IMG/VR virus record: IMGVR_UViG_3300025030_000083
Location: 1 to 64,000 of that record
From: a virus
DNA: 64,000 bases
Reading direction: 5' to 3' (one strand)
This document shows positions 1 through 64,000 of this stretch, piece after piece; position 1 is the stretch's first letter, and the number at the start of each line of letters is the position of its first letter. A model generated the notes under the pieces. The model had not been told where the DNA came from. It made no database searches and worked only from the letters and a program-made list of their open reading frames with translations. A program made the translations under genes and the position numbers.

Positions 1-638
1 ACTACCCGATAATTAAGGGCTATTCGGTCCGTCCTATATATTCGTTTCCGTTTATCTATACCCTATAACTACCCGATATATAAGGGATATTTTATCTAAC
101 CTATATTCTTATTCGCTTATATACTTTTAAATAAAACCAATCAGAAATAAAATAAAAAAATTTTTGGTTCATTTCTATTCCTCGGCCAAACCAAACTACC
201 CCGCTAAACAAAATCATTCCATCGCAGAATAGATTCAAAACCAAACGAGTGGGTAAGGGGGCCATTTCTTCCTAATCGTCGATCCTAGCCAAATCATTTC
301 AGTTAGGCACTATTCCAAATACGCTATTTCCCGACGATTCTCAAAAACTATCGAATAAGTAGGAATATGGCCGAAATTTCCCCTTATATTTCGAGTACTT
401 ATAACGATAAAGCCCGCGACGAAAAACCTTTTATATTCGATAGGTTATAAAGTAGCCCTTAGTCTATCGGATAGATAGGATAGAAAAATCCCTTATTTAT
501 TAGATACTTATAAAGTACATATACCACGTTTCGATTTTAGGGTATACTATCCCCGATATATCCGCCCGGACGGGATCGGACGATCAAATTTCCCCGGAAG
601 GGAATTAAAATCAAATTCCGGGGGGAAAGGAGAAGAAA
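1..638. other. gene-free leader region
   Basis: No credible gene lies here. The stretch is AT-rich but has about 35 CpG and only three TpG dinucleotides before the first gene, so start codons are almost absent. A near-repeat, ACTACCCGATAATTAAGGG at position 1 and ACTACCCGATATATAAGGG at 68, is visible. TATACT at 543-548 could be a -10 box for the genes from 639, but I see no matching -35 box. It may hold promoters or a control region; that is inference. Confidence 0.6.
592..623 (+). promoter_or_regulatory. 5' UTR hairpin before first gene
   Basis: CCCCGGAA (592-599) can pair with TTCCGGGG (616-623) around a 16-base loop, ending just before the AAAGGAG ribosome site of the gene at 639. A smaller GC hairpin (CCCG/CGGG, about 564-573) lies upstream. 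Such a stem could protect the mRNA or tune translation. It is not followed by a U-tract, so it is not a standard terminator. Confidence 0.4.
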
Positions 639-722
639 ATGGAAACCGCGAAAGAGATAGGAACGATGGTTTTAATCGCCGGGACTTTTTGGTTGATCGT
701 AATTTTAATCTTCGTCCTTTAG
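639..722 (+). CDS. tiny single-span membrane protein
   Basis: 27 residues, starting METAKEIGTM and continuing as one hydrophobic segment (VLIAGTFWLIVILIFVL) to the stop, so a single membrane helix with a short cytoplasmic start is likely. The ribosome site AAAGGAGAAG sits 6-7 bases before the ATG. Function unknown. The codons share the CpG-rich style of the first 2 kb. Confidence 0.5.
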   Translation: METAKEIGTMVLIAGTFWLIVILIFVL

Positions 723-756
723 GACGGAGGCGAACGGTTCTAAGGGAGAGAAAGAA

Positions 757-819
757 ATGATTTCCTCCGTAAAAAAGAATATTTTTGATTTCTTCGGGGG
801 AGGAAGGTTTCTGCGGTGA
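757..819 (+). CDS. tiny peptide, unknown
   Basis: 20 codons (MISSVKKNIFDFF...), preceded by GGGAGAG. Its stop overlaps the GTG start of the next gene in a GTGA arrangement, a coupling style used throughout the window. No family recognised; it could be a leader peptide rather than a functional protein. Confidence 0.35.
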   Translation: MISSVKKNIFDFFGGGRFLR

Positions 820-1037
820 ATGATTTCCGGGAGGAAAAGAAAATGATTCAAACGAGAAGTAAAACGCTCCAAAACGAAATCGAAGAATTAGAAATGAAAA
901 TCCGCGAGTTAGAGGAGAAATTGGAATCCGGGGGGGATTCCCGAGAGATTGGAGAGGTAGACGAGTCGTATACTTTTTGCCCCAAATGTAAAAGGAAGGC
1001 CGAATTGGACGTGAACGGAATTTGCTATCAATGCTAA
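816..1037 (+). CDS. coiled-coil protein with C-terminal zinc ribbon
   Basis: 73 residues. The middle is a charged helix (IEELEMKIRELEEKLE) typical of a coiled coil, and the tail carries CPKCKRK then CYQC, a four-cysteine zinc ribbon. The GTG at 816 overlaps the previous stop and has AGGAAGG 8 bases upstream. An ATG at 843 with GGGAGG in good position is an equally possible start, giving 64 residues. Function unknown. Confidence 0.6.
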   Translation: MNDFREEKKMIQTRSKTLQNEIEELEMKIRELEEKLESGGDSREIGEVDESYTFCPKCKRKAELDVNGICYQC

Positions 1038-1055
1038 CTTGAAAGGAGAAAGGAA

Positions 1056-1190
1056 ATGAAAGTAACCGTAGATTATTCTGGAGGAAAAGTAGAAATGGAC
1101 GCCGTAGAACTTATCAAAAGTAGACGAACGAACCGGGAAGTGGAAGTGAAAATTTATAACGGCGAAATGACGAAACTCCGTCGATCTTGA
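1056..1190 (+). CDS. small hypothetical protein
   Basis: 44 residues (MKVTVDYSGGKVEMDAVELIK...), preceded by GAAAGGAGAAAGG. No family recognised. The strongly charged, beta-then-helix pattern would suit a small phage regulator, but nothing specific can be claimed. Confidence 0.5.
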   Translation: MKVTVDYSGGKVEMDAVELIKSRRTNREVEVKIYNGEMTKLRRS

Positions 1191-1229
1191 AACCGGAGAC
1201 GTTTTTCCGGAATTCTGAAAGGAAGGAAA

Positions 1230-1952
1230 ATGGAAATATTAATTAAGAGAAGTAAATTGGAGGAACTTCGTCCTTACCATCGGGACGGAGAGGGGACCGA
1301 GGTAATGTTAATTTCTAGCCCCGGACTTATGAACTCGCCGGTGGTCGTATTAAAATGTTGCAAAACGTTTGATGAATTAGAAGATTTACTTTTGGGACTC
1401 AAAAGCGTTTTTTTCGCTTTGAACGTAGAACTTTATAGAGATAAATTTTATCAAGGGGAAGACGTTCGTCTACCTACTGTTTTCCTTTATTCCCCCGGCT
1501 CCTCTGGGGAGAATTCGGAAAAAGATGGGAAATCCGTATATAACCTTTTTGATTTAAGGACGGGAGAGGTTAGATTTTCCAATGTTGTAGACGTAGATTA
1601 TGAACAAATAATAATTCTACGCGCCGATGAATACTGTGATGATACCAACGGTCTTACCGCTCCTTCTGTTTTCTTCGAAAGATTAAACGATATTTATATG
1701 AACGAAATATATTTTCCCAAAATTGGAGGAGAGACGATAATGGTCCCTTTTCCTAACGCAGTAGAATTAGTCGATTTCTCCGAATCACCCGAAGATGGTT
1801 TTATCTCCTACCGAATCAATTTGGAAGGAAAGAGCAATGAATACCGGGTGGATGGCTATAACCTTCCGAAAGCGTTGATGGAAGCCGCCGATAAGTTGGG
1901 ACTCAATTCTGCTTTGGAGGATGACGAAATTTATTTTTCGCCCAAAATCTGA
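1230..1952 (+). CDS. hypothetical protein, 240 residues
   Basis: Starts at ATG after GAAAGGAAGG. The sequence looks soluble, with no membrane segment, no cysteine pairs and no motif I recognise. It is the largest gene of the CpG-rich first 2 kb. Codon choice (CGT, CGG, CCG, ACG) differs from the AGA-rich genes downstream, which could mean a separate origin. Confidence 0.6.
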   Translation: MEILIKRSKLEELRPYHRDGEGTEVMLISSPGLMNSPVVVLKCCKTFDELEDLLLGLKSVFFALNVELYRDKFYQGEDVRLPTVFLYSPGSSGENSEKDGKSVYNLFDLRTGEVRFSNVVDVDYEQIIILRADEYCDDTNGLTAPSVFFERLNDIYMNEIYFPKIGGETIMVPFPNAVELVDFSESPEDGFISYRINLEGKSNEYRVDGYNLPKALMEAADKLGLNSALEDDEIYFSPKI

Positions 1953-2055
1953 AAGGAGAAAGGGAGTTGGTCGAAGACGAATAGAAAAAATAGGGATCAT
2001 ATTAGAAGGAGAAAAGGAAAGTTATGAACCAAGATATGAAAAGAAAGGGGAATGA

Positions 2056-2133
2056 ATGGAAAATAAAAAGTTAAGAAATCATCTTTGCGACGGAGGATTC
2101 TTTTGGGAGCCTCTACCGGAACGATGGTTGTAG
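2056..2133 (+). CDS. tiny peptide, unknown
   Basis: 25 codons (MENKKLRNHLCDGGFFWEPL...), preceded by AAAGGGG. The aromatic tail FFWEPLPERWL is unusual. Too short to classify, and a competing 16-codon frame overlaps at 2024-2074. Confidence 0.3.
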   Translation: MENKKLRNHLCDGGFFWEPLPERWL

Positions 2134-2149
2134 GTAGGAGGTAGGTAAA

Positions 2150-2485
2150 TTGGAAACAACGATCAAAATGAAAACGCTAAAAGGGTGGGAGGAAACCACC
2201 ATCCCAATATCTTTGGAAACTCTTCTCAAGTATCGGGCAATTTGTCTCAAGGAGTTCAAAATATATTTGGAAAGGGAGAAGGATAGTTTTGATCAAGGTT
2301 TCTTAGGGTTTGTTCCTCTTACCTTTACGGGGTTTTGGCTGGAAAAGAATAAGGTAGAACTCCCTCAAGGATTAAATTTGATGGAATTATTGTACGCTTC
2401 CTACCAAAAAATTTACGTTATGGATTATACCGGAATATGGAAACAACTTCCTATGTTGTACAAATTCCCGAAGGAAAGGGGGTGA
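2150..2485 (+). CDS. hypothetical protein, 111 residues
   Basis: Begins at TTG after a GTAGGAGGTAGG ribosome site. Soluble, no recognised motif; rich in aromatic residues and lysine. The TTG start is chosen because it lies at a suitable distance from the purine-rich box and no ATG does so. Confidence 0.5.
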   Translation: METTIKMKTLKGWEETTIPISLETLLKYRAICLKEFKIYLEREKDSFDQGFLGFVPLTFTGFWLEKNKVELPQGLNLMELLYASYQKIYVMDYTGIWKQLPMLYKFPKERG

Positions 2486-2491
2486 AATCAG

Positions 2492-2659
2492 ATGAAGACC
2501 AAAAAGAAAGTGGTAGAAGAGCCGACCAGAGCCGATCTTGAAAAGGAAGCGAAGTCCCTTGGCATCCAATTTGACCCCCCCGTTTCAGACGGAGGGCTGA
2601 TGCTTCGGATCGCTCAATGGTACGCCATCAAGAGTTTTGAGAAGGGGAGGACAAAATGA
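2492..2659 (+). CDS. small hypothetical protein
   Basis: 55 residues (MKTKKKVVEEPTRADLEKEAK...). A charged N-terminal helix is followed by a short conserved-looking tail (GLMLRIAQWYAIKSFEKG). Its stop overlaps the next start as ATGA. No family recognised. Confidence 0.5.
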   Translation: MKTKKKVVEEPTRADLEKEAKSLGIQFDPPVSDGGLMLRIAQWYAIKSFEKGRTK

Positions 2660-2766
2660 AACTGACGATCATTTCCAAGTATTGGTCGAGAGTTTACGGA
2701 ATGTGGTACGCCATCGTTTGGGATGGGGAAATGTATCGAACGATTCCCTACAATCTGGCCTCATAA
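2656..2766 (+). CDS. small hypothetical protein
   Basis: 36 residues (MKLTIISKYWSRVYGMWYAIVWDGE...), overlapping the previous gene by four bases, with GGGGAGG upstream. No family recognised. Its frame differs from a longer open frame over the same bases, which lacks a ribosome site. Confidence 0.45.
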   Translation: MKLTIISKYWSRVYGMWYAIVWDGEMYRTIPYNLAS

Positions 2767-2794
2767 AGGCCCAAGAGAAAGAAAGGAGAAGGGG

Positions 2795-2962
2795 ATGGGC
2801 TACAAGAAGATTTCTCACAAGAGCAAGGAAGAAGGGAAGATCAAACGATGCTCGGAATGCCGGAAGTGTTACATCGCAGAGTTAGGGGATGAAACAAACA
2901 CTTGTCCCTCCTGTATCGAACATCTGCTCCAGCCGTGCCCTCCATTGAAGGAGGTGGGATGA
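2795..2962 (+). CDS. zinc-ribbon protein
   Basis: 55 residues with CSECRKCYIAE and CPSC, the two halves of a rubredoxin-like zinc ribbon. The ATG at 2795 follows AAAGGAGAAGGGG. The next gene overlaps its end. Likely a small zinc-binding phage protein; target unknown. Confidence 0.55.
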   Translation: MGYKKISHKSKEEGKIKRCSECRKCYIAELGDETNTCPSCIEHLLQPCPPLKEVG

Positions 2963-3105
2963 TGACTGCTTATATTTTCGTAAAGTGCATGGATTGCGGA
3001 TGGGAATGGGGGGAAACTGAGGATAGGATGAATATCGTCGTTACCCATCCCCTATGTTGTTCCAAATGTGGGTGCGTTGAGGTAGAAGAGGTGGGGGAAA
3101 TCTGA
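2959..3105 (+). CDS. zinc-ribbon protein
   Basis: 48 residues, beginning MMTAYIFVKC. It holds CMDCGWEWG and, about 25 residues on, CCSKCGC, a second four-cysteine ribbon. GAAGGAGG precedes the ATG. It overlaps its neighbours on both sides, so the three small zinc proteins form one translational unit. Confidence 0.55.
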   Translation: MMTAYIFVKCMDCGWEWGETEDRMNIVVTHPLCCSKCGCVEVEEVGEI

Positions 3106-3317
3106 TGATAGCAATTAGGTATGAAGGCTCCCGTGTCCACAAACCCTGGGTGGTGGCAGAGGGGGAAATGAGACAGATTTGGCCAAATGATAAACCAACG
3201 TGGGAAACTGACCGGATTCTTGGAACTTATAATCTTCAAAAGGAAGCCGCTGAGGCTCTACTTTTCTATCATATTTATGGGAAGATGCCTGAGGAAAGAA
3301 AGGAGATAAGGGCATGA
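3105..3317 (+). CDS. hypothetical protein, 70 residues
   Basis: Starts at an ATG overlapping the previous stop. Soluble and tryptophan-rich (VHKPWVVAEGEMRQIWPNDK). The helical tail ends EERKEIRA. No family recognised. Confidence 0.5.
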   Translation: MIAIRYEGSRVHKPWVVAEGEMRQIWPNDKPTWETDRILGTYNLQKEAAEALLFYHIYGKMPEERKEIRA

Positions 3318-3403
3318 AGGATAAGATGATTTACGATATTCCAGAATGGGTGGGGAAGAGAATTCATCGTGAAGTAATTTTGGAAGGGAGGAAAAGGGGG
3401 TGA
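3314..3403 (+). CDS. tiny hypothetical protein
   Basis: 29 residues (MKDKMIYDIPEWVGKRIHRE...), overlapping both neighbours by four bases with AAAGGAG upstream. The coupled overlaps support translation, but no function can be suggested. Confidence 0.45.
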   Translation: MKDKMIYDIPEWVGKRIHREVILEGRKRG

Positions 3404-3783
3404 TCAAGATAGAAGAGAGATCATACAGACCATCGAGGTACGTTCATTGGACGGAACAGGCCCCAGAGGTCTATTCCTTCCTTGAGACCAACTTCGGGAG
3501 TCCACCTGTTTTAAACGAGGAAGGGGCTGATCTTGTTCTACCGAACGGGACCAGGGTAGAGGTCAAAGCGGCAAAGGAATGGTGCGCTACGACACATTCA
3601 GGTGGCACCAGACGTAGGGGAAGATTTCAATTTCACGGGTACGAGGAATGTGATTACTTCCTGTTCGTTTTGGTCAGGGAGAACGGTCAGTTGAATATAC
3701 ATCTTGAAGAGTATATGACGGCTATTCAGAGATTTGGGATTAAGGGGAGTATCAACTGGAAAATGATTGCCCAATTTAACTAA
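3400..3783 (+). CDS. PD-(D/E)XK nuclease-like protein, copy 1
   Basis: 127 residues from a GTG after GGAGG. The core GADLVLPNGTRVEVK fits the PD-(D/E)XK signature (Asp, then Glu-x-Lys), followed by EW and an RRRGRF block. A second, clearly related protein lies at 56349-56732 with the same order: FxxPP, D, I/V-E-V/I-K, EW, RRRGRFxF, LFVLVxExG. The family includes phage endonucleases and Holliday junction resolvases. The role is inferred from motif layout only and the substrate is unknown. Confidence 0.6.
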   Translation: MIKIEERSYRPSRYVHWTEQAPEVYSFLETNFGSPPVLNEEGADLVLPNGTRVEVKAAKEWCATTHSGGTRRRGRFQFHGYEECDYFLFVLVRENGQLNIHLEEYMTAIQRFGIKGSINWKMIAQFN

Positions 3784-3793
3784 GGAGGGGAAA

Positions 3794-3985
3794 TTGAACG
3801 AAAGTCAAAAACAGGAGATAAAAGAAAAGATTCAAGAGGCCATACAAAATTTAAAAGAGGATTCAGACGCTTGGGATATTTTGAGTTATGTATACAGGGA
3901 ATTATCTTTTGCAATGAATGATGAATGGAAGAGATTGTGCTTAAATGAAATAAAAATTGTAACTGGAAAGGGGATAAGAGGATGA
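3794..3985 (+). CDS. small helical protein
   Basis: 63 residues from TTG after AAGGAGGGG. Mostly predicted helix (QKQEIKEKIQEAIQNLKED). A frame opening at 3767 lies inside the previous gene and lacks a ribosome site, so the TTG is preferred. Function unknown. Confidence 0.5.
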   Translation: MNESQKQEIKEKIQEAIQNLKEDSDAWDILSYVYRELSFAMNDEWKRLCLNEIKIVTGKGIRG

Positions 3986-4173
3986 CCTATTCAAAAGAAA
4001 TATCAGCTGAGTTAGTCGGTCAAGATGTAGCAGATGTTTCGGTGAAGATCAGATTTAAGGAGGAAAATGGTTCTCAAGAGCATGAGGTAGTGATCCTTCT
4101 CCCCAAGCCGAGGACTTCTCATCGAACCCGGCACCTTTGGTTCGAGCAGCCCTTGGGAGTACCGTTAAGTTGA
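3982..4173 (+). CDS. hypothetical protein, 63 residues
   Basis: ATG overlaps the preceding stop and has AAGAGG upstream. The first half looks like a beta-rich fold (VADVSVKIRFKEENG). No family recognised. It is the last gene before a promoter-like motif, so it may end an operon. Confidence 0.45.
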   Translation: MTYSKEISAELVGQDVADVSVKIRFKEENGSQEHEVVILLPKPRTSHRTRHLWFEQPLGVPLS

Positions 4174-4236
4174 GAAGGGGAAAAGGATTTCAACGTCGAT
4201 CCACGATTGGGGAAGGGAGGTGAGAAAGTTAAAGAA

Positions 4237-4262
4237 GTGAAAGTGATAGAAATCCTGTAGTA
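4237..4262 (+). promoter_or_regulatory. conserved 26-base promoter-like motif, copy 1
   Basis: The layout is GTGAAA, six variable bases, then AGAAATCCTGTAGTA. The same arrangement recurs at 21970-21995 and 51554-51579, each time 20-65 bases before a gene. GTGAAA and TAGTAG/TAGTAT lie 15 bases apart, so they could be -35 and -10 boxes. Here it precedes the strongly biased gene at 4302. That it is a promoter is inference from position and conservation. Confidence 0.55.
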
Positions 4263-4301
4263 GTAAGTAAGAGGCGGGCATTAAAAACGGAGGTGGTAAG
4301 A

Positions 4302-4745
4302 ATGGGAAAAGCGGAGCGTTTAACGAAGTCCAACCTGACCTTGGTTCAAGGGACCAAGGAACTCACCCCGAAGGAGGGCGAAATCATGACGAAGGAAGAT
4401 CTGAAGGCGGCAGTTGCGAAGTTGAAGGCAGATCAGAAGGCACTGAAGGATCGGATCAAGGCGGCTCGTGAGCAGGAGAAGGCGGCCAAGGCTGCGGCCA
4501 AGGCTGCAGGCCTGACCCCCGGTTACAGCCGGTCGGACGCCACCGCTGATTTCATCAAGGGGATGACCACCCCCTTGACGATGACGGAGATCGTGGACGG
4601 TTCCAATACCCTGTACGCCACGAAGAAGGCCAGCGAGAAGGCCAACAACCCAAAGGAAGCCAAGTCGGTGGCGGCTTCGGCGGTCCAGTTCCTGGTGGCG
4701 ATGGGTTACATGACCAAGAACGGGGACAAGTTCAGCAAGGTGTAA
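4302..4745 (+). CDS. Lys/Ala-rich protein with winged-helix-like C-terminus
   Basis: 147 residues. A lysine and alanine-rich helix (about 30-75) leads to a C-terminal domain ending in a hairpin like a winged helix (VQFLVAMGYMTKNGDKF). The C-terminus resembles that of the gene at 44103. Codon use is GC-rich and biased, as in a highly expressed protein. GGAGGTGG sits 7 bases before this ATG. An internal ATG at 4386 has a ribosome site nearly identical to that of the 44103 gene and may be the true start. Likely an abundant nucleic-acid-binding protein (inference). Confidence 0.6.
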   Translation: MGKAERLTKSNLTLVQGTKELTPKEGEIMTKEDLKAAVAKLKADQKALKDRIKAAREQEKAAKAAAKAAGLTPGYSRSDATADFIKGMTTPLTMTEIVDGSNTLYATKKASEKANNPKEAKSVAASAVQFLVAMGYMTKNGDKFSKV

Positions 4746-4772
4746 CCTGAATTGAACGGTGGGGCGTTGAAG

Positions 4773-4852
4773 GGTAGATATGTACCTCAGCTACCACAAA
4801 ACCGGGATAAGGTGAGAGGTAAAATAACAAACCCCCGGACCCACCCTCTTAT
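4773..4852 (+). ncRNA. structured 3' region, possible pseudoknot
   Basis: The 178 bases between the genes at 4302 and 4924 hold no frame. GGTAG (4773-4777) pairs with CTACC (4791-4795). CCGGG (4802-4806) can pair with CCCGG (4834-4838), while ATAAG (4807-4811) can pair with CTTAT (4848-4852), an interleaved pseudoknot order. The related gene at 44103 is followed by a region with the same interleaved layout. The stems are short, so chance is possible. Confidence 0.35.
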
Positions 4853-4923
4853 TGAAGAAAGGAGAGGACAATCAAAATTGATAGGTAGATAAGCAGTACG
4901 CCTTAAACATCAAGGAGGGCGCA

Positions 4924-5199
4924 ATGACCGAGAGCAAGACTGCGACGAGAGAAAACTTTGCTGCACGTCCGTTCGTTTTACATTCCCTTGAAACTATCTA
5001 CGCACCAAAGTTAAAAATGGTTCTTGTACCCATCGTTCGATTCCTCATCAAAAAATTCGATCTTCCCTTCTATCATCCTGATGAACTCCAAGCATGGGGA
5101 CACTGCGGATGTTGCGGGAAATCCATATTCAATGAGGTATTCCCCAAATATTGGTCTTGGGGATTATGCGAAGAATGCCAAAAGGAGGATAAGATATGA
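4924..5199 (+). CDS. zinc-binding hypothetical protein
   Basis: 91 residues from ATG after AAGGAGGGC. The C-terminal half has CGCCGKS and CEEC, a four-cysteine zinc site. The middle is hydrophobic and aromatic (MVLVPIVRFLIKKFDLPFY) and may be a buried helix or membrane anchor. No family recognised. Confidence 0.55.
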   Translation: MTESKTATRENFAARPFVLHSLETIYAPKLKMVLVPIVRFLIKKFDLPFYHPDELQAWGHCGCCGKSIFNEVFPKYWSWGLCEECQKEDKI

Positions 5200-5372
5200 A
5201 AAAAGGAAAATTTATCATTCTTAATTGGTGGGAAAAAGATGGGACAGATGCTATTCTGATAATTGTACCTACTATAGGAATTAACAAAATCTTTTCTACC
5301 AGAGAAGAAGCCGAAGAATATTGCAATACGGAACTTGATGGATTTTACAAAGTAATAGATTTGGAGGAGTGA
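5196..5372 (+). CDS. small hypothetical protein
   Basis: 58 residues (MKKGKFIILNWWEKDGTDAIL...), overlapping its upstream neighbour by four bases, with AAAGGAGG in place. The motif STREEAEEYC resembles the 'xTREEAExY' turn of small phage proteins that fold like the one at 16742. Function unknown. Confidence 0.5.
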   Translation: MKKGKFIILNWWEKDGTDAILIIVPTIGINKIFSTREEAEEYCNTELDGFYKVIDLEE

Positions 5373-5633
5373 ATGAAAAGAAAAAGGAAACCAGAAGCAA
5401 TAGTAACTGCAAGCATAAAAGGATCAAGCAAAAAAGTAACAATTGCTTGGTTCCCGTGGAAACATAAAGAAGGAGATGTTTGGTGGATACAGACTACTAG
5501 AATTGTTAAAAGAAAAAGGATAGCGGCACCCCTCATCCGTATAACTGACCAAACAATAGATGTATTATTGGAAACAATTCATAGAATGCGAACTCTTGGG
5601 GAATTCAAAGTAAAGAAGGAGAAAAATAAATGA
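5373..5633 (+). CDS. basic hypothetical protein, 86 residues
   Basis: Starts one base after the previous stop, with TTGGAGGAG upstream. Very basic (KRKRKPEA..., IVKRKRIAAP), which suggests nucleic acid binding. It overlaps the small helix-turn-helix frame at 5630. Confidence 0.5.
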   Translation: MKRKRKPEAIVTASIKGSSKKVTIAWFPWKHKEGDVWWIQTTRIVKRKRIAAPLIRITDQTIDVLLETIHRMRTLGEFKVKKEKNK

Positions 5634-5725
5634 AAGGCGAACTTCATGGTAGGGCTAAAGTAACAAGAAAACAAGTGAATTGGATAAGACGTACTTATCA
5701 ACCCAATGTGAACTATCCAATATGA
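5630..5725 (+). pseudogene. truncated HTH protein, cut by TnpB element
   Basis: 31 residues (MKGELHGRAKVTRKQVNWIRR...) that match the start of the DNA-binding module common in HNH homing endonucleases (typically GExxxxAKLTxxQVxxIR). The frame then runs into the right end of the minus-strand TnpB element and stops there. The missing half of the module is not found beyond 6930. I infer that the element landed in this gene and broke it. Confidence 0.5.
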
Positions 5726-6927
5726 AGCAACTTTCGTCGCTTCAACATAGGATTTCCGGTTTCACAAGCACTAGCAAGGACAGAGGACTTGCGTCCTCTG
5801 CCTTGGCTAACGGTGCCTCCACCGGCAGTCACGGCGATCCCCGCCGCGATGAAACGTTGTGCCTCGTTTCTAATGTTCTTAGCGGCATTGATATCGCGGT
5901 CGTGAAGGGTTCCGCATTTGTCACATCGCCAAGAACGAATATTAAGAGGCATAGATCCTTGAACATGAAGACAAATAGAACATGCTTTGCTAGAAGGAAA
6001 GAAACGATTTACTTTAATGAAACCTTTCCCTTCCCTTTCAGTTTTGTATCTAAGAAACTCCACCAAAGTTCCCCATCCTACGTCACTGATAGCCTTAGCA
6101 AGTTTATGATTCTTCATCATACCTTTAACATGCAAATCCTCGACGGCGATGACTTGGTTTTCGTCAACAAGCCGACGAGAAATCTTGTGCAAATAGTCTT
6201 TCCTACAATTAGCAACTTTTTCATGGGCCTTCGCTACAATGATTCTGGCTTTGTTTCTAGATTTACTTCCTTTCATTTTACGAGAGAGTTTTTGTTGCTT
6301 CCTTTTCAAATTCTTTTCGGCCCTGATAAGAAATTTAGGATTATCAAATTTAGATCTGTCACTAGTGATAACAATATGAGTCAAACCCACATCAATTCCA
6401 ATAACTTTTCCTTCAAAAGAAACCGAAGGAATTGGAATCCCGTTATCAGTCAATATCGAAGCAAAATATTTACCAGAAGGAACACGACTAACCGTAACTG
6501 TTTTAATTTTACCGACGATTTCTCTATGGATTACGGCTTTTACCAAACCTATTTTAGGGAGATACATTCTATCTTTAATAATTTTTACCCCTTGGGGATA
6601 TTGGATAGATTGCTTACTTTTCTTCGATTTAAATTTGGGGTATTTTGCCCTACGTTCAAAGAAATTTATGAAAGCCCGAGACGTATTCAAACTTACATAT
6701 TGCAATACTTGACTATGTGTTTCAGCAAGCCAAGGAAACTTTTCCTTGAGTTTAGGCAATCTAGCATTCAATTCATATTGCCCAAGACCTTTCCCCGTTT
6801 CTTGGTAAACTTTTTGGGTTTCTGCGAGGCTGTTGTTCCAAAGCCATCTAGCACACCCGAATGCTTTTGTAAGGGATTCTTCTTGCAAGGAATTTGGATA
6901 GATACGAATCTTGGTGGCGGTTAGCAT
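5713..6927 (-). CDS. tnpB: TnpB RNA-guided nuclease (IS605 OrfB family)
   Basis: 404 residues, normal for the family. The RuvC-like active site looks intact: Asp179 in GIDVGL, Glu263 in AVEDLHVKGM and the aspartates of HDRDINAAKN (about 343-345). A four-cysteine zinc finger (Cys316, 319, 335, 338) lies between the last two. The N-terminus (ATKIRIYPN) is typical. TnpB proteins cut DNA guided by an RNA made from the element's right end, which overlaps the gene's 3' end here. The start ATG is the only one giving the full N-terminal motif. Confidence 0.92.
   Translation of the reverse strand: MLTATKIRIYPNSLQEESLTKAFGCARWLWNNSLAETQKVYQETGKGLGQYELNARLPKLKEKFPWLAETHSQVLQYVSLNTSRAFINFFERRAKYPKFKSKKSKQSIQYPQGVKIIKDRMYLPKIGLVKAVIHREIVGKIKTVTVSRVPSGKYFASILTDNGIPIPSVSFEGKVIGIDVGLTHIVITSDRSKFDNPKFLIRAEKNLKRKQQKLSRKMKGSKSRNKARIIVAKAHEKVANCRKDYLHKISRRLVDENQVIAVEDLHVKGMMKNHKLAKAISDVGWGTLVEFLRYKTEREGKGFIKVNRFFPSSKACSICLHVQGSMPLNIRSWRCDKCGTLHDRDINAAKNIRNEAQRFIAAGIAVTAGGGTVSQGRGRKSSVLASACETGNPMLKRRKLLHIG
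5723..5744 (-). ncRNA. TnpB right-end hairpin, part of candidate omega RNA
   Basis: On the minus strand TGAAGCGAC and GTTGCTTCA form a nine-pair stem (one G-U) closed by GAAA, a GNRA tetraloop. It overlaps the last tnpB codons, where family members encode the scaffold of the guide RNA. The guide would then read into flanking phage sequence below about 5710. RNA identity is inferred from family knowledge. Confidence 0.5.
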
Positions 6928-6997
6928 GTATTTAGTATATATTAAATTTGTAAGAAGTAAAGAAATTTATTAATTAAATGGAAAGAAAGGAGGAATA

Positions 6998-7258
6998 ATG
7001 GAAAAATATACAGTTGATCGAGTAATAGGCACCAAGTACTGTCTTGGTTGTGGGGGACTTATATCCCTGGAAGGATACACTATTCCAGAAGTAGCGAGCA
7101 GACTAACCAATGAAAAAGTATGCCAAAAAATGATTGCTATTCTAGAATTATCTGATAAGAAATGTGGTCATAATCTATTTTCCGAACCCAAATTTGAAGT
7201 TAAGATGAAGCAATACAAAAATTGGATAAACCCTCTTATGAAGAGGATGAGTAAATGA
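6998..7258 (+). CDS. hypothetical protein with CxxC
   Basis: 86 residues from ATG after AAAGGAGG. CLGCGG near residue 16 is a single CxxC pair; later cysteines (CQK, CGHN) could complete a metal site. First gene after the TnpB element and the head of a new coupled run. Confidence 0.5.
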   Translation: MEKYTVDRVIGTKYCLGCGGLISLEGYTIPEVASRLTNEKVCQKMIAILELSDKKCGHNLFSEPKFEVKMKQYKNWINPLMKRMSK

Positions 7259-7449
7259 AAATTATTTTAACCAAATTTGAAGTAGTAGATGGAAACGTTC
7301 GATGGACTTGTCAACAGGAAAATTGTAGTCATTCCTCAGAATTCATGACGGTGGCTATTTTTCATCAACACGATACTCATAATTTTCCAATGGAAAATGT
7401 AAAATTGAGTGAAAATAATACTCAATTGATTATGTTCAAGAGAAATTGA
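7255..7449 (+). CDS. zinc-finger-like protein
   Basis: 64 residues overlapping the previous gene by four bases. CQQENCSHSSEF followed by HQHDTHNF gives a C-C-H-H arrangement like a small C2H2-type finger. Target unknown. Confidence 0.5.
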   Translation: MKIILTKFEVVDGNVRWTCQQENCSHSSEFMTVAIFHQHDTHNFPMENVKLSENNTQLIMFKRN

Positions 7450-7462
7450 AGGAGATGATGAA

Positions 7463-7615
7463 ATGAAAAAAAGAGAGGTACCATCCGAGCATTTTTGTCG
7501 TATTTTAAACGTAAACGTGGATAATAAAAAGCTAACAGATGCAGAATTTAGACAAATGGTAAGAAACACCCTTCCAATAGTAATATTTGAAAGGCCAGAG
7601 GACGAGAAAAAATGA
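7463..7615 (+). CDS. small hypothetical protein
   Basis: 50 residues (MKKREVPSEHFCRILNVNVDN...), preceded by AAGGAGATG. The segment LTDAEFRQMVRNTLP looks helical. Its stop overlaps the next start. No family recognised. Confidence 0.5.
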   Translation: MKKREVPSEHFCRILNVNVDNKKLTDAEFRQMVRNTLPIVIFERPEDEKK

Positions 7616-7971
7616 TGGGGTTATTCGATACAGAACCGGAGGAGAAGAAACCTGAATCTTCCCCAGTTCTAGAATATCTGGAAAAATTTTTCAGATTGAA
7701 TAATCTTAGGTATGACCAACTCATTGTACATGCTGTCGGAGATGAAAAGATAATAGGGATCATAGAAGTAACGGGATTGTCCAAGGCTATGAGTGGAATA
7801 GTATCCGCCACCATGTATTCCGATTTGGGATATGATAATTGGTACGAATTAGTAGATTATTTTTTGGAAAAGAAAGTGTGTGTAATAAATAGGAGCAGCA
7901 TTATAACAAATTTACCTGAGGTATGTTTTGATCCCCCAAAAGCACCAACTATGTTAATGAGAAGGAGGTAA
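7612..7971 (+). CDS. hypothetical protein, 119 residues
   Basis: Starts MMGLFDTEPEEKK. An acidic N-terminus precedes a compact alpha/beta segment. No motif recognised and no membrane span. It overlaps the previous stop. Confidence 0.5.
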   Translation: MMGLFDTEPEEKKPESSPVLEYLEKFFRLNNLRYDQLIVHAVGDEKIIGIIEVTGLSKAMSGIVSATMYSDLGYDNWYELVDYFLEKKVCVINRSSIITNLPEVCFDPPKAPTMLMRRR

Positions 7972-7973
7972 TA

Positions 7974-8207
7974 ATGGGATGGATAGGAAGTAAAGAAGAA
8001 TTGATGAACGTATTAGCAGTTCACGGAGCCGATAAAGATGATGAAGGAAACTATTTGGTTTATGTAGATCCCCCTGTTTCCTTTTTGGGAATGGGGGAAG
8101 AGTGGGTAGTGAGTAATAAAACTGAAATTTCTTATAAGGGAAAGAGAATCAATTTGGCTTGGTTGTTGGGGCAAACCTCGTATGGATCTAAAGTCCAAGT
8201 AATTTGA
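7974..8207 (+). CDS. hypothetical protein, 77 residues
   Basis: ATG follows GAAGGAGG. Soluble alpha/beta protein (SKEELMNVLAVHGADKDDEGNYLVYVDPP). No family recognised. Confidence 0.5.
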   Translation: MGWIGSKEELMNVLAVHGADKDDEGNYLVYVDPPVSFLGMGEEWVVSNKTEISYKGKRINLAWLLGQTSYGSKVQVI

Positions 8208-8218
8208 AAGGGGGAAAT

Positions 8219-8311
8219 ATGAATTGTCAATGTTGTAAAGGAGATAAAGCTGAAATAATCCGTAAGAAATGTGGATGTTGGATATTTCATTTTTCTATCC
8301 GACCTTGGTAG
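8219..8311 (+). CDS. tiny cysteine-rich protein
   Basis: 30 residues with CQCCKGD and CGC, five cysteines in all, after AAAGGGGG. It could bind zinc as a knuckle. It overlaps out of frame with the upstream extension of the next gene. Confidence 0.4.
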   Translation: MNCQCCKGDKAEIIRKKCGCWIFHFSIRPW

Positions 8312-8321
8312 GGAGGAAATA

Positions 8322-8705
8322 GTGAAAAATAAAATGGAATATTATGGAATAACTCATGGAAAGACAACTGATGGAGAAGTGAATCGCCATAAAGGATGTA
8401 AGGAGGGGATTCACTTGTTTGATGAGGTATCTTCAAGTTGGAACCACTATCTGATCTGTGACAAATGCGGAATGGTTATAACTCTTACCAGTGTTATGAA
8501 GGGAGTCATACAATTACATACCAAGGTTCTCTTACGCTACCTTGATAAGGCGAGAAAATGCGGGGGATTCTACAGCCCTGGCTACAAGGGAGGACATGGG
8601 TATTCGATGGAAATGTTAAAGGCTGAACTTGCAACCAGGGAGCACGTTCCCAACAAAGTTGAAGCGAAGAAAATTCGCCAAGAGAAAGCCAAAGGAAGGA
8701 AATAA
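8322..8705 (+). CDS. zinc-binding hypothetical protein
   Basis: 127 residues from GTG after GGGAGG. CKEGIHLFD and CDKCGMVI mark a metal site in the first half; the tail is a long basic helix (NKVEAKKIRQEKAKGRK). The GTG is chosen over an earlier in-frame ATG that overlaps the gene at 8219 and lacks a ribosome site. Confidence 0.5.
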   Translation: MKNKMEYYGITHGKTTDGEVNRHKGCKEGIHLFDEVSSSWNHYLICDKCGMVITLTSVMKGVIQLHTKVLLRYLDKARKCGGFYSPGYKGGHGYSMEMLKAELATREHVPNKVEAKKIRQEKAKGRK

Positions 8706-9040
8706 TGGAAAAATTAAAAGCACGACAAATAGAAAAAAGCACCATTGATGAAGATTACTACCAACTTCAGTGGCGCGTCCTAGATCCCACGAGCCATTAC
8801 TCAAAGAAATGGACATCCCTCAACTATGACAACCAACCAAAGGAAGTGTACGAAGCAGGTTGTAGAGGATGGGATAAGTATGGATTCCCCAGTTTCTTAG
8901 ATGAAGATATAGGTATGAGGTGCTTCCGTATCGTACAAAAGAGATGGAGAGGAGATCCGGAGTGCGAAGGCACGTTACTTAGATTGGTACATATAGTAAA
9001 ACACATTCATGTTGAGGTTGAGCAAATAGTCCAAAATTGA
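8705..9040 (+). CDS. hypothetical protein, 111 residues
   Basis: ATG overlaps the previous stop and follows GGAAGG. Soluble, tryptophan-rich, no known motif. Confidence 0.5.
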   Translation: MEKLKARQIEKSTIDEDYYQLQWRVLDPTSHYSKKWTSLNYDNQPKEVYEAGCRGWDKYGFPSFLDEDIGMRCFRIVQKRWRGDPECEGTLLRLVHIVKHIHVEVEQIVQN

Positions 9041-9051
9041 AAGGAGGATAC

Positions 9052-9243
9052 ATGGAACCCTTCTGGAACATATTAAACAGATTAATGGATTATATAGGAA
9101 CATTGGCAGTGGCCATATTATTTGCTATGTTGGCGTTTTCTGTAGGATACCATATTGGATTCTCATCGGGGCTAGACACCAAAGTTACTTGGGTGGGGGA
9201 GAAATACACCATGAAGGTAACTGGAAAGGCTACAAAAAGATGA
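9052..9243 (+). CDS. small membrane protein
   Basis: 63 residues from ATG after AAAGGAGG. One clear hydrophobic helix (IGTLAVAILFAMLAFSVGY), then a polar tail, so single-span. Its stop overlaps the next start. Could act in superinfection exclusion or lysis control, but nothing specific shows this. Confidence 0.5.
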   Translation: MEPFWNILNRLMDYIGTLAVAILFAMLAFSVGYHIGFSSGLDTKVTWVGEKYTMKVTGKATKR

Positions 9244-9821
9244 AAGAAAACCTTATCCATCAAGAGAAATACAAAGACTTTGAAATTGAAATCTATCAAG
9301 ACTTTGACCCAAGGGATCCAAGAGATGACGACAATTTAGGAACTATGGCTTGTTTTCACGGTAGATATAAGTTGGGAGATTATCGTAATAACAGTATGTG
9401 TATTCAAGAACTCAACGATTATATCAAAAGAAAGGACATAATCTCACTCCCCCTCTACCTATACGATCATTCCGGAATAACTATGAAAACAACTCCGTTT
9501 TCATGCCCATGGGATTCCGGACAAGTTGGTTTTATCTATGTCACTTATGAAAATATTCGAAAGAATTTTCTAAGAAAGCATATCACCAAAGTTTTAATTG
9601 AAAAAGTTTATAAACAACTAGAAGCAGAAGTAAAGGAATACAACGATTACATAATGGGAAACGTTTATGGCTACATTATGAAAAGGGATAGGGTAGAGAT
9701 TGATTCTTGTTGGGGATTCATTGGGGATTGGGATGGAAAAGAATGGGGGGCGTTGGCAGCTGCCAAGGAATTCGTTGATGGATATAAATCTTCAAAATGT
9801 TTCATAAAGGAGGGAATATGA
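9240..9821 (+). CDS. conserved phage protein, 193 residues
   Basis: ATG overlaps the previous stop. The block LPLYLYDHSGITMKT, then FSCPWDSGQVGF, then VYGYI and DSCWGF, is one I know as a widespread uncharacterised protein of phages and mobile elements. Function unknown. No membrane span. Confidence 0.65.
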   Translation: MKENLIHQEKYKDFEIEIYQDFDPRDPRDDDNLGTMACFHGRYKLGDYRNNSMCIQELNDYIKRKDIISLPLYLYDHSGITMKTTPFSCPWDSGQVGFIYVTYENIRKNFLRKHITKVLIEKVYKQLEAEVKEYNDYIMGNVYGYIMKRDRVEIDSCWGFIGDWDGKEWGALAAAKEFVDGYKSSKCFIKEGI

Positions 9822-10030
9822 AAATCAAAACACTTATGAGATATGCAAGAGCATCTGCGAGATATAAGGGCCACGATATGAAAAAGTTTGTATGGCGAAG
9901 TTCTACTCGGTGCTTTTCAAAATGTAAAGTTTGTGGGGCATCTATGGAAGTAAATAGTAATACTGCCCCCAATGAAATTGATATTGGGGGGAAAGCAGTA
10001 GCAATAAATTGTGTGGGGAAGAAGAAATGA
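9818..10030 (+). CDS. zinc-binding hypothetical protein
   Basis: 70 residues, ATG overlapping the previous stop with AAAGGAGGG in place. CFSKCKVCGAS gives two cysteine pairs in one loop. Basic N-terminus. Confidence 0.5.
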   Translation: MKIKTLMRYARASARYKGHDMKKFVWRSSTRCFSKCKVCGASMEVNSNTAPNEIDIGGKAVAINCVGKKK

Positions 10031-10188
10031 AATCATATGACTACTACGCCGTTATTTATGAAGGGGAAGTATATTGTACCCATTGTCTTCCTTTCAACGT
10101 AAGCATAAACGACGATGGTGTATCTCCAATATTTGCAGATTCGGAGTGGGGTTATATTCCAACTTGTGATGTAGAGGATAAATCATGA
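10027..10188 (+). CDS. small hypothetical protein
   Basis: 53 residues (MKSYDYYAVIYEGEVYCTHC...) with one CTHC pair and a later Cys. It overlaps neighbours on both sides by four bases. The aromatic start YDYYAVIYEGEVYC resembles small zinc proteins of phages that begin the same way. Confidence 0.5.
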   Translation: MKSYDYYAVIYEGEVYCTHCLPFNVSINDDGVSPIFADSEWGYIPTCDVEDKS

Positions 10189-10391
10189 CAATTCTATACA
10201 AAAAAATAGAATGCCCCTATTGTGGGGTAGAACAAAGAGTTGGAGGAGACCACGGAGAAACAAAAATAGTTCGTTGTGATAATGAAATAGAAGGATGCGA
10301 TGAAGCATTCTCTATATTTATTTGGTATAAAGTTGAAATAACTACGTTCAAGATGAGTCAATTCAGAAAGTATACTGCCGATGAGGAATAG
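10185..10391 (+). CDS. zinc-ribbon protein
   Basis: 68 residues with CPYCGVEQ near the start and CDNEIEGC about 20 residues on, a typical two-knuckle zinc ribbon. Coupled to the gene before it. Confidence 0.55.
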   Translation: MTILYKKIECPYCGVEQRVGGDHGETKIVRCDNEIEGCDEAFSIFIWYKVEITTFKMSQFRKYTADEE

Positions 10392-10397
10392 GCCAAG

Positions 10398-10418
10398 GGG
10401 TGCGAGGCCCCTCAAGAA
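10398..10418. repeat. 21-base exact repeat, copy 1
   Basis: A 21-base sequence beginning GGGTGCGAGG and ending CCTCAAGAA lies in the short gap between genes and recurs exactly at 17585-17605 inside the helicase N-terminal gene. Here AGGGG and CCCCT can form a small hairpin just before the ribosome site of the next gene. Confidence 0.7.
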
Positions 10419-10429
10419 GGAGAAAAATA

Positions 10430-10588
10430 ATGAAATTTACCATCGTTTGGGATGAAAGGAAAAGCATTGAGGTGAAAGCAAATTCTGAAATAGAAGCGAG
10501 AGAAAAATTTGAAAACAATGGTTTTCCTTTTAGTGAAGTGGAATGCAATAGTTCTGAAATTGTAGAAGTATACAAATTCAAAATTTAA
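10430..10588 (+). CDS. small hypothetical protein
   Basis: 52 residues (MKFTIVWDERKSIEVKANSE...) after AAGGAG. The order beta-strand, then SEIEAREKFENNG helix, then EVYKFKI strand is a compact ferredoxin-like small fold. No family name recognised. Confidence 0.5.
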   Translation: MKFTIVWDERKSIEVKANSEIEAREKFENNGFPFSEVECNSSEIVEVYKFKI

Positions 10589-10602
10589 TAAGGGGGGCCT
10601 TC

Positions 10603-10926
10603 ATGCCAGAAATCGCTGTTCCTAAGATTTACGGCCAACCGGAAAAGAAATTCAAGGTATCCGTTCCCAAATCCAGATTGGTGACGATGGGGGAATGGAA
10701 TGAACCAAGAAGGTTAGAAAACATGCCCATTGCCATTTACAGTGAGAATGGGGAATTGAAGGAGGTTGTCACTCGTACAGGTAGGCCCGTGTCTCCGGGG
10801 GCTGATCAATGGGCTTTCAAGTACCGAGGGGAATGGTATACCACTGTCTTGGACCCCGTATTCAGATGTGGGTTACATAAGATTGGAAATCAGAAGCCGA
10901 TGAAAAGGGGAGGGAGCCATGCCTGA
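10603..10926 (+). CDS. hypothetical protein, 107 residues
   Basis: ATG after AAGGGGGG. Predicted mainly beta with several Pro and Gly turns. No motif recognised. It overlaps the next gene by eight bases. Confidence 0.5.
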   Translation: MPEIAVPKIYGQPEKKFKVSVPKSRLVTMGEWNEPRRLENMPIAIYSENGELKEVVTRTGRPVSPGADQWAFKYRGEWYTTVLDPVFRCGLHKIGNQKPMKRGGSHA

Positions 10927-11104
10927 ACATCCTACGAATGTTTGTAAAGGTTGTGGCTTTCAATACAACTTTCGAGATTCCAGTATGGAAATTGCTGGAT
11001 ACTGTACTCAGGGGTGCGTAAGATCCCAAGCCAGACGATTGGGGTGGAAAGAAAAAAGTGGAATAACTATTTATCAATTTATGAAGGAGAAAAATAATGC
11101 TTGA
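10919..11104 (+). CDS. zinc-binding hypothetical protein
   Basis: 61 residues with CKGCGFQY and CTQGC, a probable zinc site, then a helix. AGGGGAGGG lies before the ATG. Confidence 0.5.
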   Translation: MPEHPTNVCKGCGFQYNFRDSSMEIAGYCTQGCVRSQARRLGWKEKSGITIYQFMKEKNNA

Positions 11105-11579
11105 AAAAGTAATCAGCGGGGGGCAGCAAGGAGTAGACCGAGCAGCATTAGATTGTGCAATTTTCCTCGGAATCCCCCATGGAGGGTGGTGCCCAAAGGG
11201 GAGAACGGCAAAGGATGGGGTTATTCCTGCTAAATATAGATTACAGGAAACTGTTTCTGCTACCTATCCTCCACGAACCAGATTTAATATTGAGGATTCT
11301 GATGGTACTTTAATTTATACAGATGGGAAATATTCAAGGGGAACCGAATTAACTTTGAAAATCCTCAAAGAATGGAATAAGCCATATATAGTGGTTCCTT
11401 ATAATGAAGCATTTCCCAAAGGGATGCCCCTACCGTTCACTTCCGCTAAGGATTGGATTCTTGCCAAAGGAATTCATATTCTGAACGTGGCTGGACCTAG
11501 TGAATATAAACATGAAGGAATTTATAGGGAAGCGTATAACTTTCTGATTGAATTATTCCGAGAAGTAGGGAGGAAATAA
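11097..11579 (+). CDS. SLOG-family protein (cpYpsA / 'molybdenum carrier')
   Basis: 160 residues. The start ISGGQQGVDRAALDCAIFLG and the later GGWCPKGR fit the cpYpsA branch of the SLOG superfamily, a Rossmann-like nucleotide-binding fold often annotated 'putative molybdenum carrier'. Related SLOG proteins bind nucleotide signals, so a role in nucleotide sensing or in blocking host defence is possible but unproven. It overlaps genes on both sides. Confidence 0.75.
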   Translation: MLEKVISGGQQGVDRAALDCAIFLGIPHGGWCPKGRTAKDGVIPAKYRLQETVSATYPPRTRFNIEDSDGTLIYTDGKYSRGTELTLKILKEWNKPYIVVPYNEAFPKGMPLPFTSAKDWILAKGIHILNVAGPSEYKHEGIYREAYNFLIELFREVGRK

Positions 11580-11752
11580 TGGACATAGAAGAAACTGATA
11601 TTGAAGTGTTGAAGGCGGCCGGTAGGATGTGGGACAATATCATAGCCAAAATCTCTGGTGGGGAAGGACATTATGAGAAAGAAAAGAAATCTTGCCAAGA
11701 GATGGGAATGACATATCAAGAGATGAAAGGAGAAGAAAATGCATGTAAATGA
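11579..11752 (+). CDS. small hypothetical protein
   Basis: 57 residues, acidic and helical (MDIEETDIEVLKAAGRMWDN...). It begins on the last base of the previous stop and overlaps the start of the ArdC-like gene by 14 bases. Possibly a partner of one of these, but nothing shows it. Confidence 0.45.
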   Translation: MDIEETDIEVLKAAGRMWDNIIAKISGGEGHYEKEKKSCQEMGMTYQEMKGEENACK

Positions 11753-12614
11753 AATTATCACTAAAAAAATTATAGATCAACTGGAAAAGGGGGTAGTGCC
11801 CTGGCATAAACCATGGAAAGTTTCATTTCCCAAGAATTTGGTCAGCAAGAAAGAATACAGAGGAATCAACGTTATTCTTTTGACGATGGAGGGGAGAGAG
11901 AGTCCCTACTGGCTGACGTTTAAGCAATCGAAGGATTTAGGTGGAAATGTAAAGAAGGGTGCCACTGGAGCGATTGTGTGTTACTTCAAGAGTTTAGAAT
12001 ACCTGGATGAGAATAGCAAAGACGGATTGAAAATAGTTCCTCTACTCAGATTTTACAAAGTATTTAACACAGATGATTGCGAAGGGATTGAAAACAAGAT
12101 TCCTCCAACGGTGAGCAGAATTATCAACAGAATTGAGGAATGTGAAAAGGTGGTAGAGAGTTACACAGATAAACCTGAAATATTTGGATCAGACCATGCA
12201 GCGTATGCCCCTCGCTCAGATGTAGTATATATGCCCGATATGAAAACGTTCGAATCTTCTGAAGCATATTACCAAGTTCTCTTTCATGAATTCGTTCACT
12301 CCACGGGGAATCCAAAGAGGGCCAACAGAGATGGATTTGATCGAGATACTTTTCCATCATTTGGATCGCCAGATTACAGCAAAGAGGAATTAATTGCAGA
12401 GATAGGATCAACTTTCCTTTACAGCAATGTGGGACTGGAATCCACGTTTGAGAATTCAGTTGCTTATATTCAAAGTTGGATGAAACGGTTGAAGGAGGAA
12501 CCAAGTTTGGTAATATCTGCAGCAAGTAAAGCGCAGAAGGCATTTGAATACATTCTCAAGATTTCCGAGAACAGGGTGCGCGAGACCGCTGAGAAAAAGG
12601 AGGGGGTGGCGTAA
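11739..12614 (+). CDS. ArdC-like antirestriction protein
   Basis: 291 residues in two parts. Residues 1-110 match the ArdC N-terminal ssDNA-binding domain (DQLEKGVVPWHKPW, RGINVILL, YWLTFKQ, VKKGATG). Residues 150-290 match its zinc metallopeptidase domain, with HEFVH at 183-187 and the downstream EELIAEIGS glutamate. ArdC proteins shield incoming DNA from host restriction. ATG after AAAGGAG. No sign of damage. Confidence 0.85.
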   Translation: MHVNEIITKKIIDQLEKGVVPWHKPWKVSFPKNLVSKKEYRGINVILLTMEGRESPYWLTFKQSKDLGGNVKKGATGAIVCYFKSLEYLDENSKDGLKIVPLLRFYKVFNTDDCEGIENKIPPTVSRIINRIEECEKVVESYTDKPEIFGSDHAAYAPRSDVVYMPDMKTFESSEAYYQVLFHEFVHSTGNPKRANRDGFDRDTFPSFGSPDYSKEELIAEIGSTFLYSNVGLESTFENSVAYIQSWMKRLKEEPSLVISAASKAQKAFEYILKISENRVRETAEKKEGVA

Positions 12615-12806
12615 ATGACTGAAAATAAATTAGTCGATTTTTTGTACATTTTGCTACGTGATGATATTACAGCGGGCAGAATAGAGCAAATTTTAAGAGA
12701 TCATATTGAGAAGTCAAGGGGAAAGACATCAGAATTTTGCAATCCTTATATACATGCATACTCCGTAGAATTAGCAAGACGAATTCAAGAGCAGGAGGTG
12801 GCATAA
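12615..12806 (+). CDS. small hypothetical protein
   Basis: 63 residues starting directly after the ArdC-like gene. Helical (LVDFLYILLRDDITAGRIEQIL). The ILLRDxxxxGxIExIL pattern is common in small phage proteins of unknown function. Confidence 0.5.
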   Translation: MTENKLVDFLYILLRDDITAGRIEQILRDHIEKSRGKTSEFCNPYIHAYSVELARRIQEQEVA

Positions 12807-13048
12807 TGTTGAAAGAAGAAAGGATTCTCAGGCAAAGTACAATGGTATGTGCCAAACCTTGTAATCATTGTAGGAATATATCAAAGGAAATAAATGCCTT
12901 GGTCGATGCAGTAGAAGACAGATGTGCAGAAATTATAAGGAAATGTAAAGGAATTCCCTTTGGTAGAATCGACACCGGAGGAAGAAAATGGATTTATGCT
13001 CAGTCTGATTTAGTGGCGGCAGCTATTCAAACAAAGAGGAAAAAATAA
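12806..13048 (+). CDS. cysteine-containing hypothetical protein
   Basis: 80 residues from ATG after GCAGGAGG. CAKPCNHC near residue 15 plus two later cysteines could hold zinc. It overlaps neighbours by one base each. Confidence 0.5.
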   Translation: MLKEERILRQSTMVCAKPCNHCRNISKEINALVDAVEDRCAEIIRKCKGIPFGRIDTGGRKWIYAQSDLVAAAIQTKRKK

Positions 13049-13239
13049 TGGATAAAATAAGACCGTCCCATAGAATATTTTGCTTTAGGTGGGAATGTAC
13101 CAATTGCAAATACATAGTAGGATTTCTTCCTAATGATTTAGAACTTCCTTGCCCAAGATGCGATAAGGGGAAGGCAAAAGATTTCATATCTTTGGGATAT
13201 GGACCACTTGAGAAGGAGGAAGAAAGTGATTCAAGTTAA
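13048..13239 (+). CDS. zinc-ribbon protein
   Basis: 63 residues with CTNCKYIV and CPRCDKG about 20 residues apart, a clear zinc ribbon. Overlaps the previous stop and the next start. Confidence 0.6.
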   Translation: MDKIRPSHRIFCFRWECTNCKYIVGFLPNDLELPCPRCDKGKAKDFISLGYGPLEKEEESDSS

Positions 13240-13408
13240 AGCATACAAAAAAGACAGAAAAAGAAAATATTGGATTACCTTGGTAACAGGCTCTAACAGA
13301 ACCCATTTGAGTACAATGGAGGCCGTTAGATTAATGACAGAGTTAAACCTAACTCTCACACTTGATAGGTCAGAAAGAATAAAAGCATTGAAAGGAAAAA
13401 AGAAATGA
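13226..13408 (+). CDS. basic small protein
   Basis: 60 residues from GTG after GAAGGAGG, inside the end of the previous gene. Rich in Lys and Arg (YKKDRKRKYW, IKALKGKKK), so nucleic-acid binding is possible. Confidence 0.5.
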   Translation: MIQVKAYKKDRKRKYWITLVTGSNRTHLSTMEAVRLMTELNLTLTLDRSERIKALKGKKK

Positions 13409-13599
13409 TAGAAATTAAAATTGAAACAAATAACGATGTTTTCAAATCTAATTATTCTCAAGCTGTAAATTATGTAATTATGCAAGTTCAAAATATAGCT
13501 GATAGAATTGACCATAAAAAAATAACAATTCCGGTAGCATTTAAACTTTGGGATGAGAATGGAAATTCAATTGGATGGGCAAAGTTTGATAACAAATAA
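13405..13599 (+). CDS. small hypothetical protein
   Basis: 64 residues overlapping the previous stop. Alpha/beta pattern, no motif recognised. Confidence 0.45.
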   Translation: MIEIKIETNNDVFKSNYSQAVNYVIMQVQNIADRIDHKKITIPVAFKLWDENGNSIGWAKFDNK

Positions 13600-13609
13600 A
13601 GGAGGGACC

Positions 13610-14092
13610 ATGGTAAATCATTATGGAGTTCAAGTAGATGTAGACAAACTAATTACAGGGGTATTTCAAATGAACAATTTAGAATTCATCGACGAAGATG
13701 CTTGGGCAGGAATTGATATGGCAATGGAAGAACATCTAGAAACTTGCGAAGATTACAAAGAAAAGGGGTACTGTAATTGCGGTCAAGTAGATGCAGATAC
13801 CCATTTAATAGGATTTACCAAAGACGATCAGGGATTCTTCAACCCTGATAAGGAATCAGAATATTCTGCTATCGTTAGATGGGATAGCAATGTTGTCCAA
13901 GTAATCCGATCCAATTGGGGAATTCGTTGTGCTCTCTGTTCCCCTTGCTATCCCGGTCAGGGGGATGGAGATACCCCAGGAGAATATTTAGCATACTCCG
14001 TACCGCCTGATGTGGTGGGGGATCACGGGAATCAAGAATTGAAGAAAAGAATATTTCTGGTAGGGGAGGAGGAGAAAAATGGAAAAGATTGA
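13610..14092 (+). CDS. cysteine-rich hypothetical protein, 160 residues
   Basis: ATG after AAAGGAGGG. Contains CNCG and CALCSPCYPGQGD; the latter block (IRCALCSPCYPGQGDGDTPG) is well conserved in phage proteins of unknown function and is likely a metal site. Ends in an acidic tail overlapping the next gene. Confidence 0.55.
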   Translation: MVNHYGVQVDVDKLITGVFQMNNLEFIDEDAWAGIDMAMEEHLETCEDYKEKGYCNCGQVDADTHLIGFTKDDQGFFNPDKESEYSAIVRWDSNVVQVIRSNWGIRCALCSPCYPGQGDGDTPGEYLAYSVPPDVVGDHGNQELKKRIFLVGEEEKNGKD

Positions 14093-14321
14093 AAACATTG
14101 AAGAATTAATAGAAGAGATTGCTGAAGAAGTAGGTGGAGAGGTACGAGACAATTATAGTGGAAGGGCAATGTATGGAAGAACTTGCTATGGAATAGATTG
14201 CGATAATTTTTCCCGTTGCTTAGAAGTAGCAGGATCTAAGGGGGTATTTGGGGGCAAAGTAGATAACATGGGGAAAGGATGGATTGTTTACTGGCCCCAA
14301 TATACCAAAAAGGAGGAATAA
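14079..14321 (+). CDS. conserved phage protein, 80 residues
   Basis: An acidic helix (IENIEELIEEIAEEVG) leads into GRTCYGIDCDN and a compact beta part ending GWIVYWPQY. I know the pattern from phage genomes but not a function. It overlaps the gene before it by 14 bases. Confidence 0.5.
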   Translation: MEKIENIEELIEEIAEEVGGEVRDNYSGRAMYGRTCYGIDCDNFSRCLEVAGSKGVFGGKVDNMGKGWIVYWPQYTKKEE

Positions 14322-14504
14322 ATGGGAGAAAAACAATGTGCGGATTGCCGAAATGAGGAGCATGAAAACTATGACGATGATGTTCATCTCATGGCAGTAC
14401 GGGACCCAAAAACTAAGAAAATTCATCGTCGTGCTTACCTATGCGGAGAGCACCGAGGGATGTATTTAGACGATGGTTGGGAATTGTTAGATAATCATTC
14501 ATAA
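14322..14504 (+). CDS. zinc-binding hypothetical protein
   Basis: 60 residues from ATG after AAGGAGG. CADCRNEEHEN and CGEHRGMYLDDG give a C-C-C-H set like a small treble-clef zinc site. Confidence 0.55.
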   Translation: MGEKQCADCRNEEHENYDDDVHLMAVRDPKTKKIHRRAYLCGEHRGMYLDDGWELLDNHS

Positions 14505-14516
14505 AGGAGGAATAAA

Positions 14517-14828
14517 ATGGCCATGAAACTATTAACAAAAGAAATTTTAAGCAAGTTGCCCCCTTTATACAGTCAGGAAAATAACCCCGATCCCACCGTT
14601 TGGGTAAAATTCTTCGATCCTACAGGAAGTTGGACTTGGTATGCAACGGAGGGATCTCCAGAGGGAGAGGATTTTTACTTTTTTGGGCTAGTTCAAGGAT
14701 TTGAAGATGAATTGGGAATGTTCTCTTTGAAGGAATTAACCAAGTTTAGAGGTAAGTTTGGATTAGGAATTGAAAGAGATAGATATTTCAAGCCCGTTCC
14801 ATTATCCCAATTGAAAAGGAGGAATTAA
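14517..14828 (+). CDS. DUF2958 protein
   Basis: 103 residues that cover the whole DUF2958 domain: KLLTKEILSKLPPLYSQE, WVKFFDPTGSWTWYATEGS, FGLVQGFEDELGMFSL, then GIERD. The family is found in phages and conjugative plasmids next to ArdC-type genes; its function is not known. ATG after AAAGGAGG. Confidence 0.85.
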   Translation: MAMKLLTKEILSKLPPLYSQENNPDPTVWVKFFDPTGSWTWYATEGSPEGEDFYFFGLVQGFEDELGMFSLKELTKFRGKFGLGIERDRYFKPVPLSQLKRRN

Positions 14829-14829
14829 A

Positions 14830-15129
14830 ATGAGCATAACATTTAGGATTAACAAAAAAGAATTGACGCTCGTGGAAAAAATAGCCCACCGAGCGGTTAA
14901 AATGGCCGATAGCGGGGGATGGCAATATGGAGAAAGGGATGCCCAAATGGATATAACTGCTTGTCATTGTAATGAAAATCCTTTGATGCTAAAAGAACTT
15001 TTAGATGCTGATGATTTTAATTTCGCCCACGATGTATTCGGCATCCGGAAAAACCTCGATCGCAATACCGGAAAGTTGTTAAATTTCTTTTTACCACGCT
15101 ATTCAATCAAGAAAGGAGAAAAAGCATGA
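14830..15129 (+). CDS. DUF6874-like phage protein
   Basis: 99 residues. The layout FRINKKELTLVEKIAHRAV, then MDITACHCN, then DADDFNFAHDVFGI and DRNTGKLLNFFLPR matches the phage family I know as DUF6874. Function unknown. ATG after AAAGGAGG, two bases after the previous stop. Confidence 0.65.
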   Translation: MSITFRINKKELTLVEKIAHRAVKMADSGGWQYGERDAQMDITACHCNENPLMLKELLDADDFNFAHDVFGIRKNLDRNTGKLLNFFLPRYSIKKGEKA

Positions 15130-15485
15130 AAAAATGGGAATGCAAAAATTGTAGTAGAGTATTTGAAAAAGAGGATGAAGTAGTAATTGCCAGATGCCCC
15201 AACTGTAAGCAAACAAAAACCAAGAAGGTTAGTTTGACTCCTACAAAGGCTTATATCAAAGCCTTCATTCTGTACGAATCCGTCAAATGTCGGGAATGCG
15301 GTAGAAAGTTGAAAAGTGAGAAATCCATTAAGAGAGGATTTGGGCCAACTTGCGGAGCGTACTACGCTGAGAAATGGTTTGATAATCATCCTACTGAACT
15401 GGGGGACCGCGCCAAGAAAAAATGGACTTCAGAGGAAGTGGAATCCTTAATCAAGTTTGCTACTACCAGAAAGGAAAGCAAATGA
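15126..15485 (+). CDS. DUF6011-like zinc protein
   Basis: 119 residues with two zinc modules: CKNC...CPNC at the start, and CRECGRKLKSEKSIKRGFGPTCG near residue 57. The second block is the DUF6011 signature, common in phage and host mobile genes. Overlaps the previous stop. Confidence 0.65.
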   Translation: MKKWECKNCSRVFEKEDEVVIARCPNCKQTKTKKVSLTPTKAYIKAFILYESVKCRECGRKLKSEKSIKRGFGPTCGAYYAEKWFDNHPTELGDRAKKKWTSEEVESLIKFATTRKESK

Positions 15486-15628
15486 AAAACATAGAATTGG
15501 CTTATATGCAAATAAGTGCCAAGCCTGGAACTAATATAGGGGAATGTTTCCAAGAGGCTCTCATTTTGGCAACTACCGAATGGAGGAACGTTAGATTAAT
15601 GCATAATAGCAAAATGTATTATATATAA
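15482..15628 (+). CDS. small hypothetical protein
   Basis: 48 residues (MKNIELAYMQISAKPGTNIGE...), overlapping the previous gene by four bases with AAAGGAA upstream. The core ECFQEALILATTEWRNVRLMHN is typical of small phage proteins placed next to DUF6011-type genes. Function unknown. Confidence 0.5.
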   Translation: MKNIELAYMQISAKPGTNIGECFQEALILATTEWRNVRLMHNSKMYYI

Positions 15629-15637
15629 CCAAATGAT

Positions 15638-15844
15638 TTGATAGGGGCAATAAAAGATAAAGGAGAAATTCAAGAAGAAAGAAAGGAGAAATTTGTCACC
15701 CCAGAAAAACATAGGGAAGACATATACAAATTGGATAATGCTGCTCATGATGCCATCTCCTATGTAGGCCTAGCGAATTATAAGGGGAGAGAAGCAGAAG
15801 CCCACCAAAGGATCACCAAATTAGAAAAGGAACTTTTATCATGA
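15638..15844 (+). CDS. small hypothetical protein, start uncertain
   Basis: Up to 68 residues if it begins at TTG 15638. A strong GAAAGGAG at about 15680 lies inside this frame with no standard start codon after it, so the true start is unclear. The C-terminal half is helical (REAEAHQRITKLEKELLS). It couples to the next gene. Confidence 0.4.
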   Translation: MIGAIKDKGEIQEERKEKFVTPEKHREDIYKLDNAAHDAISYVGLANYKGREAEAHQRITKLEKELLS

Positions 15845-16236
15845 AAATAACTCTGGAACGTAAAAATGATCCTATCCTTAGATCCCCCATTTACATATTA
15901 ACGGTGGGTCTTCATAAGTATCATTACGAGAAACTCACTGATGTTTTACTCAGAGAGGCTATTTTGTTTGAACCTTCTCAGAAAGAAAAGAAACCTAGAC
16001 ATACCATGAAAGTTTCTAAGAAACCAAAGAAGTTTCCATTGGGAGATGTCATATTAAAAATATTACCAAAAAATGATTCTCCTGGTATACCAATGGGGGA
16101 TGTGATTCAACTTACTAAAACCCCCAGATCATTTAGTGCGTCAATTTGGGGAGCAGTGATGGGGAAATTGGTAAAGAAGGGAAAAGTTAAAAGTACAATA
16201 GTGAAAGGCATTAATTATTATAGGAGGGCAAAATGA
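15841..16236 (+). CDS. winged-helix-like protein
   Basis: 131 residues. A basic linker (KEKKPRHTMKVSKKPKKF) separates an N-terminal strand-rich part from a C-terminal domain that reads like a winged helix (GDVILKIL, then IWGAVMGKLVKKGKVKSTIV, then YYRR). A DNA-binding role is inferred. Confidence 0.5.
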   Translation: MKITLERKNDPILRSPIYILTVGLHKYHYEKLTDVLLREAILFEPSQKEKKPRHTMKVSKKPKKFPLGDVILKILPKNDSPGIPMGDVIQLTKTPRSFSASIWGAVMGKLVKKGKVKSTIVKGINYYRRAK

Positions 16237-16526
16237 AGAAAGATCCTATGAGCAGACAAATAGCACCAAGATGGGGAGGATTAAGTAATCTCAGAATGGC
16301 AGAGAAATTAACCTCTGGAGAATGCGTTGATCTGTCTTCTTGCAAAAGAACCAAGGAAGGGGATTATATCCTCACTCAATTTACTGAAGGGGTGGATTAT
16401 TGCGATGCTGATACAGAAAATTGGATTTGGTCTATCGGTTGTAATAATAAAACAGGGAAAATATTAGCATCTACCAGTGCTAAGTTTTATGATAATCCCT
16501 CATTCGTGTGTCTTTGGTTGAGGTGA
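16233..16526 (+). CDS. hypothetical protein, 97 residues
   Basis: ATG overlaps the previous stop, after TAGGAGG. Beta-rich tail with EGDYILTQFTEGVDYCDAD, ending FVCLWLR, a pattern seen in uncharacterised phage proteins. No motif with known function. Confidence 0.5.
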   Translation: MKKDPMSRQIAPRWGGLSNLRMAEKLTSGECVDLSSCKRTKEGDYILTQFTEGVDYCDADTENWIWSIGCNNKTGKILASTSAKFYDNPSFVCLWLR

Positions 16527-16528
16527 AT

Positions 16529-16732
16529 ATGGATAACAATATAATTGAACACTGGGACAAAGATGAATTAGTTGCTATGGCAAACTCCGTTATATCTGAT
16601 GCAGATGAGATTCAAGGATTCTTGGCACTCCCACCAAATCCATTAAAAGGGCCGATAAATAAATTGGCGGGGAATATTTTAGTTTTAGGTATGTTGGTCA
16701 AAGAGATTTTGAGAAGATCAAATATTAAGTAA
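16529..16732 (+). CDS. small helical protein
   Basis: 67 residues from ATG after GAGGTGA. Acidic N-terminus and a hydrophobic C-terminal helix (LAGNILVLGMLVKEILRR). No family recognised. Confidence 0.45.
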   Translation: MDNNIIEHWDKDELVAMANSVISDADEIQGFLALPPNPLKGPINKLAGNILVLGMLVKEILRRSNIK

Positions 16733-16741
16733 GGAGAAAAT

Positions 16742-16942
16742 ATGAGATTAGAAAGAAGAGATATATGGTTAGTGGGGTGGTGGAAAATACAAACAAGATC
16801 AAAAGAATTTACCGTAATGTCTGCTTTCTCAACCGAGAAGGAAGCGGAGGAAAAACAAGAATGGTATGAAAAAACATATACAAATAGGGAAGAAACGTAT
16901 GTAATTCAAAAAGTAAAAAGTTGGTTTCCAACGGAATGTTGA
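16742..16942 (+). CDS. small hypothetical protein
   Basis: 66 residues after AAGGAG. Strand, then SAFSTEKEAEEKQEWYEKTY helix, then YVIQKVKSW strand, a small fold shared with the gene at 5196. Confidence 0.5.
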   Translation: MRLERRDIWLVGWWKIQTRSKEFTVMSAFSTEKEAEEKQEWYEKTYTNREETYVIQKVKSWFPTEC

Positions 16943-16957
16943 AGGAGAAAAAAAATA

Positions 16958-17881
16958 ATGGCCAATTATATAGAACTAAAAACAGAAGATTTCAAAGAAA
17001 TTTTTAATTCTTTACGCTTAAATTATCAAGAATTCGATAACCCCCGATCTGGAGAAATTCAATTCAAAGTTAAAACAGAACACCCCATAATTAGTGTTAT
17101 GATTTATTCTAGTGTAGACAAAAAAATGGGGGTAACAAGAGGAGTGGGGGAAGATGCAATTAGATTAGTTTTTTGGTCAGATAGAGATAATCGGCCTTTG
17201 GGAAAAGGAAAAAGGATCTACCGAGTTACCAATATGAAATCAATTTCCGATAGAATATCAAAAACAATAAAAGAGTTTCTTTCAAAAGCTCCTAATGAAT
17301 CTTTAACCGACTGGAGATATATCAAAGCCATATTAGAAGAAACGGTCAGAATTTCATCCAATCTGTCATTCGCAGAGAATCTTCTCACCGGATTGGAAAA
17401 GTACAAAAGTTTGACAGATGGGCAACTTGCCTATGTTTTGGGGGAAGTTTCTCCCAAAGGGTATGCAACCATGGAGGCGAAAATCCTGTCAAAAGGTTGG
17501 GTATATGATCCTACTTTCGTTGAAGTAGAAGAGGAAATCAGAGAACCAGGAGCCGACGAAAATGAATACGAAGCCCCTATCAAAGGGTGCGAGGCCCCTC
17601 AAGAAAACGGGAACGGGGGAGAGGACAGGGGGGAAAGAGATCGCCAAGTTCAAGTGGGAAAGTATAGCAACATAACAGTAGTATCGGACACTCCGGGGAT
17701 GGAATTAGTGCCCACTACCGGATACCCCTACAAATTTGAAAAATTTAACCCTGTTCAAAGTTTAGTATTCCCGTTTAGAAAAGATGATTGCAATTTGATT
17801 CTAGGATCTTCAACGAGTAGTGGTAAGACAATTGCAGCGGAGATAATTATGGAAGAAATTTTACGAGGGGGGAATCGGTGA
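16958..17881 (+). CDS. Ski2-like helicase, N-terminal piece (split gene)
   Basis: 307 residues. About 250 residues of unrecognised N-terminal sequence with an acidic linker lead to the helicase Q region (YKFEKFNPVQS) and Walker A GSSTSSGKT at 283-291. The frame stops 16 residues later, before motif Ia. The rest of the helicase begins at 18833 after a homing endonuclease gene. The stop overlaps that gene's GTG. No intein sequence is present at the break. Unless the transcript is processed, the ATPase must be built from two chains. Confidence 0.85.
   Translation: MANYIELKTEDFKEIFNSLRLNYQEFDNPRSGEIQFKVKTEHPIISVMIYSSVDKKMGVTRGVGEDAIRLVFWSDRDNRPLGKGKRIYRVTNMKSISDRISKTIKEFLSKAPNESLTDWRYIKAILEETVRISSNLSFAENLLTGLEKYKSLTDGQLAYVLGEVSPKGYATMEAKILSKGWVYDPTFVEVEEEIREPGADENEYEAPIKGCEAPQENGNGGEDRGERDRQVQVGKYSNITVVSDTPGMELVPTTGYPYKFEKFNPVQSLVFPFRKDDCNLILGSSTSSGKTIAAEIIMEEILRGGNR
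17585..17605. repeat. 21-base exact repeat, copy 2
   Basis: Same sequence as 10398-10418, here coding for part of the helicase's acidic linker (KGCEAPQEN). The surrounding 60 bases are unusually GC-rich, as if short foreign sequence had entered the linker. Confidence 0.7.
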
Positions 17882-18843
17882 AAAGAAAGTTACTTTTAAT
17901 AAAACGAACCATTCCCAAATGTTTGTGTGGGTGCGGCAAAATAGTTAAATCAATAAGACATAATTTTATACATGGACATAATATTGTAATATTAATGAAA
18001 AATGATCCTAATTGGCATAAAAAATTAGAAAAGACAATGATGAAAAAATATGGAGTTAAAAATATTCAACAAATCCCAGAAGTAAGAAGTAGATCAGTAA
18101 AAACTAGAAAAGAAAGATATTCTCATTGGATGGGAAATCTAACAAAAAGTCAAATAGAAGAATTTAAACAAAATTGTTCAAAAGGTGGAAAAATAGGAGG
18201 AAAATCCACCGCAAAAAGATGGAAAGATAACCCAGAAGAATTTAACGAATTTTTAAGAAAAGGCCATGAATCTCAAAAAGGCCCCGGTAATCATTATGAA
18301 AATAGTAGAGGGATTAATAACCCCATGAATTTTCCGGGGATAAGAGAAAAACATAAACAAGCTGTTATAATAGCTATGAACAAAGAAGAAACGAAGAGGA
18401 AACAACGGGAAGGATACTACAAAAAATACGGAGTGCCCTATTTTGTACTAACTGAAGAACATATGAAAAGATTAAAAAATTGTTATTCAAAACCACATAA
18501 AGATCTATTTAATGCCTTACATAATATTGACCCCTCTTTTCAAAAAGAAAAATTAGTTCATACCAAAAAATCTTCTTATAGAGTTGATATTATAAACAAG
18601 CCCACAAAATTAATTATAGAATGCTACGGAGATTACTGGCATTGTAACCCTTTAATATGGAATCCAAATGATTATAATAAATCAATAAAAAGAACTGCCC
18701 AAGAAAAATGGAAAGAAGATGAAAGTAGAATTCAATCCATACAATCTGAAGGATTTAAAGTTTTAGTATTTTGGGAAATGGATATTATTCAAGATTTAGA
18801 GCAAATACTGCAAATTATAATAGGAGTAAAAAATGACAATTAA
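17878..18843 (+). CDS. Vsr-like (EDxHD) homing endonuclease between helicase halves
   Basis: 321 residues. The N-terminus holds a small CLCGCGK zinc knuckle and GHN. The middle has repeat-like DNA-binding segments (GKIGGKSTAKRW, NNPMNFPGI). The C-terminal domain (about 205-321) carries YRVDI, IIECYGDYWHCNP, KEDESR and VLVFWEMDI, the Vsr-fold pattern of EDxHD homing enzymes such as I-Bth0305I. Starts at GTG inside the stop of the helicase N-piece and ends inside the start of the C-piece, so it fills the whole insertion and leaves no room for a group I intron. Confidence 0.8.
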   Translation: MKRKLLLIKRTIPKCLCGCGKIVKSIRHNFIHGHNIVILMKNDPNWHKKLEKTMMKKYGVKNIQQIPEVRSRSVKTRKERYSHWMGNLTKSQIEEFKQNCSKGGKIGGKSTAKRWKDNPEEFNEFLRKGHESQKGPGNHYENSRGINNPMNFPGIREKHKQAVIIAMNKEETKRKQREGYYKKYGVPYFVLTEEHMKRLKNCYSKPHKDLFNALHNIDPSFQKEKLVHTKKSSYRVDIINKPTKLIIECYGDYWHCNPLIWNPNDYNKSIKRTAQEKWKEDESRIQSIQSEGFKVLVFWEMDIIQDLEQILQIIIGVKNDN

Positions 18844-20743
18844 GCAAGAAACAAAAAAAATATTGTACATGGCTCCGTTAAAATCGCTCAGTATGGAAAA
18901 ATATAATGATTGGAAAATCAGATTCCCCGACAAAAAAATATGTATTTTGACGGGGGATTACACCTTAACGGAAGAGAAATCAAGAGAACTTAATCAAGCC
19001 GATATAATCATTTGTACAAGCGAAATGGTAGACTCTCGTACCAGGAGAATGGGAACTGAGAAAGGATTTTGGCTGCACCAAGTGGGACTCCTAATAGTAG
19101 ACGAATCTCATATTTTAACTACATCAAGAGGTTCAGCAGTAGAAGCTGGAGTTATGAGATTTACGTCTATTAATAAAAATGCAAGAATTATTTTTCTATC
19201 CGCCACGATGCCAAACGTGGATGAACTAGGAGCTTGGCTTAAAACTTTAAACGGAAAAGAAACAAAGGTGATTTATTCTACTTGGCGTCCTGTAATTCTT
19301 CAATTTCATTATAAAGAATACCCCATCATAAGAACACGATTTGGAGGAGAAAGTTACCAAGCTGCTCAAGAAGCTAAAAAATCCATCGCTATTGAAATTG
19401 TTAAATCAAAACCTACTGAAAAGTTTTTAGTGTTTACTCATGATAAAGGAATTGGTAGAAGTCTTGTAAAACGATTTGCTGAAGAAGGAATAGAATCTCA
19501 ATTTCATAATGCAGATTTAGATTTAAATGAAAGACAAGAAATAGAGTCATCTTTTAGAAAAAGAGATGGTGGATTAAGAACTATGATTTCTACATCTACC
19601 ACTGCATGGGGTGTCAATCTCCCAGCAAGAAACGTAATTATAGTAGGCATTCATAGAGGAATTACAGAAGTAGATGAACTAGATATTCTGCAGATGTCAG
19701 GCAGAGCCGGAAGATACGGAATTGACTTGCAAGGAGACGTTTATTTAATCATTCCAGAAATGACTACAGAATCTTGGAAAGAAGTTTTTAGAAATCCAAG
19801 ACCTGTTACCTCCGTACTAAAATCTCACCAAGTTCTCGCATTTCACGTTTTAGCAGAAATTCAAAATAAAGTAGTAACGGACGCCAAATCTCTTCTTGCT
19901 TGGTACTCTCGTTCTCTAGCATATTTTCAAAAAGAAGAATTTACTATTGAAGATGCTAAAGGACTTTTAAACGATCTGGAAAAAATGGAAATGGTAATAA
20001 ATAAGGAGACTCATTACATTTTAACGGGGTTAGGAAAAGTATCAGGGTGGTTATATTTTTCACCTTACGACGTTTATCACTGGTTCAAGAATTTTGACCA
20101 ATTATTCGGAACCCCAAAAACAAACGATGTTTGTCCAGTTTGTAAACTTCCCAATATTATAACAGAACCCAAAATTTGTTGCGGATATTGTGGATGGTCT
20201 TATACAAAACCCATAGTAGATGATATATCCATATCATGGGCTTTAACAGATATTCCCTCGCATGATTGGGGGTACCTACCTAAAGAAATAAAAGATTTAG
20301 CGGAGGAAATGAGATGGAAACTTCGTAACCGGGGAATTATGGCGTCAGATGCTATACATTTTTCGTTGGCTGCTTATAAATTACTAAATGGAGATGAATT
20401 AGACGGTCCTTTGAAAACTAATGCTCGAACTATTAAATATGATATTCAACGAGTAATTCAGGCATTAAGTTTAATAGATTTTCATCATGGACGTTGGGAC
20501 AAAAAAGAATTTTGGAAAATTATCCCAATTAGAATTCAATATGGAATACCAGAGGAAATGATCCCCCTCGTAAAAATTCCAGGGATCGGGGGAGTTAAGG
20601 CACGCAAACTTTTTGATAGAGGGATTCATTCTTTACAAGATATCCTTGAAAAGACGGAGGTTTTGAAATCTATTTTTGTCCCCACATTCGTCAAGAAAAT
20701 ACAAAATGACGCCCGTAAAATAATATTAGCGGAGGGGAAATGA
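18833..20743 (+). CDS. Ski2-like helicase, C-terminal piece (split gene)
   Basis: 636 residues. After seven new residues (MTIKQET) it resumes with KKILYMAPLKSL, motif Ia. Further motifs: DESH at 90-93, SAT at 123-125, TSTTAWGVNLPA at 254-265 and QMSGRAGR at 287-294. A zinc ribbon (CPVC...CCGYC, near 430-450) and a C-terminal helix-hairpin-helix (PGIGGVKARKLFDRG) follow. Together with 16958-17881 it makes a full SF2 helicase. Starts at ATG overlapping the endonuclease gene by 11 bases. Confidence 0.88.
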   Translation: MTIKQETKKILYMAPLKSLSMEKYNDWKIRFPDKKICILTGDYTLTEEKSRELNQADIIICTSEMVDSRTRRMGTEKGFWLHQVGLLIVDESHILTTSRGSAVEAGVMRFTSINKNARIIFLSATMPNVDELGAWLKTLNGKETKVIYSTWRPVILQFHYKEYPIIRTRFGGESYQAAQEAKKSIAIEIVKSKPTEKFLVFTHDKGIGRSLVKRFAEEGIESQFHNADLDLNERQEIESSFRKRDGGLRTMISTSTTAWGVNLPARNVIIVGIHRGITEVDELDILQMSGRAGRYGIDLQGDVYLIIPEMTTESWKEVFRNPRPVTSVLKSHQVLAFHVLAEIQNKVVTDAKSLLAWYSRSLAYFQKEEFTIEDAKGLLNDLEKMEMVINKETHYILTGLGKVSGWLYFSPYDVYHWFKNFDQLFGTPKTNDVCPVCKLPNIITEPKICCGYCGWSYTKPIVDDISISWALTDIPSHDWGYLPKEIKDLAEEMRWKLRNRGIMASDAIHFSLAAYKLLNGDELDGPLKTNARTIKYDIQRVIQALSLIDFHHGRWDKKEFWKIIPIRIQYGIPEEMIPLVKIPGIGGVKARKLFDRGIHSLQDILEKTEVLKSIFVPTFVKKIQNDARKIILAEGK

Positions 20744-20843
20744 TTCTAAAGAAAAGATATATAGAATACGTTAGAATAGAAAACCTTCGAACACCATCTA
20801 ACAGTAGAGATCATAGAATGCGACGCCCCTGTATTCAAAACGA

Positions 20844-20918
20844 GGGTCCTTATCTCAATGGTAGAGAAAGCGGCCCATAACCGCTGCTATCCCGGTTCGA
20901 ATCTGGGAGGACCCACCA
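20844..20918 (+). tRNA. tRNA with CAT anticodon (Met, or Ile if modified)
   Basis: A full cloverleaf is visible: acceptor GGGTCCT/AGGACCC, D stem TCTC/GAGA, anticodon stem AGCGG/CCGCT with loop CCCATAA, five-base variable loop, T stem CCCGG/CTGGG around TTCGAAT, and an encoded CCA end. The anticodon CAT is at 20876-20878. Position 33 is C instead of the near-universal U, which is odd. It could be elongator Met, initiator-like, or an Ile tRNA needing lysidine. Confidence 0.9.
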
Positions 20919-20932
20919 AATATTAAGGGGGG

Positions 20933-21163
20933 ATGAAAATGAAAACGTGGGACGAGATTCAGAAAGATGCTAAAAAGGGGCCTTTGAAAAAGAACAAGAA
21001 TTGGTTCTTAAATGAAAAAGAAAGGTTAGTTATATTGGCAGTTGGAAAATTGGTAGAAGAAGTCCAACGAAAAGTGGTGGAAGACTTCCATGACGGAGAT
21101 AAAAATTACGATTGCGATAGTTCTTTATGTAAAGCATTAAAAGAATTTAATAATATTAAATAA
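20933..21163 (+). CDS. hypothetical protein, 76 residues
   Basis: Starts at ATG after AAGGGGGG, just behind the tRNA. A second in-frame ATG is two codons on. Helical and charged (RLVILAVGKLVEEVQRKVVED). No family recognised. Confidence 0.5.
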   Translation: MKMKTWDEIQKDAKKGPLKKNKNWFLNEKERLVILAVGKLVEEVQRKVVEDFHDGDKNYDCDSSLCKALKEFNNIK

Positions 21164-21261
21164 TAGAAATAATGATTTACTTTTTAATGGGGACATTATT
21201 TAAAAGACTATGAAAAAAGTGGATAGAATGAAAGTCGCATGATTAAACGGAGGAGAATACT

Positions 21262-21471
21262 TTGATTTGGTTCCTTAGCGATACGCATTTCAACCATAGT
21301 GCGATAGTCACTTATTGCGGTCGCCCGTTTAAAGATGCGAAAGATATGGACGATACTATTATTCGAAATTGGAATGAAATAGTAAAACCAGAAGATACCG
21401 TTTATCGTTTAGGGGACTTCGCCTTATGCTATACAATGAATTTCTGGACAGAAATAAAGGAGAAAAAATGA
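21262..21471 (+). pseudogene. truncated metallophosphoesterase
   Basis: 69 residues from TTG after GGAGGAG. The start IWFLSDTHFNH and later VYRLGDFA match the first two metal motifs (DxH and GDxx) of calcineurin-like phosphoesterases, which normally run about 170 residues. The GNHD and later His motifs are missing: the frame turns into unrelated sequence after GDFAL. An internal deletion probably removed the rest. Confidence 0.65.
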
Positions 21472-21968
21472 CAAAAAGAAATCCAGAGGATTACAAGAAA
21501 ATTATCATAAGATGGGCCGTTCAATTCTCCCCATCTTTGAAAGAAGACATAGATGATCTAATTCAAGAGGGGTATATGTGCTACATGGAACTATTAAAAT
21601 ATGAAGAAGAATATGGATTGGATTGCTCTTTCGAAGCTGCACTATCTAATCATATCAAAACTACTTTTCTTATTTTCTACAAAAAAAATAAGGCCGCAAA
21701 GAGAACGGGGGAAATGATAGATTTTGCTTATATGGAAGAAATGATGGGGAAAAACCCCTGGAGGAAAATAGAAGAATATATCAGTCTTTCGAAGGAAATG
21801 AGGGAGGTGGCAGATGTAGTTCTATCCGCTCCACAAGAGTTTATTGACTTAATACGAATGGAAGATTTTAAAACGGGTTTGTCCAAATATATGAGAAAAT
21901 ATAAAGGGTGGTCATTAAAGAAAGTAAACCAATTCTGGGAAGAATTCAAGTTAAAGGAAAACGTATAG
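21468..21968 (+). CDS. sigma-70-like (region 2) protein
   Basis: 166 residues from ATG after AAAGGAG. Residues 20-75 (LKEDIDDLIQEGYMCYMELL, then FEAALSNHIKTTFLIFYKKN) resemble sigma region 2, with its DLIQEG turn and RNA-polymerase-binding helix. A clear region 4 is lacking, though the tail SLKKVNQFWEEFK could be a short helix-turn-helix. The conserved promoter-like motif begins two bases after its stop. A role in phage promoter choice is plausible (inference). Confidence 0.6.
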   Translation: MTKRNPEDYKKIIIRWAVQFSPSLKEDIDDLIQEGYMCYMELLKYEEEYGLDCSFEAALSNHIKTTFLIFYKKNKAAKRTGEMIDFAYMEEMMGKNPWRKIEEYISLSKEMREVADVVLSAPQEFIDLIRMEDFKTGLSKYMRKYKGWSLKKVNQFWEEFKLKENV

Positions 21969-21969
21969 G

Positions 21970-21995
21970 GTGAAAGTGTTAGAAATCCTGTAGTA
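21970..21995 (+). promoter_or_regulatory. conserved 26-base promoter-like motif, copy 2
   Basis: GTGAAA, six bases, AGAAATCCTGTAGTA, continuing TA so the second box reads TAGTAT. It matches copy 1 at 25 of 26 positions. It lies 62 bases before the gene at 22058, a spacing like that of copy 1. Confidence 0.6.
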
Positions 21996-22057
21996 TACGT
22001 AGAGAGAATTTTTATAAGACATGAAAGGTAAATTCATACCTTTAAGAAAGAGGGCGT

Positions 22058-24073
22058 ATGTTCAACCATTTTAAGGTAGCGGTAAGTAAACAATTTGATA
22101 AAATGAGAAAACATGATCTTTTCCGAACTCAGGTAGAGAAAGACTTACTTTGGGATACCTACCTCAAGAGTTTCCCCCCTGGATCAAATCCAATTTTTCG
22201 AGAAAGGACTGAGTACGACTGTCAGTGTTGCAAACAATTCATCAGGGCTGTTGGAAATGTCGTCGCTATAATTGATGGAAAAGTCGAGAGCATTTGGGAC
22301 ATTCAGGTAGATGTGGAACACTATCAAGCTGTCACCGATGCGATGGCAAATCTGGTCAAATCCAGTCCAATTGACAACGTGTTCTTTCATACCGAACGTA
22401 TCGCTGGGACGGATAAGAACTTTCACCAACTACTTGGTCAAGTAAAAACGTGGGAGCACTTCTTCATCAATATTCCTGAAGAATATGTCTGTAAGAAAAT
22501 CGACATTGGTCCCAAGTTATCTGATTCCCGCGCAACTCACGATGTACTGCTCCGAAGTCTGGAGGAGATAACTGACGATGCTACCGATACAGTTCTAGAA
22601 CTAATAGCGCAAAACTCATTGTATCGGGGACAAGAATATAAATTTGTGGTTGAAAGTTTTGTAACATTGAAAAAAAGGTTTAGCAATTCAAAGACCAGCG
22701 AGGGGAAAAATTCTTTCGTGTGGTCACAGATCAAAATAGTGCAACCATCTATATCTAGGATTAGGAGTACCGTTATAGGGACCCTGTTAACAGATCTTTC
22801 TGAAGGTAAGGAAATGGACGCAGCCGTAACATCCTTTGAATCGAAGGTAGCGCCAACTAATTACAAGCGTCCGACTGCTCTTGTCACAAAGGCCATGATT
22901 GAACAGGCGAAGAACAAAATTGAAGAGATGGGGCTTACTTCGGCCCTTGAACGTAGGTACGCCACAATTACCGATATTACCGTTAACAACATCATATTTG
23001 CAAATCGTGAAGCCCGTAAGAAGATGTCTGGTAACGTGTTTGATGATATTGCGGGCCAGGTTTCCGAGAAACCTAAGAATCTGGATAAGGTAGAAGAGGT
23101 TTCAATTGATAAGTTCCTTACTGATATCCTACCCAAGGCTGATTCAATTGAAGTTCTATTTGAAAATCGCCATACTGGCAATCTAGTTAGTTTGGTAGCT
23201 CCAGTCAATCCAACTGCAGGATTTTTATTCAAATGGCCTAATAATTTCAGTTGGTCTTATAAAGGAGAGTTGGCAGACTCCATTAAAGAACGAGTCAAGA
23301 AGGCCGGGGGAAACGTTTCTGGAGATTGGTGTAACCGACTGGCATGGTACAATCATGATGACTTAGACTTTCATATGAAAGAACCAAACGGAAACGAAAT
23401 ATACTTTGCTAACAAGGGGACTTCCCCATGCGGTGGACGGCTAGATGTAGATATGAACGCTGGCCACGGGACTACACGTGAACCTGTCGAAAACATCTTC
23501 TATTCGGACAAACGAAAGCTACAGGAAGGTAATTATTCCTTACGAGTTCATAACTACTGCAGACGAGAATCAGTTGATGTAGGATTTGAAGTTGAAATGG
23601 ACTGGTTGGGAACTATCTACCGGTTTGCTTACGATAAGCCCGTCAAAAGCAATGAAACGATTGTAGTTGCAGAGATCAAGTATTCCCATGTTAAAGGGGT
23701 TGAAATTGTCAAATCTCTCCCATCATCTCAGTCAGTGAGAGAAGTATGGGGAATTCCAACCCAGACGTTCCATAAAGTCAACGTAATGATGTTATCTCCC
23801 AATTATTGGGATAACAAGACGGTAGGAAATAAGCACTTCTTCTTCATGATTGACGGATGTTTAAATGATGGAAAGGCTCGTGGATTTTTTAACGAATTCT
23901 TAAAGGGGGAATTCAATGCACATAGAAAGGTATTTGAAATTGTAGGTGCCAAGATGAAAACGGAAGAATCCAACAACCAACTAAGCGGCATCGGCTTTTC
24001 CAGCACTCAACGTAGCAACGTGTTATGCAGAGTTAAGGGCAGTTTCTCTCGCACCATCAAAATCAACTTCTAG
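22058..24073 (+). CDS. large phage protein with YfaP/DUF2135-like domain
   Basis: 671 residues. The N-terminus has a CQCC knuckle (YDCQCCKQFIRAVG). Residues about 430-500 (LAWYNHDDLDFHMKEPNG, then GGRLDVDMNAGHGTTREPVENI) match the DUF2135 type of beta domain known from YfaP-like proteins. The rest is unclassified. It is probably strongly expressed: it follows the promoter-like motif and its codon use is less AT-biased. With the next gene it forms a pair I have seen in phages. Function unknown. Confidence 0.6.
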   Translation: MFNHFKVAVSKQFDKMRKHDLFRTQVEKDLLWDTYLKSFPPGSNPIFRERTEYDCQCCKQFIRAVGNVVAIIDGKVESIWDIQVDVEHYQAVTDAMANLVKSSPIDNVFFHTERIAGTDKNFHQLLGQVKTWEHFFINIPEEYVCKKIDIGPKLSDSRATHDVLLRSLEEITDDATDTVLELIAQNSLYRGQEYKFVVESFVTLKKRFSNSKTSEGKNSFVWSQIKIVQPSISRIRSTVIGTLLTDLSEGKEMDAAVTSFESKVAPTNYKRPTALVTKAMIEQAKNKIEEMGLTSALERRYATITDITVNNIIFANREARKKMSGNVFDDIAGQVSEKPKNLDKVEEVSIDKFLTDILPKADSIEVLFENRHTGNLVSLVAPVNPTAGFLFKWPNNFSWSYKGELADSIKERVKKAGGNVSGDWCNRLAWYNHDDLDFHMKEPNGNEIYFANKGTSPCGGRLDVDMNAGHGTTREPVENIFYSDKRKLQEGNYSLRVHNYCRRESVDVGFEVEMDWLGTIYRFAYDKPVKSNETIVVAEIKYSHVKGVEIVKSLPSSQSVREVWGIPTQTFHKVNVMMLSPNYWDNKTVGNKHFFFMIDGCLNDGKARGFFNEFLKGEFNAHRKVFEIVGAKMKTEESNNQLSGIGFSSTQRSNVLCRVKGSFSRTIKINF

Positions 24074-24090
24074 GAAGAAAGGAGAACAAA

Positions 24091-24477
24091 ATGTTTGAAA
24101 AAGCATCTCGGTTCAAGCTTCGGTTTGATACAACCCAGGGACAACTCGATGTAGAAGATTTATGGGACCTTCCGTTAACCAGCGGAAATAGGGCCAATCT
24201 GGATGATATCGCCAGAGGACTTTCCAAACAAGTGAAGGAAGCCGAAACGGAATCCTTTATAGTAAAACCCGCAAAAGCCAACGAGATTACCTTGCTGAAA
24301 TTTGATATCATAAAGCATGTAATAGAAATTCGTCTGGCAGAGAATGAGGCCGCTGCAACAGCCAGGGCCAACAAGGAACGGAAACAGAAGATCCTTGCCA
24401 TCATTGCAAACAAACAAGACGAACAACTTGCTACGTCTTCCATCGAAGACCTGCAGAAGTTGGCTGAAGCTCTTTAA
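24091..24477 (+). CDS. conserved phage protein, 128 residues
   Basis: The pattern MFEKASRFKLRFDT, VEDLWDLPLTS, LKFDIIKHVIEIRL and a C-terminal SSIEDLQKLAEAL is a family I know from many phages, usually directly behind a protein like 22058. The central helix is rich in Ala, Lys and Glu and likely a coiled coil. ATG after AAAGGAG. Confidence 0.65.
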   Translation: MFEKASRFKLRFDTTQGQLDVEDLWDLPLTSGNRANLDDIARGLSKQVKEAETESFIVKPAKANEITLLKFDIIKHVIEIRLAENEAAATARANKERKQKILAIIANKQDEQLATSSIEDLQKLAEAL

Positions 24478-24478
24478 T

Positions 24479-24593
24479 AAATATTTGAACTCCCGGACCC
24501 AGTAGGTTAAGCCGGACGACAACCAACCTTCGGGCTAGTCACCTTGAAGGGGCTGATCTGGGTCTGGGGGTACGACACCAAAAAATATTTGAA
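24479..24593 (+). ncRNA. structured RNA candidate flanked by 11-base repeats
   Basis: No frame. CCCGGACCCAG (24492-24502) pairs with CTGGGTCTGGG (24558-24568) in an 11-pair stem with one G-U. Inside, AGGTT/AACCT (24504-24508, 24525-24529) and AGCC/GGCT (24510-24513, 24533-24536) interleave as a possible pseudoknot, and CCTTC/GAAGG gives an alternative. AAATATTTGAA stands on both sides (24479 and 24583). It lies directly before the RNA ligase RtcB. RNA status is inference. Confidence 0.45.
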
Positions 24594-24603
24594 AAGGGGT
24601 AAA

Positions 24604-25812
24604 ATGTTTGTACTTGACGGTTGGAATAAACCGATAAAAGTATGGCTAGATTCTCAAAAAGATATTGAAGACAGTTGTTTAGAACAAGCAAATAACTTAT
24701 CAAAATTACCATTCATATTCAAACAGGTATCCCTAATGCCGGATACCCATAGCGGGTATGGAATGCCCATCGGAGGGGTGATAGCCACTCAAGATGTTAT
24801 TATTCCTAATGCAGTTGGCGTTGACATCGGATGTGGAGTTTCTCACACCGCAACAGAAATTCCAGTTAAGGATTTTAGAATATTCCTTCCTGAAATTGTA
24901 GAAAAAATCATGGTTCGTATTCCTGTAGGATTTAATCATCATAAGAAATCCCAAACTTGTAACTCCATCAGTAAATGGTTATCTGGGAGATGGAAAGGGG
25001 AGCCAGAAGAAATCATATTGGTTAAAGAACTACAACCGGAACTTAATAGAGGATATTACCAAATTGGCACGTTGGGTGGGGGCAACCACTTTATCGAATT
25101 GCAAGAGGATACTAAACGTGAGACAATGGGTATTATGATTCACTCTGGATCAAGAAATTTTGGATTAAAAATTGCTAAATTATTTAATGATAAAGCAAAA
25201 AAGTTAAACAAGGAATGGTTCTCCTCCGTTCCTGAGAAACATGATTTGGCTTTTCTTCCCATAGATTCAGATGAGGGAAAATTATATCTTTGGTGGATGA
25301 ATCTTGCTTTATCTTTTGCAGAAGAAAGTCGTAAACATATGATGGGAGTTGTAGAAAATATCATTTTAGAATACACTGACGGACCCGGATTTTCCGGGAC
25401 TATCGACGTTCCCCACAACTACGCAGCCATAGAGCACCATTTTGGAAAAGACGTATGGGTTCACCGAAAGGGGGCCATTAGAGCAAGAGAAGGAGAGGTA
25501 GGTATCATCCCCGGATCTATGGGATCATTTTCTTACATTGTCGAAGGGAAAGGTAATAAAGAATCCTTCCAATCCTGTTCCCACGGAGCGGGAAGGAAGA
25601 TGTCTCGCAAGAAAGCAAAAGAGTTGTTCCCCTATGATTACGTTATGTCTGATTTAAATGCGAAAGGAATAGTAGTGGGAGTTCCTGATCCATCTACTAT
25701 TGGAGATGAGTGTTCAAGTGCCTATAAAGATATCAAATATGTTATGGATCAGCAGAAGGATTTGGTAGATATTATTACTGAATTAAAAACTATTGCGGTG
25801 GTAAAAGGATAA
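24604..25812 (+). CDS. rtcB: RtcB RNA ligase
   Basis: 402 residues, slightly short for the family. Motifs in order: MPDTHSGYGMPIGGV, VGVDIGCG (metal ligands about Asp75 and Cys78), GTLGGGNHFIE, HSGSRNFG and, late, HGAGRKMSR with the guanylated-histidine region. RtcB joins 2',3'-cyclic phosphate RNA ends to 5'-OH ends with GTP and Mn2+. In a phage it would repair tRNAs cut by host anticodon nucleases. This ATG is chosen because an earlier in-frame start lies in the structured leader. Confidence 0.92.
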   Translation: MFVLDGWNKPIKVWLDSQKDIEDSCLEQANNLSKLPFIFKQVSLMPDTHSGYGMPIGGVIATQDVIIPNAVGVDIGCGVSHTATEIPVKDFRIFLPEIVEKIMVRIPVGFNHHKKSQTCNSISKWLSGRWKGEPEEIILVKELQPELNRGYYQIGTLGGGNHFIELQEDTKRETMGIMIHSGSRNFGLKIAKLFNDKAKKLNKEWFSSVPEKHDLAFLPIDSDEGKLYLWWMNLALSFAEESRKHMMGVVENIILEYTDGPGFSGTIDVPHNYAAIEHHFGKDVWVHRKGAIRAREGEVGIIPGSMGSFSYIVEGKGNKESFQSCSHGAGRKMSRKKAKELFPYDYVMSDLNAKGIVVGVPDPSTIGDECSSAYKDIKYVMDQQKDLVDIITELKTIAVVKG

Positions 25813-26045
25813 TGAAAGAAGATGAAAATGGTTGGTGGGATGTTCCTGCACTTAAGAAATGGATATGCCCAAATTGTAAAGTAAAATCGGCGGCAGAATT
25901 ATGGTCCAAATGCGAACCCTACTGTAGTGATTGCGGAAACCATGACGGAAGAAAATGCCCGAATTGTGGGGATGAATTTGACCACGTATGGGGAGCAAGG
26001 GATATAGCTAATGCTAATTTAAAAGCAGGAGGGTCTGATGCTTAA
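25812..26045 (+). CDS. zinc-ribbon protein
   Basis: 77 residues, starting on the last base of rtcB. Three cysteine pairs (CPNC, CSDC, CPNC) suggest two zinc sites. The coupling to rtcB may mean a joint role, but the sequence does not show it. Confidence 0.55.
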   Translation: MKEDENGWWDVPALKKWICPNCKVKSAAELWSKCEPYCSDCGNHDGRKCPNCGDEFDHVWGARDIANANLKAGGSDA

Positions 26046-26187
26046 AATGACCATATACGTAGAAAAAGATCCTCTGGCTTCTATCGGTAAATATGAATAT
26101 AATGGTAATAACGAAATCGGTAAGATATTGGTAATAATTTCGGAGTCATTATTAAAACACCTAATTATTGGTATGGACAAAAATTAA
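26038..26187 (+). CDS. small hypothetical protein
   Basis: 49 residues (MLKMTIYVEKDPLASIGKYE...), overlapping the previous gene, after AGGAGGG. No family recognised. Confidence 0.4.
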   Translation: MLKMTIYVEKDPLASIGKYEYNGNNEIGKILVIISESLLKHLIIGMDKN

Positions 26188-26213
26188 ATAAAATAGAGAT
26201 AGTGAGTGAATAA

Positions 26214-26423
26214 ATGAAATATAAAATAGTAAAAGTTCAAACTAGTGTAGAACCTCCTGGTCAAGTATTGATATATAATGAAGATAGGTCCATTGTGTAC
26301 CAAGGACCTATTCCAAAAGAAATAAAAAAATTAATGTTATGTAAACGAAAAGAATTTTTTTATGCTCATATAGAAGGAACTAATATCGTTTTAGGCCCTT
26401 TATCCAAATGGCAGAATTGGTAA
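26214..26423 (+). CDS. conserved phage protein, 69 residues
   Basis: VQTSVEPPGQVLIYNEDRSI, then QGPIPKEIKKLM and FYAHIEGTNIVL: a small family I have met in phages and prophages, function unknown. Start ATG after GTGAGTG, a weak ribosome site. Confidence 0.5.
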   Translation: MKYKIVKVQTSVEPPGQVLIYNEDRSIVYQGPIPKEIKKLMLCKRKEFFYAHIEGTNIVLGPLSKWQNW

Positions 26424-26683
26424 TGAGTTGCTGCTTATGCACCAAAAAGGAAAAAGGGGCTGACCGCCATGCCATCTACATTTGTTCAACATGTACCTAC
26501 AAATTGAATTCTATCCCCCGATCTGAGGTAAGAAATGCCATCGACAGATTATATCTAGCCAATCGTGTTGAAGATGCCAGATTCGTAGAAAGAGTTGCAT
26601 TTGGAAGTAACGCCTACTCTCCTGAACCTCCCAAAATGTTGAAAAGAACCGTAGCCATAAAATTGCGGAAAAAATCTATATGA
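26408..26683 (+). CDS. zinc-binding hypothetical protein
   Basis: 91 residues. CCLCTKKEKG and CSTC form a zinc site; the helical region RSEVRNAIDRLYLANRVEDA and basic tail follow. It overlaps the previous gene by 16 bases. Confidence 0.55.
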   Translation: MAELVMSCCLCTKKEKGADRHAIYICSTCTYKLNSIPRSEVRNAIDRLYLANRVEDARFVERVAFGSNAYSPEPPKMLKRTVAIKLRKKSI

Positions 26684-26787
26684 CGGAAGACTTATTGATT
26701 CATACGTCCAATGTAAAAGTTAGTGTATTAAAACCCAACAAAATTTATGAATGGGATAAACCCTGCATATATTTTAGTCTCAATTAG
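26680..26787 (+). CDS. tiny hypothetical protein
   Basis: 35 residues (MTEDLLIHTSNVKVSVLKPN...), starting in an ATGA overlap with the gene before. It may be a remnant of a longer gene. Confidence 0.35.
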   Translation: MTEDLLIHTSNVKVSVLKPNKIYEWDKPCIYFSLN

Positions 26788-26826
26788 TTTATATCTTTTT
26801 TTGGGAAATATATTTATTTATTCCAA

Positions 26827-26871
26827 AAAAAAGTTCTGGAAGAAAACTTTTTTGTTGAAAAATGTTCTTCC
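26827..26871 (+). promoter_or_regulatory. two mutually exclusive hairpins
   Basis: AAAAAAGTT (26827-26835) pairs with AACTTTTTT (26845-26853). The loop of that hairpin holds GGAAGAA (26838-26844), which can pair instead with TTCTTCC (26865-26871). The first form has the U-rich arm of a terminator. This looks like an attenuator layout upstream of the gene at 26902; no leader peptide is evident. Confidence 0.35.
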
Positions 26872-26901
26872 AAAGGAGTTGAAACGAGTTCTATAGTTTA
26901 T

Positions 26902-27108
26902 ATGAAAACAATTCCAATAGAATATAGGTATCGAAGCGAGGACTTGGGGCATGAATTTAGGGTATACCAACCTATAGATGTTCAACGTTACTGTTTAGGA
27001 GTGATAACAAATTTCAATCATTTAAAAGGGGTTTTAGAAAGAAAAATAAATGAAAAAATAATAATAGACCAAGTAGATTTTTCTTTAGGTGACTACCCCC
27101 CTGCATGA
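26902..27108 (+). CDS. hypothetical protein, 3' end replaced by IS end
   Basis: 68 residues. The last codons (GDYPPA) are made by the terminal hairpin of a decayed TnpB element, so the original C-terminus has been lost. No ribosome site at good distance from the ATG. No family recognised. Confidence 0.4.
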   Translation: MKTIPIEYRYRSEDLGHEFRVYQPIDVQRYCLGVITNFNHLKGVLERKINEKIIIDQVDFSLGDYPPA

Positions 27109-27230
27109 ATGCAGGGGCTTCTTGGGGCACGCCCCAGGCTGTGTAGCCCCACAGCCAAAATATTTAAGGAGGCATTGTGATCGCCGGTGGAAGGACCATT
27201 CACACCGCCATCGCCGCCCGTGCGTATGAT
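27091..27230 (-). pseudogene. decayed TnpB C-terminus and right end
   Basis: On the minus strand, DHNASLNILAVGLHSLG matches the last RuvC motif and tail of TnpB (DRDxNAxxNI...). Just upstream, RRWRCEW in another frame is the zinc-finger remnant, so a frameshift separates them. A nine-pair hairpin (27098-27106 with 27109-27117) followed by GGGGC/GCCCC and GGCTGTG/CACAGCC (27137-27143, 27150-27156) is the usual right-end structure, ending GGTAGTCACC. The rest of the gene is gone. It is unrelated in sequence to the intact element at 5.7 kb. Confidence 0.7.
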
Positions 27231-27582
27231 TGATTCAATCTTATGTGGGGAATGTAGATCTCCTATGAGGCTTCTAGAATCTAGAAAATTTGGAAAATTC
27301 TACGGGTGTACCAAATGGCCAGAATGTAATGGAACTCATGGTGCCCATCAAAAGACGGGGAAACCTTTGGGAATCCCCACCAACGCAGAAACAAAGAAAG
27401 CTAGGATACTAGCGCACGAGGTGTTCGATATTTTATGGAAGAGGGGAAAGATGACTAGAAAAGAGGCATATAAGTGGATGAGAAAAAATCTATCCCTTTC
27501 CTCTGAAGATGCCCATATATCTAGGTTTGATATAGCAACTTGTGAATTATTGATATCTGCTATAAAAGAGAAAAGAAAATAA
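27226..27582 (+). CDS. DUF3268 protein with topoisomerase-type zinc finger
   Basis: 118 residues. CGECRSPM, then GKFYGCTKWPECNGTHGAH is a topoisomerase-like C4 zinc finger. KARILAHEVFDILWKRGKMTRKEAYKWMRKNL and a final IATCELLISAI complete DUF3268. The family is common in phages and thought to bind nucleic acid. Upstream codons up to 27187 come from the TnpB remnant, so ATG 27226 (or GTG 27220) is preferred. Confidence 0.8.
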   Translation: MIDSILCGECRSPMRLLESRKFGKFYGCTKWPECNGTHGAHQKTGKPLGIPTNAETKKARILAHEVFDILWKRGKMTRKEAYKWMRKNLSLSSEDAHISRFDIATCELLISAIKEKRK

Positions 27583-27637
27583 CTCAAGGAGCAACCATGA
27601 CCGCCCCGCCCTTGCGCGGGGAATAGGAGGGGGGAAG

Positions 27638-27895
27638 ATGATGACGGAGATTAAGCCCTGTCCGTTTTGTGGTGGTACGACTGTCGAGTGTTTGCAATAC
27701 GACGAGGATGGCGATTACGCTGCAATCTTTTGTCGTAAAAAGGAGTGCCACGCATCGGGGCCGCCAGTTGATGCCATCCACGGTGAGGACGAGGACGACG
27801 ACGAAGAGATGTCTTACAACAAGGCATTGGAAGCGTGGAACCTGCGCTCGTTGGAGGGGGTTTCCAACCCCCAACCGAAAGGAGAATCAAAATGA
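27638..27895 (+). CDS. Lar-like restriction alleviation protein
   Basis: 85 residues: IKPCPFCGGTTVEC, CRKKECHASGPP and ALEAWNLR form the zinc-ribbon layout of the Lar family. In Rac prophage, Lar modulates type I restriction; many phage members are annotated from the fold only. First gene of a GC-richer island that runs to about 29.6 kb. ATG after AGGAGGGGGG. Confidence 0.75.
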   Translation: MMTEIKPCPFCGGTTVECLQYDEDGDYAAIFCRKKECHASGPPVDAIHGEDEDDDEEMSYNKALEAWNLRSLEGVSNPQPKGESK

Positions 27896-28149
27896 AAAGA
27901 CTGGTCGAGGAAATCGAGGATGACGGCTTCACCCCGTTCATAGGCCAACGCATCACTCTGCTTTGTATGAATTACTTCTATACCGGGAAGTTGATCGCGA
28001 TGAACGAGGATTTCCTGGAATTGGCAGATGCGGCGATCATCTACAAGACGGGGGCGTGGGTCGATAAAATATGGAAGGACGCCCAACCTCTCCCCGGCAA
28101 TGTGCGTGTGCGGGTGGCGACGATCGAAGCGTACGGAGTGTGGAAATGA
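27892..28149 (+). CDS. small beta-barrel-like protein
   Basis: 85 residues from ATG after AAAGGAG, overlapping the Lar gene. GQRITLLCMNYFYTGKLIAMNEDFLELADAA is the Sm-like/TRAM-like 'xGxVxxxxxDxIxL' rhythm seen in small phage proteins. No family assigned. GC-rich codons. Confidence 0.5.
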   Translation: MKRLVEEIEDDGFTPFIGQRITLLCMNYFYTGKLIAMNEDFLELADAAIIYKTGAWVDKIWKDAQPLPGNVRVRVATIEAYGVWK

Positions 28150-28235
28150 GACCACGAAAGCGTAAACAATTGTTGGGGTCGCGGTCGGGGTCGTGGTCGG
28201 AGTGATATGTGCTCGCTGAACAAGGAGGGTATAGG

Positions 28236-28520
28236 ATGACGGACGAAGAACAGAAAGATTGGGAAGATTTCATCGTGTGGCTTGACTCGGAGGATGCGTA
28301 CAAGGTGTGCTTCGATTCCGATTCTGATACCGCTCACGCCATTCGCATGGTGGCGAAGGAACTGAAGGAGCGCAGGGAGGACGAGGAGTGGCTGATGAAG
28401 AATCACTATAACACCCGCATCCATATCCATCCGAAGGCGTTCACAATCGACCATGATTACCAGCCGTGTGTACCTCATGAAACGCTCCACGCCGCTATCA
28501 CCGCCGCACGGGGGAAATGA
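28236..28520 (+). CDS. hypothetical protein, 94 residues
   Basis: ATG after AAGGAGGG. Acidic N-terminal helix, then IHIHPKAFTIDHDYQP. No motif recognised. Part of the GC-rich island. The 30 bases before it hold only a short GTCG-rich peptide frame. Confidence 0.5.
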   Translation: MTDEEQKDWEDFIVWLDSEDAYKVCFDSDSDTAHAIRMVAKELKERREDEEWLMKNHYNTRIHIHPKAFTIDHDYQPCVPHETLHAAITAARGK

Positions 28521-28699
28521 AGATGCTGAAGAAATCAGAATGGTCTGTTATCGAATGGGCCGCAATACGCTGGTGGCAGGGGTATAGGCCGTATGATTGG
28601 AATATAAAGAAACACCTTTTGTCACCAACAATCAATATGTCCAGTCCGAGAGAACACGATTTAGCGAAAGCAGTAGTAGAAGCCATCCGGCGGAAATAG
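28517..28699 (+). CDS. small hypothetical protein
   Basis: 60 residues overlapping the previous stop. Tryptophan-rich (WSVIEWAAIRWWQGYRPYDW), ending in a helix. No family recognised. Confidence 0.45.
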   Translation: MKMLKKSEWSVIEWAAIRWWQGYRPYDWNIKKHLLSPTINMSSPREHDLAKAVVEAIRRK

Positions 28700-28710
28700 G
28701 GGGAGGAGAG

Positions 28711-28971
28711 ATGAGTAAAGATAAGTGCCTGTGTGACATCAAGGGATATGTTACTGAGAGTTGCAATGAACATGCTTACTTACTCAAAGAAATAGAGTGT
28801 CCTCAATGCGTCCGCTTCCGGGAGAAGTTGGACCGGGAGAAGATGGCGAAGGTGATCCATCGTAATGACCATGAGTGTGCCGAGTCGCTTGACTGGTGGA
28901 AAGAACAAGGGGAAGCGAGGGAGACATACCGGAGACTCGCCGATGCCCTCATCAAATATCTCACCGAGTAG
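28711..28971 (+). CDS. zinc protein, paralogue of 35488
   Basis: 86 residues from ATG after GGGAGGAG. CLCD, CNEH and CPQC suggest metal binding; REKLDREKMAKVI and the end DALIKYLTE match the gene at 35488 (RNKLDRSKLASEF, DALIKYFEG). The two share layout but differ in base composition, so one copy probably arrived with the GC-rich island. Confidence 0.55.
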   Translation: MSKDKCLCDIKGYVTESCNEHAYLLKEIECPQCVRFREKLDREKMAKVIHRNDHECAESLDWWKEQGEARETYRRLADALIKYLTE

Positions 28972-28979
28972 GAGGAAAC

Positions 28980-29510
28980 GTGGAACTGATAACGAAAGCG
29001 GATGATCCGAGACTTACCGGCAATGATATCCTCAACGGGTTAGTGCCGGGTGATCTCGTGACGGAATCTTTACGCGCCGTGTTGAAGGAACGGGATTCCG
29101 CGAGAGCGGAGAAGGAGGGGCAGGTGTGCGCCATGAAGCCGCCCATTGTCTGTATCTGCGGATCAACGCGCTTCAAGCAGGCGTGGATCGCTGAGAACGC
29201 CAGGCTTACCGGTGAAGGAAATATCGTCCTTGCGGTCGGGCTGTGGGGGCATCACGAGCGTGTTTTCCCTGACGCGGAGACGAAGAAGAAATTGGATGAA
29301 CTTCACCTACGTAAGATCGACCTATGTGATTGGGTGTGGGTGCTCGACATCGGCGGGTACATCGGCGAAAGCACACGGAACGAAATCGCCTACGCTGAGA
29401 CGCACGGGAAATTTGTTCGTTACTTGTCGAAGGAGATACCCGATTACATCGAGCCGGTTGATCCGTTACTCGCCGCCCTCTCCCGGCTCGCGGAGAAGGA
29501 GGGAAAATGA
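28980..29510 (+). CDS. nucleoside deoxyribosyltransferase-like protein
   Basis: 176 residues from GTG after AGGAGG. From about residue 50, VCICGSTRFKQAW, then AVGLWGHHE, DLCDWVWVLDIGGYIGESTRNEIAYA, fit the Rossmann-like nucleoside 2-deoxyribosyltransferase/DUF4406 fold; GExTRNEI is its typical substrate loop. The first 48 residues form a separate helical piece. It may rework nucleotides or bind a nucleotide signal. GC-rich codons. Confidence 0.7.
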   Translation: MELITKADDPRLTGNDILNGLVPGDLVTESLRAVLKERDSARAEKEGQVCAMKPPIVCICGSTRFKQAWIAENARLTGEGNIVLAVGLWGHHERVFPDAETKKKLDELHLRKIDLCDWVWVLDIGGYIGESTRNEIAYAETHGKFVRYLSKEIPDYIEPVDPLLAALSRLAEKEGK

Positions 29511-29572
29511 TACATCTGCTAATCGTTGCGATGCTGATAGCGGGAACGGGAGGATATGTAAGGAATGCATGA
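29507..29572 (+). CDS. tiny hydrophobic peptide
   Basis: 21 codons (MIHLLIVAMLIAGTGGYVRNA), one hydrophobic helix, ATGA overlap with the gene before and GGAGGG upstream. May be a small membrane peptide. Two further peptides of 16 and 8 codons follow at 29569 and 29623 and are not listed. Confidence 0.35.
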   Translation: MIHLLIVAMLIAGTGGYVRNA

Positions 29573-29658
29573 GGATGTTCAGGACGAATTACAGAGTCCG
29601 CCGCCCGCGCAGGGGGTGAGAGATGAAGGATGAAATAAACGTGTTGTAAGGAGGGGTG

Positions 29659-30234
29659 ATGAAAATTGAATTGTACGGTAAAATTTATGAATGGGATGAA
29701 AAATCCGTAGCAGAAACCCATAACATATCAAATAGAAAAGTTTGTCTGGTTCATCATAATTTTATTAATGCCAATCTCCATTGGAGTAAAAAAGTTCCTT
29801 CCGGAGAATATCATATATCCCTACAAAATAATGGGGAAGACGAACGTTTTGGATCTCCTTGGGGTAGGGGGTACGGGGGGATAAGATTTTGTAAAAATTG
29901 TAAATATATAGATTGTATCCATATTTGGGAAGATGAAAAAGAAAAAGACGAATCTTGGAAAATTTGTAATCATAGTTGGCATGGGGGATTAGCAAGAAGT
30001 TATAATAACAACGGTGCAGAATGGATTTGTAATAAATGTGGTGCTGTTTATAGATTTATGTATGGTCATGGGGGAAGCCTATATGTATGCGATCCCTGCT
30101 ATAAAGCATCAATTGAGAGTATGACCCAACAGGGAGGAACATTGGAGAAGTATCTTTCAGAATATTGTTGTTCTCCCCGATTGCCTTTTATAAAAACTTG
30201 TGTAATTTGTAAAAGAAAAATAAGAATAACGTGA
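29659..30234 (+). CDS. zinc-rich hypothetical protein
   Basis: 191 residues from ATG after AAGGAGGGG. Several cysteine pairs: CKNCKYIDC, CNKCGAVY, CDPC and CVICKRK, so two or three zinc sites. WICNKCGAVYRF reads like a ribbon for nucleic acid. AT-rich again, marking the end of the GC-rich island. Confidence 0.55.
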   Translation: MKIELYGKIYEWDEKSVAETHNISNRKVCLVHHNFINANLHWSKKVPSGEYHISLQNNGEDERFGSPWGRGYGGIRFCKNCKYIDCIHIWEDEKEKDESWKICNHSWHGGLARSYNNNGAEWICNKCGAVYRFMYGHGGSLYVCDPCYKASIESMTQQGGTLEKYLSEYCCSPRLPFIKTCVICKRKIRIT

Positions 30235-30241
30235 GGGGAAG

Positions 30242-30985
30242 ATGGAAAAACCAATTGCTTACAAAATTAATGCAAAAAAAGCATACTTGAAAGATGGAAC
30301 AGAGTTATGGATTCTTGAAAACGATAAATTTTTAATAGATCAAGCACCAAAAAATATAAAGGAACACAAGGGTCCCTTAGATGTAGTAGTTGATATTGGA
30401 GCACATATTGGGATAGTATCCATAGCAGCAGCTAAATTGGGGGCAAAGGTATATGCCTTCGAACCTTCAGAGCTAAATATTCAAATTCTTACCAGAAATA
30501 TTATAGAGAATAAATTAACAAATAAAATAACCGTAATTCCTATGGCAGTAACAAACCATTCTGGAGACTCTTTGCCATTATTTATGGCCACCAATATGAA
30601 CAGTTCTGGCCAACGTTCTTTAGTTTTTAAAATGGATGGGGATTTTCCTATTGAAAGTATGGCTACTACTATATCACTCAAAGATTTACTTATAAGGGTT
30701 TTCCAGATCGAAGAAAAAATTGACTACTTGAAATGTGACATAGAAGGCGGGGAGTGGATACTTATTGAAGAGGACCCCGAACTGAAAGAGTTGGTAAGCA
30801 AAGTAGGATTCATAGAAATGTCTGTTCACCCCCTAGGAGATAGTAGGTATTTCAGTGGAATACCTGGAGATTACGTTCAAACAATGGAAAGGTGGTTGGA
30901 ATCCTGCGTACCTGGGCGTTGGTGTATCCCGTGGGGAACTCCGACAGATAGAGACTTGTTAATCCAATTGGGGGGTGGAAAATGA
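30242..30985 (+). CDS. FkbM-family methyltransferase
   Basis: 247 residues. VVDIGAHIGIVSIAAAK is the SAM-binding loop, AFEPSELNIQIL the acidic end of strand 2, and YLKCDIEGGEWILI the FkbM signature. The family methylates sugar or small-molecule hydroxyls. In a phage it might modify a glycan or nucleotide. Start ATG after GTGAGGGG; coupled to the next gene. Confidence 0.8.
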   Translation: MEKPIAYKINAKKAYLKDGTELWILENDKFLIDQAPKNIKEHKGPLDVVVDIGAHIGIVSIAAAKLGAKVYAFEPSELNIQILTRNIIENKLTNKITVIPMAVTNHSGDSLPLFMATNMNSSGQRSLVFKMDGDFPIESMATTISLKDLLIRVFQIEEKIDYLKCDIEGGEWILIEEDPELKELVSKVGFIEMSVHPLGDSRYFSGIPGDYVQTMERWLESCVPGRWCIPWGTPTDRDLLIQLGGGK

Positions 30986-31251
30986 AAAAGAATCCTAAAG
31001 TTACTGAATTTGTAGTTACTGGGCAAGAAAAACGTAATTTTCATATGCGACCGGGGGATACATTAACCGTAACATTCAGAGAAGTAGGTACTTTTCCTAA
31101 TGGTAAACAAACAACAATATCAGAAGTTCCAGTTCTTACAGAAAAAATTACTGAACATATGACTACAGATGATATTTTTATTGCAAGGGCAAACATAGAC
31201 GGTCAACCTGCTAAAATGGGGGGATTTACGATTAAGAAAGAGGGAAAATAA
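30982..31251 (+). CDS. hypothetical protein, 89 residues
   Basis: Overlaps the methyltransferase stop. Beta-rich, with a hydrophobic/polar rhythm (MRPGDTLTVTFREVG). No family recognised. Confidence 0.5.
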   Translation: MKKNPKVTEFVVTGQEKRNFHMRPGDTLTVTFREVGTFPNGKQTTISEVPVLTEKITEHMTTDDIFIARANIDGQPAKMGGFTIKKEGK

Positions 31252-31772
31252 TGAACGCCATCCCATTATTTACGAAAGAGGGAAACCCAACGAATATTTC
31301 TTATTGTTCTTCCTGCAAACTCCCCCACGTTCACGACATAGCAGAGAATTGTTGTAAGAAGGGCATCTGTAAAATTTGTGAAAAGGAAACCCCCTCCGTA
31401 CATAATCTGATGTGCTACGACTGTCGAGATAAAGAACAAATGGAGAAGGCAGAGAAATTAGAAAATTGGGACGGTCCCGTAGTATTCAATGATTCTTATT
31501 ATGCTACTTTAGAAGATTTAATATGTTGTAATGATGAAGAAAAACTACCTGAATTCGTATATATCGCAGAAACTGAAAATATTCTTAAACTTGATGTAGA
31601 AGATATTTTGGAAAGACTTTGCGAGAACCTTTACGAAGATGCCTATGAAGATTTAAATGGCGTCGATGAATTTAAGAACGCCGTGAAGGATTTCAACGAA
31701 GCTAATGGGAGAAATACTTATCGGATGGAAAGTGGAAAAAAGGCTGTAAGAGTACCAAAGGGAGAAAAATAA
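31251..31772 (+). CDS. zinc-rich hypothetical protein
   Basis: 173 residues. CSSCKLPHVHD, CCKKGICKICEK and CYDCRDK in the first 60 residues make at least two zinc sites. The acidic C-terminal half (EDILERLCENLYEDAYEDL) is helical. I have seen this pattern in phages; function unknown. Confidence 0.55.
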   Translation: MNAIPLFTKEGNPTNISYCSSCKLPHVHDIAENCCKKGICKICEKETPSVHNLMCYDCRDKEQMEKAEKLENWDGPVVFNDSYYATLEDLICCNDEEKLPEFVYIAETENILKLDVEDILERLCENLYEDAYEDLNGVDEFKNAVKDFNEANGRNTYRMESGKKAVRVPKGEK

Positions 31773-32191
31773 TGAATCTAATAATACAAAACACCGACGA
31801 AAGATTAAGAAATATAGAAAGGGAAATAATAGCAAATGGTTGCAAAGGACCAGAAGGGGTTCTCGTAAAATCCCTCCGTGCATCTCTTCTCAAAGAAGAG
31901 GAATTGAAAAATTGGATAGATGATCTCCAATCAGGAAATTGGATCACATGTGTCTACTGTGGTCACCGATATGGACCCAAGGAGAGCACCCCTGTATCAA
32001 TGGCCGATATTCTCAAAGAGCACATTGAAAAATGCCCGGAACATCCTATGTCAAAATTGAAATCCCAACTAAATCAAATAAAAGAAACCATACAAGATTG
32101 CATATGTCAAAAGTATGGTTCTGATAGAATCCTCCCGCATGATATATGCAAAAAAATTAATGCTATACTATCCCCACCAGAGGAGAAATAA
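31772..32191 (+). CDS. zinc-finger protein, 139 residues
   Basis: CVYCGHRYGP with a later HIEKCPEHP gives a C2H2-like site often found in small phage proteins. The flanks are helical. Starts on the last base of the previous stop. Confidence 0.55.
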   Translation: MNLIIQNTDERLRNIEREIIANGCKGPEGVLVKSLRASLLKEEELKNWIDDLQSGNWITCVYCGHRYGPKESTPVSMADILKEHIEKCPEHPMSKLKSQLNQIKETIQDCICQKYGSDRILPHDICKKINAILSPPEEK

Positions 32192-32192
32192 A

Positions 32193-32465
32193 ATGAAAAA
32201 ATTAGTTAAATTCAGTCTAATTTTATCCATTATCTTATTTGGATGTGCTGAGAAAAGATGGGTATGCTATGTGGATAAAAATGCAGATAGCAATTGCATC
32301 AAAGGAGATTGCGTTGAGATGGCAGAGAAAGGACAATTGAATTGTAGAAAGGGAAATAGGATAATGAAAATATATCCGCTCAAGGAAGCGTTCATTTACT
32401 CAGTTAATCCGCCAACTGATATTCAAAAATGTAGAGAAAGTGGTGATAAGGGAGAAATAAAATGA
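32193..32465 (+). CDS. small lipoprotein
   Basis: 90 residues. A basic start and hydrophobic stretch end in a lipobox (LILSIILFGC), so the protein is probably exported and lipid-anchored. The remaining part has four further cysteines that may form disulphides. Such phage lipoproteins sometimes block superinfection; that role is only a possibility. ATG after AGGAG. Confidence 0.7.
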   Translation: MKKLVKFSLILSIILFGCAEKRWVCYVDKNADSNCIKGDCVEMAEKGQLNCRKGNRIMKIYPLKEAFIYSVNPPTDIQKCRESGDKGEIK

Positions 32466-32734
32466 CTCCAGCTATAGAAATAGCAATTTGCGGATTTCTA
32501 ATTCTCATAATATTAATATTAGTTTGGTGGTGGGGGTATCGAGAGGGAAAACAACGAAATTTACAAGAAGAAAAAGAAGTCGAATTATTAAAAATAGTTT
32601 ATAAAATGGGGCAAATTTTGAGAGAATGCCCCAACTGTGGTGAATGGCATAGTAATTGGAAAAAATTTATAGATTCTGTAGATATATTAAAAGCTCATTA
32701 TTCTCAAGAAAAAGAAATTAGGGAGAGTAAATGA
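32462..32734 (+). CDS. membrane protein with zinc-like motif
   Basis: 90 residues. One strong N-terminal helix (IAICGFLILIILILVWWWGY), then a charged tail with CPNCGEWH. Coupled to the lipoprotein gene by overlap, so the two may act together at the membrane. Confidence 0.55.
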   Translation: MTPAIEIAICGFLILIILILVWWWGYREGKQRNLQEEKEVELLKIVYKMGQILRECPNCGEWHSNWKKFIDSVDILKAHYSQEKEIRESK

Positions 32735-32946
32735 GCCATAAAGTTTTACATACTGAAGAATGGTATGAGGATCATTGCGATACTTGCGAGCACAGTAAAG
32801 AACTTCATTGTTTAATTTCGAAAGAAGTAGTCATAAATGGAAAAAATAAATACATAGCATCGGGGTGTATGGTATTTATGGATAATGGACGGAGGCTTGA
32901 GGGGAATAATCCTCACCTGAGATGCAAATGTGGGGGGTTTAAGTAA
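32731..32946 (+). CDS. cysteine-rich small protein
   Basis: 71 residues with CDTCEHSKELHC, SGCMV and CKCGG. Likely zinc binding. Overlaps genes on both sides. Confidence 0.5.
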   Translation: MSHKVLHTEEWYEDHCDTCEHSKELHCLISKEVVINGKNKYIASGCMVFMDNGRRLEGNNPHLRCKCGGFK

Positions 32947-33815
32947 TGAGAAAATTAATATGGCCTACTTATGGCGGAGTATACAAGATATTAAATGTAA
33001 TGAATGGTAAAGTTTATGTGGGGTCCGCTGCTAATTTTAAATCTAGATGGAAGTTTCATTTAGGCCAACTTCGTTACGGAAACCATCACTCTATAACTCT
33101 TCAAAGAGCTTATAACAAATATGGTGAAAGGAATTTTATGTTCGTAATTATAGAAGTAATAAAAGATAAAACAAAATTGAAAGAAAGAGAACAAATTTGG
33201 AAAGATTTTTATAAATCATATGATCCGAGATATGGATATGATATATGTCCTAAAGCTGAAAATTGCTTAGGAGTAAAACATACTCCAGAAACATGTGCCA
33301 AAAGATCTGTGGCCACCAAAAGAAATTGGGCAAATCCTGAATGCAGAGAAAGAATTATGACAAATCTAAAAAAAAGTCTATCCGATCCAGAATATAAATC
33401 TAAAATGGCAAAGATAACTAAAAAGATGTGGGAAAATCCAGAACTAAGAAAAAAAATGTTAGATGGCCAAAATAATAGAAAACCTCTAAGTACGGAAACC
33501 AAAAATAAAATCGCCTTTAGAAATAGAGAAATAGCCAAAGATCCTGAATGGAGAGCTAAAGTGTCCGCATCAAACAAAGGAAAAGTTAGGAGTGAAGAAG
33601 CTAGAGCTAATATGTCTATAGCCCAAAAGGGAAGGCCGAGAAAACCCCACTCTGCAGAGACTAAAGCAAAAATAGCAAAAGCTGCCCATAAACGATGGGC
33701 AAATCCTAAATTTCAAGAAAAAATGAAAAACATAATGGATAGTAAAGAATACCACGATAAAATATCTAAATCTCAAAAGATAAGATACAATAAACAAAAA
33801 GAAACTAAGCAATGA
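32946..33815 (+). CDS. GIY-YIG homing endonuclease with NUMOD3 repeats
   Basis: 289 residues. GGVYKILNVMNGKVYVGSA is the GIY-YIG start (here GVY/VYVG), with the catalytic Arg (SRW) and Glu (RAYNKYGERNF) regions following. After YGYDICPKA come repeated DNA-binding segments ending in KIA/KAKIA and NPE/DPE blocks, the NUMOD3 type. It lies directly before and overlapping a helicase gene, which is intact. Full-length compared with the damaged copies at 35208, 43357 and 57951. Confidence 0.85.
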   Translation: MRKLIWPTYGGVYKILNVMNGKVYVGSAANFKSRWKFHLGQLRYGNHHSITLQRAYNKYGERNFMFVIIEVIKDKTKLKEREQIWKDFYKSYDPRYGYDICPKAENCLGVKHTPETCAKRSVATKRNWANPECRERIMTNLKKSLSDPEYKSKMAKITKKMWENPELRKKMLDGQNNRKPLSTETKNKIAFRNREIAKDPEWRAKVSASNKGKVRSEEARANMSIAQKGRPRKPHSAETKAKIAKAAHKRWANPKFQEKMKNIMDSKEYHDKISKSQKIRYNKQKETKQ

Positions 33816-35221
33816 ATATAAAAATAATAAATTCTATATTCAGCAAGGTTAATACTTATGAAGACGCTAAAATTTTGGCAGATTTCCTAAAATATAAAGA
33901 AACGTATTGGCGCCAAACTCAATTTAGACGAGTGGAAAAAGAATATTATAAACCATTAGTTAAAAAAGGCGAATTTTTAACCGGGTTTATTCCTAGAGTA
34001 AAAAATTATTGTATATCAAACAACATACCTATTAACATAGAGGAACCACCATTACCACTAATACCATATTTTACTGATGACCAAATAGAAAATATCACTA
34101 TTCCGAGAGGACTTAAATTAAAACCGGATCAAGTCTTTGCTATAAAAAATATTCTTACGAATATACGAGGGGTAATTTTTCACCCTACCGGCTCGGGAAA
34201 AACAATAATTTTTCTATCTTTTATTTCTTTATTTCCTGATTTAAACAGTCTTATTGTAGTAAATACTAAAGACATATTAGAGCAAACATTTGAACGCGCC
34301 TCTGAGTTTTTTCCCAAAGAAGTAGGCAAACTGGGGGGAGGATATAATTCCCCAAATAGAATAACTATAGCGACGATTCAAACATTAAAAGATATTCCAT
34401 CGGATAGTTTATTTTTCAAAGAAATAGATATAGTAGTAATCGACGAAACTCATCACTGCGCTAGATTTTCAAAACCGTTTAGTACGGAGGGTGGTGGATC
34501 CTACGCTAAAGTATTATCATCAATTGATTGCCCATTCAAAATTGGGTTTACTGCCACCCTCCCTCATGAGGGGAAAGGACAACTAGCACTTGAAGGTTAC
34601 ATAGGGCCAGTCATTTCAAAAAAGAAAATTTCAGAGGTGGAAAGATTGGCAAAAATAAAAGTTATTCTAAAAAAGTTGCCCATTACGTTGGCCGCTAGAG
34701 AAGCGAAGTCATATCAGGAAGTATATAAATATTCCGTAACGTTCAATAGCCGACGCCATAAACTAGTTCTACAAACGGCTGATAATTTAGTAAAAGCTGG
34801 CAGAACCGTACTTATCATCGTATCACTTGTACAACATGGAAATAATATTCTTGATATGGCACATAGATTATTTCCTCATCTACGAATTGAATTTGTTTGG
34901 AGTAAGATACCTGGAACCACTCGTACAACAATAAAAAAAGATTTAAATGAAGGATTGGTAGATGTAGTAATTGCAGATGCAGTTTGGAAAGAAGGGGTCG
35001 ATATTCCTACATTAGGGGCAATTATAAACGCTGCCGGAGGAAAATCAGAAATTAATACAATACAATCCCTCGGGAGGGGATTGCGCACCGTTCCTGGAAT
35101 AAAAGATGATGTTATTTTGGTAGATATTCTAGATATTAGTTCACGCTATTTAGTTGAGCATTTTGGACTAAGGTTAGTTTTATATTTTGACGAGGGATGG
35201 ATGGGAAATGAACAATTTTAA
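33812..35221 (+). CDS. SF2 DNA helicase (UvsW-like)
   Basis: 469 residues. A 110-residue N-terminal part precedes LKPDQVFAI (Q motif), HPTGSGKTIIF (Walker A), VVIDETHHC (DETH box), GFTATL (motif III) and a late block QSLGRGLRT (motif VI). The size and layout fit phage UvsW or the bacterial RecG/UvsW-like branch, which remodel forks and recombination intermediates. Overlaps the endonuclease gene by four bases. Confidence 0.85.
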   Translation: MNIKIINSIFSKVNTYEDAKILADFLKYKETYWRQTQFRRVEKEYYKPLVKKGEFLTGFIPRVKNYCISNNIPINIEEPPLPLIPYFTDDQIENITIPRGLKLKPDQVFAIKNILTNIRGVIFHPTGSGKTIIFLSFISLFPDLNSLIVVNTKDILEQTFERASEFFPKEVGKLGGGYNSPNRITIATIQTLKDIPSDSLFFKEIDIVVIDETHHCARFSKPFSTEGGGSYAKVLSSIDCPFKIGFTATLPHEGKGQLALEGYIGPVISKKKISEVERLAKIKVILKKLPITLAAREAKSYQEVYKYSVTFNSRRHKLVLQTADNLVKAGRTVLIIVSLVQHGNNILDMAHRLFPHLRIEFVWSKIPGTTRTTIKKDLNEGLVDVVIADAVWKEGVDIPTLGAIINAAGGKSEINTIQSLGRGLRTVPGIKDDVILVDILDISSRYLVEHFGLRLVLYFDEGWMGNEQF

Positions 35222-35306
35222 TAAAACATATATTATTTATAAAACTACAAATTTAATAAATAAGAAGATTTATGTCGGAAAAGATGAGCATAATAATTCC
35301 ATTTAA
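35208..35306 (+). pseudogene. GIY-YIG endonuclease N-terminal remnant
   Basis: 32 residues (MNNFNKTYIIYKTTNLINKK..., then IYVGK) that are the start of a GIY-YIG domain and then end. The rest is missing. It begins inside the helicase gene's 3' end and so flanks that gene opposite the intact GIY-YIG copy at 32946. Confidence 0.65.
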
Positions 35307-35318
35307 TAGAGATAAACG

Positions 35319-35477
35319 ATGGCAATGAATATACCCATAGAAAAAATATTACCTACCATTATGGTAATACTAGCATTAGGATCTTCTATTGGGTACGCTA
35401 TCAAAGGGATATCAGAATGGAGAATGGCCCTATATTGGCTTGCTGCGGCTACTCTAAATTATGTAGTAACGTGGTGA
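35319..35477 (+). CDS. small membrane protein, two spans
   Basis: 52 residues with two hydrophobic segments (ILPTIMVILALGSSIGYAI and MALYWLAAATLNYVV) around a short charged loop. No family recognised; the ribosome site is weak. Confidence 0.5.
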   Translation: MAMNIPIEKILPTIMVILALGSSIGYAIKGISEWRMALYWLAAATLNYVVTW

Positions 35478-35487
35478 GGAGGATAAG

Positions 35488-35751
35488 ATGAAATATGGAT
35501 GCTACCACGTTATAACGGAACAAGCTGAAAATGCATTACCATATTGCCAAATATGCGCCCCAGAATATATCAAATCCTTCCGCAACAAACTAGACCGGAG
35601 TAAGTTAGCATCTGAATTTATCTACAAACATACAGTGTCCTACCTTCATCCAGATAAGACAAGATCCCTTCGGTGGGACGAATTAACCGATGACCAAAAG
35701 GAACCTTATTATCAAGATGCCGACGCACTCATTAAATATTTCGAGGGGTAA
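35488..35751 (+). CDS. zinc protein, paralogue of 28711
   Basis: 87 residues from ATG after GAGGAGG. CYHV and CQIC form a metal site, then RNKLDRSKLASEF and DALIKYFEG. The equivalent blocks stand in the same order in the gene at 28711. Function unknown. Confidence 0.55.
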   Translation: MKYGCYHVITEQAENALPYCQICAPEYIKSFRNKLDRSKLASEFIYKHTVSYLHPDKTRSLRWDELTDDQKEPYYQDADALIKYFEG

Positions 35752-35755
35752 AATA

Positions 35756-36076
35756 ATGAAAATTAAATTGAAGACTAAAATTGAAAAAGAAATTACAGTA
35801 GACGTAGAATTCCCCATTTATGTAAAACATGATTGTAGCGAGGATGATTATGAATCCATTCACTATATTAAAAGAGAATCTGAAACTATGCATATAGAAC
35901 TTCATAAATCCCATAGTTATATTTCTGGCGGTACATTATACGAATTGGAGATAAGCAAACGTAAAGTGAATGGTACTGCCGATTACTTTTTAGGCACCGG
36001 AGAATTTAAATCCAGCAAAAAAGAATTTGAATCTGTACTAAAGGAATTCAAAGAAAAACTTAATTCAATATCATAA
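35756..36076 (+). CDS. hypothetical protein, 106 residues
   Basis: ATG after GAGGGG. Beta-rich with a helical C-terminus (SKKEFESVLKEFKEKL). No family recognised. Confidence 0.5.
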   Translation: MKIKLKTKIEKEITVDVEFPIYVKHDCSEDDYESIHYIKRESETMHIELHKSHSYISGGTLYELEISKRKVNGTADYFLGTGEFKSSKKEFESVLKEFKEKLNSIS

Positions 36077-36110
36077 TAAGAAAAAGAGTGTTAAAAAGAA
36101 AGGAAAAATA

Positions 36111-36305
36111 ATGGAAAAAGTATTCGTAGCTAGACATCCATTGACCTATATCAAAGACGTAAAGTTTCATACAAATGCAGATTGCCCTTCATTTCGAAGA
36201 GCAGACCCAAGATACAAAACAAGCGTAGATAGAAACGAAGCTGAACAACTATATAGATATTGCAGACTATGTGAAAATCATAGGACAAAACGTGGACATA
36301 AATAA
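36111..36305 (+). CDS. small zinc-like protein
   Basis: 64 residues after AAAGGA. HTNADCPSFRRA and YCRLCENHR make a probable C-C-C-H metal site. The FHTNADCPSFRR pattern recalls small phage proteins of the same type. Confidence 0.55.
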   Translation: MEKVFVARHPLTYIKDVKFHTNADCPSFRRADPRYKTSVDRNEAEQLYRYCRLCENHRTKRGHK

Positions 36306-36642
36306 AGTAGGAAACATTGAGGTTGGTTCTATAGTAAAAATAACGCGTGTTGGGGGAAACTTTATTTTTGCTAGAATAGAAAAATTTACCCCGAACATAA
36401 TACCAGATTGGTATAATATGGATTTTACTATAATTTTTTTCTCCCCAGAACAATGTTCTAAAATGTCTTGGGTATTAAGAGCACCACAAATAAATGGAGA
36501 ACAGTTTGAAATGGGGGATAAAAAAATGATTATAGATTTAATACTTCCCCCCATAGGAACTTCTGCCGAAACTCCTACAGAAATAGCAAAAGAAATGCCA
36601 AAAGAGGGAAAAGTGATCCCCTTCAAAAAAAACACACAATGA
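36271..36642 (+). CDS. hypothetical protein, 123 residues
   Basis: GTG start lies inside the previous gene (35-base overlap); a later GTG at 36292 is possible. The core VGSIVKITRVGGNFIFARIE looks like a small beta-barrel. Tail is proline and lysine-rich. Confidence 0.45.
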   Translation: MKIIGQNVDINKVGNIEVGSIVKITRVGGNFIFARIEKFTPNIIPDWYNMDFTIIFFSPEQCSKMSWVLRAPQINGEQFEMGDKKMIIDLILPPIGTSAETPTEIAKEMPKEGKVIPFKKNTQ

Positions 36643-37163
36643 TCTACGTCGATGAATTAAAAGAATATGATTGGGTAGTTTGGGGGAAAGAAACTGCAAA
36701 TTGCCATATGTTCACTGACGGAGATTTAGAAGAACTACATATCTTTGCAAATAAGATAGGAATGAAAAAAGAGTGGATTCATAATAGCAAACACCCTCAT
36801 TATGATCTCACTCCATCTAAGAGAAAATTAGCAGTAGAATATGGAGCCAAAGAAATTACTACTAAGGATTGGATGAAAAGGGAAAGAGCAAAAATAATAT
36901 CAGATGCCATGGCCAAAGTGGCATTTGAAATATTAGACCCTGAATTTTCTAATATTGAGAAAAAAATATTAGCTAAAATAGATGGAATAAATAATATAGG
37001 GGAATTCATAGTAAATGAGCCAGAAGCAGAAATAATGGCTGCTAATCATCTAATAGCTATAAACATAAAAAGAGATGAAAAAGGAAAAATTGTCTCCCTT
37101 ATATGGGGAGGATATAAATTCAAAGTTAGTCAATTTATTCCAACAAGAGACAGTAATGAATGA
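36639..37163 (+). CDS. DUF4031 protein with extra C-terminal domain
   Basis: 174 residues. IYVDELKEYDWVV, CHMFTDGDLEELHIFANKIG and HYDLTPSKRKLAVEYGA are the DUF4031 signature (about 1-75), a family of phage and bacterial proteins of unknown function. The second half is an unrecognised alpha/beta extension. Overlaps the next gene by eight bases. Confidence 0.75.
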   Translation: MIYVDELKEYDWVVWGKETANCHMFTDGDLEELHIFANKIGMKKEWIHNSKHPHYDLTPSKRKLAVEYGAKEITTKDWMKRERAKIISDAMAKVAFEILDPEFSNIEKKILAKIDGINNIGEFIVNEPEAEIMAANHLIAINIKRDEKGKIVSLIWGGYKFKVSQFIPTRDSNE

Positions 37164-38085
37164 TTTAACCATAGCCCTGTTTGATGTAGTATCCTATCTG
37201 AACGATAAAGGAATATCTTTCAATTCTGAGAGAATGGATCGAGGATGGATTGGTATTTCGTGTCTGTGGTGTTCGGATTCGGGGGAACACTTGGGAGTGA
37301 ATATCAACTCAAATTTTGTCTCCTGTTGGAAGTGCGGGAAAAAAGGGAGTATCGCTAAACTGGTAAAAGCAATAGAGAACCACGTCACTTTTTCTGAAAC
37401 TTTAGAAGTGATTGAGAAGTATCAAGACTTTAACCGGATGGGATTATTCAATCTTCCAGAAGAATCTAATTCTAAGATATCTCATTTAAAAATACCTAAA
37501 AATTTTATAAAATTATCTTGGCCGATTGTTCCTGATATAGTAATAAAATTCTTGGTCAAAAGAGGATTTGATCCAGAAGTGTTCATAAGAAGTAGAGAAT
37601 TTTATTATGGTGGGCACGTAGGTCATTTTAAATTTCGTTTAATTCTCCCAATAACACTTCGAGGACGATTAGTGACTTGGGTGGGTCGAGATGTAACGGG
37701 GAGGTCAGAAATAAAATATAGAAATCTTGAGGAGGAAAAGAGCATTTTACCAGCAAAAAACACACTGTATGGATTTGACGAAGCCCCCCCAGGGAGTAAC
37801 CTTCTGGTTGTAGAGGGGCCTATTGATCAATTGAAGTGTGGTGCCGGCTCCGTAGCCACTTACGGAACGGCGTGGACTGACCGACAAGTTACTCTACTGA
37901 GGGAACTAAATCCCCAGAATGTAACCATACTGTACGATAGTGAAATAGAAGCTCAGAAATCCGCTAACCGCTTGGCAAGGATGATATGGTGGTGCCCCTG
38001 CGAGATAGTTATGCTAAATAATGTGAAAGATCCCGGAGAATTAACGGTGGAGCAGGGGAAAGAGTTGATGGGATCGTTACGATGA
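37156..38085 (+). CDS. DnaG-type primase (phage)
   Basis: 309 residues. A zinc-binding N-terminus (Cys36, 39, 57, 60: CLWC...CWKC) is followed by a TOPRIM domain with VVEGPIDQLK (Glu220) and ILYDSEIEAQ (the DxD-like acidic site). It makes RNA primers for lagging-strand synthesis. The DnaB-like helicase at 39037 is the likely partner. The start is set at the ATG after the previous gene's GAGACAG; an earlier in-frame ATG lies well inside the DUF4031 gene. Confidence 0.85.
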   Translation: MNDLTIALFDVVSYLNDKGISFNSERMDRGWIGISCLWCSDSGEHLGVNINSNFVSCWKCGKKGSIAKLVKAIENHVTFSETLEVIEKYQDFNRMGLFNLPEESNSKISHLKIPKNFIKLSWPIVPDIVIKFLVKRGFDPEVFIRSREFYYGGHVGHFKFRLILPITLRGRLVTWVGRDVTGRSEIKYRNLEEEKSILPAKNTLYGFDEAPPGSNLLVVEGPIDQLKCGAGSVATYGTAWTDRQVTLLRELNPQNVTILYDSEIEAQKSANRLARMIWWCPCEIVMLNNVKDPGELTVEQGKELMGSLR

Positions 38086-38792
38086 AAACCAAAATAACCA
38101 ACATAGAAAAAGTATTTGCTCTAGCAGATTCCATCGATATTGAAGAAGGAAAAGTTGCCTACGCAAGATATAACAAAATGCTAAAAAGCATAGCCGATTA
38201 CTATGAATTTGGATTCTGTCAAACAGTCGCCACTTTCGTTGCTCTATCCCCAAATAATGATTACCAAGGAAATTTACGATCTCTAGTCAGTATTATGATT
38301 GGGGCCAATAAAAAAATATCCCCAAAAGAAATCACTGTATCTACCTACAATCAATGCAGAAATAGAGCGTATGATTTTTTAGTGGGAAATAAAGATTTCT
38401 TAGCAGAAACGGACGGAGTGAAAACTAGAAATTTTTACTTGAATATTCTATACCCCAAAAATCCTAAATATATAACACTTGACGGACACATGTGTTCTAT
38501 TTATTCTGGTAGACGATATCGAATGAAAGAAGTAGCGGAATTGAAATTAGTGTCTTCCCTGAAAAGATACAATGAAATGGCCGAAGCATTTTTCAAAGTA
38601 GCTAAAAAACATAAATTATTGCCTAATCAATTACAAGTTATTTTATGGTTTACTTGGAAGAGAATAGAGAATATAGTATTTTTCCCGCAGTTAAGTCTGT
38701 GGAATGAGGGAAATCATTGGAATATTACTAAAGATCCTAGTGTAATTCAACCATATAAAACGGGGGGGAATAGAAATGGACAAAAAAACTGA
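38082..38792 (+). CDS. conserved phage protein (DUF7178-like)
   Basis: 236 residues. TVATFVALSPNNDYQGNLRSL, VSTYNQCRNRAYDFL, VKTRNFYLNIL and YITLDGHM are the conserved blocks of a phage family of unknown function. The all-helical rhythm recalls DNA glycosylases, but the catalytic motif is not evident. It sits between primase and helicase genes. Confidence 0.65.
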   Translation: MKTKITNIEKVFALADSIDIEEGKVAYARYNKMLKSIADYYEFGFCQTVATFVALSPNNDYQGNLRSLVSIMIGANKKISPKEITVSTYNQCRNRAYDFLVGNKDFLAETDGVKTRNFYLNILYPKNPKYITLDGHMCSIYSGRRYRMKEVAELKLVSSLKRYNEMAEAFFKVAKKHKLLPNQLQVILWFTWKRIENIVFFPQLSLWNEGNHWNITKDPSVIQPYKTGGNRNGQKN

Positions 38793-39030
38793 TAAAACTA
38801 TTCAAGATTTAGAAGCTAGAATTGCAGAGTTGGAGGGGAAAAATAAAGTAAAAAATATAATAATGGCTGTTCAAGACGAAGGGATTTTGGTCCTAGAAAT
38901 AGACTTAAATAAAGAATTTGGGGAATCCAAATCTGGAAAAAGTATCACGGTCGCCAGCACGGGAGGATTCCTTCGCATTCCAAATCACGAAGAGTTTTCC
39001 ATCAATATAAATGTAGTCCAAAAAAAGTAG
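38776..39030 (+). CDS. small coiled-coil protein
   Basis: 84 residues with a heptad start (TIQDLEARIAELEGKN), then a beta-rich tail. Overlaps the previous gene by 17 bases. Perhaps a small replication accessory protein, judged by position only. Confidence 0.45.
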   Translation: MDKKTDKTIQDLEARIAELEGKNKVKNIIMAVQDEGILVLEIDLNKEFGESKSGKSITVASTGGFLRIPNHEEFSININVVQKK

Positions 39031-39036
39031 TTTTAC

Positions 39037-40608
39037 ATGCTCAGACGGATTCACCATTCCGACAGGGGGGTCGAAAAAAGGATACTTACGGGTATAATCA
39101 TATCCGATAAGATTGCTGCACACCTTCTACCATTTTCCGACCCAAATATTTTCGAGTTGGAAGTCAGCAAAAACATAATTAGATGGGTTATTGAATATTA
39201 TGATAAATATAAAGTAGCTCCAAAGAAGCATATCAAAGATTTATATGAAACAGAAAAAGGGAAACTCAAACAGGGATTAGATGAAGAGGTTGGATTATTC
39301 CTGACTAAACTATCAGAAGAATATTTATCAGAAGGAGGCCCTGACGGAATCAATGAAGATTTTATTATTGATAAAGGGAGGGAATATTTAAAAACCCGTC
39401 ATTTACGGAGGGTTGCTGAGGGGATTAATTCTCTGTTAGATATTGGAAAGAACGAAGAAGCAGAAAAATTCTACGAAAACCATAAAAAGATAGTTGATGC
39501 TATTTCGTATAATTGGTCCAAACCATTAGATGACTCTACTTTTTTAAATTCAGTTTTCGAAGAAAAAGACATTCCGTTATTTAGAATGAAAGGCAAGTTA
39601 GGAGATTTATTAGGTGATTTATATAGAGGATGGTTGGTAGCTGTAATGGGGCCAATGAAACGTGGAAAAAGTTTTTCGTTACAAGATTTTGCATTCGATG
39701 CTATGTTATCTAGAAAAAGAGTAGTTTACATGTCCTTCGAAATGAAAGATAAACACCAAGCCGTCAGAATATATAAACAACTTGGTGTTATGGGGGAAGG
39801 AGAAGAAAATCAAGAATATATTTTCCCTTGCTTCGATTGTTTAAATAATCAAGATAACTCTTGCAATAACGTCCAAAGGATGAATAGAGAAAATCGGCCC
39901 CCTAAATTCGACCCTAAAGCCCCCGGACAATATAAACCCTGTACGGCCTGTAGGTCGATACCCGGAGGGGGCAATTTCTTGGCTACAACGTGGTTCTTCA
40001 CGGCAGATCGGCCTAAATTAACGTTGCCTAATACCCGTAAAGAGATTAAAAAGTTTCAGAAGATGTTTGGAAAAAACTTATTAAGAATCATTAGTTTCCC
40101 CGCTTATTCAGCTACCATGGCTGACGTAGAAGAAAGCCTGGATGAATTAGAAATGGTAGAGGGTTTTATTCCTGACGTCATTATTACAGACTATGCCTCC
40201 ATTATACGACCAGAACAAAAATATAATGATCCTAGACACGAAGTGGATGACGTATTTAAAGCCCATAAAAGATTAGCCCAAACTAGATCAGCCTTAGTAG
40301 TAACCGGGGCGCAATCATTGGGGGTAGGCAGATCGGCGCTTAAAAAAGATATGCAAGATGAGGGGGATATCGGAGTAAATGCTTATATCCTTGCACACGT
40401 TGATATTATGATGACATTAGATCAAACACCCGACGAAAAAGAGAGGGGAGTATGGAGAATGGGGGTTATCGAACATAGATGGAAACATTTCAATAAAAGA
40501 CGACAAGTAATGGCTTTACAACAACTGGAAACAGGAATGCCCGTTTTGGATACAGAAATTATATTTTATGATGGAAATAAAAGTGGGGAGAAAAAGAAAG
40601 ATGAGTAA
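39037..40608 (+). CDS. DnaB-like replicative helicase with Cys-rich insert
   Basis: 523 residues. Helical N-terminal domain (1-165), then Walker A GPMKRGKS (205-212), MSFEM (RecA motif) and a Walker B region IPDVIITDYASI. Between the first two ATPase motifs and the rest lies an insert of about 60 residues with cysteines 265, 268, 276, 302 and 305, which could hold zinc. TGAQS and HRWKHF lie where DnaB has its later motifs. Unwinds DNA ahead of the fork with the primase at 37156. Confidence 0.85.
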   Translation: MLRRIHHSDRGVEKRILTGIIISDKIAAHLLPFSDPNIFELEVSKNIIRWVIEYYDKYKVAPKKHIKDLYETEKGKLKQGLDEEVGLFLTKLSEEYLSEGGPDGINEDFIIDKGREYLKTRHLRRVAEGINSLLDIGKNEEAEKFYENHKKIVDAISYNWSKPLDDSTFLNSVFEEKDIPLFRMKGKLGDLLGDLYRGWLVAVMGPMKRGKSFSLQDFAFDAMLSRKRVVYMSFEMKDKHQAVRIYKQLGVMGEGEENQEYIFPCFDCLNNQDNSCNNVQRMNRENRPPKFDPKAPGQYKPCTACRSIPGGGNFLATTWFFTADRPKLTLPNTRKEIKKFQKMFGKNLLRIISFPAYSATMADVEESLDELEMVEGFIPDVIITDYASIIRPEQKYNDPRHEVDDVFKAHKRLAQTRSALVVTGAQSLGVGRSALKKDMQDEGDIGVNAYILAHVDIMMTLDQTPDEKERGVWRMGVIEHRWKHFNKRRQVMALQQLETGMPVLDTEIIFYDGNKSGEKKKDE

Positions 40609-40969
40609 CTTTAAAAGTATTATCCAAAATTACGTAGTAGATAAAAATAATAAAAATAACATAGGTTTAAATATTTCCGTAGGAAAAAATTTAGGTTGGG
40701 ACACCTCCTTTTTTCTTTCAGAGCTAATAAGTTATCAATTTCTTTTAGAAAACGATCAACGCATTTTACTGGGGGAATCTTTTTTCGTAGGCAGAAAATT
40801 TATAAAAAAAAGAACTGGGTTAAGCCCATATAAACAAAAAATAGCAACCAGAAAACTAATAAACGTGGGAATTTTATCTGTAAAAAGAATAGGGTTTCCC
40901 CCAAAAAATAAATATTCAATAAATTTTGATTATTTAGAAAAATTCTTATTAAAAACAAAAGAACCGTAG
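40601..40969 (+). CDS. winged-helix-like protein
   Basis: 122 residues overlapping the helicase stop, after GGGGAG. LGESFFVGRKFIKKRTGLSPYKQKIATRKLINVGIL fits a winged helix-turn-helix; NKYSINFD forms the wing. Related in fold to the initiator N-terminus at 41045. Confidence 0.6.
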   Translation: MSNFKSIIQNYVVDKNNKNNIGLNISVGKNLGWDTSFFLSELISYQFLLENDQRILLGESFFVGRKFIKKRTGLSPYKQKIATRKLINVGILSVKRIGFPPKNKYSINFDYLEKFLLKTKEP

Positions 40970-41044
40970 ATTAAAAAATTTAATCTATAAACAAATAAAA
41001 ATATATAATAAAAATATAAACGATCTCTACTAGGGGGAAAATAA

Positions 41045-42442
41045 ATGAAAATTGGGGAACTTTTCAATCCTAATATAACTTTTGATGGAGTTAAAATCCC
41101 CTATGCCATTTCCAGAAATCCTGATTTATCTTCCTCCGCTAAACTTTGCTACGGCCAACTAGCTAGATATGCGGGGGAAAAAGGATTTTGTTACCCGTCA
41201 CAAAATACTTTATCAAGAGAATTAGGAATATCAGAACGACAAATTAGAAATATTCTTAAAGAACTAGAGAGTGGGGGTTTCATTATATTAATAGCTCCTA
41301 CGGGGATAGAGAGAGTAAAACATTTTCATAATAATTATGTATTTCCTTGGCACCCTTTCTTCGAGGATCAAATCAAAATGAATATATCTTATACCGAGTG
41401 TAAAAAATTAACCTATGGACCGGAAAATGATTTCCGGTCTGGAGCGGAAAGGTTTTCCGGTCCTAGTAAAGAACTAAAAGATCTAAATCTAAAATCTAAA
41501 GAACCAGAGTCTTTAAGTTCGAAAGAACTTCGTTCTTTCTCTCATAAAGACTCCTCGGTTTCACCAGAAGCGGGTGAAACCGGTATGAATGGTTTAAGTC
41601 TAAATTCAACCCTCTCTTTAATCAAAAGAAAAATAAATTCTCCGATTGTTTTTGAAAAACCCCCCCGTCAACAATATAGAAAAGAAACGTTAGATATTAT
41701 TAATTATTGGAATAGTTCCCCCGGATTACCCCATCATCACATTCCTCCAATCAATGGACAAGGATATGGTTTTCCCACAAAAACATTTTTAAATATAGTT
41801 TCTACTATAGAAAAAGTATTGGACGGGGAATTTTTTATAGGAGAGGGTTTAACTGATAATAAGAAGTATTCAAAAGAAGAAATAATTTCAGGGATAGATA
41901 AATATAAATTAATGGCTACTAATTTGGATTATCAACCCATAAATAAATCATTTTTTAAAAACTTGGGATTAGCTACTTTTTTTTATAATCGTTTTGCTTC
42001 ATTGATTAAGAGTCAATTTTTGTATTGTTTGGAAAATGAACCCAAACCAGTCACCTCCGTTGTAAAGAGTGAAAAAGAAAAGAACCCCCAAACCACAATT
42101 TGGTTAAAAGAAATCTATATTGATAAAGTTTTATTGGGAATTCCTAAGAAACTTACTCGACTAGAAGAAAATCAATTTATTAGAGGAGCCAATCGTTTAT
42201 TTGATATTCCAAGACAATTGAATCCTAGATTAAATTTGTTAACGGGGCCTCGTGAATGGGTGGAAATTTTCATAAACGCCTTAATAGATCATTGGAAAAT
42301 GGATAAAATGCAAATAGGCCGTGTTTGTTCTGATCATTCGTTTAGTATTGTTCTGCCCCAATACCTACATAAAAAAGGAAGAATTGAACCAGAAAGTTTT
42401 TCTAGTAAGGGAATACATCCATATCAAAAAGATAGAGGATAA
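41045..42442 (+). CDS. replication initiator-like protein
   Basis: 465 residues from ATG after TAGGGGG. Residues 25-85 form a helix-turn-helix of the HTH_36 type (SSAKLCYGQLARYAG, YPSQNTLSRELGISERQIRN). A low-complexity linker rich in Ser, Lys and Glu (about 125-210) precedes a second helical domain. This is the layout of lambda O-like initiators. The preceding 75 bases (40970-41044) are very AT-rich and gene-free. The initiator role is inferred. Confidence 0.65.
   Translation: MKIGELFNPNITFDGVKIPYAISRNPDLSSSAKLCYGQLARYAGEKGFCYPSQNTLSRELGISERQIRNILKELESGGFIILIAPTGIERVKHFHNNYVFPWHPFFEDQIKMNISYTECKKLTYGPENDFRSGAERFSGPSKELKDLNLKSKEPESLSSKELRSFSHKDSSVSPEAGETGMNGLSLNSTLSLIKRKINSPIVFEKPPRQQYRKETLDIINYWNSSPGLPHHHIPPINGQGYGFPTKTFLNIVSTIEKVLDGEFFIGEGLTDNKKYSKEEIISGIDKYKLMATNLDYQPINKSFFKNLGLATFFYNRFASLIKSQFLYCLENEPKPVTSVVKSEKEKNPQTTIWLKEIYIDKVLLGIPKKLTRLEENQFIRGANRLFDIPRQLNPRLNLLTGPREWVEIFINALIDHWKMDKMQIGRVCSDHSFSIVLPQYLHKKGRIEPESFSSKGIHPYQKDRG
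41418..41582. other. candidate replication origin inside initiator gene
   Basis: A cluster of perfect inverted repeats fills the linker coding region: GACCGGAAA/TTTCCGGTC (41418-41426, 41431-41439), a related CGGAAA/TTTTCCGG, AAGTTC-GAAA-GAACTT (41515-41530) and CGGTTTCACC/GGTGAAACCG (41556-41565, 41573-41582). ATCTAAA-type direct repeats lie at 41481-41500. In lambda, the origin lies inside gene O at the same place. Function unproven. Confidence 0.45.
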
Positions 42443-42448
42443 ATTATA

Positions 42449-43279
42449 ATGAACGAACCAGAAAATATTTGGGGTAAATTATCTGATATCTCGATAGCAA
42501 GAATTCAGAATTTTGAACCTCCTGATGGGTACTACATCGCATTTTCTGGTGGAAAAGATTCTGTGGTGATATTGGATTTAGTTAAAAGAGCAAAAGTTAA
42601 ATTTGATGCCCATTATAATTTAACTACGGTGGATCCCCCTGAATTGGTTAAGTTTATTCGTGATCAACACCCTGAAGTTCATATATCGTACCCCGAAATA
42701 AGTATGTGGGGCTTAATAGTAAAGAAAAGAATGCCTCCTACCAGAGTAGTACGATATTGTTGTGGATATCTGAAGGAGAGAGGGGGGGGGTCCGACAGAT
42801 TAGTGATGACTGGAATTAGGGCACAAGAATCAAATAAAAGATCCAAAAGAGGAATGGTAGAAATTTGTAGACGAGATCATAGTAAAAGATATCTACATCC
42901 TATTATTGATTGGTCTATTGGCAACGTTTGGAGTTATATAAAATTCAACAATTTATCGTATTGTAAATTATATGATGAAGGATTTAAAAGATTAGGTTGC
43001 ATTATGTGCCCATTACAGACTACTAAGCAAATGATAAGAGATGGGGAAAGATGGCCAAAATATAGAGAAGCGTATATTAGGGCTTTTCAAAGATGTATAG
43101 ATAAAAGAAATATAGACGGATTGAAAGTAACCTCTGGTTTTTCTAAATGGGAAACTGGAGAAGAAATGATGAAATGGTGGCTAAATCAGAAAGAGTCGGA
43201 TAAGAATAAAATAATAAATGATAAGGAAGGGGGATTTTCAATATTCTGTCTTCTGAACGAAGAAGAAAACGATCAATAG
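42449..43279 (+). CDS. PAPS-reductase-like protein
   Basis: 276 residues. AFSGGKDSVVILDL is the PP-loop of the phosphoadenosine phosphosulfate reductase family. CCGYLKERGG, TGIRAQESNKR and a later CIMCPLQT pair, typical of phage members, follow. Substrate unknown: relatives reduce PAPS or activate sulphur for DNA or tRNA modification. ATG six bases after the initiator stop. Confidence 0.75.
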   Translation: MNEPENIWGKLSDISIARIQNFEPPDGYYIAFSGGKDSVVILDLVKRAKVKFDAHYNLTTVDPPELVKFIRDQHPEVHISYPEISMWGLIVKKRMPPTRVVRYCCGYLKERGGGSDRLVMTGIRAQESNKRSKRGMVEICRRDHSKRYLHPIIDWSIGNVWSYIKFNNLSYCKLYDEGFKRLGCIMCPLQTTKQMIRDGERWPKYREAYIRAFQRCIDKRNIDGLKVTSGFSKWETGEEMMKWWLNQKESDKNKIINDKEGGFSIFCLLNEEENDQ

Positions 43280-43305
43280 TAATTTAATATGATTTCGTGG
43301 GGAAT

Positions 43306-43325
43306 CCTGTAGTAATAACTACAGG
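43306..43325. promoter_or_regulatory. perfect hairpin related to promoter-like motif
   Basis: CCTGTAGT-AATA-ACTACAGG is a perfect eight-pair hairpin. Its left arm with GGAAT before it equals the core of the 26-base motif (AATCCTGTAGTA), but GTGAAA is lacking. It lies in the gap between 43280 and 43356, ahead of a broken GIY-YIG gene. Could be a degenerate promoter or an operator-like site. Confidence 0.4.
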
Positions 43326-43356
43326 GGAAAAAGGCCGGGGAAGGTGGTGGTTATGC

Positions 43357-43994
43357 ATGGCATCTGGGGTGTATAGAATCACAAACAGGGAAAATAGAAA
43401 AATATATGTGGGGTCTACTAAAGATTTGTTTGGTAGATGGAACACCCATTTGCGATTACTTCGTAAGGGGATCAACCCTTGTCTTCGCCTTCAAGAAGCC
43501 TATAATGAATTTGGGGAAGAAGCATTTGTTTTTATGATAATAGAAATTGTTAAAGACAAATACAAATTGAAAAAAGAGAACAAATTTGGATAGATTACTA
43601 TAAATCATATCTTCCAGAAAATGGATATAATCTTTGCAGAATAGTTGCATCTTCGTATTGGTTTGATGAATCAAAACAAAGGTTGAGTTTAACCAGAAGA
43701 GGAGAAAATAATAATAGGTGGGGTAAACACCATAGTGAAGAAACTAAAGAAAGAATAAGATTATCCAACTTAGGAAAACGACGCACCGAAGAAAATAATA
43801 GGAATAATAGTTTAGCAAGGAAAGGAAAACCTCTGCCTGAAGAAACTAAAAGAAAAATGAGAGAAAAATGGTTAGATCCTGAGTATAAAAAAATGAGTGT
43901 AGATAAGATAAGAGAAAGATGGGCAGATCCCAATTATAAAAAGATGGTGTTGGATAAAAGAAAACAAAAACAATTACTTGTAGCAAAGGGGTGA
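43357..43994 (+). pseudogene. frameshifted GIY-YIG endonuclease
   Basis: ASGVYRITNRENRKIYVGST begins a GIY-YIG domain that stops at 43593. In the -1 frame, from the A-run at 43570-43575, REQIWIDYYKSYLP continues in perfect register with the intact copies and runs through NUMOD3-type repeats to 43994. A single base is missing from a run that should hold seven A's. AAAAAAG could also allow slippage, so leaky expression is conceivable. Confidence 0.75.
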
Positions 43995-44102
43995 CTATGT
44001 CAGAAAGGAGGGGTGAATATTTTACTAGCAGCAACTTTAAGTTATCCCTATTTGTTGGCTGTAGTATGCAGTAGTACAAAAACTCTATTGGAGGGCAAAG
44101 TC

Positions 44103-44831
44103 ATGCCGAATTTTGACCCGAAGCTCGTGAAGAAAATTGTTCACAGTAAGTTAATCGCATGTGCTACAGAAGTTGGGGTCAAGAATGCAGACAAGGTTTC
44201 CAAGGAACTTTTGATCCCTGCGTTTCTTGACGCAGTGGAAAAGGCCGAGGTGGATGCCCCTGGAACCTTCAATGCAAATATTATCAACCTGTACAATGAG
44301 ATTCTGACTACTTTGGGTCTGGATCAGGGAGAGGAAGCCCCCCCAGAGACAGAACTGGAGCCGCCTCCTGCTCCTGAGCCGCCCCCCCCGCCTCCTCCAA
44401 TTGCAGCCCGTCGTGTTGGACGTCCTCCTGCGGCTCCTGCCCCGGCTCCTGCTGCTCCTGCCCCTGTAGCGAGTACCCCAGCCCCGGCTCCCCCGGCACC
44501 GGCTACGACAGCACCTACCCCAGTAGCAGCTGCTCCTGCTGTGGCAAAGGCCCCGGCTTCCGCAAAGGCCCCCAAGCCCCCCAAGGAGAAGGTTGCTCGG
44601 AAGGGTCCGACTCCCAAAGCGTTCAATCGTTGGTCATCTTTGGGGGGCACTCTTACTGCGTTAAAAACGGGGACTATCGAGGAGTTGGTAGCGTCGGCTA
44701 ATCAGCATTATATTGATCAGGGCGGAAAGAATAACGCAAAGGAATCTGCTACGGTGGTGAAGTCCTCCTTGAATGTTTTAGAAAAGATGGGGGTAGTCAC
44801 TGTGGCCAACGGGTCGTTCACGGTTAATTGA
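44103..44831 (+). CDS. Pro/Ala-rich protein with winged-helix-like C-terminus
   Basis: 242 residues in three parts: a helical N-domain (1-85), a long proline and alanine linker (about 85-170), and a C-terminal domain ending SLNVLEKMGVVTVANGSFTV that resembles the C-terminus of the gene at 4302. Both have strong GGAGGGC ribosome sites, GC-richer codons and a structured 3' region. Possibly an abundant DNA- or RNA-binding protein. An in-frame GTG at 44013 would add a hydrophobic start but sits too close to its ribosome site. Confidence 0.6.
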   Translation: MPNFDPKLVKKIVHSKLIACATEVGVKNADKVSKELLIPAFLDAVEKAEVDAPGTFNANIINLYNEILTTLGLDQGEEAPPETELEPPPAPEPPPPPPPIAARRVGRPPAAPAPAPAAPAPVASTPAPAPPAPATTAPTPVAAAPAVAKAPASAKAPKPPKEKVARKGPTPKAFNRWSSLGGTLTALKTGTIEELVASANQHYIDQGGKNNAKESATVVKSSLNVLEKMGVVTVANGSFTVN

Positions 44832-44843
44832 AATAAAATCATA

Positions 44844-44904
44844 CCGCTACTTGAGGAAGCGCGATTACCAACGGGTTATCCAGAACCGATAGCGGAACTC
44901 AAGT
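44844..44904 (+). ncRNA. possible H-type pseudoknot in 3' region
   Basis: CCGCTA (44844-44849) pairs with TAGCGG (44890-44895), and CTTGAG (44850-44855) with CTCAAG (44898-44903). The interleaved order gives a classic pseudoknot, with a GGTT/AACC hairpin in the loop. It follows the stop of the gene at 44103 by about 12 bases and is itself followed by a terminator. A stable 3' end or small RNA is possible. Confidence 0.45.
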
Positions 44905-44916
44905 TGGTGTTAAGGC

Positions 44917-44952
44917 GGGCAGCCAGATACTACCTAACTCTGGCCCGATTTT
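44917..44952 (+). terminator. Rho-independent terminator
   Basis: GGG...CCAG (44917-44926, with a three-base bulge) pairs with CTGGCCC (44940-44946), followed by GATTTT. It would end the transcript of the gene at 44103 and its structured tail. The short T-run makes it moderate. Confidence 0.5.
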
Positions 44953-44962
44953 AGGAGAATAG

Positions 44963-45145
44963 ATGGCAGCAAATGAAAAATCTGGGGTATCTGAATGGCG
45001 AGTGATATTTAAATTAATGGGGAAAGAAATATGGGTAGATGTAGCATCCCCAAACTCTATATTGGCAAAAAGTGTCGCTAAAGATACTTTAGCAGAAATA
45101 ATAAACAATTCCAAAACTATAGTATTACCAATAGCGAGGTTATAA
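44963..45145 (+). CDS. small hypothetical protein
   Basis: 60 residues from ATG after TAGGAG. Alpha/beta (WRVIFKLMGKEIWVDVASPNS), no motif recognised. Confidence 0.5.
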   Translation: MAANEKSGVSEWRVIFKLMGKEIWVDVASPNSILAKSVAKDTLAEIINNSKTIVLPIARL

Positions 45146-45988
45146 TTGATTCAATTTCATAGGGAAACAGATTACGCAAATTTGAAGTTAGAAAATATCC
45201 CCCGAGAGTTTTGGCAATACTTTCCTGATTGCCACGGTAAAAAGATTTTCGTAAAGCCCAATCTAGTTTGCCCTCCTACAAAATGGGATATAGCATCTAC
45301 TACTAGAGTTGAAGTTATTTCTATAGTAATTGAATATTTAATGAATAATGGAGCTAATGATATAGTAGTGGGAGATTGCGGATTTAAAGACCAATTCGAG
45401 TACACAATTAAATTATCTGGATATGACCAACTTCCAAAACGATACGGAGTTCAGTTAATAGGACTTCAAGAAGGCCCAAGATTTCACGAATTTACCTTGC
45501 ATAGAAGAGATGGGTATCTATCATTATTTGGGGCTAAATTTTCTAACACGATGCTAGAATGCGATTTTGTTATCAACGTTCCCAAACTAAAGGTTCATAA
45601 TATTGCAATTGTAACGGGGGCTATAAAAAATACGATGGGCATGATGGCCCAAAAGGGAAGCATGCATCCTCGCGGAAGTTATGATATTCTTCATAAGAGA
45701 CTCCATGATTTATATTTTCTTATCAAAGATAGAATAGCTGCTTGCGTAATGGATGGTATAGTGGGATCAGAATATTCAGAACAATGTGGGATACCCAAAC
45801 CAGCAAATGTTTTAATTTCCTCAAAAGATATGTGGGCAATGGACGTGGCAGCTTCTTTAATCATGAATATTTATCCATCTGATGTTCCCTATTTGGAATA
45901 TATTAGGAAATCTCTGAATAAATATTTTAGTGAAGTTATCGTCCCCGTAGAATATTGTTCTCCGTTTGAACTCCCAGTGGGGTATTGA
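45146..45988 (+). CDS. DUF362-like protein
   Basis: 280 residues from TTG. FVKPNLVCPP, VVGDCGFKD, NTMLECDFVINVPKLKVHN and GAIKNTMGMM are the DUF362 signature. The family often accompanies iron-sulphur enzymes; activity unknown. No C-terminal ferredoxin is attached. It opens the radical SAM region. Confidence 0.8.
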   Translation: MIQFHRETDYANLKLENIPREFWQYFPDCHGKKIFVKPNLVCPPTKWDIASTTRVEVISIVIEYLMNNGANDIVVGDCGFKDQFEYTIKLSGYDQLPKRYGVQLIGLQEGPRFHEFTLHRRDGYLSLFGAKFSNTMLECDFVINVPKLKVHNIAIVTGAIKNTMGMMAQKGSMHPRGSYDILHKRLHDLYFLIKDRIAACVMDGIVGSEYSEQCGIPKPANVLISSKDMWAMDVAASLIMNIYPSDVPYLEYIRKSLNKYFSEVIVPVEYCSPFELPVGY

Positions 45989-46023
45989 TGAAAGAAAATA
46001 CTAGGATTAAGGAGAATCAATAA

Positions 46024-46425
46024 ATGGATGGAGAATTTCCATTTAGTCTAGACACCTATAATATGTGGGACGAAAGTTGTAAGAATAAAAATATTACTAA
46101 AAAACAGAGAGATACATTATTTATTGAATTAGAGTATTTTTATTCTCGTGTAAAAATAGCTCACGTTATTACATATCTTAATGGTTTTGTTGGGGCTGGT
46201 ACACTAATAAAACCAACTTCTCATATAATACCCAATATCAATAAAATTTGGATTTACAATGTGGGATTTAATTTAAAGGGCGATAAAATTATTCCTATTT
46301 ATAACGCAGAAATGACAATAGATGAAGCAGAAGACCAAAAAAGATGTTTACAAAAAGTTTTGGGGAATTTTAGTCTAAAAGATAGAAAAGGTCCCTTCGA
46401 ATTAAAAGAAAAGGCCGTATCTTGA
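46024..46425 (+). CDS. hypothetical protein, 133 residues
   Basis: ATG after AAGGAG. No family recognised. It ends in GTGT...TTG overlap with the radical SAM N-piece, so it is probably translated with it. Confidence 0.5.
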   Translation: MDGEFPFSLDTYNMWDESCKNKNITKKQRDTLFIELEYFYSRVKIAHVITYLNGFVGAGTLIKPTSHIIPNINKIWIYNVGFNLKGDKIIPIYNAEMTIDEAEDQKRCLQKVLGNFSLKDRKGPFELKEKAVS

Positions 46426-46829
46426 AAAAAGATATTAGAGAATTAAAATTTGGTTCCATCGTAGGATTTCGTTCAGATAGTCTTTGTTGTCCTCAAGCAT
46501 TCGGGGGGGATTGCTTTGCTGGTTGCAGTGCAGGTTGCAATTGGATGTGTCTATCAGGAGATACACCAATTAACTTATCAAATGGTACTTCTAAACCTAT
46601 AGAAGAGTTGAAAGTAGGGGATAAAGTATTAACTTATAATGAAAAAACATTTGAAGTAGAATCTAAATTAATTAAACATACTATGAATAGGAGTTCAGAA
46701 ATTATCAAAATAAAAATAGGAAATAAATTATTGAAAATAACTAAAAATCATAAAGTATTTACTGATCGGGGGTGGGTGGAAGCAGGGGAATTAATAAAGG
46801 GGGATAAAGTATTAATTTATGAAAAATGA
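46422..46829 (+). CDS. radical SAM protein A, N-extein plus N-intein
   Basis: 135 residues from TTG. Residues 1-42 are the N-extein and hold a cysteine-dense stretch (GDCFAGCSAGCNWM). Residue 43 is Cys1 of a split intein: CLSGDTPINL, KVGDKVLTYN and the block B-like TKNHKVFTDRGWVEAGEL are typical. The frame stops after the N-intein and overlaps the endonuclease gene. Trans-splicing with the product of 47784 would restore the enzyme. Confidence 0.88.
   Translation: MKKDIRELKFGSIVGFRSDSLCCPQAFGGDCFAGCSAGCNWMCLSGDTPINLSNGTSKPIEELKVGDKVLTYNEKTFEVESKLIKHTMNRSSEIIKIKIGNKLLKITKNHKVFTDRGWVEAGELIKGDKVLIYEK
46548..46826 (+). mobile_element. split intein A, N-half
   Basis: 93 residues beginning with Cys1. 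All N-terminal splicing blocks are seen. The partner C-half is coded at 47784-47900, on the far side of a homing endonuclease gene. The +1 residue there is Cys. Confidence 0.88.
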
Positions 46830-47799
46830 AATCCCTACTTGCATAGATTGTGGTAAAATAGTTTGGAGGGGCACTTCTAAAAGATGTTGGGATTGTTGGA
46901 AAAAATTAGTATCTATAAAAGACCCTAGATGTAGACCTACCCCTAAAATTAAGCCTAAAATAGTATCCCATTGCGTTGTTTGTGGGGAGGAAATTTTTAA
47001 GGATCATAAACATTGTAGAAAATGTTGGGATATTTTATTAACCACCGATCAAAACCCGATGAAATTAAAAAAGAAAAAATACCCAGAAGGATCTTTAGAA
47101 TCAGTTATTTGTATTTGCGGTTCTAAAAAATGTTCGGGGAGCAAAATTTGTATGAGCTGTAGAAAAATAGAACTATCTTCAGATAAAAATCCTTGCCATA
47201 ATTCTAATAATTTCTTTAAAAGAACAAATCCTATGAAAGATCCTAAAATTTTAGCAAAATCCTTAGTTAGTCATAGAAAAACCTATGCTCAAGAAGGATA
47301 CGTTCATCCTAATACGGGGAAGAGAAACGAGTGGTCTATAGAAAGAATGACTAATAATAATCCAATGAAAGATCCTATTATAGCTGCAAAATCTTCTGGG
47401 GAACGACATTGGTCCCATACTCAACCTGAAAACTTTGCTAAACACTTAAAAAATATATTCGCTATTTTAAATACTAACGGCCATATATCAAAGGGACAAA
47501 AAGCATTATATTCCGCTTTGAATAATTTAAAAATAAAATTTTTCCCCGAACAACAATTTATTTTCAAAGGAGAACCGTATTCTTATATTTTCGTAGATGC
47601 CTACGACCCGATAAACAACATAGCTTGGGAATATGACGGGTTTTATACTCATCGAGATGGGAAAGGACCAAAATTAGATTCTATAAGAGACCGATTACTG
47701 AAATTTTGTTATGGGGTTAAAACTATCCGAATATTGCCAGAAGACCTCCCAAATTTAGAAAGTATAATCGTGGAGAAATTGCAATGCTTAAATGGGTAG
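46819..47799 (+). CDS. Vsr-like (EDxHD) homing endonuclease in fractured gene A
   Basis: 326 residues. Four zinc knuckles in the first 120 residues (CIDC, CWDC, CVVC, CRKC and on), then NPMKDP-type repeats for DNA contact. The C-terminal domain holds SYIFVDAYDP, IAWEYDGFYTH and LDSIRDRLL, the Vsr-like EDxHD catalytic pattern, and VKTIRILPEDL. Overlaps both intein halves, a known 'fractured gene' layout. Confidence 0.8.
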   Translation: MKNEIPTCIDCGKIVWRGTSKRCWDCWKKLVSIKDPRCRPTPKIKPKIVSHCVVCGEEIFKDHKHCRKCWDILLTTDQNPMKLKKKKYPEGSLESVICICGSKKCSGSKICMSCRKIELSSDKNPCHNSNNFFKRTNPMKDPKILAKSLVSHRKTYAQEGYVHPNTGKRNEWSIERMTNNNPMKDPIIAAKSSGERHWSHTQPENFAKHLKNIFAILNTNGHISKGQKALYSALNNLKIKFFPEQQFIFKGEPYSYIFVDAYDPINNIAWEYDGFYTHRDGKGPKLDSIRDRLLKFCYGVKTIRILPEDLPNLESIIVEKLQCLNG

Positions 47800-47900
47800 A
47801 AATATCAAAAGTTATGCCTGAAGAAGAAACTATTCAAGTATTTAATATAGAAGTGGAAGATAACCCCAATTATTTTGCAGACGGGGTACTAGTTCATAAT
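47784..47900 (+). mobile_element. split intein A, C-half
   Basis: 39 residues ending VHN before Cys. Asn is the cyclising residue and the preceding His is normal. Its ATG overlaps the endonuclease gene by 16 bases. Confidence 0.88.
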
Positions 47901-48965
47901 TGTTTTTGTAGAGAAATGGAGGCAGGACTATATAACCATTATTATACGGGGTGGACAAGAGATTTAGTAAGGGCCTGTAATCCAGATGACTTTAAACAAT
48001 TATTTGATAAAGCCTTTGGATCAGATAAATATTACGATAATTGGAATATTCAATGTCTTCGTAGAGGACTCCCTTTTAATATGGGAAGCAAAGCAGAAAC
48101 ATTCTGTTTAGAAGATATGAGGGATAACGTAGTTGTCCCAGTTCTCAAATTATTCAAAGAATATAAAGTACCCATGATCATCGAAACGAAAAGCCATTAC
48201 GTCGGATTAAAAAAATATTTGGACCTTCTGAAAGATATAAACGTAGCTATTATCATTTCTATCATGGGGGGAAGTGACACTCTGAATTATAAATTGGAGC
48301 CGGGATTACCTCCCCCATCTATGAGATGGTCCCTAGTTAAGACGCTAAACGACATGGGTATTTGGACGGCTGTGCGTTGGGAACCAATCCTAGTGGGAAT
48401 CAATTCAAAAGAAGACATGTTGGAAGGGTACGCTGAGATGGCATCTCGTACTGGAGCTAAACATGTTAGTTTTTTCAATTATCGAACGTCAAATTACAAA
48501 ATAGCTCAAAAAGAATTCGAAAGCAGAGGATATAATTACGTCAAACTTTTGGAAAAGAATCTAGATGAAAATTGGACTCCCGTAGGAAAACAATTTAGAG
48601 AAATTTTGAAAAATAAAAACGTCCCTGCGTCCTCCCCTGATTTTGTAAATTTTCCATTTAGTAATTCTTGTGAAAGTTGTTGTGGAGTTGATGGGCTATT
48701 CGTTCCCTACGAATTTACTTTTCAACATGCTTGTAAAATAATAATGGAAAAGGGGTTAGTTTGTTGGGATGATATGGAAGCAATAACCTTTCGACAGCCT
48801 GAGGCTTATGATCGAATGAAAGAAATTTGGAATGGAAAGGGACAATATTTCTCTTTGAATGATAGCCCAGAAATTAAAGTTTTAGATAAAGATAAAAATG
48901 GTATGAATATTTATGGAAGAAAAGAAGAAGGCTCCGTTGAAGATAAGAAAGGACTTCTATTTTGA
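47784..48965 (+). CDS. radical SAM protein A, C-intein plus C-extein
   Basis: 393 residues. Residues 1-39 are the C-intein ([20 protein letters not shown] at its end), and Cys40 is the +1 residue. The extein reads CFCREMEAG..., with [22 protein letters not shown] and VRWEPIL, features of the spore-photoproduct-lyase-like branch (COG1533). A late CESCCG motif may hold a second cluster. After splicing, the cysteine stretch is C-x3-C-x3-C-x-C, not the usual C-x3-C-x2-C. Confidence 0.82.
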
Positions 48966-51229
48966 AAAGAATATTAGTAACGGGGGGAGCCGGTTTTATT
49001 GGATCTCACCTATGTAAAAAATTATTGGAATTGAGAAATGAAGTTATTTGCTTAGACAATTTTTTTTCTTCTACCAAAAAAAATATTATTCCATTAATGA
49101 CTAATCCTAATTTTGAATTATTACGTCATGATGTAACCTTTCCCCTATATATTGAAGTAGACGAGATATATAATCTAGCGGCTCCGGCATCCCCAATTTA
49201 TTACCAAAAGGACCCCGTTCAAACCACTAAGACGATAGTTCACGGGGCTATAAATATGCTAGGATTAGCCAAGAGGACTAAAGCTAAAATATTGCAAGCA
49301 TCCACATCAGAAGTATACGGGAATCCCCAAGAACATCCTCAAACGGAGGAATATTGGGGCAATGTAAATCCAATCGGAATTAGATCATGCTATGATGAAG
49401 GGAAAAGATGTGCAGAGACGTTATTTTTCGATTACTACAGACAAAATAATGTTCCCATCCGGGTGGTTAGAATATTCAATAGTCTTACGGGGGACCAAAA
49501 AGTTATTTACTATAAAAATGGTATTTTAAAGTATAAAAAATTTATAGATTGCTATGACGATATAAAAAATGAGATAGAAAATATAATAGTTCCTTGCTTT
49601 GGTAAAGATAACCGATATGTTCTTTCCCCTATTAGTGGAATCCATAAACATAAAGTGACAAAAAACGGCTACGAATTATTTTTAACTTGGGGAAAACAAA
49701 TAAAATTGACGGAGGATCATGGAGTTTTCATTTTAAATAAAAATCAGAAAATTCAAGAAAAATTTGTCAAAGATTTGGTAATTGGTGATATTATTGCTAT
49801 ACCAAATCAAATAAAATGGATAGATATTCCATTAATGCCATTTAAAATATCAAATATTCTAAAACAAGATTTTAATTTTTATGTATCTAATGATGATGAT
49901 TTAGAAAGGATTATTAACAATAAATATTTTATAAATAAATGTAAACAAAGTGGTGTTGGATTACCATCAACTATAAATAATTTCAAAAGAGTCAAAAGAA
50001 TAAAATCCAGTTTTCTCAAAAGTAATAATATTATACTAAACTCCAATGATTATATCGTTCTAGATGATTCTAAGCATATTATTAAAAATAATATTAATAT
50101 TATGGAGGAATTTTTGTGGTTTTTAGGTTTTTATGTTGCAGAAGGAAGTTTAGTAAATAATAATGGGGGGGATTATCAATTACATTTTTATTCTGATTTG
50201 AAATACCTTCAAAAATTAAATCAAATAATTTATAATTTATTTGAATTAGAAACAAAAATTTATTCCTCAGATACAAAACCTCATATTTGTATTCGTAGTA
50301 AAATCATTTTTGAATTGGTAACTAAATATTTTGAATTTGGAATTAAAAAACAACTAGAAAAAATTATTCCAGATTGGATTATACAATTACCCAAAGATCA
50401 ACTTAAATGGTTCCTTTTAGGATTTTGGGAAGGGGATGGAAACCACGATGCTAAAACTACTGGTAATAAATTAATTTTTAGTTCATCTAGCATAAATTTG
50501 ATAGACAATTTAAATTTAATTTTATTAAAATTTGGGATAATTGGGAGTACCTGTTGCTATTATACTACATGCAGTAAAGATAATCCCAAACTTTATAAAG
50601 GATACTTAATAACGGTGCAAGGATTAAGCCATTATGATATATCTAGATTAGATACCGTAGTTCAAAAATTACAAAGAAAAAAGAATAGCGATATTCAATG
50701 GGCGCATATCAAAGATATAAAAAAATTTGATTTAATAGAAGAGAATGTTTATGATTTCTCCGTGAAAAATTTTGAAAATTTTATTGGAGGAGATTTAATA
50801 TCTTGCCATAATACTTATGGCCCCAATATGAAAATAAACGATGGAAGGGTAGTATCTAATTTTATAGTTCAAGCATTAACGAGTAAACCTATAACCATTT
50901 ATGGAAATGGAAAACAAACTCGATCTTTTTGCTATATAAGTGATACTGTGAATGGTTTGATATCTATGATGGAACAGGATAAATATGTGGGCCCTATTAA
51001 TTTGGGGAATCCAGAAGAATTGAAAATAGTGGACGTAGCAAATCTCATAGTAAATTTAACCGAATCTGATTCTAAATTAGAATTCAAATCTTTGCCATTA
51101 GATGATCCTACTAGGAGAAAGCCAGATATATCTTTGGCCAAAGAAATATTAAAATGGAGGCCAAAAGTAAATTTTAAAGAAGGATTGCAATATACAATAA
51201 AATATTTTAAAGATACGTTAGGGAGATAA
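48962..51229 (+). CDS. UDP-glucuronate-decarboxylase-like SDR with intein
   Basis: 755 residues, of which the host enzyme is 311. [12 protein letters not shown] is the NAD loop, [10 protein letters not shown] and SCYDEGKR (Tyr-x3-Lys) the catalytic motifs, as in UDP-xylose synthases. The intein interrupts the conserved RIFN-TYGP block. A TTG start overlaps the radical SAM A stop, so enzyme A and this enzyme are probably made together. It would supply or edit a nucleotide sugar. Confidence 0.85.
49481..50812 (+). mobile_element. intein with LAGLIDADG endonuclease in SDR gene
   Basis: 444 residues, Ser1 to Asn444 (ISCHN), with Thr as the +1 residue. Two LAGLIDADG helices are visible ([14 protein letters not shown] and [14 protein letters not shown]), so the homing enzyme is probably active. 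Far more AT-rich than the flanks, as expected for a mobile insert. Confidence 0.88.
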
Positions 51230-51230
51230 A

Positions 51231-51536
51231 ATGGGAATTTCGGTGACTAGAACTATTTTAATAAATAATGATATGCTAGAGGTTGATAATCAAAGATTGT
51301 ATACAGCTAAATGGGAAGTTCTTCAATTTATCAAGAGAATTCCAAAAGGAACTTATTATACAGTAACATATACATTGGATGAAAAGGGACCACTTTTGGT
51401 GGTTAAAAAATTAATAATGATCGTAGTAAATATCAAAACGAAAGAGGATATGGGAGCTTGTTTTTTACCAAAAACTTGGGATGGAAAAAGGGCGAGGAGA
51501 TGCGTGACCGTGCCAATATATGAAGATATACAATAA
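51231..51536 (+). CDS. hypothetical protein, 101 residues
   Basis: ATG after AGGGAG. Beta-rich N-terminal half. The tail GACFLPKTWDGKRARRCVTV recalls the 'PKxWxGKxVxV' end of small mobile-element proteins (DUF2080-like), a weak similarity. Confidence 0.45.
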   Translation: MGISVTRTILINNDMLEVDNQRLYTAKWEVLQFIKRIPKGTYYTVTYTLDEKGPLLVVKKLIMIVVNIKTKEDMGACFLPKTWDGKRARRCVTVPIYEDIQ

Positions 51537-51553
51537 ATATTATAAATTTTAGG

Positions 51554-51579
51554 GTGAAACGACAAGAAATCCTGTAGTA
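51554..51579 (+). promoter_or_regulatory. conserved 26-base promoter-like motif, copy 3
   Basis: GTGAAA, six bases, AGAAATCCTGTAGTA, then TATATA, so the second box reads TAGTAT. Only the central six bases differ from the other copies. It ends 22 bases before the GTG of the next gene, closer than in copies 1 and 2. Confidence 0.6.
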
Positions 51580-51601
51580 TATATAGGGAGGGCGATATAT
51601 A

Positions 51602-51862
51602 GTGCACGTTACGATGTATACTTGGGAAGACCTCATCCTTTTTCTAGCTTGGGGATTAGTGTGCTATTTATGGGGGGCTGGGGAAAGAAAATACAAACGA
51701 AGAAGTTACCAACCTAGAATGCCTACTAAAATGCCTAACGTTCCAACCCCTCCGCCACCCCCTACTCCCCTTAACAATATGTGCAAAGGGGGATGGAATT
51801 CCCCTCCTACTACTCCAAGACCAACTAATTCTCCCCCCGGACAAGGAAGGAGAGATAATTGA
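51602..51862 (+). CDS. membrane protein with Pro-rich tail
   Basis: 86 residues from GTG after AGGGAGGG. One membrane helix (LILFLAWGLVCYLWGA), a basic stretch (ERKYKRRSY), then a proline and threonine tail (VPTPPPPPTPLNN). Behind the promoter-like motif. A 12-codon frame follows at 51859. Function unknown. Confidence 0.5.
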   Translation: MHVTMYTWEDLILFLAWGLVCYLWGAGERKYKRRSYQPRMPTKMPNVPTPPPPPTPLNNMCKGGWNSPPTTPRPTNSPPGQGRRDN

Positions 51863-51918
51863 CCAAACGAGAATATATGGATGGGTTTGAGAAATAAAAT
51901 ACGATGATAGGGCTTTAA

Positions 51919-52674
51919 ATGAAAAGAATATCTGGGGTATATATGATTCTTAATAGAATCAACGGAAAGAAATATATAGGATCTTCTAAAGACGTGTATA
52001 ACAGATGGAATCAACATTTGACGGAACTTCGTAAGGGAAAACATACTAAACATATACAAGCAGCTTATTATAAATATGGGGAAGAATCTTTTGTATTTAT
52101 GGTAATAGAAATAATTAAATATTTAGATCAATTAACTACTAGGGAACAATATTGGAAAGACTTTTATAAATCATATGATCGAATATATGGATATGATATT
52201 TGTAGATATGCTAGTTCTACTTTGGGGTATAAGCATACAGAAAAAACTAAGAAAAAAATAAGTTTAGCTCATAATGGAAAAATAAATTCAGAAGAAACGA
52301 GGGGGAAAATAAGTTTAGCTAATAAAGGAGAAAATCACCCTTTATTTGGGAAACACCATACAGAAGAAACTAGAAAAAGAATGAGTTTAATACATATAGG
52401 AAAACATCCTTCTGAAGAAACTAAAGCAAAAATAGGTTTGGCCAATAAAGGAAAACATATTCTTTCGGAGGAGTTAAAAAGAAAATTAAGTTTAGCTAAT
52501 AAAGGAAAACATCTTTCTAAAGAACATAAAGAAAAAATAAGTTTAGCTTTAAAAGGAAAACCTCTTTCTGAGGAGACTAAGAAAAAAATGAGTTTATCCG
52601 GTAAAGGAAAACCAAAATCTGAAGAAACTAAAATAAAGATGAGAATAGCAGCTAAGAAAAGAGCGAATCATTGA
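51919..52674 (+). CDS. GIY-YIG homing endonuclease with NUMOD3 repeats
   Basis: 251 residues. SGVYMILNRINGKKYIGSSK starts the GIY-YIG domain; the catalytic Arg (NRW) and Glu (AYYKYGEESF) follow. From residue 105, at least six copies of a 'HS/SEETKxKISLANKGK' motif of about 18 residues make a long DNA-binding array. Full-length. Not inside an intron; sits next to a conserved phage gene, as free-standing homing genes do. Confidence 0.85.
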   Translation: MKRISGVYMILNRINGKKYIGSSKDVYNRWNQHLTELRKGKHTKHIQAAYYKYGEESFVFMVIEIIKYLDQLTTREQYWKDFYKSYDRIYGYDICRYASSTLGYKHTEKTKKKISLAHNGKINSEETRGKISLANKGENHPLFGKHHTEETRKRMSLIHIGKHPSEETKAKIGLANKGKHILSEELKRKLSLANKGKHLSKEHKEKISLALKGKPLSEETKKKMSLSGKGKPKSEETKIKMRIAAKKRANH

Positions 52675-52979
52675 CCAAATACGAATTGACTTTAAATATT
52701 GAAGTTTCTAATATGGAAGAATGGAAATTTGTAAGCGATTTGGCTATGGCCGAAGATAGTAAACATTGGTGGGCAGCGGGGACATATGATGACGAAGGAA
52801 TTATGTATAGGGATATGGAATGGTTATTCGATACTAAGTTAGAGGCGTTAGCATTTAAAAGAAAATTGAAAAAAGCATTTTTCAGATATTGGTATAAAAT
52901 AGAAATTGATATTGACGAATTTGATGAAAATGAATTGGAAGAAGAAATAGGAGATATTAAAATAAATGAAATTATTTAA
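52671..52979 (+). CDS. hypothetical protein, 102 residues
   Basis: TTG start overlapping the endonuclease stop. Acidic C-terminus (DEFDENELEEEIGD). No family recognised. Overlaps radical SAM B by 14 bases. Confidence 0.45.
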   Translation: MTKYELTLNIEVSNMEEWKFVSDLAMAEDSKHWWAAGTYDDEGIMYRDMEWLFDTKLEALAFKRKLKKAFFRYWYKIEIDIDEFDENELEEEIGDIKINEII

Positions 52980-53517
52980 CGGATATTGGGAGTTGCGTGA
53001 ACTGGTGAAGAACATCATCCCAAGAAGAGGAATGCTGGACTTTCTAGAAAAACATAAAGGACTAGTTAAAGAAAAGGGTAGAAAAATTGGATACAAGGAA
53101 TTTTCATTCGATAGTGAAAAATTTGAAATAAAACAAAGATTGCTCAATAAAGATGAAATTACTTCTTTCCTTGAAGTGAGCCTAAGAAAAAATCATTGCC
53201 CCATGCCCCTTAATGCAGATGTTTATGATGCACTATACTGCATAGCAAAAGGTCAATTGATTACTACTAAAACAGGATTCAAAAAAATTGAAGATATAAA
53301 GGTGGGGGATGAGATAGCCTCATATAACGAATCGACCAAAAAAGTAGAGTTTACCCAAGTTTTGTTATCATCTTCTTCAGAAAAAACTAATTTAGTAGAA
53401 ATAGAAACTGAAAAAGGACTTCTAGTTGTTACGGAAGATCACCAAATTTTTACCAAACGAGGGTGGGTAGAAGCCGGGCAACTTAATGAAGACGACTTAC
53501 TTTTGGAGATATATTAA
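52966..53517 (+). CDS. radical SAM protein B, N-extein plus N-intein
   Basis: 183 residues. Residues 1-91 are N-extein, ending NADVYDALY. Residue 92 is intein Cys1 (CIAKGQLITTKTGFKKIEDI, KVGDEIASYN), with block B at TEDHQIFTKRGWVEAGQL. The frame stops after the N-intein, one base into the next gene. The extein ends directly before the first cysteine of the radical SAM motif. Confidence 0.9.
   Translation: MKLFNGYWELRELVKNIIPRRGMLDFLEKHKGLVKEKGRKIGYKEFSFDSEKFEIKQRLLNKDEITSFLEVSLRKNHCPMPLNADVYDALYCIAKGQLITTKTGFKKIEDIKVGDEIASYNESTKKVEFTQVLLSSSSEKTNLVEIETEKGLLVVTEDHQIFTKRGWVEAGQLNEDDLLLEIY
53239..53514 (+). mobile_element. split intein B, N-half
   Basis: 92 residues with Cys1 and the usual N-terminal splicing blocks. 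Its partner is at 54652-54771 beyond the endonuclease gene. It resembles intein A's N-half in layout but differs much in sequence. Confidence 0.9.
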
Positions 53518-54662
53518 TGGGTAAACGAGGACCAGCCAAAGGCTGCATTCCTTGGAATAAAGGGAAAACAGGGGTGCAAGCAGCTTGGAATAAAGGTATT
53601 CCAAGGACAGAAAAAGAAAAAGAAGCTATCAGAAATGGAATATCAGAAGAATCCCGACAAATTCAATCTGAAATAAAGAAAGAACAATGGAAGCAAGGAA
53701 AATATGATAGTATGTTCGGAGATACTAATCCTGCCTGCAGAGAAGAAGTTAAGAAAAAAATAGGAGATGCTAATAGAAGAAGAATTTGTTCAGAACAGAC
53801 TAGGGAAAGGATATCAAAATCCCGGACGGGAAAACCGGGGGCAATTTGGACAAAGAAAATGAAAGAAAATGCCTCTGTTAGAATGAAAGAAAATAATCCT
53901 ATGAAAGATGAAGAGATTAAAAATAAAAGTCATGAATCTCTAATGAAAACATTAAATGATCCTAATTTTGTTCACCCAAATAAAGGTAGATTAAGGCCTG
54001 ATTTATTAGGAAAACCTAGCAAAATGTCTGAGGAAGCCAAGGATATAGCTTCTGCTAGAATGAAGGAAGATAACCCCATGAAGGTTCTGGAGATAAGAAA
54101 TAGAATGATCGAGTCTTATAAAAGAACTTGTGCTTTAGATGGTTATGTACATCCTAATAAAGGAAGAGAACGTTTGGATGCTAAGAATAGAATGTTATCT
54201 AATAACAATCCCATGAAGGATCCAGAAACTGCTAGACTAGTTTGGGCTAAAGCAAAAGAAACCATAAAGAAAAACGGGGGGATATCCGAAGGGCAAAGGA
54301 AACTTTATGAATATTTAGATTCTATGGGATTTAAATACGAACCGGAGTGCTTCTTTCAATTGGGACAATTAGATTTTTCTTATATTCTTGCCGATGCTTA
54401 TTTGCCGGATTTTAAAATAATTATAGAATACGATGGTTATAGTGACCATTATTCAGAAGAGGGGATAAAAAGAGATCGTAAAAGAGATGATTATGTAGAT
54501 AAATTATTTCAAATATCAGTCATAAGAATAGACACTAATTCTATTTTTGCTAAAGATGTGGATAAAACTATTTTAAAAGCCATTGACGAACTTAAAACAG
54601 TTTCTTCCCCTAAAACTATTTACATTGGAAAAATCAGGGAGATTTTAATAAATGCAAACTAG
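53517..54662 (+). CDS. Vsr-like (EDxHD) homing endonuclease in fractured gene B
   Basis: 381 residues. The basic N-terminus (GKRGPAKGCIPWNKG) and repeats with NNPMKDPE and VHPNKGR form a DNA-reading array. The C-terminal domain has YILADAYLP, IIIEYDGYSDHYSEEG and RDRKRDDYV, the same catalytic order as in gene A's enzyme, and ISVIRIDTNS. Overlaps both neighbouring frames. No sign of decay. Confidence 0.82.
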   Translation: MGKRGPAKGCIPWNKGKTGVQAAWNKGIPRTEKEKEAIRNGISEESRQIQSEIKKEQWKQGKYDSMFGDTNPACREEVKKKIGDANRRRICSEQTRERISKSRTGKPGAIWTKKMKENASVRMKENNPMKDEEIKNKSHESLMKTLNDPNFVHPNKGRLRPDLLGKPSKMSEEAKDIASARMKEDNPMKVLEIRNRMIESYKRTCALDGYVHPNKGRERLDAKNRMLSNNNPMKDPETARLVWAKAKETIKKNGGISEGQRKLYEYLDSMGFKYEPECFFQLGQLDFSYILADAYLPDFKIIIEYDGYSDHYSEEGIKRDRKRDDYVDKLFQISVIRIDTNSIFAKDVDKTILKAIDELKTVSSPKTIYIGKIREILINAN

Positions 54663-54771
54663 ATTTAAGAAAATAAAAAGTCTACGGAAAATTAGTAAAC
54701 CTACTGCTGTATTTGATTTAACTGTAGATAGAAATAGCAATTTCTTTGCATCTTCCCAATTAGTTCATAAT
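54652..54771 (+). mobile_element. split intein B, C-half
   Basis: 40 residues (FDLTVDRNSNFFASSQLVHN at the end) with Asn at the junction and Cys as +1. The +1 Cys is the first ligand of the iron-sulphur motif. Confidence 0.9.
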
Positions 54772-56352
54772 TGCAGCTACGCATGCAAATATTGTTTACC
54801 TCCTAAAACCAAAATACAAATGTGGAATGGTATAAAAAAGAATATAGAAAAAATTAAAGAGGGAGATGAGGTTGTTTCTCTAAATACTTATAATAGTTTA
54901 TTGATAGAAGAAAAATCAATCGTTCAAAAAATAATGAGCAGAGCTACCGAAGACTTAATAGTTATCAAAACTAAAAATAATATTCTAAAGTTAACCCCAG
55001 AGCATACAATATTTACTACTAGGGGTTGGATAGAAGCAAATAAATTAAATATGCATGATATGATGATATCCCCATATTATTCTAAATCTAATAGTGTTTC
55101 TAAATGGGAATGGAGTAGAATTGAATCTATATCTAGAGCAAAAACTAGTGGTAAAAAAATAGTCTATAATTTTGAGTGTCAACCTAATAATAATTATTTT
55201 GCAGAGGGAATTCTTGTACATAATTGTTTTGCGGACTCTTTTCGCAGTTCTCTTTATACTTCATTCTTTGATAACCCCAAGGAAATTGGAATACGCCACT
55301 GCCGTCCAGAATACTTTCGAGCAGAGATGGATAAATTAATGCCATATAGGGGAAAGAAAATAGATGGCCCAGAATTAAATAAAGCAATCAGTCTACAAAT
55401 TCCCATCCGTCTAGGAATTCGATTTGAAGATTTTCTTCCTATCGAAGCTCAAAAAGGAATCAGTTTGAATTTTATGCAATATTTATCTGATATTGCATAT
55501 CCCATAATGGTGAACACTAAGTCTGCGTTAATCGGAAGAGAAGATTACGTTAGGGCACTAGCAGATAATAAAGGTGGTGCTGCTGTTCATATGACGGCGA
55601 TATCTTCAGATGGTATTCTAAATAAAAAGTTGGAACCTGGCGCCCCGTCTTTTGAGAAACGCATGCTTGCTGTAAAAGCCCTTACGGATGCAGGGGTTAG
55701 GGTTGTCGCAAGGATCGAGCCATTCATGGTCTTTGTGAACGATGATCCTTATTATGTTCAAAAATGGATACAGGGAGTCAGGGAAGCAGGGATTAAACAT
55801 ATCACTTTTGATACATATAGCTACTCCGCTTCTGCCCCTGGAGTTGAACGCCAAATGGAAATGGAAGGAATAGATTTTCGTAGAATGTTTTTGCTAATGT
55901 CAGATAGTCAGTGGTTGGGTTCTTTGATTTTAGGAGAATTTATGAAAATGATGAAATCCGAGGGATTTTCAACTTCCACCTTCGATTTCGGGAATTCCCC
56001 GATCAATAATGATGAAATCTGCTGCTCCGTATCAGATGTTTACTTACCCCTGGGTGGAGGGTTCTCCTACGGGAACAACATGATTGCTGCTAGGTTTGTT
56101 CGGGATAACGGACCCCACCCAGTAACGTGGGGGAAATATAACGCTTTCGTAGAGGAACGTGGGGGGTGGTTATCAGAAACCTTAATGCAAGAAGTAAAGA
56201 ATTCGTGGAATCTTGGGGGACATCAAGCATATCAGGTGGATTGGGCCCAGGGAATTGAACCTTATGGAAGAGATCGAGAAGGAAATATAGTTTGGAGATA
56301 TATTGAAAGTTCTGACTTCCGCTTAGAAATGTTAGAAAATTTGGTCCGGTGA
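54652..56352 (+). CDS. radical SAM protein B, C-intein, mini-intein and C-extein
   Basis: 566 residues: C-intein (1-40), seven extein residues CSYACKY, a complete mini-intein (48-191), then the main extein from Cys192 (CFADSF). Spliced, this reads CSYACKYCFAD, a perfect C-x3-C-x2-C radical SAM motif. Later KLEPGAPSFEKRMLAVKALTDAG and VVARIEPF place it in the spore-photoproduct-lyase-like group (COG1533), with a CCS motif near the end. Two splicing reactions must succeed before the cluster can form. Confidence 0.9.
   Translation: MQTRFKKIKSLRKISKPTAVFDLTVDRNSNFFASSQLVHNCSYACKYCLPPKTKIQMWNGIKKNIEKIKEGDEVVSLNTYNSLLIEEKSIVQKIMSRATEDLIVIKTKNNILKLTPEHTIFTTRGWIEANKLNMHDMMISPYYSKSNSVSKWEWSRIESISRAKTSGKKIVYNFECQPNNNYFAEGILVHNCFADSFRSSLYTSFFDNPKEIGIRHCRPEYFRAEMDKLMPYRGKKIDGPELNKAISLQIPIRLGIRFEDFLPIEAQKGISLNFMQYLSDIAYPIMVNTKSALIGREDYVRALADNKGGAAVHMTAISSDGILNKKLEPGAPSFEKRMLAVKALTDAGVRVVARIEPFMVFVNDDPYYVQKWIQGVREAGIKHITFDTYSYSASAPGVERQMEMEGIDFRRMFLLMSDSQWLGSLILGEFMKMMKSEGFSTSTFDFGNSPINNDEICCSVSDVYLPLGGGFSYGNNMIAARFVRDNGPHPVTWGKYNAFVEERGGWLSETLMQEVKNSWNLGGHQAYQVDWAQGIEPYGRDREGNIVWRYIESSDFRLEMLENLVR
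54793..55224 (+). mobile_element. mini-intein in radical SAM B
   Basis: 144 residues, from CLPPKTKIQMWNG to AEGILVHN, with GDEVVSLN and TPEHTIFTTRGWIEA blocks and no endonuclease domain. The +1 Cys is the third ligand of the C-x3-C-x2-C motif. The size is that of a self-splicing minimal intein. Confidence 0.9.
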
Positions 56353-56732
56353 AAAATAAAGGATTCTTTTCAAGACACTGGAGCGAATCTGACGAAAGAG
56401 TACTCAAATATTTGGGGGACTTTTTCAAAGATCCTCCGATTAAACCAGATTATAAAGCTGGATACGACGTTACGGTGGGAGATGCAAAGATAGAAATAAA
56501 ATCGTGCCAAGAATGGATACATTCAGAAAGTGTTAAGGGAAAATGGAAGAGAAGAAGAGGGAGATTCCACTTTGATAAGGGAACAGAGGCCGATATGATT
56601 TTATTTGTATTAGTCAAAGAATCGGGGGAGTTGGAATTTGCTATCCGATTTCCAGAACAATATGGAGTACGGAAATTGAAAATACCTATAACGATATTAT
56701 GGAATAAAGTATTTACAGAGGCGAGGATATGA
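56349..56732 (+). CDS. PD-(D/E)XK nuclease-like protein, copy 2
   Basis: 127 residues from GTG overlapping the radical SAM stop. YDVTVGDAKIEIKSCQEW holds the Asp and Glu-x-Lys of the fold, and RRRGRFHFDKG, LFVLVKESGEL follow as in copy 1 at 3400. The same length (127) and block order mark them as paralogues. Substrate unknown. Confidence 0.6.
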   Translation: MKNKGFFSRHWSESDERVLKYLGDFFKDPPIKPDYKAGYDVTVGDAKIEIKSCQEWIHSESVKGKWKRRRGRFHFDKGTEADMILFVLVKESGELEFAIRFPEQYGVRKLKIPITILWNKVFTEARI

Positions 56733-57109
56733 ATTTACGTTGTTTTTGGGGAATTCATAAGCCTGTTGCTACCAATCCTAAAAGGGGGATATTAATAGGG
56801 GGAACCCATTGTAAAAGATGTGGGAGTATTCTAACTAATCCCATAGAATGGCCTAACCCCCTTCCTTCGCAAACTATTCAACCTTTTTGTGAAAACTCTA
56901 AATGCCCTATATGTCATTCTAGCCCTATATATACCTATTTTTGCTTAGGAATACGTTGGGATTTAGAAACAAAATATCCGTATTATATACCAAATGAAAA
57001 TTTAAAATGCCCCTACGGAGAAAAAGGGCATCTCCATCGTAGTTGTTCTTGTAAATATAAGTGGGTGGAAAAAACAGCCATAGATGCCGAATTAACGGAA
57101 GGCGAATAA
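56729..57109 (+). CDS. zinc-rich hypothetical protein
   Basis: 126 residues with CKRCGSIL, CPICHSS and CPYG...CSCK, so two or three metal sites. HCKRCGSI after the opening LRCFWGIHKP recalls small phage zinc proteins. Overlaps the previous stop. Confidence 0.55.
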   Translation: MNLRCFWGIHKPVATNPKRGILIGGTHCKRCGSILTNPIEWPNPLPSQTIQPFCENSKCPICHSSPIYTYFCLGIRWDLETKYPYYIPNENLKCPYGEKGHLHRSCSCKYKWVEKTAIDAELTEGE

Positions 57110-57277
57110 ATGGATTATACAAAAAAATTGATCAAGGCTGCTAAAGATTATTTAAGGGCATCTACTTGCAATTGTAAATATAATGGCGGTTGCCCACAAG
57201 AAGTTTTGCAATCTTTAATAGATGAATATAAACCTCCTCTAATTATTCCTACCAAGAAAAAGAAAGGTTCCAAATGA
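57110..57277 (+). CDS. small hypothetical protein
   Basis: 55 residues (MDYTKKLIKAAKDYLRASTC...) with CNCKYNGGC; the tail is basic (KKKKGSK). The ATG directly follows the preceding stop. No family recognised. Confidence 0.45.
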   Translation: MDYTKKLIKAAKDYLRASTCNCKYNGGCPQEVLQSLIDEYKPPLIIPTKKKKGSK

Positions 57278-57945
57278 AACTGAAAATTGTTAGTCCTACA
57301 GGATTGGTCAAAGATGTTAAAGTGGTTAATGCAGAAACCAACGAAATGCTTGATGATGTTAAGGAATTTACCATCCATGCCAAATCCAATATGGGATTAG
57401 TAGAAGTTTCAATTAAATTTTCTCGTTTAGCTTTTGAAGTAACTGCGGAAAAAAAGAAAAGAACAAAGAAACCCAAATATCCTGACTCTACTGCATATTC
57501 TAAAAGTTGTATAGAGGCCAACAAAAAAACAGTTATGGATGGGGAGGGGAGAGTTGATTTAGACTACGTGGAAAATCATGGGGTGAATCCTAATGATCGC
57601 CTCAGTTGGTATATGTGGCGATATTTTATCAAAATATATTCTGAAAATAAATTAACTAAAATAAAAGTTCCAGATATTGTAGATTTCATTAGAAGAGAAT
57701 TTGGGCCAGATCAATCAGCAATTGAATTTAAGTTTGACAGGACGACTGCAAATCATTGCATAAATAAATTTTGTTTCATTGGACTATTAAATAAACATAA
57801 AAAATCAGATGAATGCTTTTATACTTTCTCCAACTCCGTAAAAAGAAGGGGGTTAGAGTGGTTTTTACAAGGGAATAAATATATGAAAGGCCATTTTCAA
57901 TCGGGAGCAGAGGGGTTTTTTAATCTATTGGAAATAAAGGAATAA
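57274..57945 (+). CDS. hypothetical protein, 223 residues
   Basis: Overlaps the gene before by four bases. A beta-rich first part, a basic linker (AEKKKRTKKPKYP) and a helical second half that ends in a winged-helix-like segment (CFYTFSNSVKRRGLEWF). DNA binding is possible but unsupported by a known family. Confidence 0.5.
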   Translation: MKLKIVSPTGLVKDVKVVNAETNEMLDDVKEFTIHAKSNMGLVEVSIKFSRLAFEVTAEKKKRTKKPKYPDSTAYSKSCIEANKKTVMDGEGRVDLDYVENHGVNPNDRLSWYMWRYFIKIYSENKLTKIKVPDIVDFIRREFGPDQSAIEFKFDRTTANHCINKFCFIGLLNKHKKSDECFYTFSNSVKRRGLEWFLQGNKYMKGHFQSGAEGFFNLLEIKE

Positions 57946-57950
57946 AAATA

Positions 57951-58154
57951 ATGGCTTCTGGGATATATGTAATAGTTAATAAAATAAATAGAATGATGCA
58001 CGAACCTTGGAGCAAAGAAAGAAAGACCAAATTATCGGAATTCAAAATAAAATATTATCAAGAACATCCTATGAGCAAAGAAACTAGACAAAAAATGTCA
58101 GAAGCTAAAATAGAATATCATAGAAAAATGAGGGAGAAAAAAATTGAAAAATGA
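57951..58154 (+). pseudogene. GIY-YIG endonuclease with internal deletion
   Basis: 67 residues. ASGIYVIVNKINR is the start of a GIY-YIG domain, but the next residues (MMHEPWSKERKTKLSE...) belong to the DNA-binding repeats. The middle of the nuclease domain is missing and the frame is kept. Likely a decaying homing gene that can no longer cut. Confidence 0.65.
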
Positions 58155-58224
58155 ACTAAAAATAGAGAGGTCATTTCCAATCGGACACACAAGGATTATT
58201 CAATCTACAGGATGTTACAAATGA
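58144..58224 (+). CDS. tiny peptide, unknown
   Basis: 26 codons from TTG (MKNELKIERSFPIGHTRIIQ...) after GAGGGAG, overlapping the remnant before and the gene after. Weakly supported. Confidence 0.3.
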   Translation: MKNELKIERSFPIGHTRIIQSTGCYK

Positions 58225-58451
58225 ATCTTAAAAAAGAAGGAAAAGATTTAGTCCAACGGGGGGTTAAATTGGGGAAATCTTTTGTATTAACAATTATATT
58301 ATTATTGCAATTGGCCATTCAAGTTTGTATACTATTCTTTACTGTATGGATAACCGTATTTACCAAGGGGAAGGAAATTGCAGATAGAAAAACATTTGAG
58401 ATATCCAAGGGATCTACAGTTCCTATGACTCTATTTCCAAGGGGGAATTGA
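58221..58451 (+). CDS. small membrane protein
   Basis: 76 residues with one long hydrophobic helix (LTIILLLQLAIQVCILFFTVWITVF is interrupted only once) between basic ends. ATG in an ATGA overlap. Function unknown. Confidence 0.5.
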   Translation: MNLKKEGKDLVQRGVKLGKSFVLTIILLLQLAIQVCILFFTVWITVFTKGKEIADRKTFEISKGSTVPMTLFPRGN

Positions 58452-58452
58452 A

Positions 58453-59283
58453 TTGGGACTTCGAAATGAATTAGAGGTTGAAAGGGTATTCACTTACGGA
58501 GTTGCTTTGGAACAGGGGGGTACTCAAAAAAACGCTGTATTCTGTTGGGAAAATATCATTTATATTATGAACTCCGATAAGACTATACTACTTCGGTTTG
58601 AAACATCGGTTAATGAATTCAAAGACCCCATTAGATTTTTCTTGAGCGATTATGATTCCCCAAATTTTACTGCGGACGGAAGTAATATAACTTTCCTTCA
58701 AAAAGGGGAGGAATTCATACGTAGCAAGAGATGCCGAATCCCCAATCAAACTTTTCAAGAAGTTGAAGAATTGTTTTATAAATTTTATAGTCCTGATAAA
58801 ATGAAATGGAAAATTTCCTTTAGCAAATCTTCGTTGGATCTCTTGGACGAGAATTTATCGCATATTGAATTTGTAACTAAAGGGGGGGAACTAAAAATAC
58901 TCCAACGAGATATCTATGTCGGATCTCTAATCCAACTCGAAAGAAAAATGGAAATGGAGGGCCTCGGCCTAACAGAACCAGAAGATGTTCTTCCAGATTC
59001 TCTTTCCCCCATGGGAATGAGGACTGGTGATTTCTTGGCACTATTTAATTTCAATGAGAAGGTAGACATTTATTTTCCAGAAGAACTGCAATACTTTATA
59101 ATTGAGGGATTGCATAATAATATATCAGGGGTTATTGCGGGGTGCATTTATGACGACTGCGGGACAATAGCTGATTTAGGGGAGGTTATGCATGGGCGGA
59201 AAAAGTCGGAAAACGGGGAGTATATCCAAAAAGTTAGTCGAACGGTTGCTGAGCCAATCCTCAAAAGGAGGAAAATCATCTAA
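58453..59283 (+). CDS. hypothetical protein, 276 residues, faintly clamp-like
   Basis: TTG start just after the previous stop. Long alternation of strands and helices (IEFVTKGGELKILQRDIYVG, DIYFPEELQYFIIEG) recalls sliding-clamp folds, but no motif proves it. The last 31 codons lie over the start of the next gene in another frame, an unusually long overlap of 92 bases. Confidence 0.45.
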   Translation: MGLRNELEVERVFTYGVALEQGGTQKNAVFCWENIIYIMNSDKTILLRFETSVNEFKDPIRFFLSDYDSPNFTADGSNITFLQKGEEFIRSKRCRIPNQTFQEVEELFYKFYSPDKMKWKISFSKSSLDLLDENLSHIEFVTKGGELKILQRDIYVGSLIQLERKMEMEGLGLTEPEDVLPDSLSPMGMRTGDFLALFNFNEKVDIYFPEELQYFIIEGLHNNISGVIAGCIYDDCGTIADLGEVMHGRKKSENGEYIQKVSRTVAEPILKRRKII

Positions 59284-59398
59284 GTCGGGGGTTTCTCCAA
59301 AGGGATTATTGGATAAGGGGGGACTTGATTGGACGAAGGATTTTCCTGGGGATGAGGAAAGAAAGAAACGCGAAGCCGAGGGAGGGGGAAATAAATGA
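59192..59398 (+). CDS. basic Gly/Ser/Lys-rich protein
   Basis: 68 residues from ATG after GGGGAGG. Low-complexity (SQSSKGGKSSKSGVSPKG) and basic, then an acidic tail. It begins inside the gene at 58453. Possibly disordered and nucleic-acid binding. Confidence 0.45.
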   Translation: MGGKSRKTGSISKKLVERLLSQSSKGGKSSKSGVSPKGLLDKGGLDWTKDFPGDEERKKREAEGGGNK

Positions 59399-59838
59399 AT
59401 CCCGACGATATGCTCACAGGACGCGAGATGGACGCGCTGGTGGCGGAGAAGATCATGGGGTCTGTGCCATGCGACGGATGGAGTCGCTTTCATATAGGCG
59501 AGATGATGAATGACATGAAGTGTGAGCATGAAATGGGCAAGTGTTTCCCAAAGAAAGCTGGGCCTCCGATGTATTCCACCTCCATTTCCGCTGCGTGGCA
59601 GGTCATGGAGCATTTCAGACAAAACCAATGGAAAGTAAGCGTTATTGGTAATGAATGGTATGACGGAGCGTCGTGGATTTGTGTTATGAGAGACGCGATA
59701 GGCGAAGAGAGGGGAACCGGGATCGACAAAAAGTCATGTACTGTCGTTGATGGTAAGCAGGGATGGGATGAACCGTCCGCCCCTCTCGCCATCTGCCGCG
59801 CCGCGCTGAAGACGGTGGGAAAAAATGAGACTTTCTAA
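59395..59838 (+). CDS. phage ABA-sandwich-like protein
   Basis: 147 residues. DDMLTGREMDALVAEKIMG, then STSISAAWQVMEHF, WICVMRDA and APLAICRAAL are the hallmarks of the 'phage ABA sandwich' group of small phage proteins. Function unknown. Codons are GC-rich, like the island at 27.6-29.6 kb, so it may share that origin. Confidence 0.65.
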   Translation: MNPDDMLTGREMDALVAEKIMGSVPCDGWSRFHIGEMMNDMKCEHEMGKCFPKKAGPPMYSTSISAAWQVMEHFRQNQWKVSVIGNEWYDGASWICVMRDAIGEERGTGIDKKSCTVVDGKQGWDEPSAPLAICRAALKTVGKNETF

Positions 59839-60037
59839 TTGTACCCACGAAGTACCTCCCTTTGCCCTATGTGGGATATGCGAACCAGAGGAATTGAAGT
59901 CAATACTTAAAGAGATAAATCGACTATGGGGAAAGTTAGATGGCCCATGCCCCTATTGCAAAGTAAATGGTCCCTGCAAACATTGGTCTGGATGTGGATG
60001 GTCCGCCTCGTTTAAAACTGTAGAGGAAAAAATATGA
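59825..60037 (+). CDS. zinc-binding hypothetical protein
   Basis: 70 residues with CTHE, CGICE, CPYCKVNGPC and HWSGC; two metal sites are likely. Overlaps the previous gene by 14 bases. AT-rich again. Confidence 0.55.
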   Translation: MRLSNCTHEVPPFALCGICEPEELKSILKEINRLWGKLDGPCPYCKVNGPCKHWSGCGWSASFKTVEEKI

Positions 60038-60291
60038 ACGAAATTGAGTTTGTTAAAAGTGTTCAAACGCTAGAAGTTAGAGAAAACGATCTAATGATTA
60101 TCAAGATTCCTTACAAAATTAAACCAGAAAATTCTGAAAAAATTAGAAAACTAGCAGAAGATAATTTGCCTATAGGAATGAAAGGAAAAGTAAAAATATT
60201 CATCCTTGAAGAAGGGGTTGATATAGGAATTATACGAGCAGAGGAGGATAACCATAAATGTGTCAAGAATGTAGTTGGGAAAATTTCATAG
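60034..60291 (+). CDS. hypothetical protein, 85 residues
   Basis: Overlaps the previous stop. Strand, helix, strand order (LMIIKIPYKIKPENSEKIRKL...VKIFILEEGVDIGII). No family recognised. Confidence 0.5.
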   Translation: MNEIEFVKSVQTLEVRENDLMIIKIPYKIKPENSEKIRKLAEDNLPIGMKGKVKIFILEEGVDIGIIRAEEDNHKCVKNVVGKIS

Positions 60292-60449
60292 AAGAAATAA
60301 ATGATTATTTATCAGACCCAGATTACGATTGGGCCGAAGAAACGCTGTCGGGGATTGCAAATACTGTAGAAGAAAATAGTCATGTAACGGATAGGCAAAA
60401 AGAAGCGGTGGAGAATATCGTTGAGGCTGTTGAAAGGAAAAGTCGGTGA
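60258..60449 (+). CDS. conserved phage-type small protein
   Basis: 63 residues from ATG after GAGGAGG, inside the end of the previous gene. CQECSWENFIEEINDYL, then WAEETLSGIANTVEE and TDRQKEAVENIVEA form a pattern I know from phage genomes, where it is uncharacterised. Confidence 0.55.
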   Translation: MCQECSWENFIEEINDYLSDPDYDWAEETLSGIANTVEENSHVTDRQKEAVENIVEAVERKSR

Positions 60450-61252
60450 AAAGTAATTACTTAAAATTGCTTGAGAAATATAAAATTACTCCAACTTTTC
60501 CATGCAGTCAAGAATATTTTGAACGATCTGGAATTGAAGAGCAAACTTGTGGAGATTATGTATATTGGAAACAACACGAGTGGTTCATAGGGCCGCCAAT
60601 AAATTCACTAACGGGGGAGTTAGTTAAAAGCCCTCCTTCAGATTGGATTATTCCCATGAACAAAATTTGGGCTTGTTTTCATAATTGGGAAATGTCCTCA
60701 GATTATAAGAAGGAATTTTTATCCTTTGAGTATATCTATGATCCCAAAAACTTTTTGAAAATGGAAGGGGGTCGTTGGTCTATCTTTAGGAAAAATATTC
60801 GCAAATTCCCTGGCCGATATGGGAATGCCCCCCTACGATATATTGAAGCAACCTCTGATCATGAGGAGGATTTGAAAAAGTTATTTCTGGAATGGGTTGG
60901 TACCAAGGGGGAAGATCAAGAAATACATGATGATGAAGTTATGCTAAATTACCTTTTTCATGGTAATAATAGAAAAATTTTGGTAGATAAAAATAATTAT
61001 ATTTTGGGGGTAAATATATGGGATTTGGGGTACTCCCAAATTTATTTCCGGTTCAATTTCTCCCGAAATATCAAATTTTTAAACGAATATTTGAGATATA
61101 TTTTCTATACAGATCCTATCATATTGAACCAAAATAAATTGGTTAATGATGGGGGATCTCTAGATAACAAAAATCTTGAGGCATTTAAGGACAAACTTTG
61201 CCCTTTGGAAAAAAGGGAAATTTTTTCTTATATCAAAATGGAGGAAATATGA
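60446..61252 (+). CDS. hypothetical protein, possibly acyltransferase-like
   Basis: 268 residues from GTG overlapping the previous stop. Rich in Trp, Tyr and Phe. The opening YLKLLEKYKITPTFPCSQEYFERSG and GDYVYWKQHEWFIGPPI faintly resemble DUF2156/GNAT-fold proteins, without a clear cofactor loop. Low certainty. Confidence 0.4.
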   Translation: MKSNYLKLLEKYKITPTFPCSQEYFERSGIEEQTCGDYVYWKQHEWFIGPPINSLTGELVKSPPSDWIIPMNKIWACFHNWEMSSDYKKEFLSFEYIYDPKNFLKMEGGRWSIFRKNIRKFPGRYGNAPLRYIEATSDHEEDLKKLFLEWVGTKGEDQEIHDDEVMLNYLFHGNNRKILVDKNNYILGVNIWDLGYSQIYFRFNFSRNIKFLNEYLRYIFYTDPIILNQNKLVNDGGSLDNKNLEAFKDKLCPLEKREIFSYIKMEEI

Positions 61253-61557
61253 AACCTATAGATTTTTCTGAGAAAACAAAAGATTTACAAAAACCAGCAG
61301 AAATGACAGATAAAGAATGTTCCCCACTTCCCATTTGGAATGACGGACAAATTTGTATATCTTGTTGGAAAGCAGATTGGAAAGAAAGATTATCTATTTT
61401 ATTTTTCGGAAAAATTTGGATCCGAGTTTATTCAGGGGTAACTCAACCACCTATATATTTAGAAGGAACAAAAACACCATTTGCTACTCCTATGATATTA
61501 AATGTTAAAAAGTTAAAAGATGCCTGGAATAAAACTTTTATGGGGAGGGAAAAATGA
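61249..61557 (+). CDS. conserved phage protein, 102 residues
   Basis: ATG after GGAGG. LPIWNDGQICISCWKADWKERLSILFFGKIWI with QPPIYLEG is a pattern common in phages; the segment LSILFFGKIWIRV may touch the membrane. Function unknown. Overlaps the clamp gene. Confidence 0.6.
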   Translation: MKPIDFSEKTKDLQKPAEMTDKECSPLPIWNDGQICISCWKADWKERLSILFFGKIWIRVYSGVTQPPIYLEGTKTPFATPMILNVKKLKDAWNKTFMGREK

Positions 61558-62618
61558 AAAAAGTTGATCTGTTAAATGCTATCAAATCTGTAATGATGGG
61601 GATTGACAAATCCAGTGCCATCGGATCAGATTTTATTCTATTCGATGAAAACTGGGTCCGGTCGTACAAGGAGGATATCAGTTGCTCCTTCCCCCTTGAA
61701 ACGGGAATCAGAACAGCTGTTAGAGCAGAAGAATTGTACAAGGTTTTATCCAAAATGGAAGCCGAAGAAATTGATATCAAGATGAATGACGACGGTAAAT
61801 TTCAAGTTAAGGGGGGGAAGACTACTCTCAAAATGAACCCTCTTCAAAAAGAACAGATTACCAGTTCTCTAGAGAGGGCTTGGGCTGTTCAAACAGATGG
61901 ATTGGAATGGTTCTATCTCCCCAAAGACTTCCAAGTGGGAATGGAACTTTGTTCATTCAGCGCAGGGACGGGGCCAGCTTTGGGACCTTTGGCAGGGGTT
62001 CATTTCTTCGAAAATAAAGCAGTTTCTACAGACAATTACCGGGTGTCCATCTATACCATGTTGGAAGCAGTCACTAGCGCATTTACCCTCCCAACCAAAA
62101 CGGTGGAAGGGCTTATGAAATTAGAAGAGAACTTTGAAATTATTGCTTTATCAAAGGCATGGGCTCATTTCTCTAACGAAAGGGGAGCTATCTATAGTTC
62201 AAGGGTACTAGCAGGGGATTACCCTTCCAAGAAGATTGTGGGACTGTTCGAAGTTATGAAATTTGATATGACTGCTGATCCTCTTGAGTTTCCCAAGGGA
62301 TTGGAGGCTCCGTTGGAAAGGGCTAAAATCCTGGCTGGTGCTAGTGGAGATGGATGGGATGCTTTATCAAAAGTTTCTCTTTCCTATTCCAAGGGAGTTT
62401 TAGAAATTCGGGCGGGGAAAGAAGCAGGGGAAATTGTTGACGGAGTTGATTGGAAAAAAGGTCATTTTGAAGAAGGAATTGAACTTAAAGTACAACCTGA
62501 CTTTTTCAAAAAAATTTTAGGAATCACCCGTCAATTCCGTATGAGCGGAGTTAAGAAATCATTGTTGTTCTCTTCGGAGAAATTTAGTCATATTATGGTT
62601 GCATCAGTAGGAAAATAG
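61554..62618 (+). CDS. DNA polymerase sliding clamp (DnaN-like)
   Basis: 354 residues, the length of a bacterial beta clamp with three repeats. AVSTDNYRVSIYTM (cf. the 'ATDxxRL' block) and the end LLFSSEKFSHIMVASVGK, where clamps end in a 'xxxxMPxR'-like strand, support this. It would ring DNA and tether the phage polymerase, which is not in the window. Fully open, ATG overlap with the gene before. Confidence 0.65.
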   Translation: MKKVDLLNAIKSVMMGIDKSSAIGSDFILFDENWVRSYKEDISCSFPLETGIRTAVRAEELYKVLSKMEAEEIDIKMNDDGKFQVKGGKTTLKMNPLQKEQITSSLERAWAVQTDGLEWFYLPKDFQVGMELCSFSAGTGPALGPLAGVHFFENKAVSTDNYRVSIYTMLEAVTSAFTLPTKTVEGLMKLEENFEIIALSKAWAHFSNERGAIYSSRVLAGDYPSKKIVGLFEVMKFDMTADPLEFPKGLEAPLERAKILAGASGDGWDALSKVSLSYSKGVLEIRAGKEAGEIVDGVDWKKGHFEEGIELKVQPDFFKKILGITRQFRMSGVKKSLLFSSEKFSHIMVASVGK

Positions 62619-62626
62619 GAGATTGT

Positions 62627-62875
62627 ATGAGAAATTATTTTAGTAAATTAGTTGGGGCAATTTTTATAGGAATTATTATTCTTTCTGAAGTTCAATTTTC
62701 TCCTGGAATAATAGTAAAAACAGTGTGTATAGATGGACTTGAATTTGTAGTAGCCTATCCACTTAAATGGTCAATGGGAAATATCTTACCTGCTAAGGCC
62801 CCCACATCGGTGATTCAAGTGTATGATAAGAGTGATTATGCTCATGGTAGTCCTCAACCAAAAAGTTGCAAATAA
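62627..62875 (+). CDS. exported or anchored small protein
   Basis: 82 residues. A basic start and hydrophobic helix (LVGAIFIGIIILSEVQF) resemble a signal peptide or anchor. The rest is a small beta-rich part with two cysteines. ATG after TAGGAG. Confidence 0.5.
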   Translation: MRNYFSKLVGAIFIGIIILSEVQFSPGIIVKTVCIDGLEFVVAYPLKWSMGNILPAKAPTSVIQVYDKSDYAHGSPQPKSCK

Positions 62876-62877
62876 AA

Positions 62878-63099
62878 ATGAAAAAGAAAGACAAAAAGAT
62901 TAAGACAAGTATTATTCTTACTCCTTCTGATGAGTCAAAATCAGTTTGTCCTCGCTGCAAAAGTTATTATGCGGGTAAAATTCCAGTGTTGGATTTCAAA
63001 GATCCAGAATATTCTGCAGGGAAAAGGGAGAAACCACCTACCATAATGGTAAAATGCCACGGGGCGCACCCCCAAGATCCTTGGGAAGGGAAAGATTAA
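62878..63099 (+). CDS. zinc-binding hypothetical protein
   Basis: 73 residues (MKKKDKKIKTSIILTPSDES...), with CPRCKSYYAG and one later Cys-His. No strong ribosome site: the start is uncertain. The last base is shared with the next ATG. Confidence 0.45.
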   Translation: MKKKDKKIKTSIILTPSDESKSVCPRCKSYYAGKIPVLDFKDPEYSAGKREKPPTIMVKCHGAHPQDPWEGKD

Positions 63100-63281
63100 T
63101 GGATGAAGAGACTGCTAGATTCATATTAAATTTATTTTGGTTGGCTGACGGAGGGGATTGTGCTTTTTGTACTGGGGAAATGACAAGATTCTTTATTGAA
63201 AAGTTTCCTCAATTCGAATGGATAGCTGATGAAATTGCCAAGAAAAAGGGCTTCGATCCTATGTGCTGGAGGGAGCATTAA
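63099..63281 (+). CDS. small hypothetical protein
   Basis: 60 residues. LADGGDCAFCTGEMTRFFIEKFP has a CxxC pair and resembles small phage zinc proteins. It overlaps the previous stop by one base. Confidence 0.45.
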   Translation: MDEETARFILNLFWLADGGDCAFCTGEMTRFFIEKFPQFEWIADEIAKKKGFDPMCWREH

Positions 63282-63317
63282 TATGGACATTAATCAAATT
63301 AGGATTGAAAAAAAAAG

Positions 63318-63488
63318 ATGGAAAATAATATGCAAAGAATAATATCACAAATGGTAGGATTATTTATAGACCAAACTGAAGTAAGAGTTGAGAATATAAC
63401 TATAGCCATGATAGATGTGACTAGTCTAGGAGATACCAAACCCCGATTCGTAGTGGGACATGTGGAAGTGGGGTTGGAAAAAATATAA
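63318..63488 (+). CDS. small hypothetical protein
   Basis: 56 residues (MENNMQRIISQMVGLFIDQT...). Alpha/beta pattern. A competing 19-codon frame at 63283-63342 overlaps its start. The stop lies directly before the glycosylase ATG. Confidence 0.45.
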   Translation: MENNMQRIISQMVGLFIDQTEVRVENITIAMIDVTSLGDTKPRFVVGHVEVGLEKI

Positions 63489-64000
63489 ATGCGAGGGTTC
63501 TTTGATATACCAACTCCTGCTAAAGCAGCCCAACCAAAAACCCCCCGAGGGGCCGTAGGTTGTGACGCATGTGGGCTGAAAAATCGTACCCTATCCCCAA
63601 ATATTCCCCCCACTGGTGAAGGAAAACTTAAAACCTTCATATTGGGGGAAGCTAGTGGTGAGCGAGAAGATCAACTGAACAATCAATTTATAGGAGAAAC
63701 TGGCCATTTTCTTAGAAAATGCTTTAGGATTATGGGGTACGATCTAGATAGAGATTTCAGAAAAACTAATGCCGTAGCGTGTTTTGTTTATCATCAAGTT
63801 CCTATATTTACTATAGATGGGTATAAACCTGTATCTAAAGTTAAGGTGGGGGATTTAGTATTAACCCATAAAGGAAGATTTAGAAAGGTAATATCTAGAA
63901 TTCAAGATCTTCCCAAGCACCTTAAAAGAATTACTGAAGAAGTTTACAAAATTAAAGTGGGGAGGATCAATTCTCCTTATAAAAATAGAAGTTTGAAAGA
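63489..64000 (+). CDS. family 4-like uracil-DNA glycosylase with intein, partial
   Basis: Runs off the window. CDACGL (25-30) gives two iron-sulphur cysteines. ILGEASGEREDQLNNQFIGE is the catalytic motif of family 4/5 uracil-DNA glycosylases, and RKTNAVAC is where these enzymes usually read TNVVKCRP. From Cys98 on, the sequence is an intein. The enzyme would remove uracil from phage DNA after splicing. Confidence 0.82.
   Translation, partial: MRGFFDIPTPAKAAQPKTPRGAVGCDACGLKNRTLSPNIPPTGEGKLKTFILGEASGEREDQLNNQFIGETGHFLRKCFRIMGYDLDRDFRKTNAVACFVYHQVPIFTIDGYKPVSKVKVGDLVLTHKGRFRKVISRIQDLPKHLKRITEEVYKIKVGRINSPYKNRSLK
63780..64000 (+). mobile_element. intein N-terminal part in glycosylase, partial
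   Basis: Begins at Cys98 of the glycosylase: CFVYHQVPIFTIDGYKPVSK, then KVGDLVLTHKGRFRKV, typical block A. The rest, including its class and any endonuclease, lies beyond the window. Confidence 0.82.

Follow-up and report, generated by a model that had tools for sequence, protein, structure and literature searches.

In the window, by which we mean the whole 64,000-nucleotide stretch of virus DNA analysed here, a Hel308/Brr2-like (Ski2-type) SF2 helicase gene is cut in two by the gene of a homing endonuclease. The best explanation, to which we assign a probability of roughly 0.8, is that the endonuclease gene inserted without an intron or an intein, and that the two helicase pieces are made separately and co-fold as one two-chain helicase. 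Undivided and split relatives of the gene both exist in other virus contigs, and the split has more than one origin. We further consider it fairly probable that different homing endonucleases have repeatedly and independently split this helicase at one permissive turn, after which the endonuclease was lost and the halves became movable genes of an obligate two-chain helicase, with the P-loop on one chain and the remaining ATPase core on the other; this would amount to a natural progression, free of introns and inteins, from an insertion to a settled gene fission.

ORF calling returned three open reading frames at exactly the coordinates given in the initial annotation (Table 1), and the motifs could be located as it had predicted, with the helicase broken between Walker A in the N-piece and motif Ia in the C-piece. 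The three cistrons overlap by their start and stop codons, and each has a Shine-Dalgarno-like site: AAGGAG precedes the N-piece, and the site of the endonuclease, GAGGGGGG, lies inside the helicase coding sequence. The stop of the N-piece is the first codon past the junction and overlaps the GTG start of the endonuclease (GTGA); at the other end, the 8-residue leader of the C-piece, MTIKQETK, is derived from the insert. The endonuclease frame indeed fills the insert, as had been claimed, since it occupies about 98% of the 978 bp and only the last 13 bp are left over. The insert is also AT-richer, with a GC content of 28.8% in the endonuclease gene compared with 39.3% and 35.5% in the flanks.

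Table 1. Features of the split helicase locus (window coordinates).
Feature	Position	Strand	Remarks
Helicase N-piece, 307 aa	16958..17881	+	N-terminal domain, FNPVQ motif, first strand, Walker A, P-loop helix; ends at junction
Walker A (motif I) SSTSSGKT	17807..17830	+	In N-piece
Insert, 978 bp	17879..18856	+	Missing from undivided L002 and L003; boundaries +/- a few bases
EDxHD/Vsr-type homing endonuclease gene (type assigned from modelled fold), free-standing, 321 aa, GTG start	17878..18843	+	
Predicted DNA-binding half of endonuclease (CLCGCG zinc-finger-like start, helical repeats)	17920..18489	+	
Endonuclease catalytic motif ECYGDYWH	18619..18642	+	
AGGAG ribosome-binding site for C-piece, within endonuclease gene end	18820..18832	+	
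Helicase C-piece, 636 aa	18833..20743	+	8-residue leader, motifs Ia, II (DESH), III (SATMP), IV, VI (GRAGR), second RecA domain, helicase C-terminal domains, HhH
Motif Ia PLKSL	18875..18889	+	In C-piece

The end of the N-piece matches positions 1-39 of the Pfam DEAD profile (PF00270), weakly when taken by itself (E 0.02), and the start of the C-piece matches positions 42-166, so that a single RecA-like domain has been cut and nothing has been lost. The C-piece also has matches to the helicase C-terminal domain and to the phage family 'Holliday junction branch migration helicase'. Comparison with undivided homologues was possible through L002, an IMG/VR contig syntenic with the window in which the helicase is intact: a single 941-aa ORF, 74% identical in the C part. 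The sequence matches of this undivided relative are ASCC3, Slh1, Brr2 and Hel308, and the fold matches of its predicted structure are Hel308/Brr2. The Ski2-like identity first proposed is thus upheld by the SF2 motif set, which the two pieces hold together, and by a family likeness in both sequence and fold. When the window is aligned with L002 and L003, the native joint lies between ILRGGNR and KILYMAPL. In the predicted structure of L002, the break falls in a modelled turn between helix 292-305 and strand 309-314, and this loop varies in length in ASCC3/Slh1 alignments.

The middle ORF has matches to a PHROG homing endonuclease and to Pfam DUF559. A phmmer search of this protein against the PDB returned chance matches only, and the nuclease match came from a fold search. 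Its C-terminal domain (about residues 200-320, most blocks with a pLDDT of 86-98) was modelled and matched Vsr (1CW0/1VSR) and I-Bth0305I (3R3P), with a Foldseek probability of 1.00 each and E values of 0.004-0.04; the TM-score on target was 0.73 for I-Bth0305I. On the strength of this model, we assign the middle ORF to the homing endonucleases of the EDxHD/Vsr type. The D, E(CYGDYW)H and D residues of the EDxHD motif are present, and the first E/Q position is occupied by H. We infer that the enzyme is or was active, although this substitution at the first catalytic-motif residue counts against it. Its relatives in other phages lie within split-intein fractures of RecA-like and dUTPase-like genes or are intergenic, and no intein-less split was found among those sampled.

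We collected helicase relatives from viral contigs and genomes and checked at 190 loci, some contigs being counted repeatedly, whether Walker A and motif Ia are separated by a break. Apart from the sequence of the window itself, which also appears as L001, L076 and L165, four contigs are split at the same three-residue turn (L167, G001, L191 and G002). In L167, the N-piece ends in HILKYGV and a stop codon, a different EDxHD-like endonuclease gene follows, and the C-piece then starts with MRNKILYMSP across a 4-nt ATGA overlap. In G001 (L122), the C-piece starts with MIMAKVIFSAPL; before it, overlapping again by ATGA, comes an HNH endonuclease, which combines a DNA-binding half like that of the window's enzyme (33% identity over aa 7-204, E 1e-30) with a nuclease domain of another kind; the N-piece lies 4.4 kb upstream, past other ORFs. 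The halves are also 4.4 kb apart in L191, where the N-piece ends in HVLKYGV and a stop codon; the intervening genes include a DNA-ligase-like gene, and no endonuclease lies between the halves. In G002 (L141), the N-piece is downstream of the C-piece, whose start is beyond the contig end. Altogether, two of the contigs have no endonuclease remaining between their halves. Each half retains its share of the visible helicase motifs in the split loci. A hidden intact copy of the helicase was considered and rejected, as none was present in the window's record or in the three other split records searched (G001, L167 and L191); all the split records may be incomplete contigs.

A tree of the C part of 40 proteins requires four changes of the split state, a count that would be the same for repeated gain as for repeated repair by recombination with whole alleles. 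A single clade of all split helicases was rejected (AU p=1.5e-5), as was a clade of the window, L167 and L191 (p 2e-4); a clade of L167 and L191, which have a common N-piece ending, was compatible with the data (p 0.20). The nearest relative of the window's helicase is undivided (support 99). Judged by these clade tests, at least three events appear to be needed, one for the window, one for L167/L191 and one for G001/G002. Alternatively, a single old split could be ancestral to all split lineages, the undivided genes having been restored by recombination. Every break being at the same turn would fit such a history, as would the DNA-binding half common to the window and G001 endonucleases; the scattering of the split helicases in the tree and the undivided sister of the window speak against it. 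Because three different endonucleases are involved, repeated insertion is favoured, and we regard one old split as unlikely.

If insertion was repeated, the recurrence itself calls for a reason. A rough estimate of the chance that three insertions fall in one 3-residue turn of 941 residues is (5/941)^2, which makes it very unlikely that the turn was hit three times by chance. Unusually conserved DNA at the site was rejected as the cause, since the 20 codons around the break are at the 33rd percentile of the gene in DNA conservation. With such ordinary conservation, tolerance of the turn is the better reason: the likeliest explanation is that breaks in this turn are survivable. The DNA-binding half that the window and G001 endonucleases have in common provides a second one.

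The initial annotation had proposed that the helicase works as a two-chain ATPase with a shared nucleotide site, and this receives indirect support, as relatives keep both halves as separate motif-bearing genes, even where no endonuclease lies between them. By the established mechanism of SF2 enzymes, a C-piece that lacks the P-loop can be a helicase only jointly with an N-piece, which in turn lacks the remainder of the domain. In the window both pieces are intact and under purifying selection, with dN/dS values against L002 of 0.20 for the N-piece and 0.16 for the C-piece, and the tree gives the window a branch of 0.20, only a little above the 0.16 of L002. The window split may be recent, so its conservation alone cannot show function after the split, and the argument leans on the other lineages. 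In these, conservation of the Walker A tail exceeds that of the remainder of the N-piece, its N-terminal domain: 61% versus 42% between G001 and G002, and 70% versus 46% between L167 and L191.

It may instead be supposed that the insertion broke a dispensable helicase and that the pieces are decaying relics, the N-piece perhaps being kept for its N-terminal domain alone. This domain is found elsewhere as a stand-alone small protein, so that N-pieces might be kept partly on its account, and the insertion in the window may be recent, the sister L002 being undivided. A relic Walker A tail would be expected to decay, however, and its being the best conserved part of the N-piece in the long-split pairs argues against this possibility. 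The low dN/dS of both pieces and the retention of both motif-bearing pieces in divergent split lineages, even where they are dispersed, weigh against it as well, and we consider relics quite improbable. All together, these comparisons suggest that the helicase probably works as two separate chains, both pieces being made, binding each other and being active.

A self-splicing element, whether an unusual group I/II intron or a trans-splicing one, from which full-length helicase would be made, is very improbable. Introns do harbour EDxHD endonucleases (PMC3943268, PMC12350094), and the same genome has split inteins elsewhere. Nevertheless, Rfam detected no group I/II intron at the insert (E<=1, and E<=10 on 1.3 kb) or in a scan of the whole window, and a mobile group I or II intron was rejected for lack of a catalytic-core match at E<=10. 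No intein blocks are present on either side of the insert, the N-piece having 0 residues past the joint and the C-piece 8 extra residues, and the N frame meets 36 in-frame stops across the insert, so readthrough cannot join the halves. An intein or a readthrough product was rejected on these grounds, as was a Dassa-type fractured gene, the junctions lacking split-intein blocks. The C-piece moreover has its own ribosome-binding site, and in L191 other genes lie between the distant halves. The initial view that there is no intein and that a group I intron core does not fit is therefore sustained by the Rfam result, the junction residues and the ORF that fills the insert.

Split inteins do occur in the same window, in two fractured genes (46422-48965 and 52966-56352, as judged from the translations). 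The endonucleases of these two loci are related to each other (E 2.5e-26) and have at most marginal similarity to the one that splits the helicase; direct kinship was rejected on account of this weak similarity. The 'same fractured layout' ascribed to the helicase locus thus holds for gene order but not for kinship of the endonucleases. In another locus, L075, which belongs to the same helicase family, the fracture is at motif V and an endonuclease sits between the halves of a split intein. The L167 endonuclease is 30% identical to that of L075 (E 6e-24), a similarity showing that a single endonuclease lineage has lived in one helicase family both with and without an intein.

An assembly or binning artefact can be practically discounted: although every sequence is metagenomic, the 13.9 kb that span the break recur with 100% identity in a second IMG/VR record, so the region is not an assembly slip of one record, and four further contigs have the same break with different inserts.

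For the preferred reading, insertion without intron or intein, the following mechanism may be proposed. A free-standing EDxHD/Vsr-type homing endonuclease gene would have entered RecA domain 1 at the turn that joins the P-loop helix to the following beta-strand, creating three overlapping cistrons for the N-piece, the endonuclease and the C-piece. The end of the insert would provide the C-piece with a ribosome-binding site, a start codon and a short leader. The pieces would then be translated separately and co-fold without a covalent link, the ATP site being formed from two chains, with the P-loop contributed by the N-piece and Walker B and motif VI by the C-piece. Because the turn is permissive, the split could be tolerated, recur, and outlast both the loss of the endonuclease and the drifting apart of the halves.

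Within one helicase family the stages of such a process are visible: a whole gene, an endonuclease between the halves, separated halves with an endonuclease beside one of them, and dispersed halves without endonuclease. The locus had initially been placed, tentatively, either early or late on the route to fractured genes. Such stages do exist, but a path to or from split inteins is not clear, and the series leads instead to a helicase settled as two genes. With this series, the conversion of one protein into two by selfish insertions becomes open to testing. It also suggests that two chains split beside the P-loop can form a helicase core, and it provides a natural split site for two-part helicases.

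Homing endonucleases are already known to make intein-less genes in pieces, a kind represented by a few single cases. In Aeromonas phage Aeh1, mobE splits nrdA, the gene of an essential enzyme, which is active when assembled from its two chains (Friedrich et al. 2007, as reviewed in PMC2988022). The window resembles this case in having a free-standing homing endonuclease gene between the parts of one enzyme gene, an undivided homologue (an empty site) in a related phage, here L002, and no intron or intein. Aeh1, however, is a single case and concerns a ribonucleotide reductase and an HNH nuclease, whereas the window has a helicase with a divided ATP site and an EDxHD nuclease; the helicase splits recur at one turn, in some lineages with the halves moved apart, and the two-chain activity is here suggested indirectly, by both halves being conserved and kept. 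Other phage replication enzymes in pieces beside homing endonuclease genes are the T4 topoisomerase, with genes 39/60 and mobA, and the split DNA polymerase of phages 25 and 44RR (gene 43), of which phage 25 gp43A/B co-purify and are active (PMC2988022). These involve other proteins and nucleases, and that review describes no repeated splitting at a single residue position.

Split-intein fractured genes that carry EDxHD endonucleases (Dassa et al. 2009, cited in PMC10448857 and PMC12350094) have the same order of N-piece, EDxHD/Vsr endonuclease and C-piece, and two such loci are present in the window, in addition to L075. Unlike them, the helicase locus has no intein or trans-splicing, and its halves must work without a covalent link. 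The endonuclease itself has, as modelled, the same nuclease fold as I-Bth0305I (PDB 3R3P; PMC3943268), with conserved D, H and D positions, but I-Bth0305I is borne by a group I intron, whereas the window endonuclease has no intron, has its own DNA-binding half and carries H as its first motif residue. Our literature search found no paper on a split Ski2-like helicase. Within the literature searched, three aspects are thus new: the helicase as host enzyme, with its divided ATP site; the repeated use of one turn by different endonucleases; and lineages whose split persists although the endonuclease is gone or the halves no longer lie close together.

Two genes elsewhere in the window, both radical-SAM-like, are fractured by split inteins with an endonuclease between the halves (46422-48965 and 52966-56352). 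The C-piece of the second also contains a contiguous mini-intein a few residues beyond the split intein (HN/CSYACKYC/LPPK...HN/CFAD), so that two inteins lie near each other in a cysteine motif. A large in-frame intein, apparently of LAGLIDADG type, was found within a nucleotide-sugar epimerase gene (48962-51229), and two GIY-YIG-like endonuclease genes (32946-33815 and 51919-52674) both carry long NUMOD-like repeat tails. The sole tRNA found in the window, a tRNA-Met, lies about 100 bases 3' of the helicase C-piece.

Coordinates of fractured-gene parts, tRNA and stand-alone domain proteins
Feature	Sequence	Positions
N-extein with N-intein, first radical-SAM-like gene	window	46422-46829
EDxHD-like endonuclease, same gene	window	46819-47799
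C-intein with C-extein, same gene	window	47784-48965
Endonuclease, second radical-SAM-like gene	window	53517-54662
tRNA-Met (CAT anticodon)	window	20844-20918
Stand-alone N-terminal-domain protein	L178	4514-4951
Stand-alone N-terminal-domain protein	L181	5785-6387
Stand-alone N-terminal-domain protein	L182	5872-6306

Among the virus contigs collected as relatives (L-numbers), members of the window's helicase family carry in-frame inteins at Walker A (L104, 3968-7048), at motif II (L123, 3896-7123) and before motif II (L176, 5866-11024); in L176 the gene is also broken at motif V, with a split intein there. In L075 (1096-4953), a helicase of the same family has its break at motif V, where a split intein is accompanied by a relative of the L167 endonuclease; L167 itself has its helicase split at the same turn as the window. 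Motif V inserts also occur in L125, L126, L128, L129 and L133; that of L125, the only one read, is an in-frame intein. The helicase N-terminal domain also exists as a small stand-alone protein, with a zinc-finger-like motif at its end and no adjoining helicase domain.

EDxHD endonucleases related to the one between the window's helicase halves also lie in RecA/UvsX-like and dUTPase-like genes that are fractured by split inteins, each endonuclease separating the two intein halves, in contigs listed in two groups (L022, L029, L053, L055, L059; L013, L027, L050, L061). Directly upstream of the L167 endonuclease ribosome-binding site lies a near-perfect, AT-rich inverted repeat (about 1200-1254), reminiscent of the hairpins that control the ribosome-binding sites of T4-like endonuclease genes.
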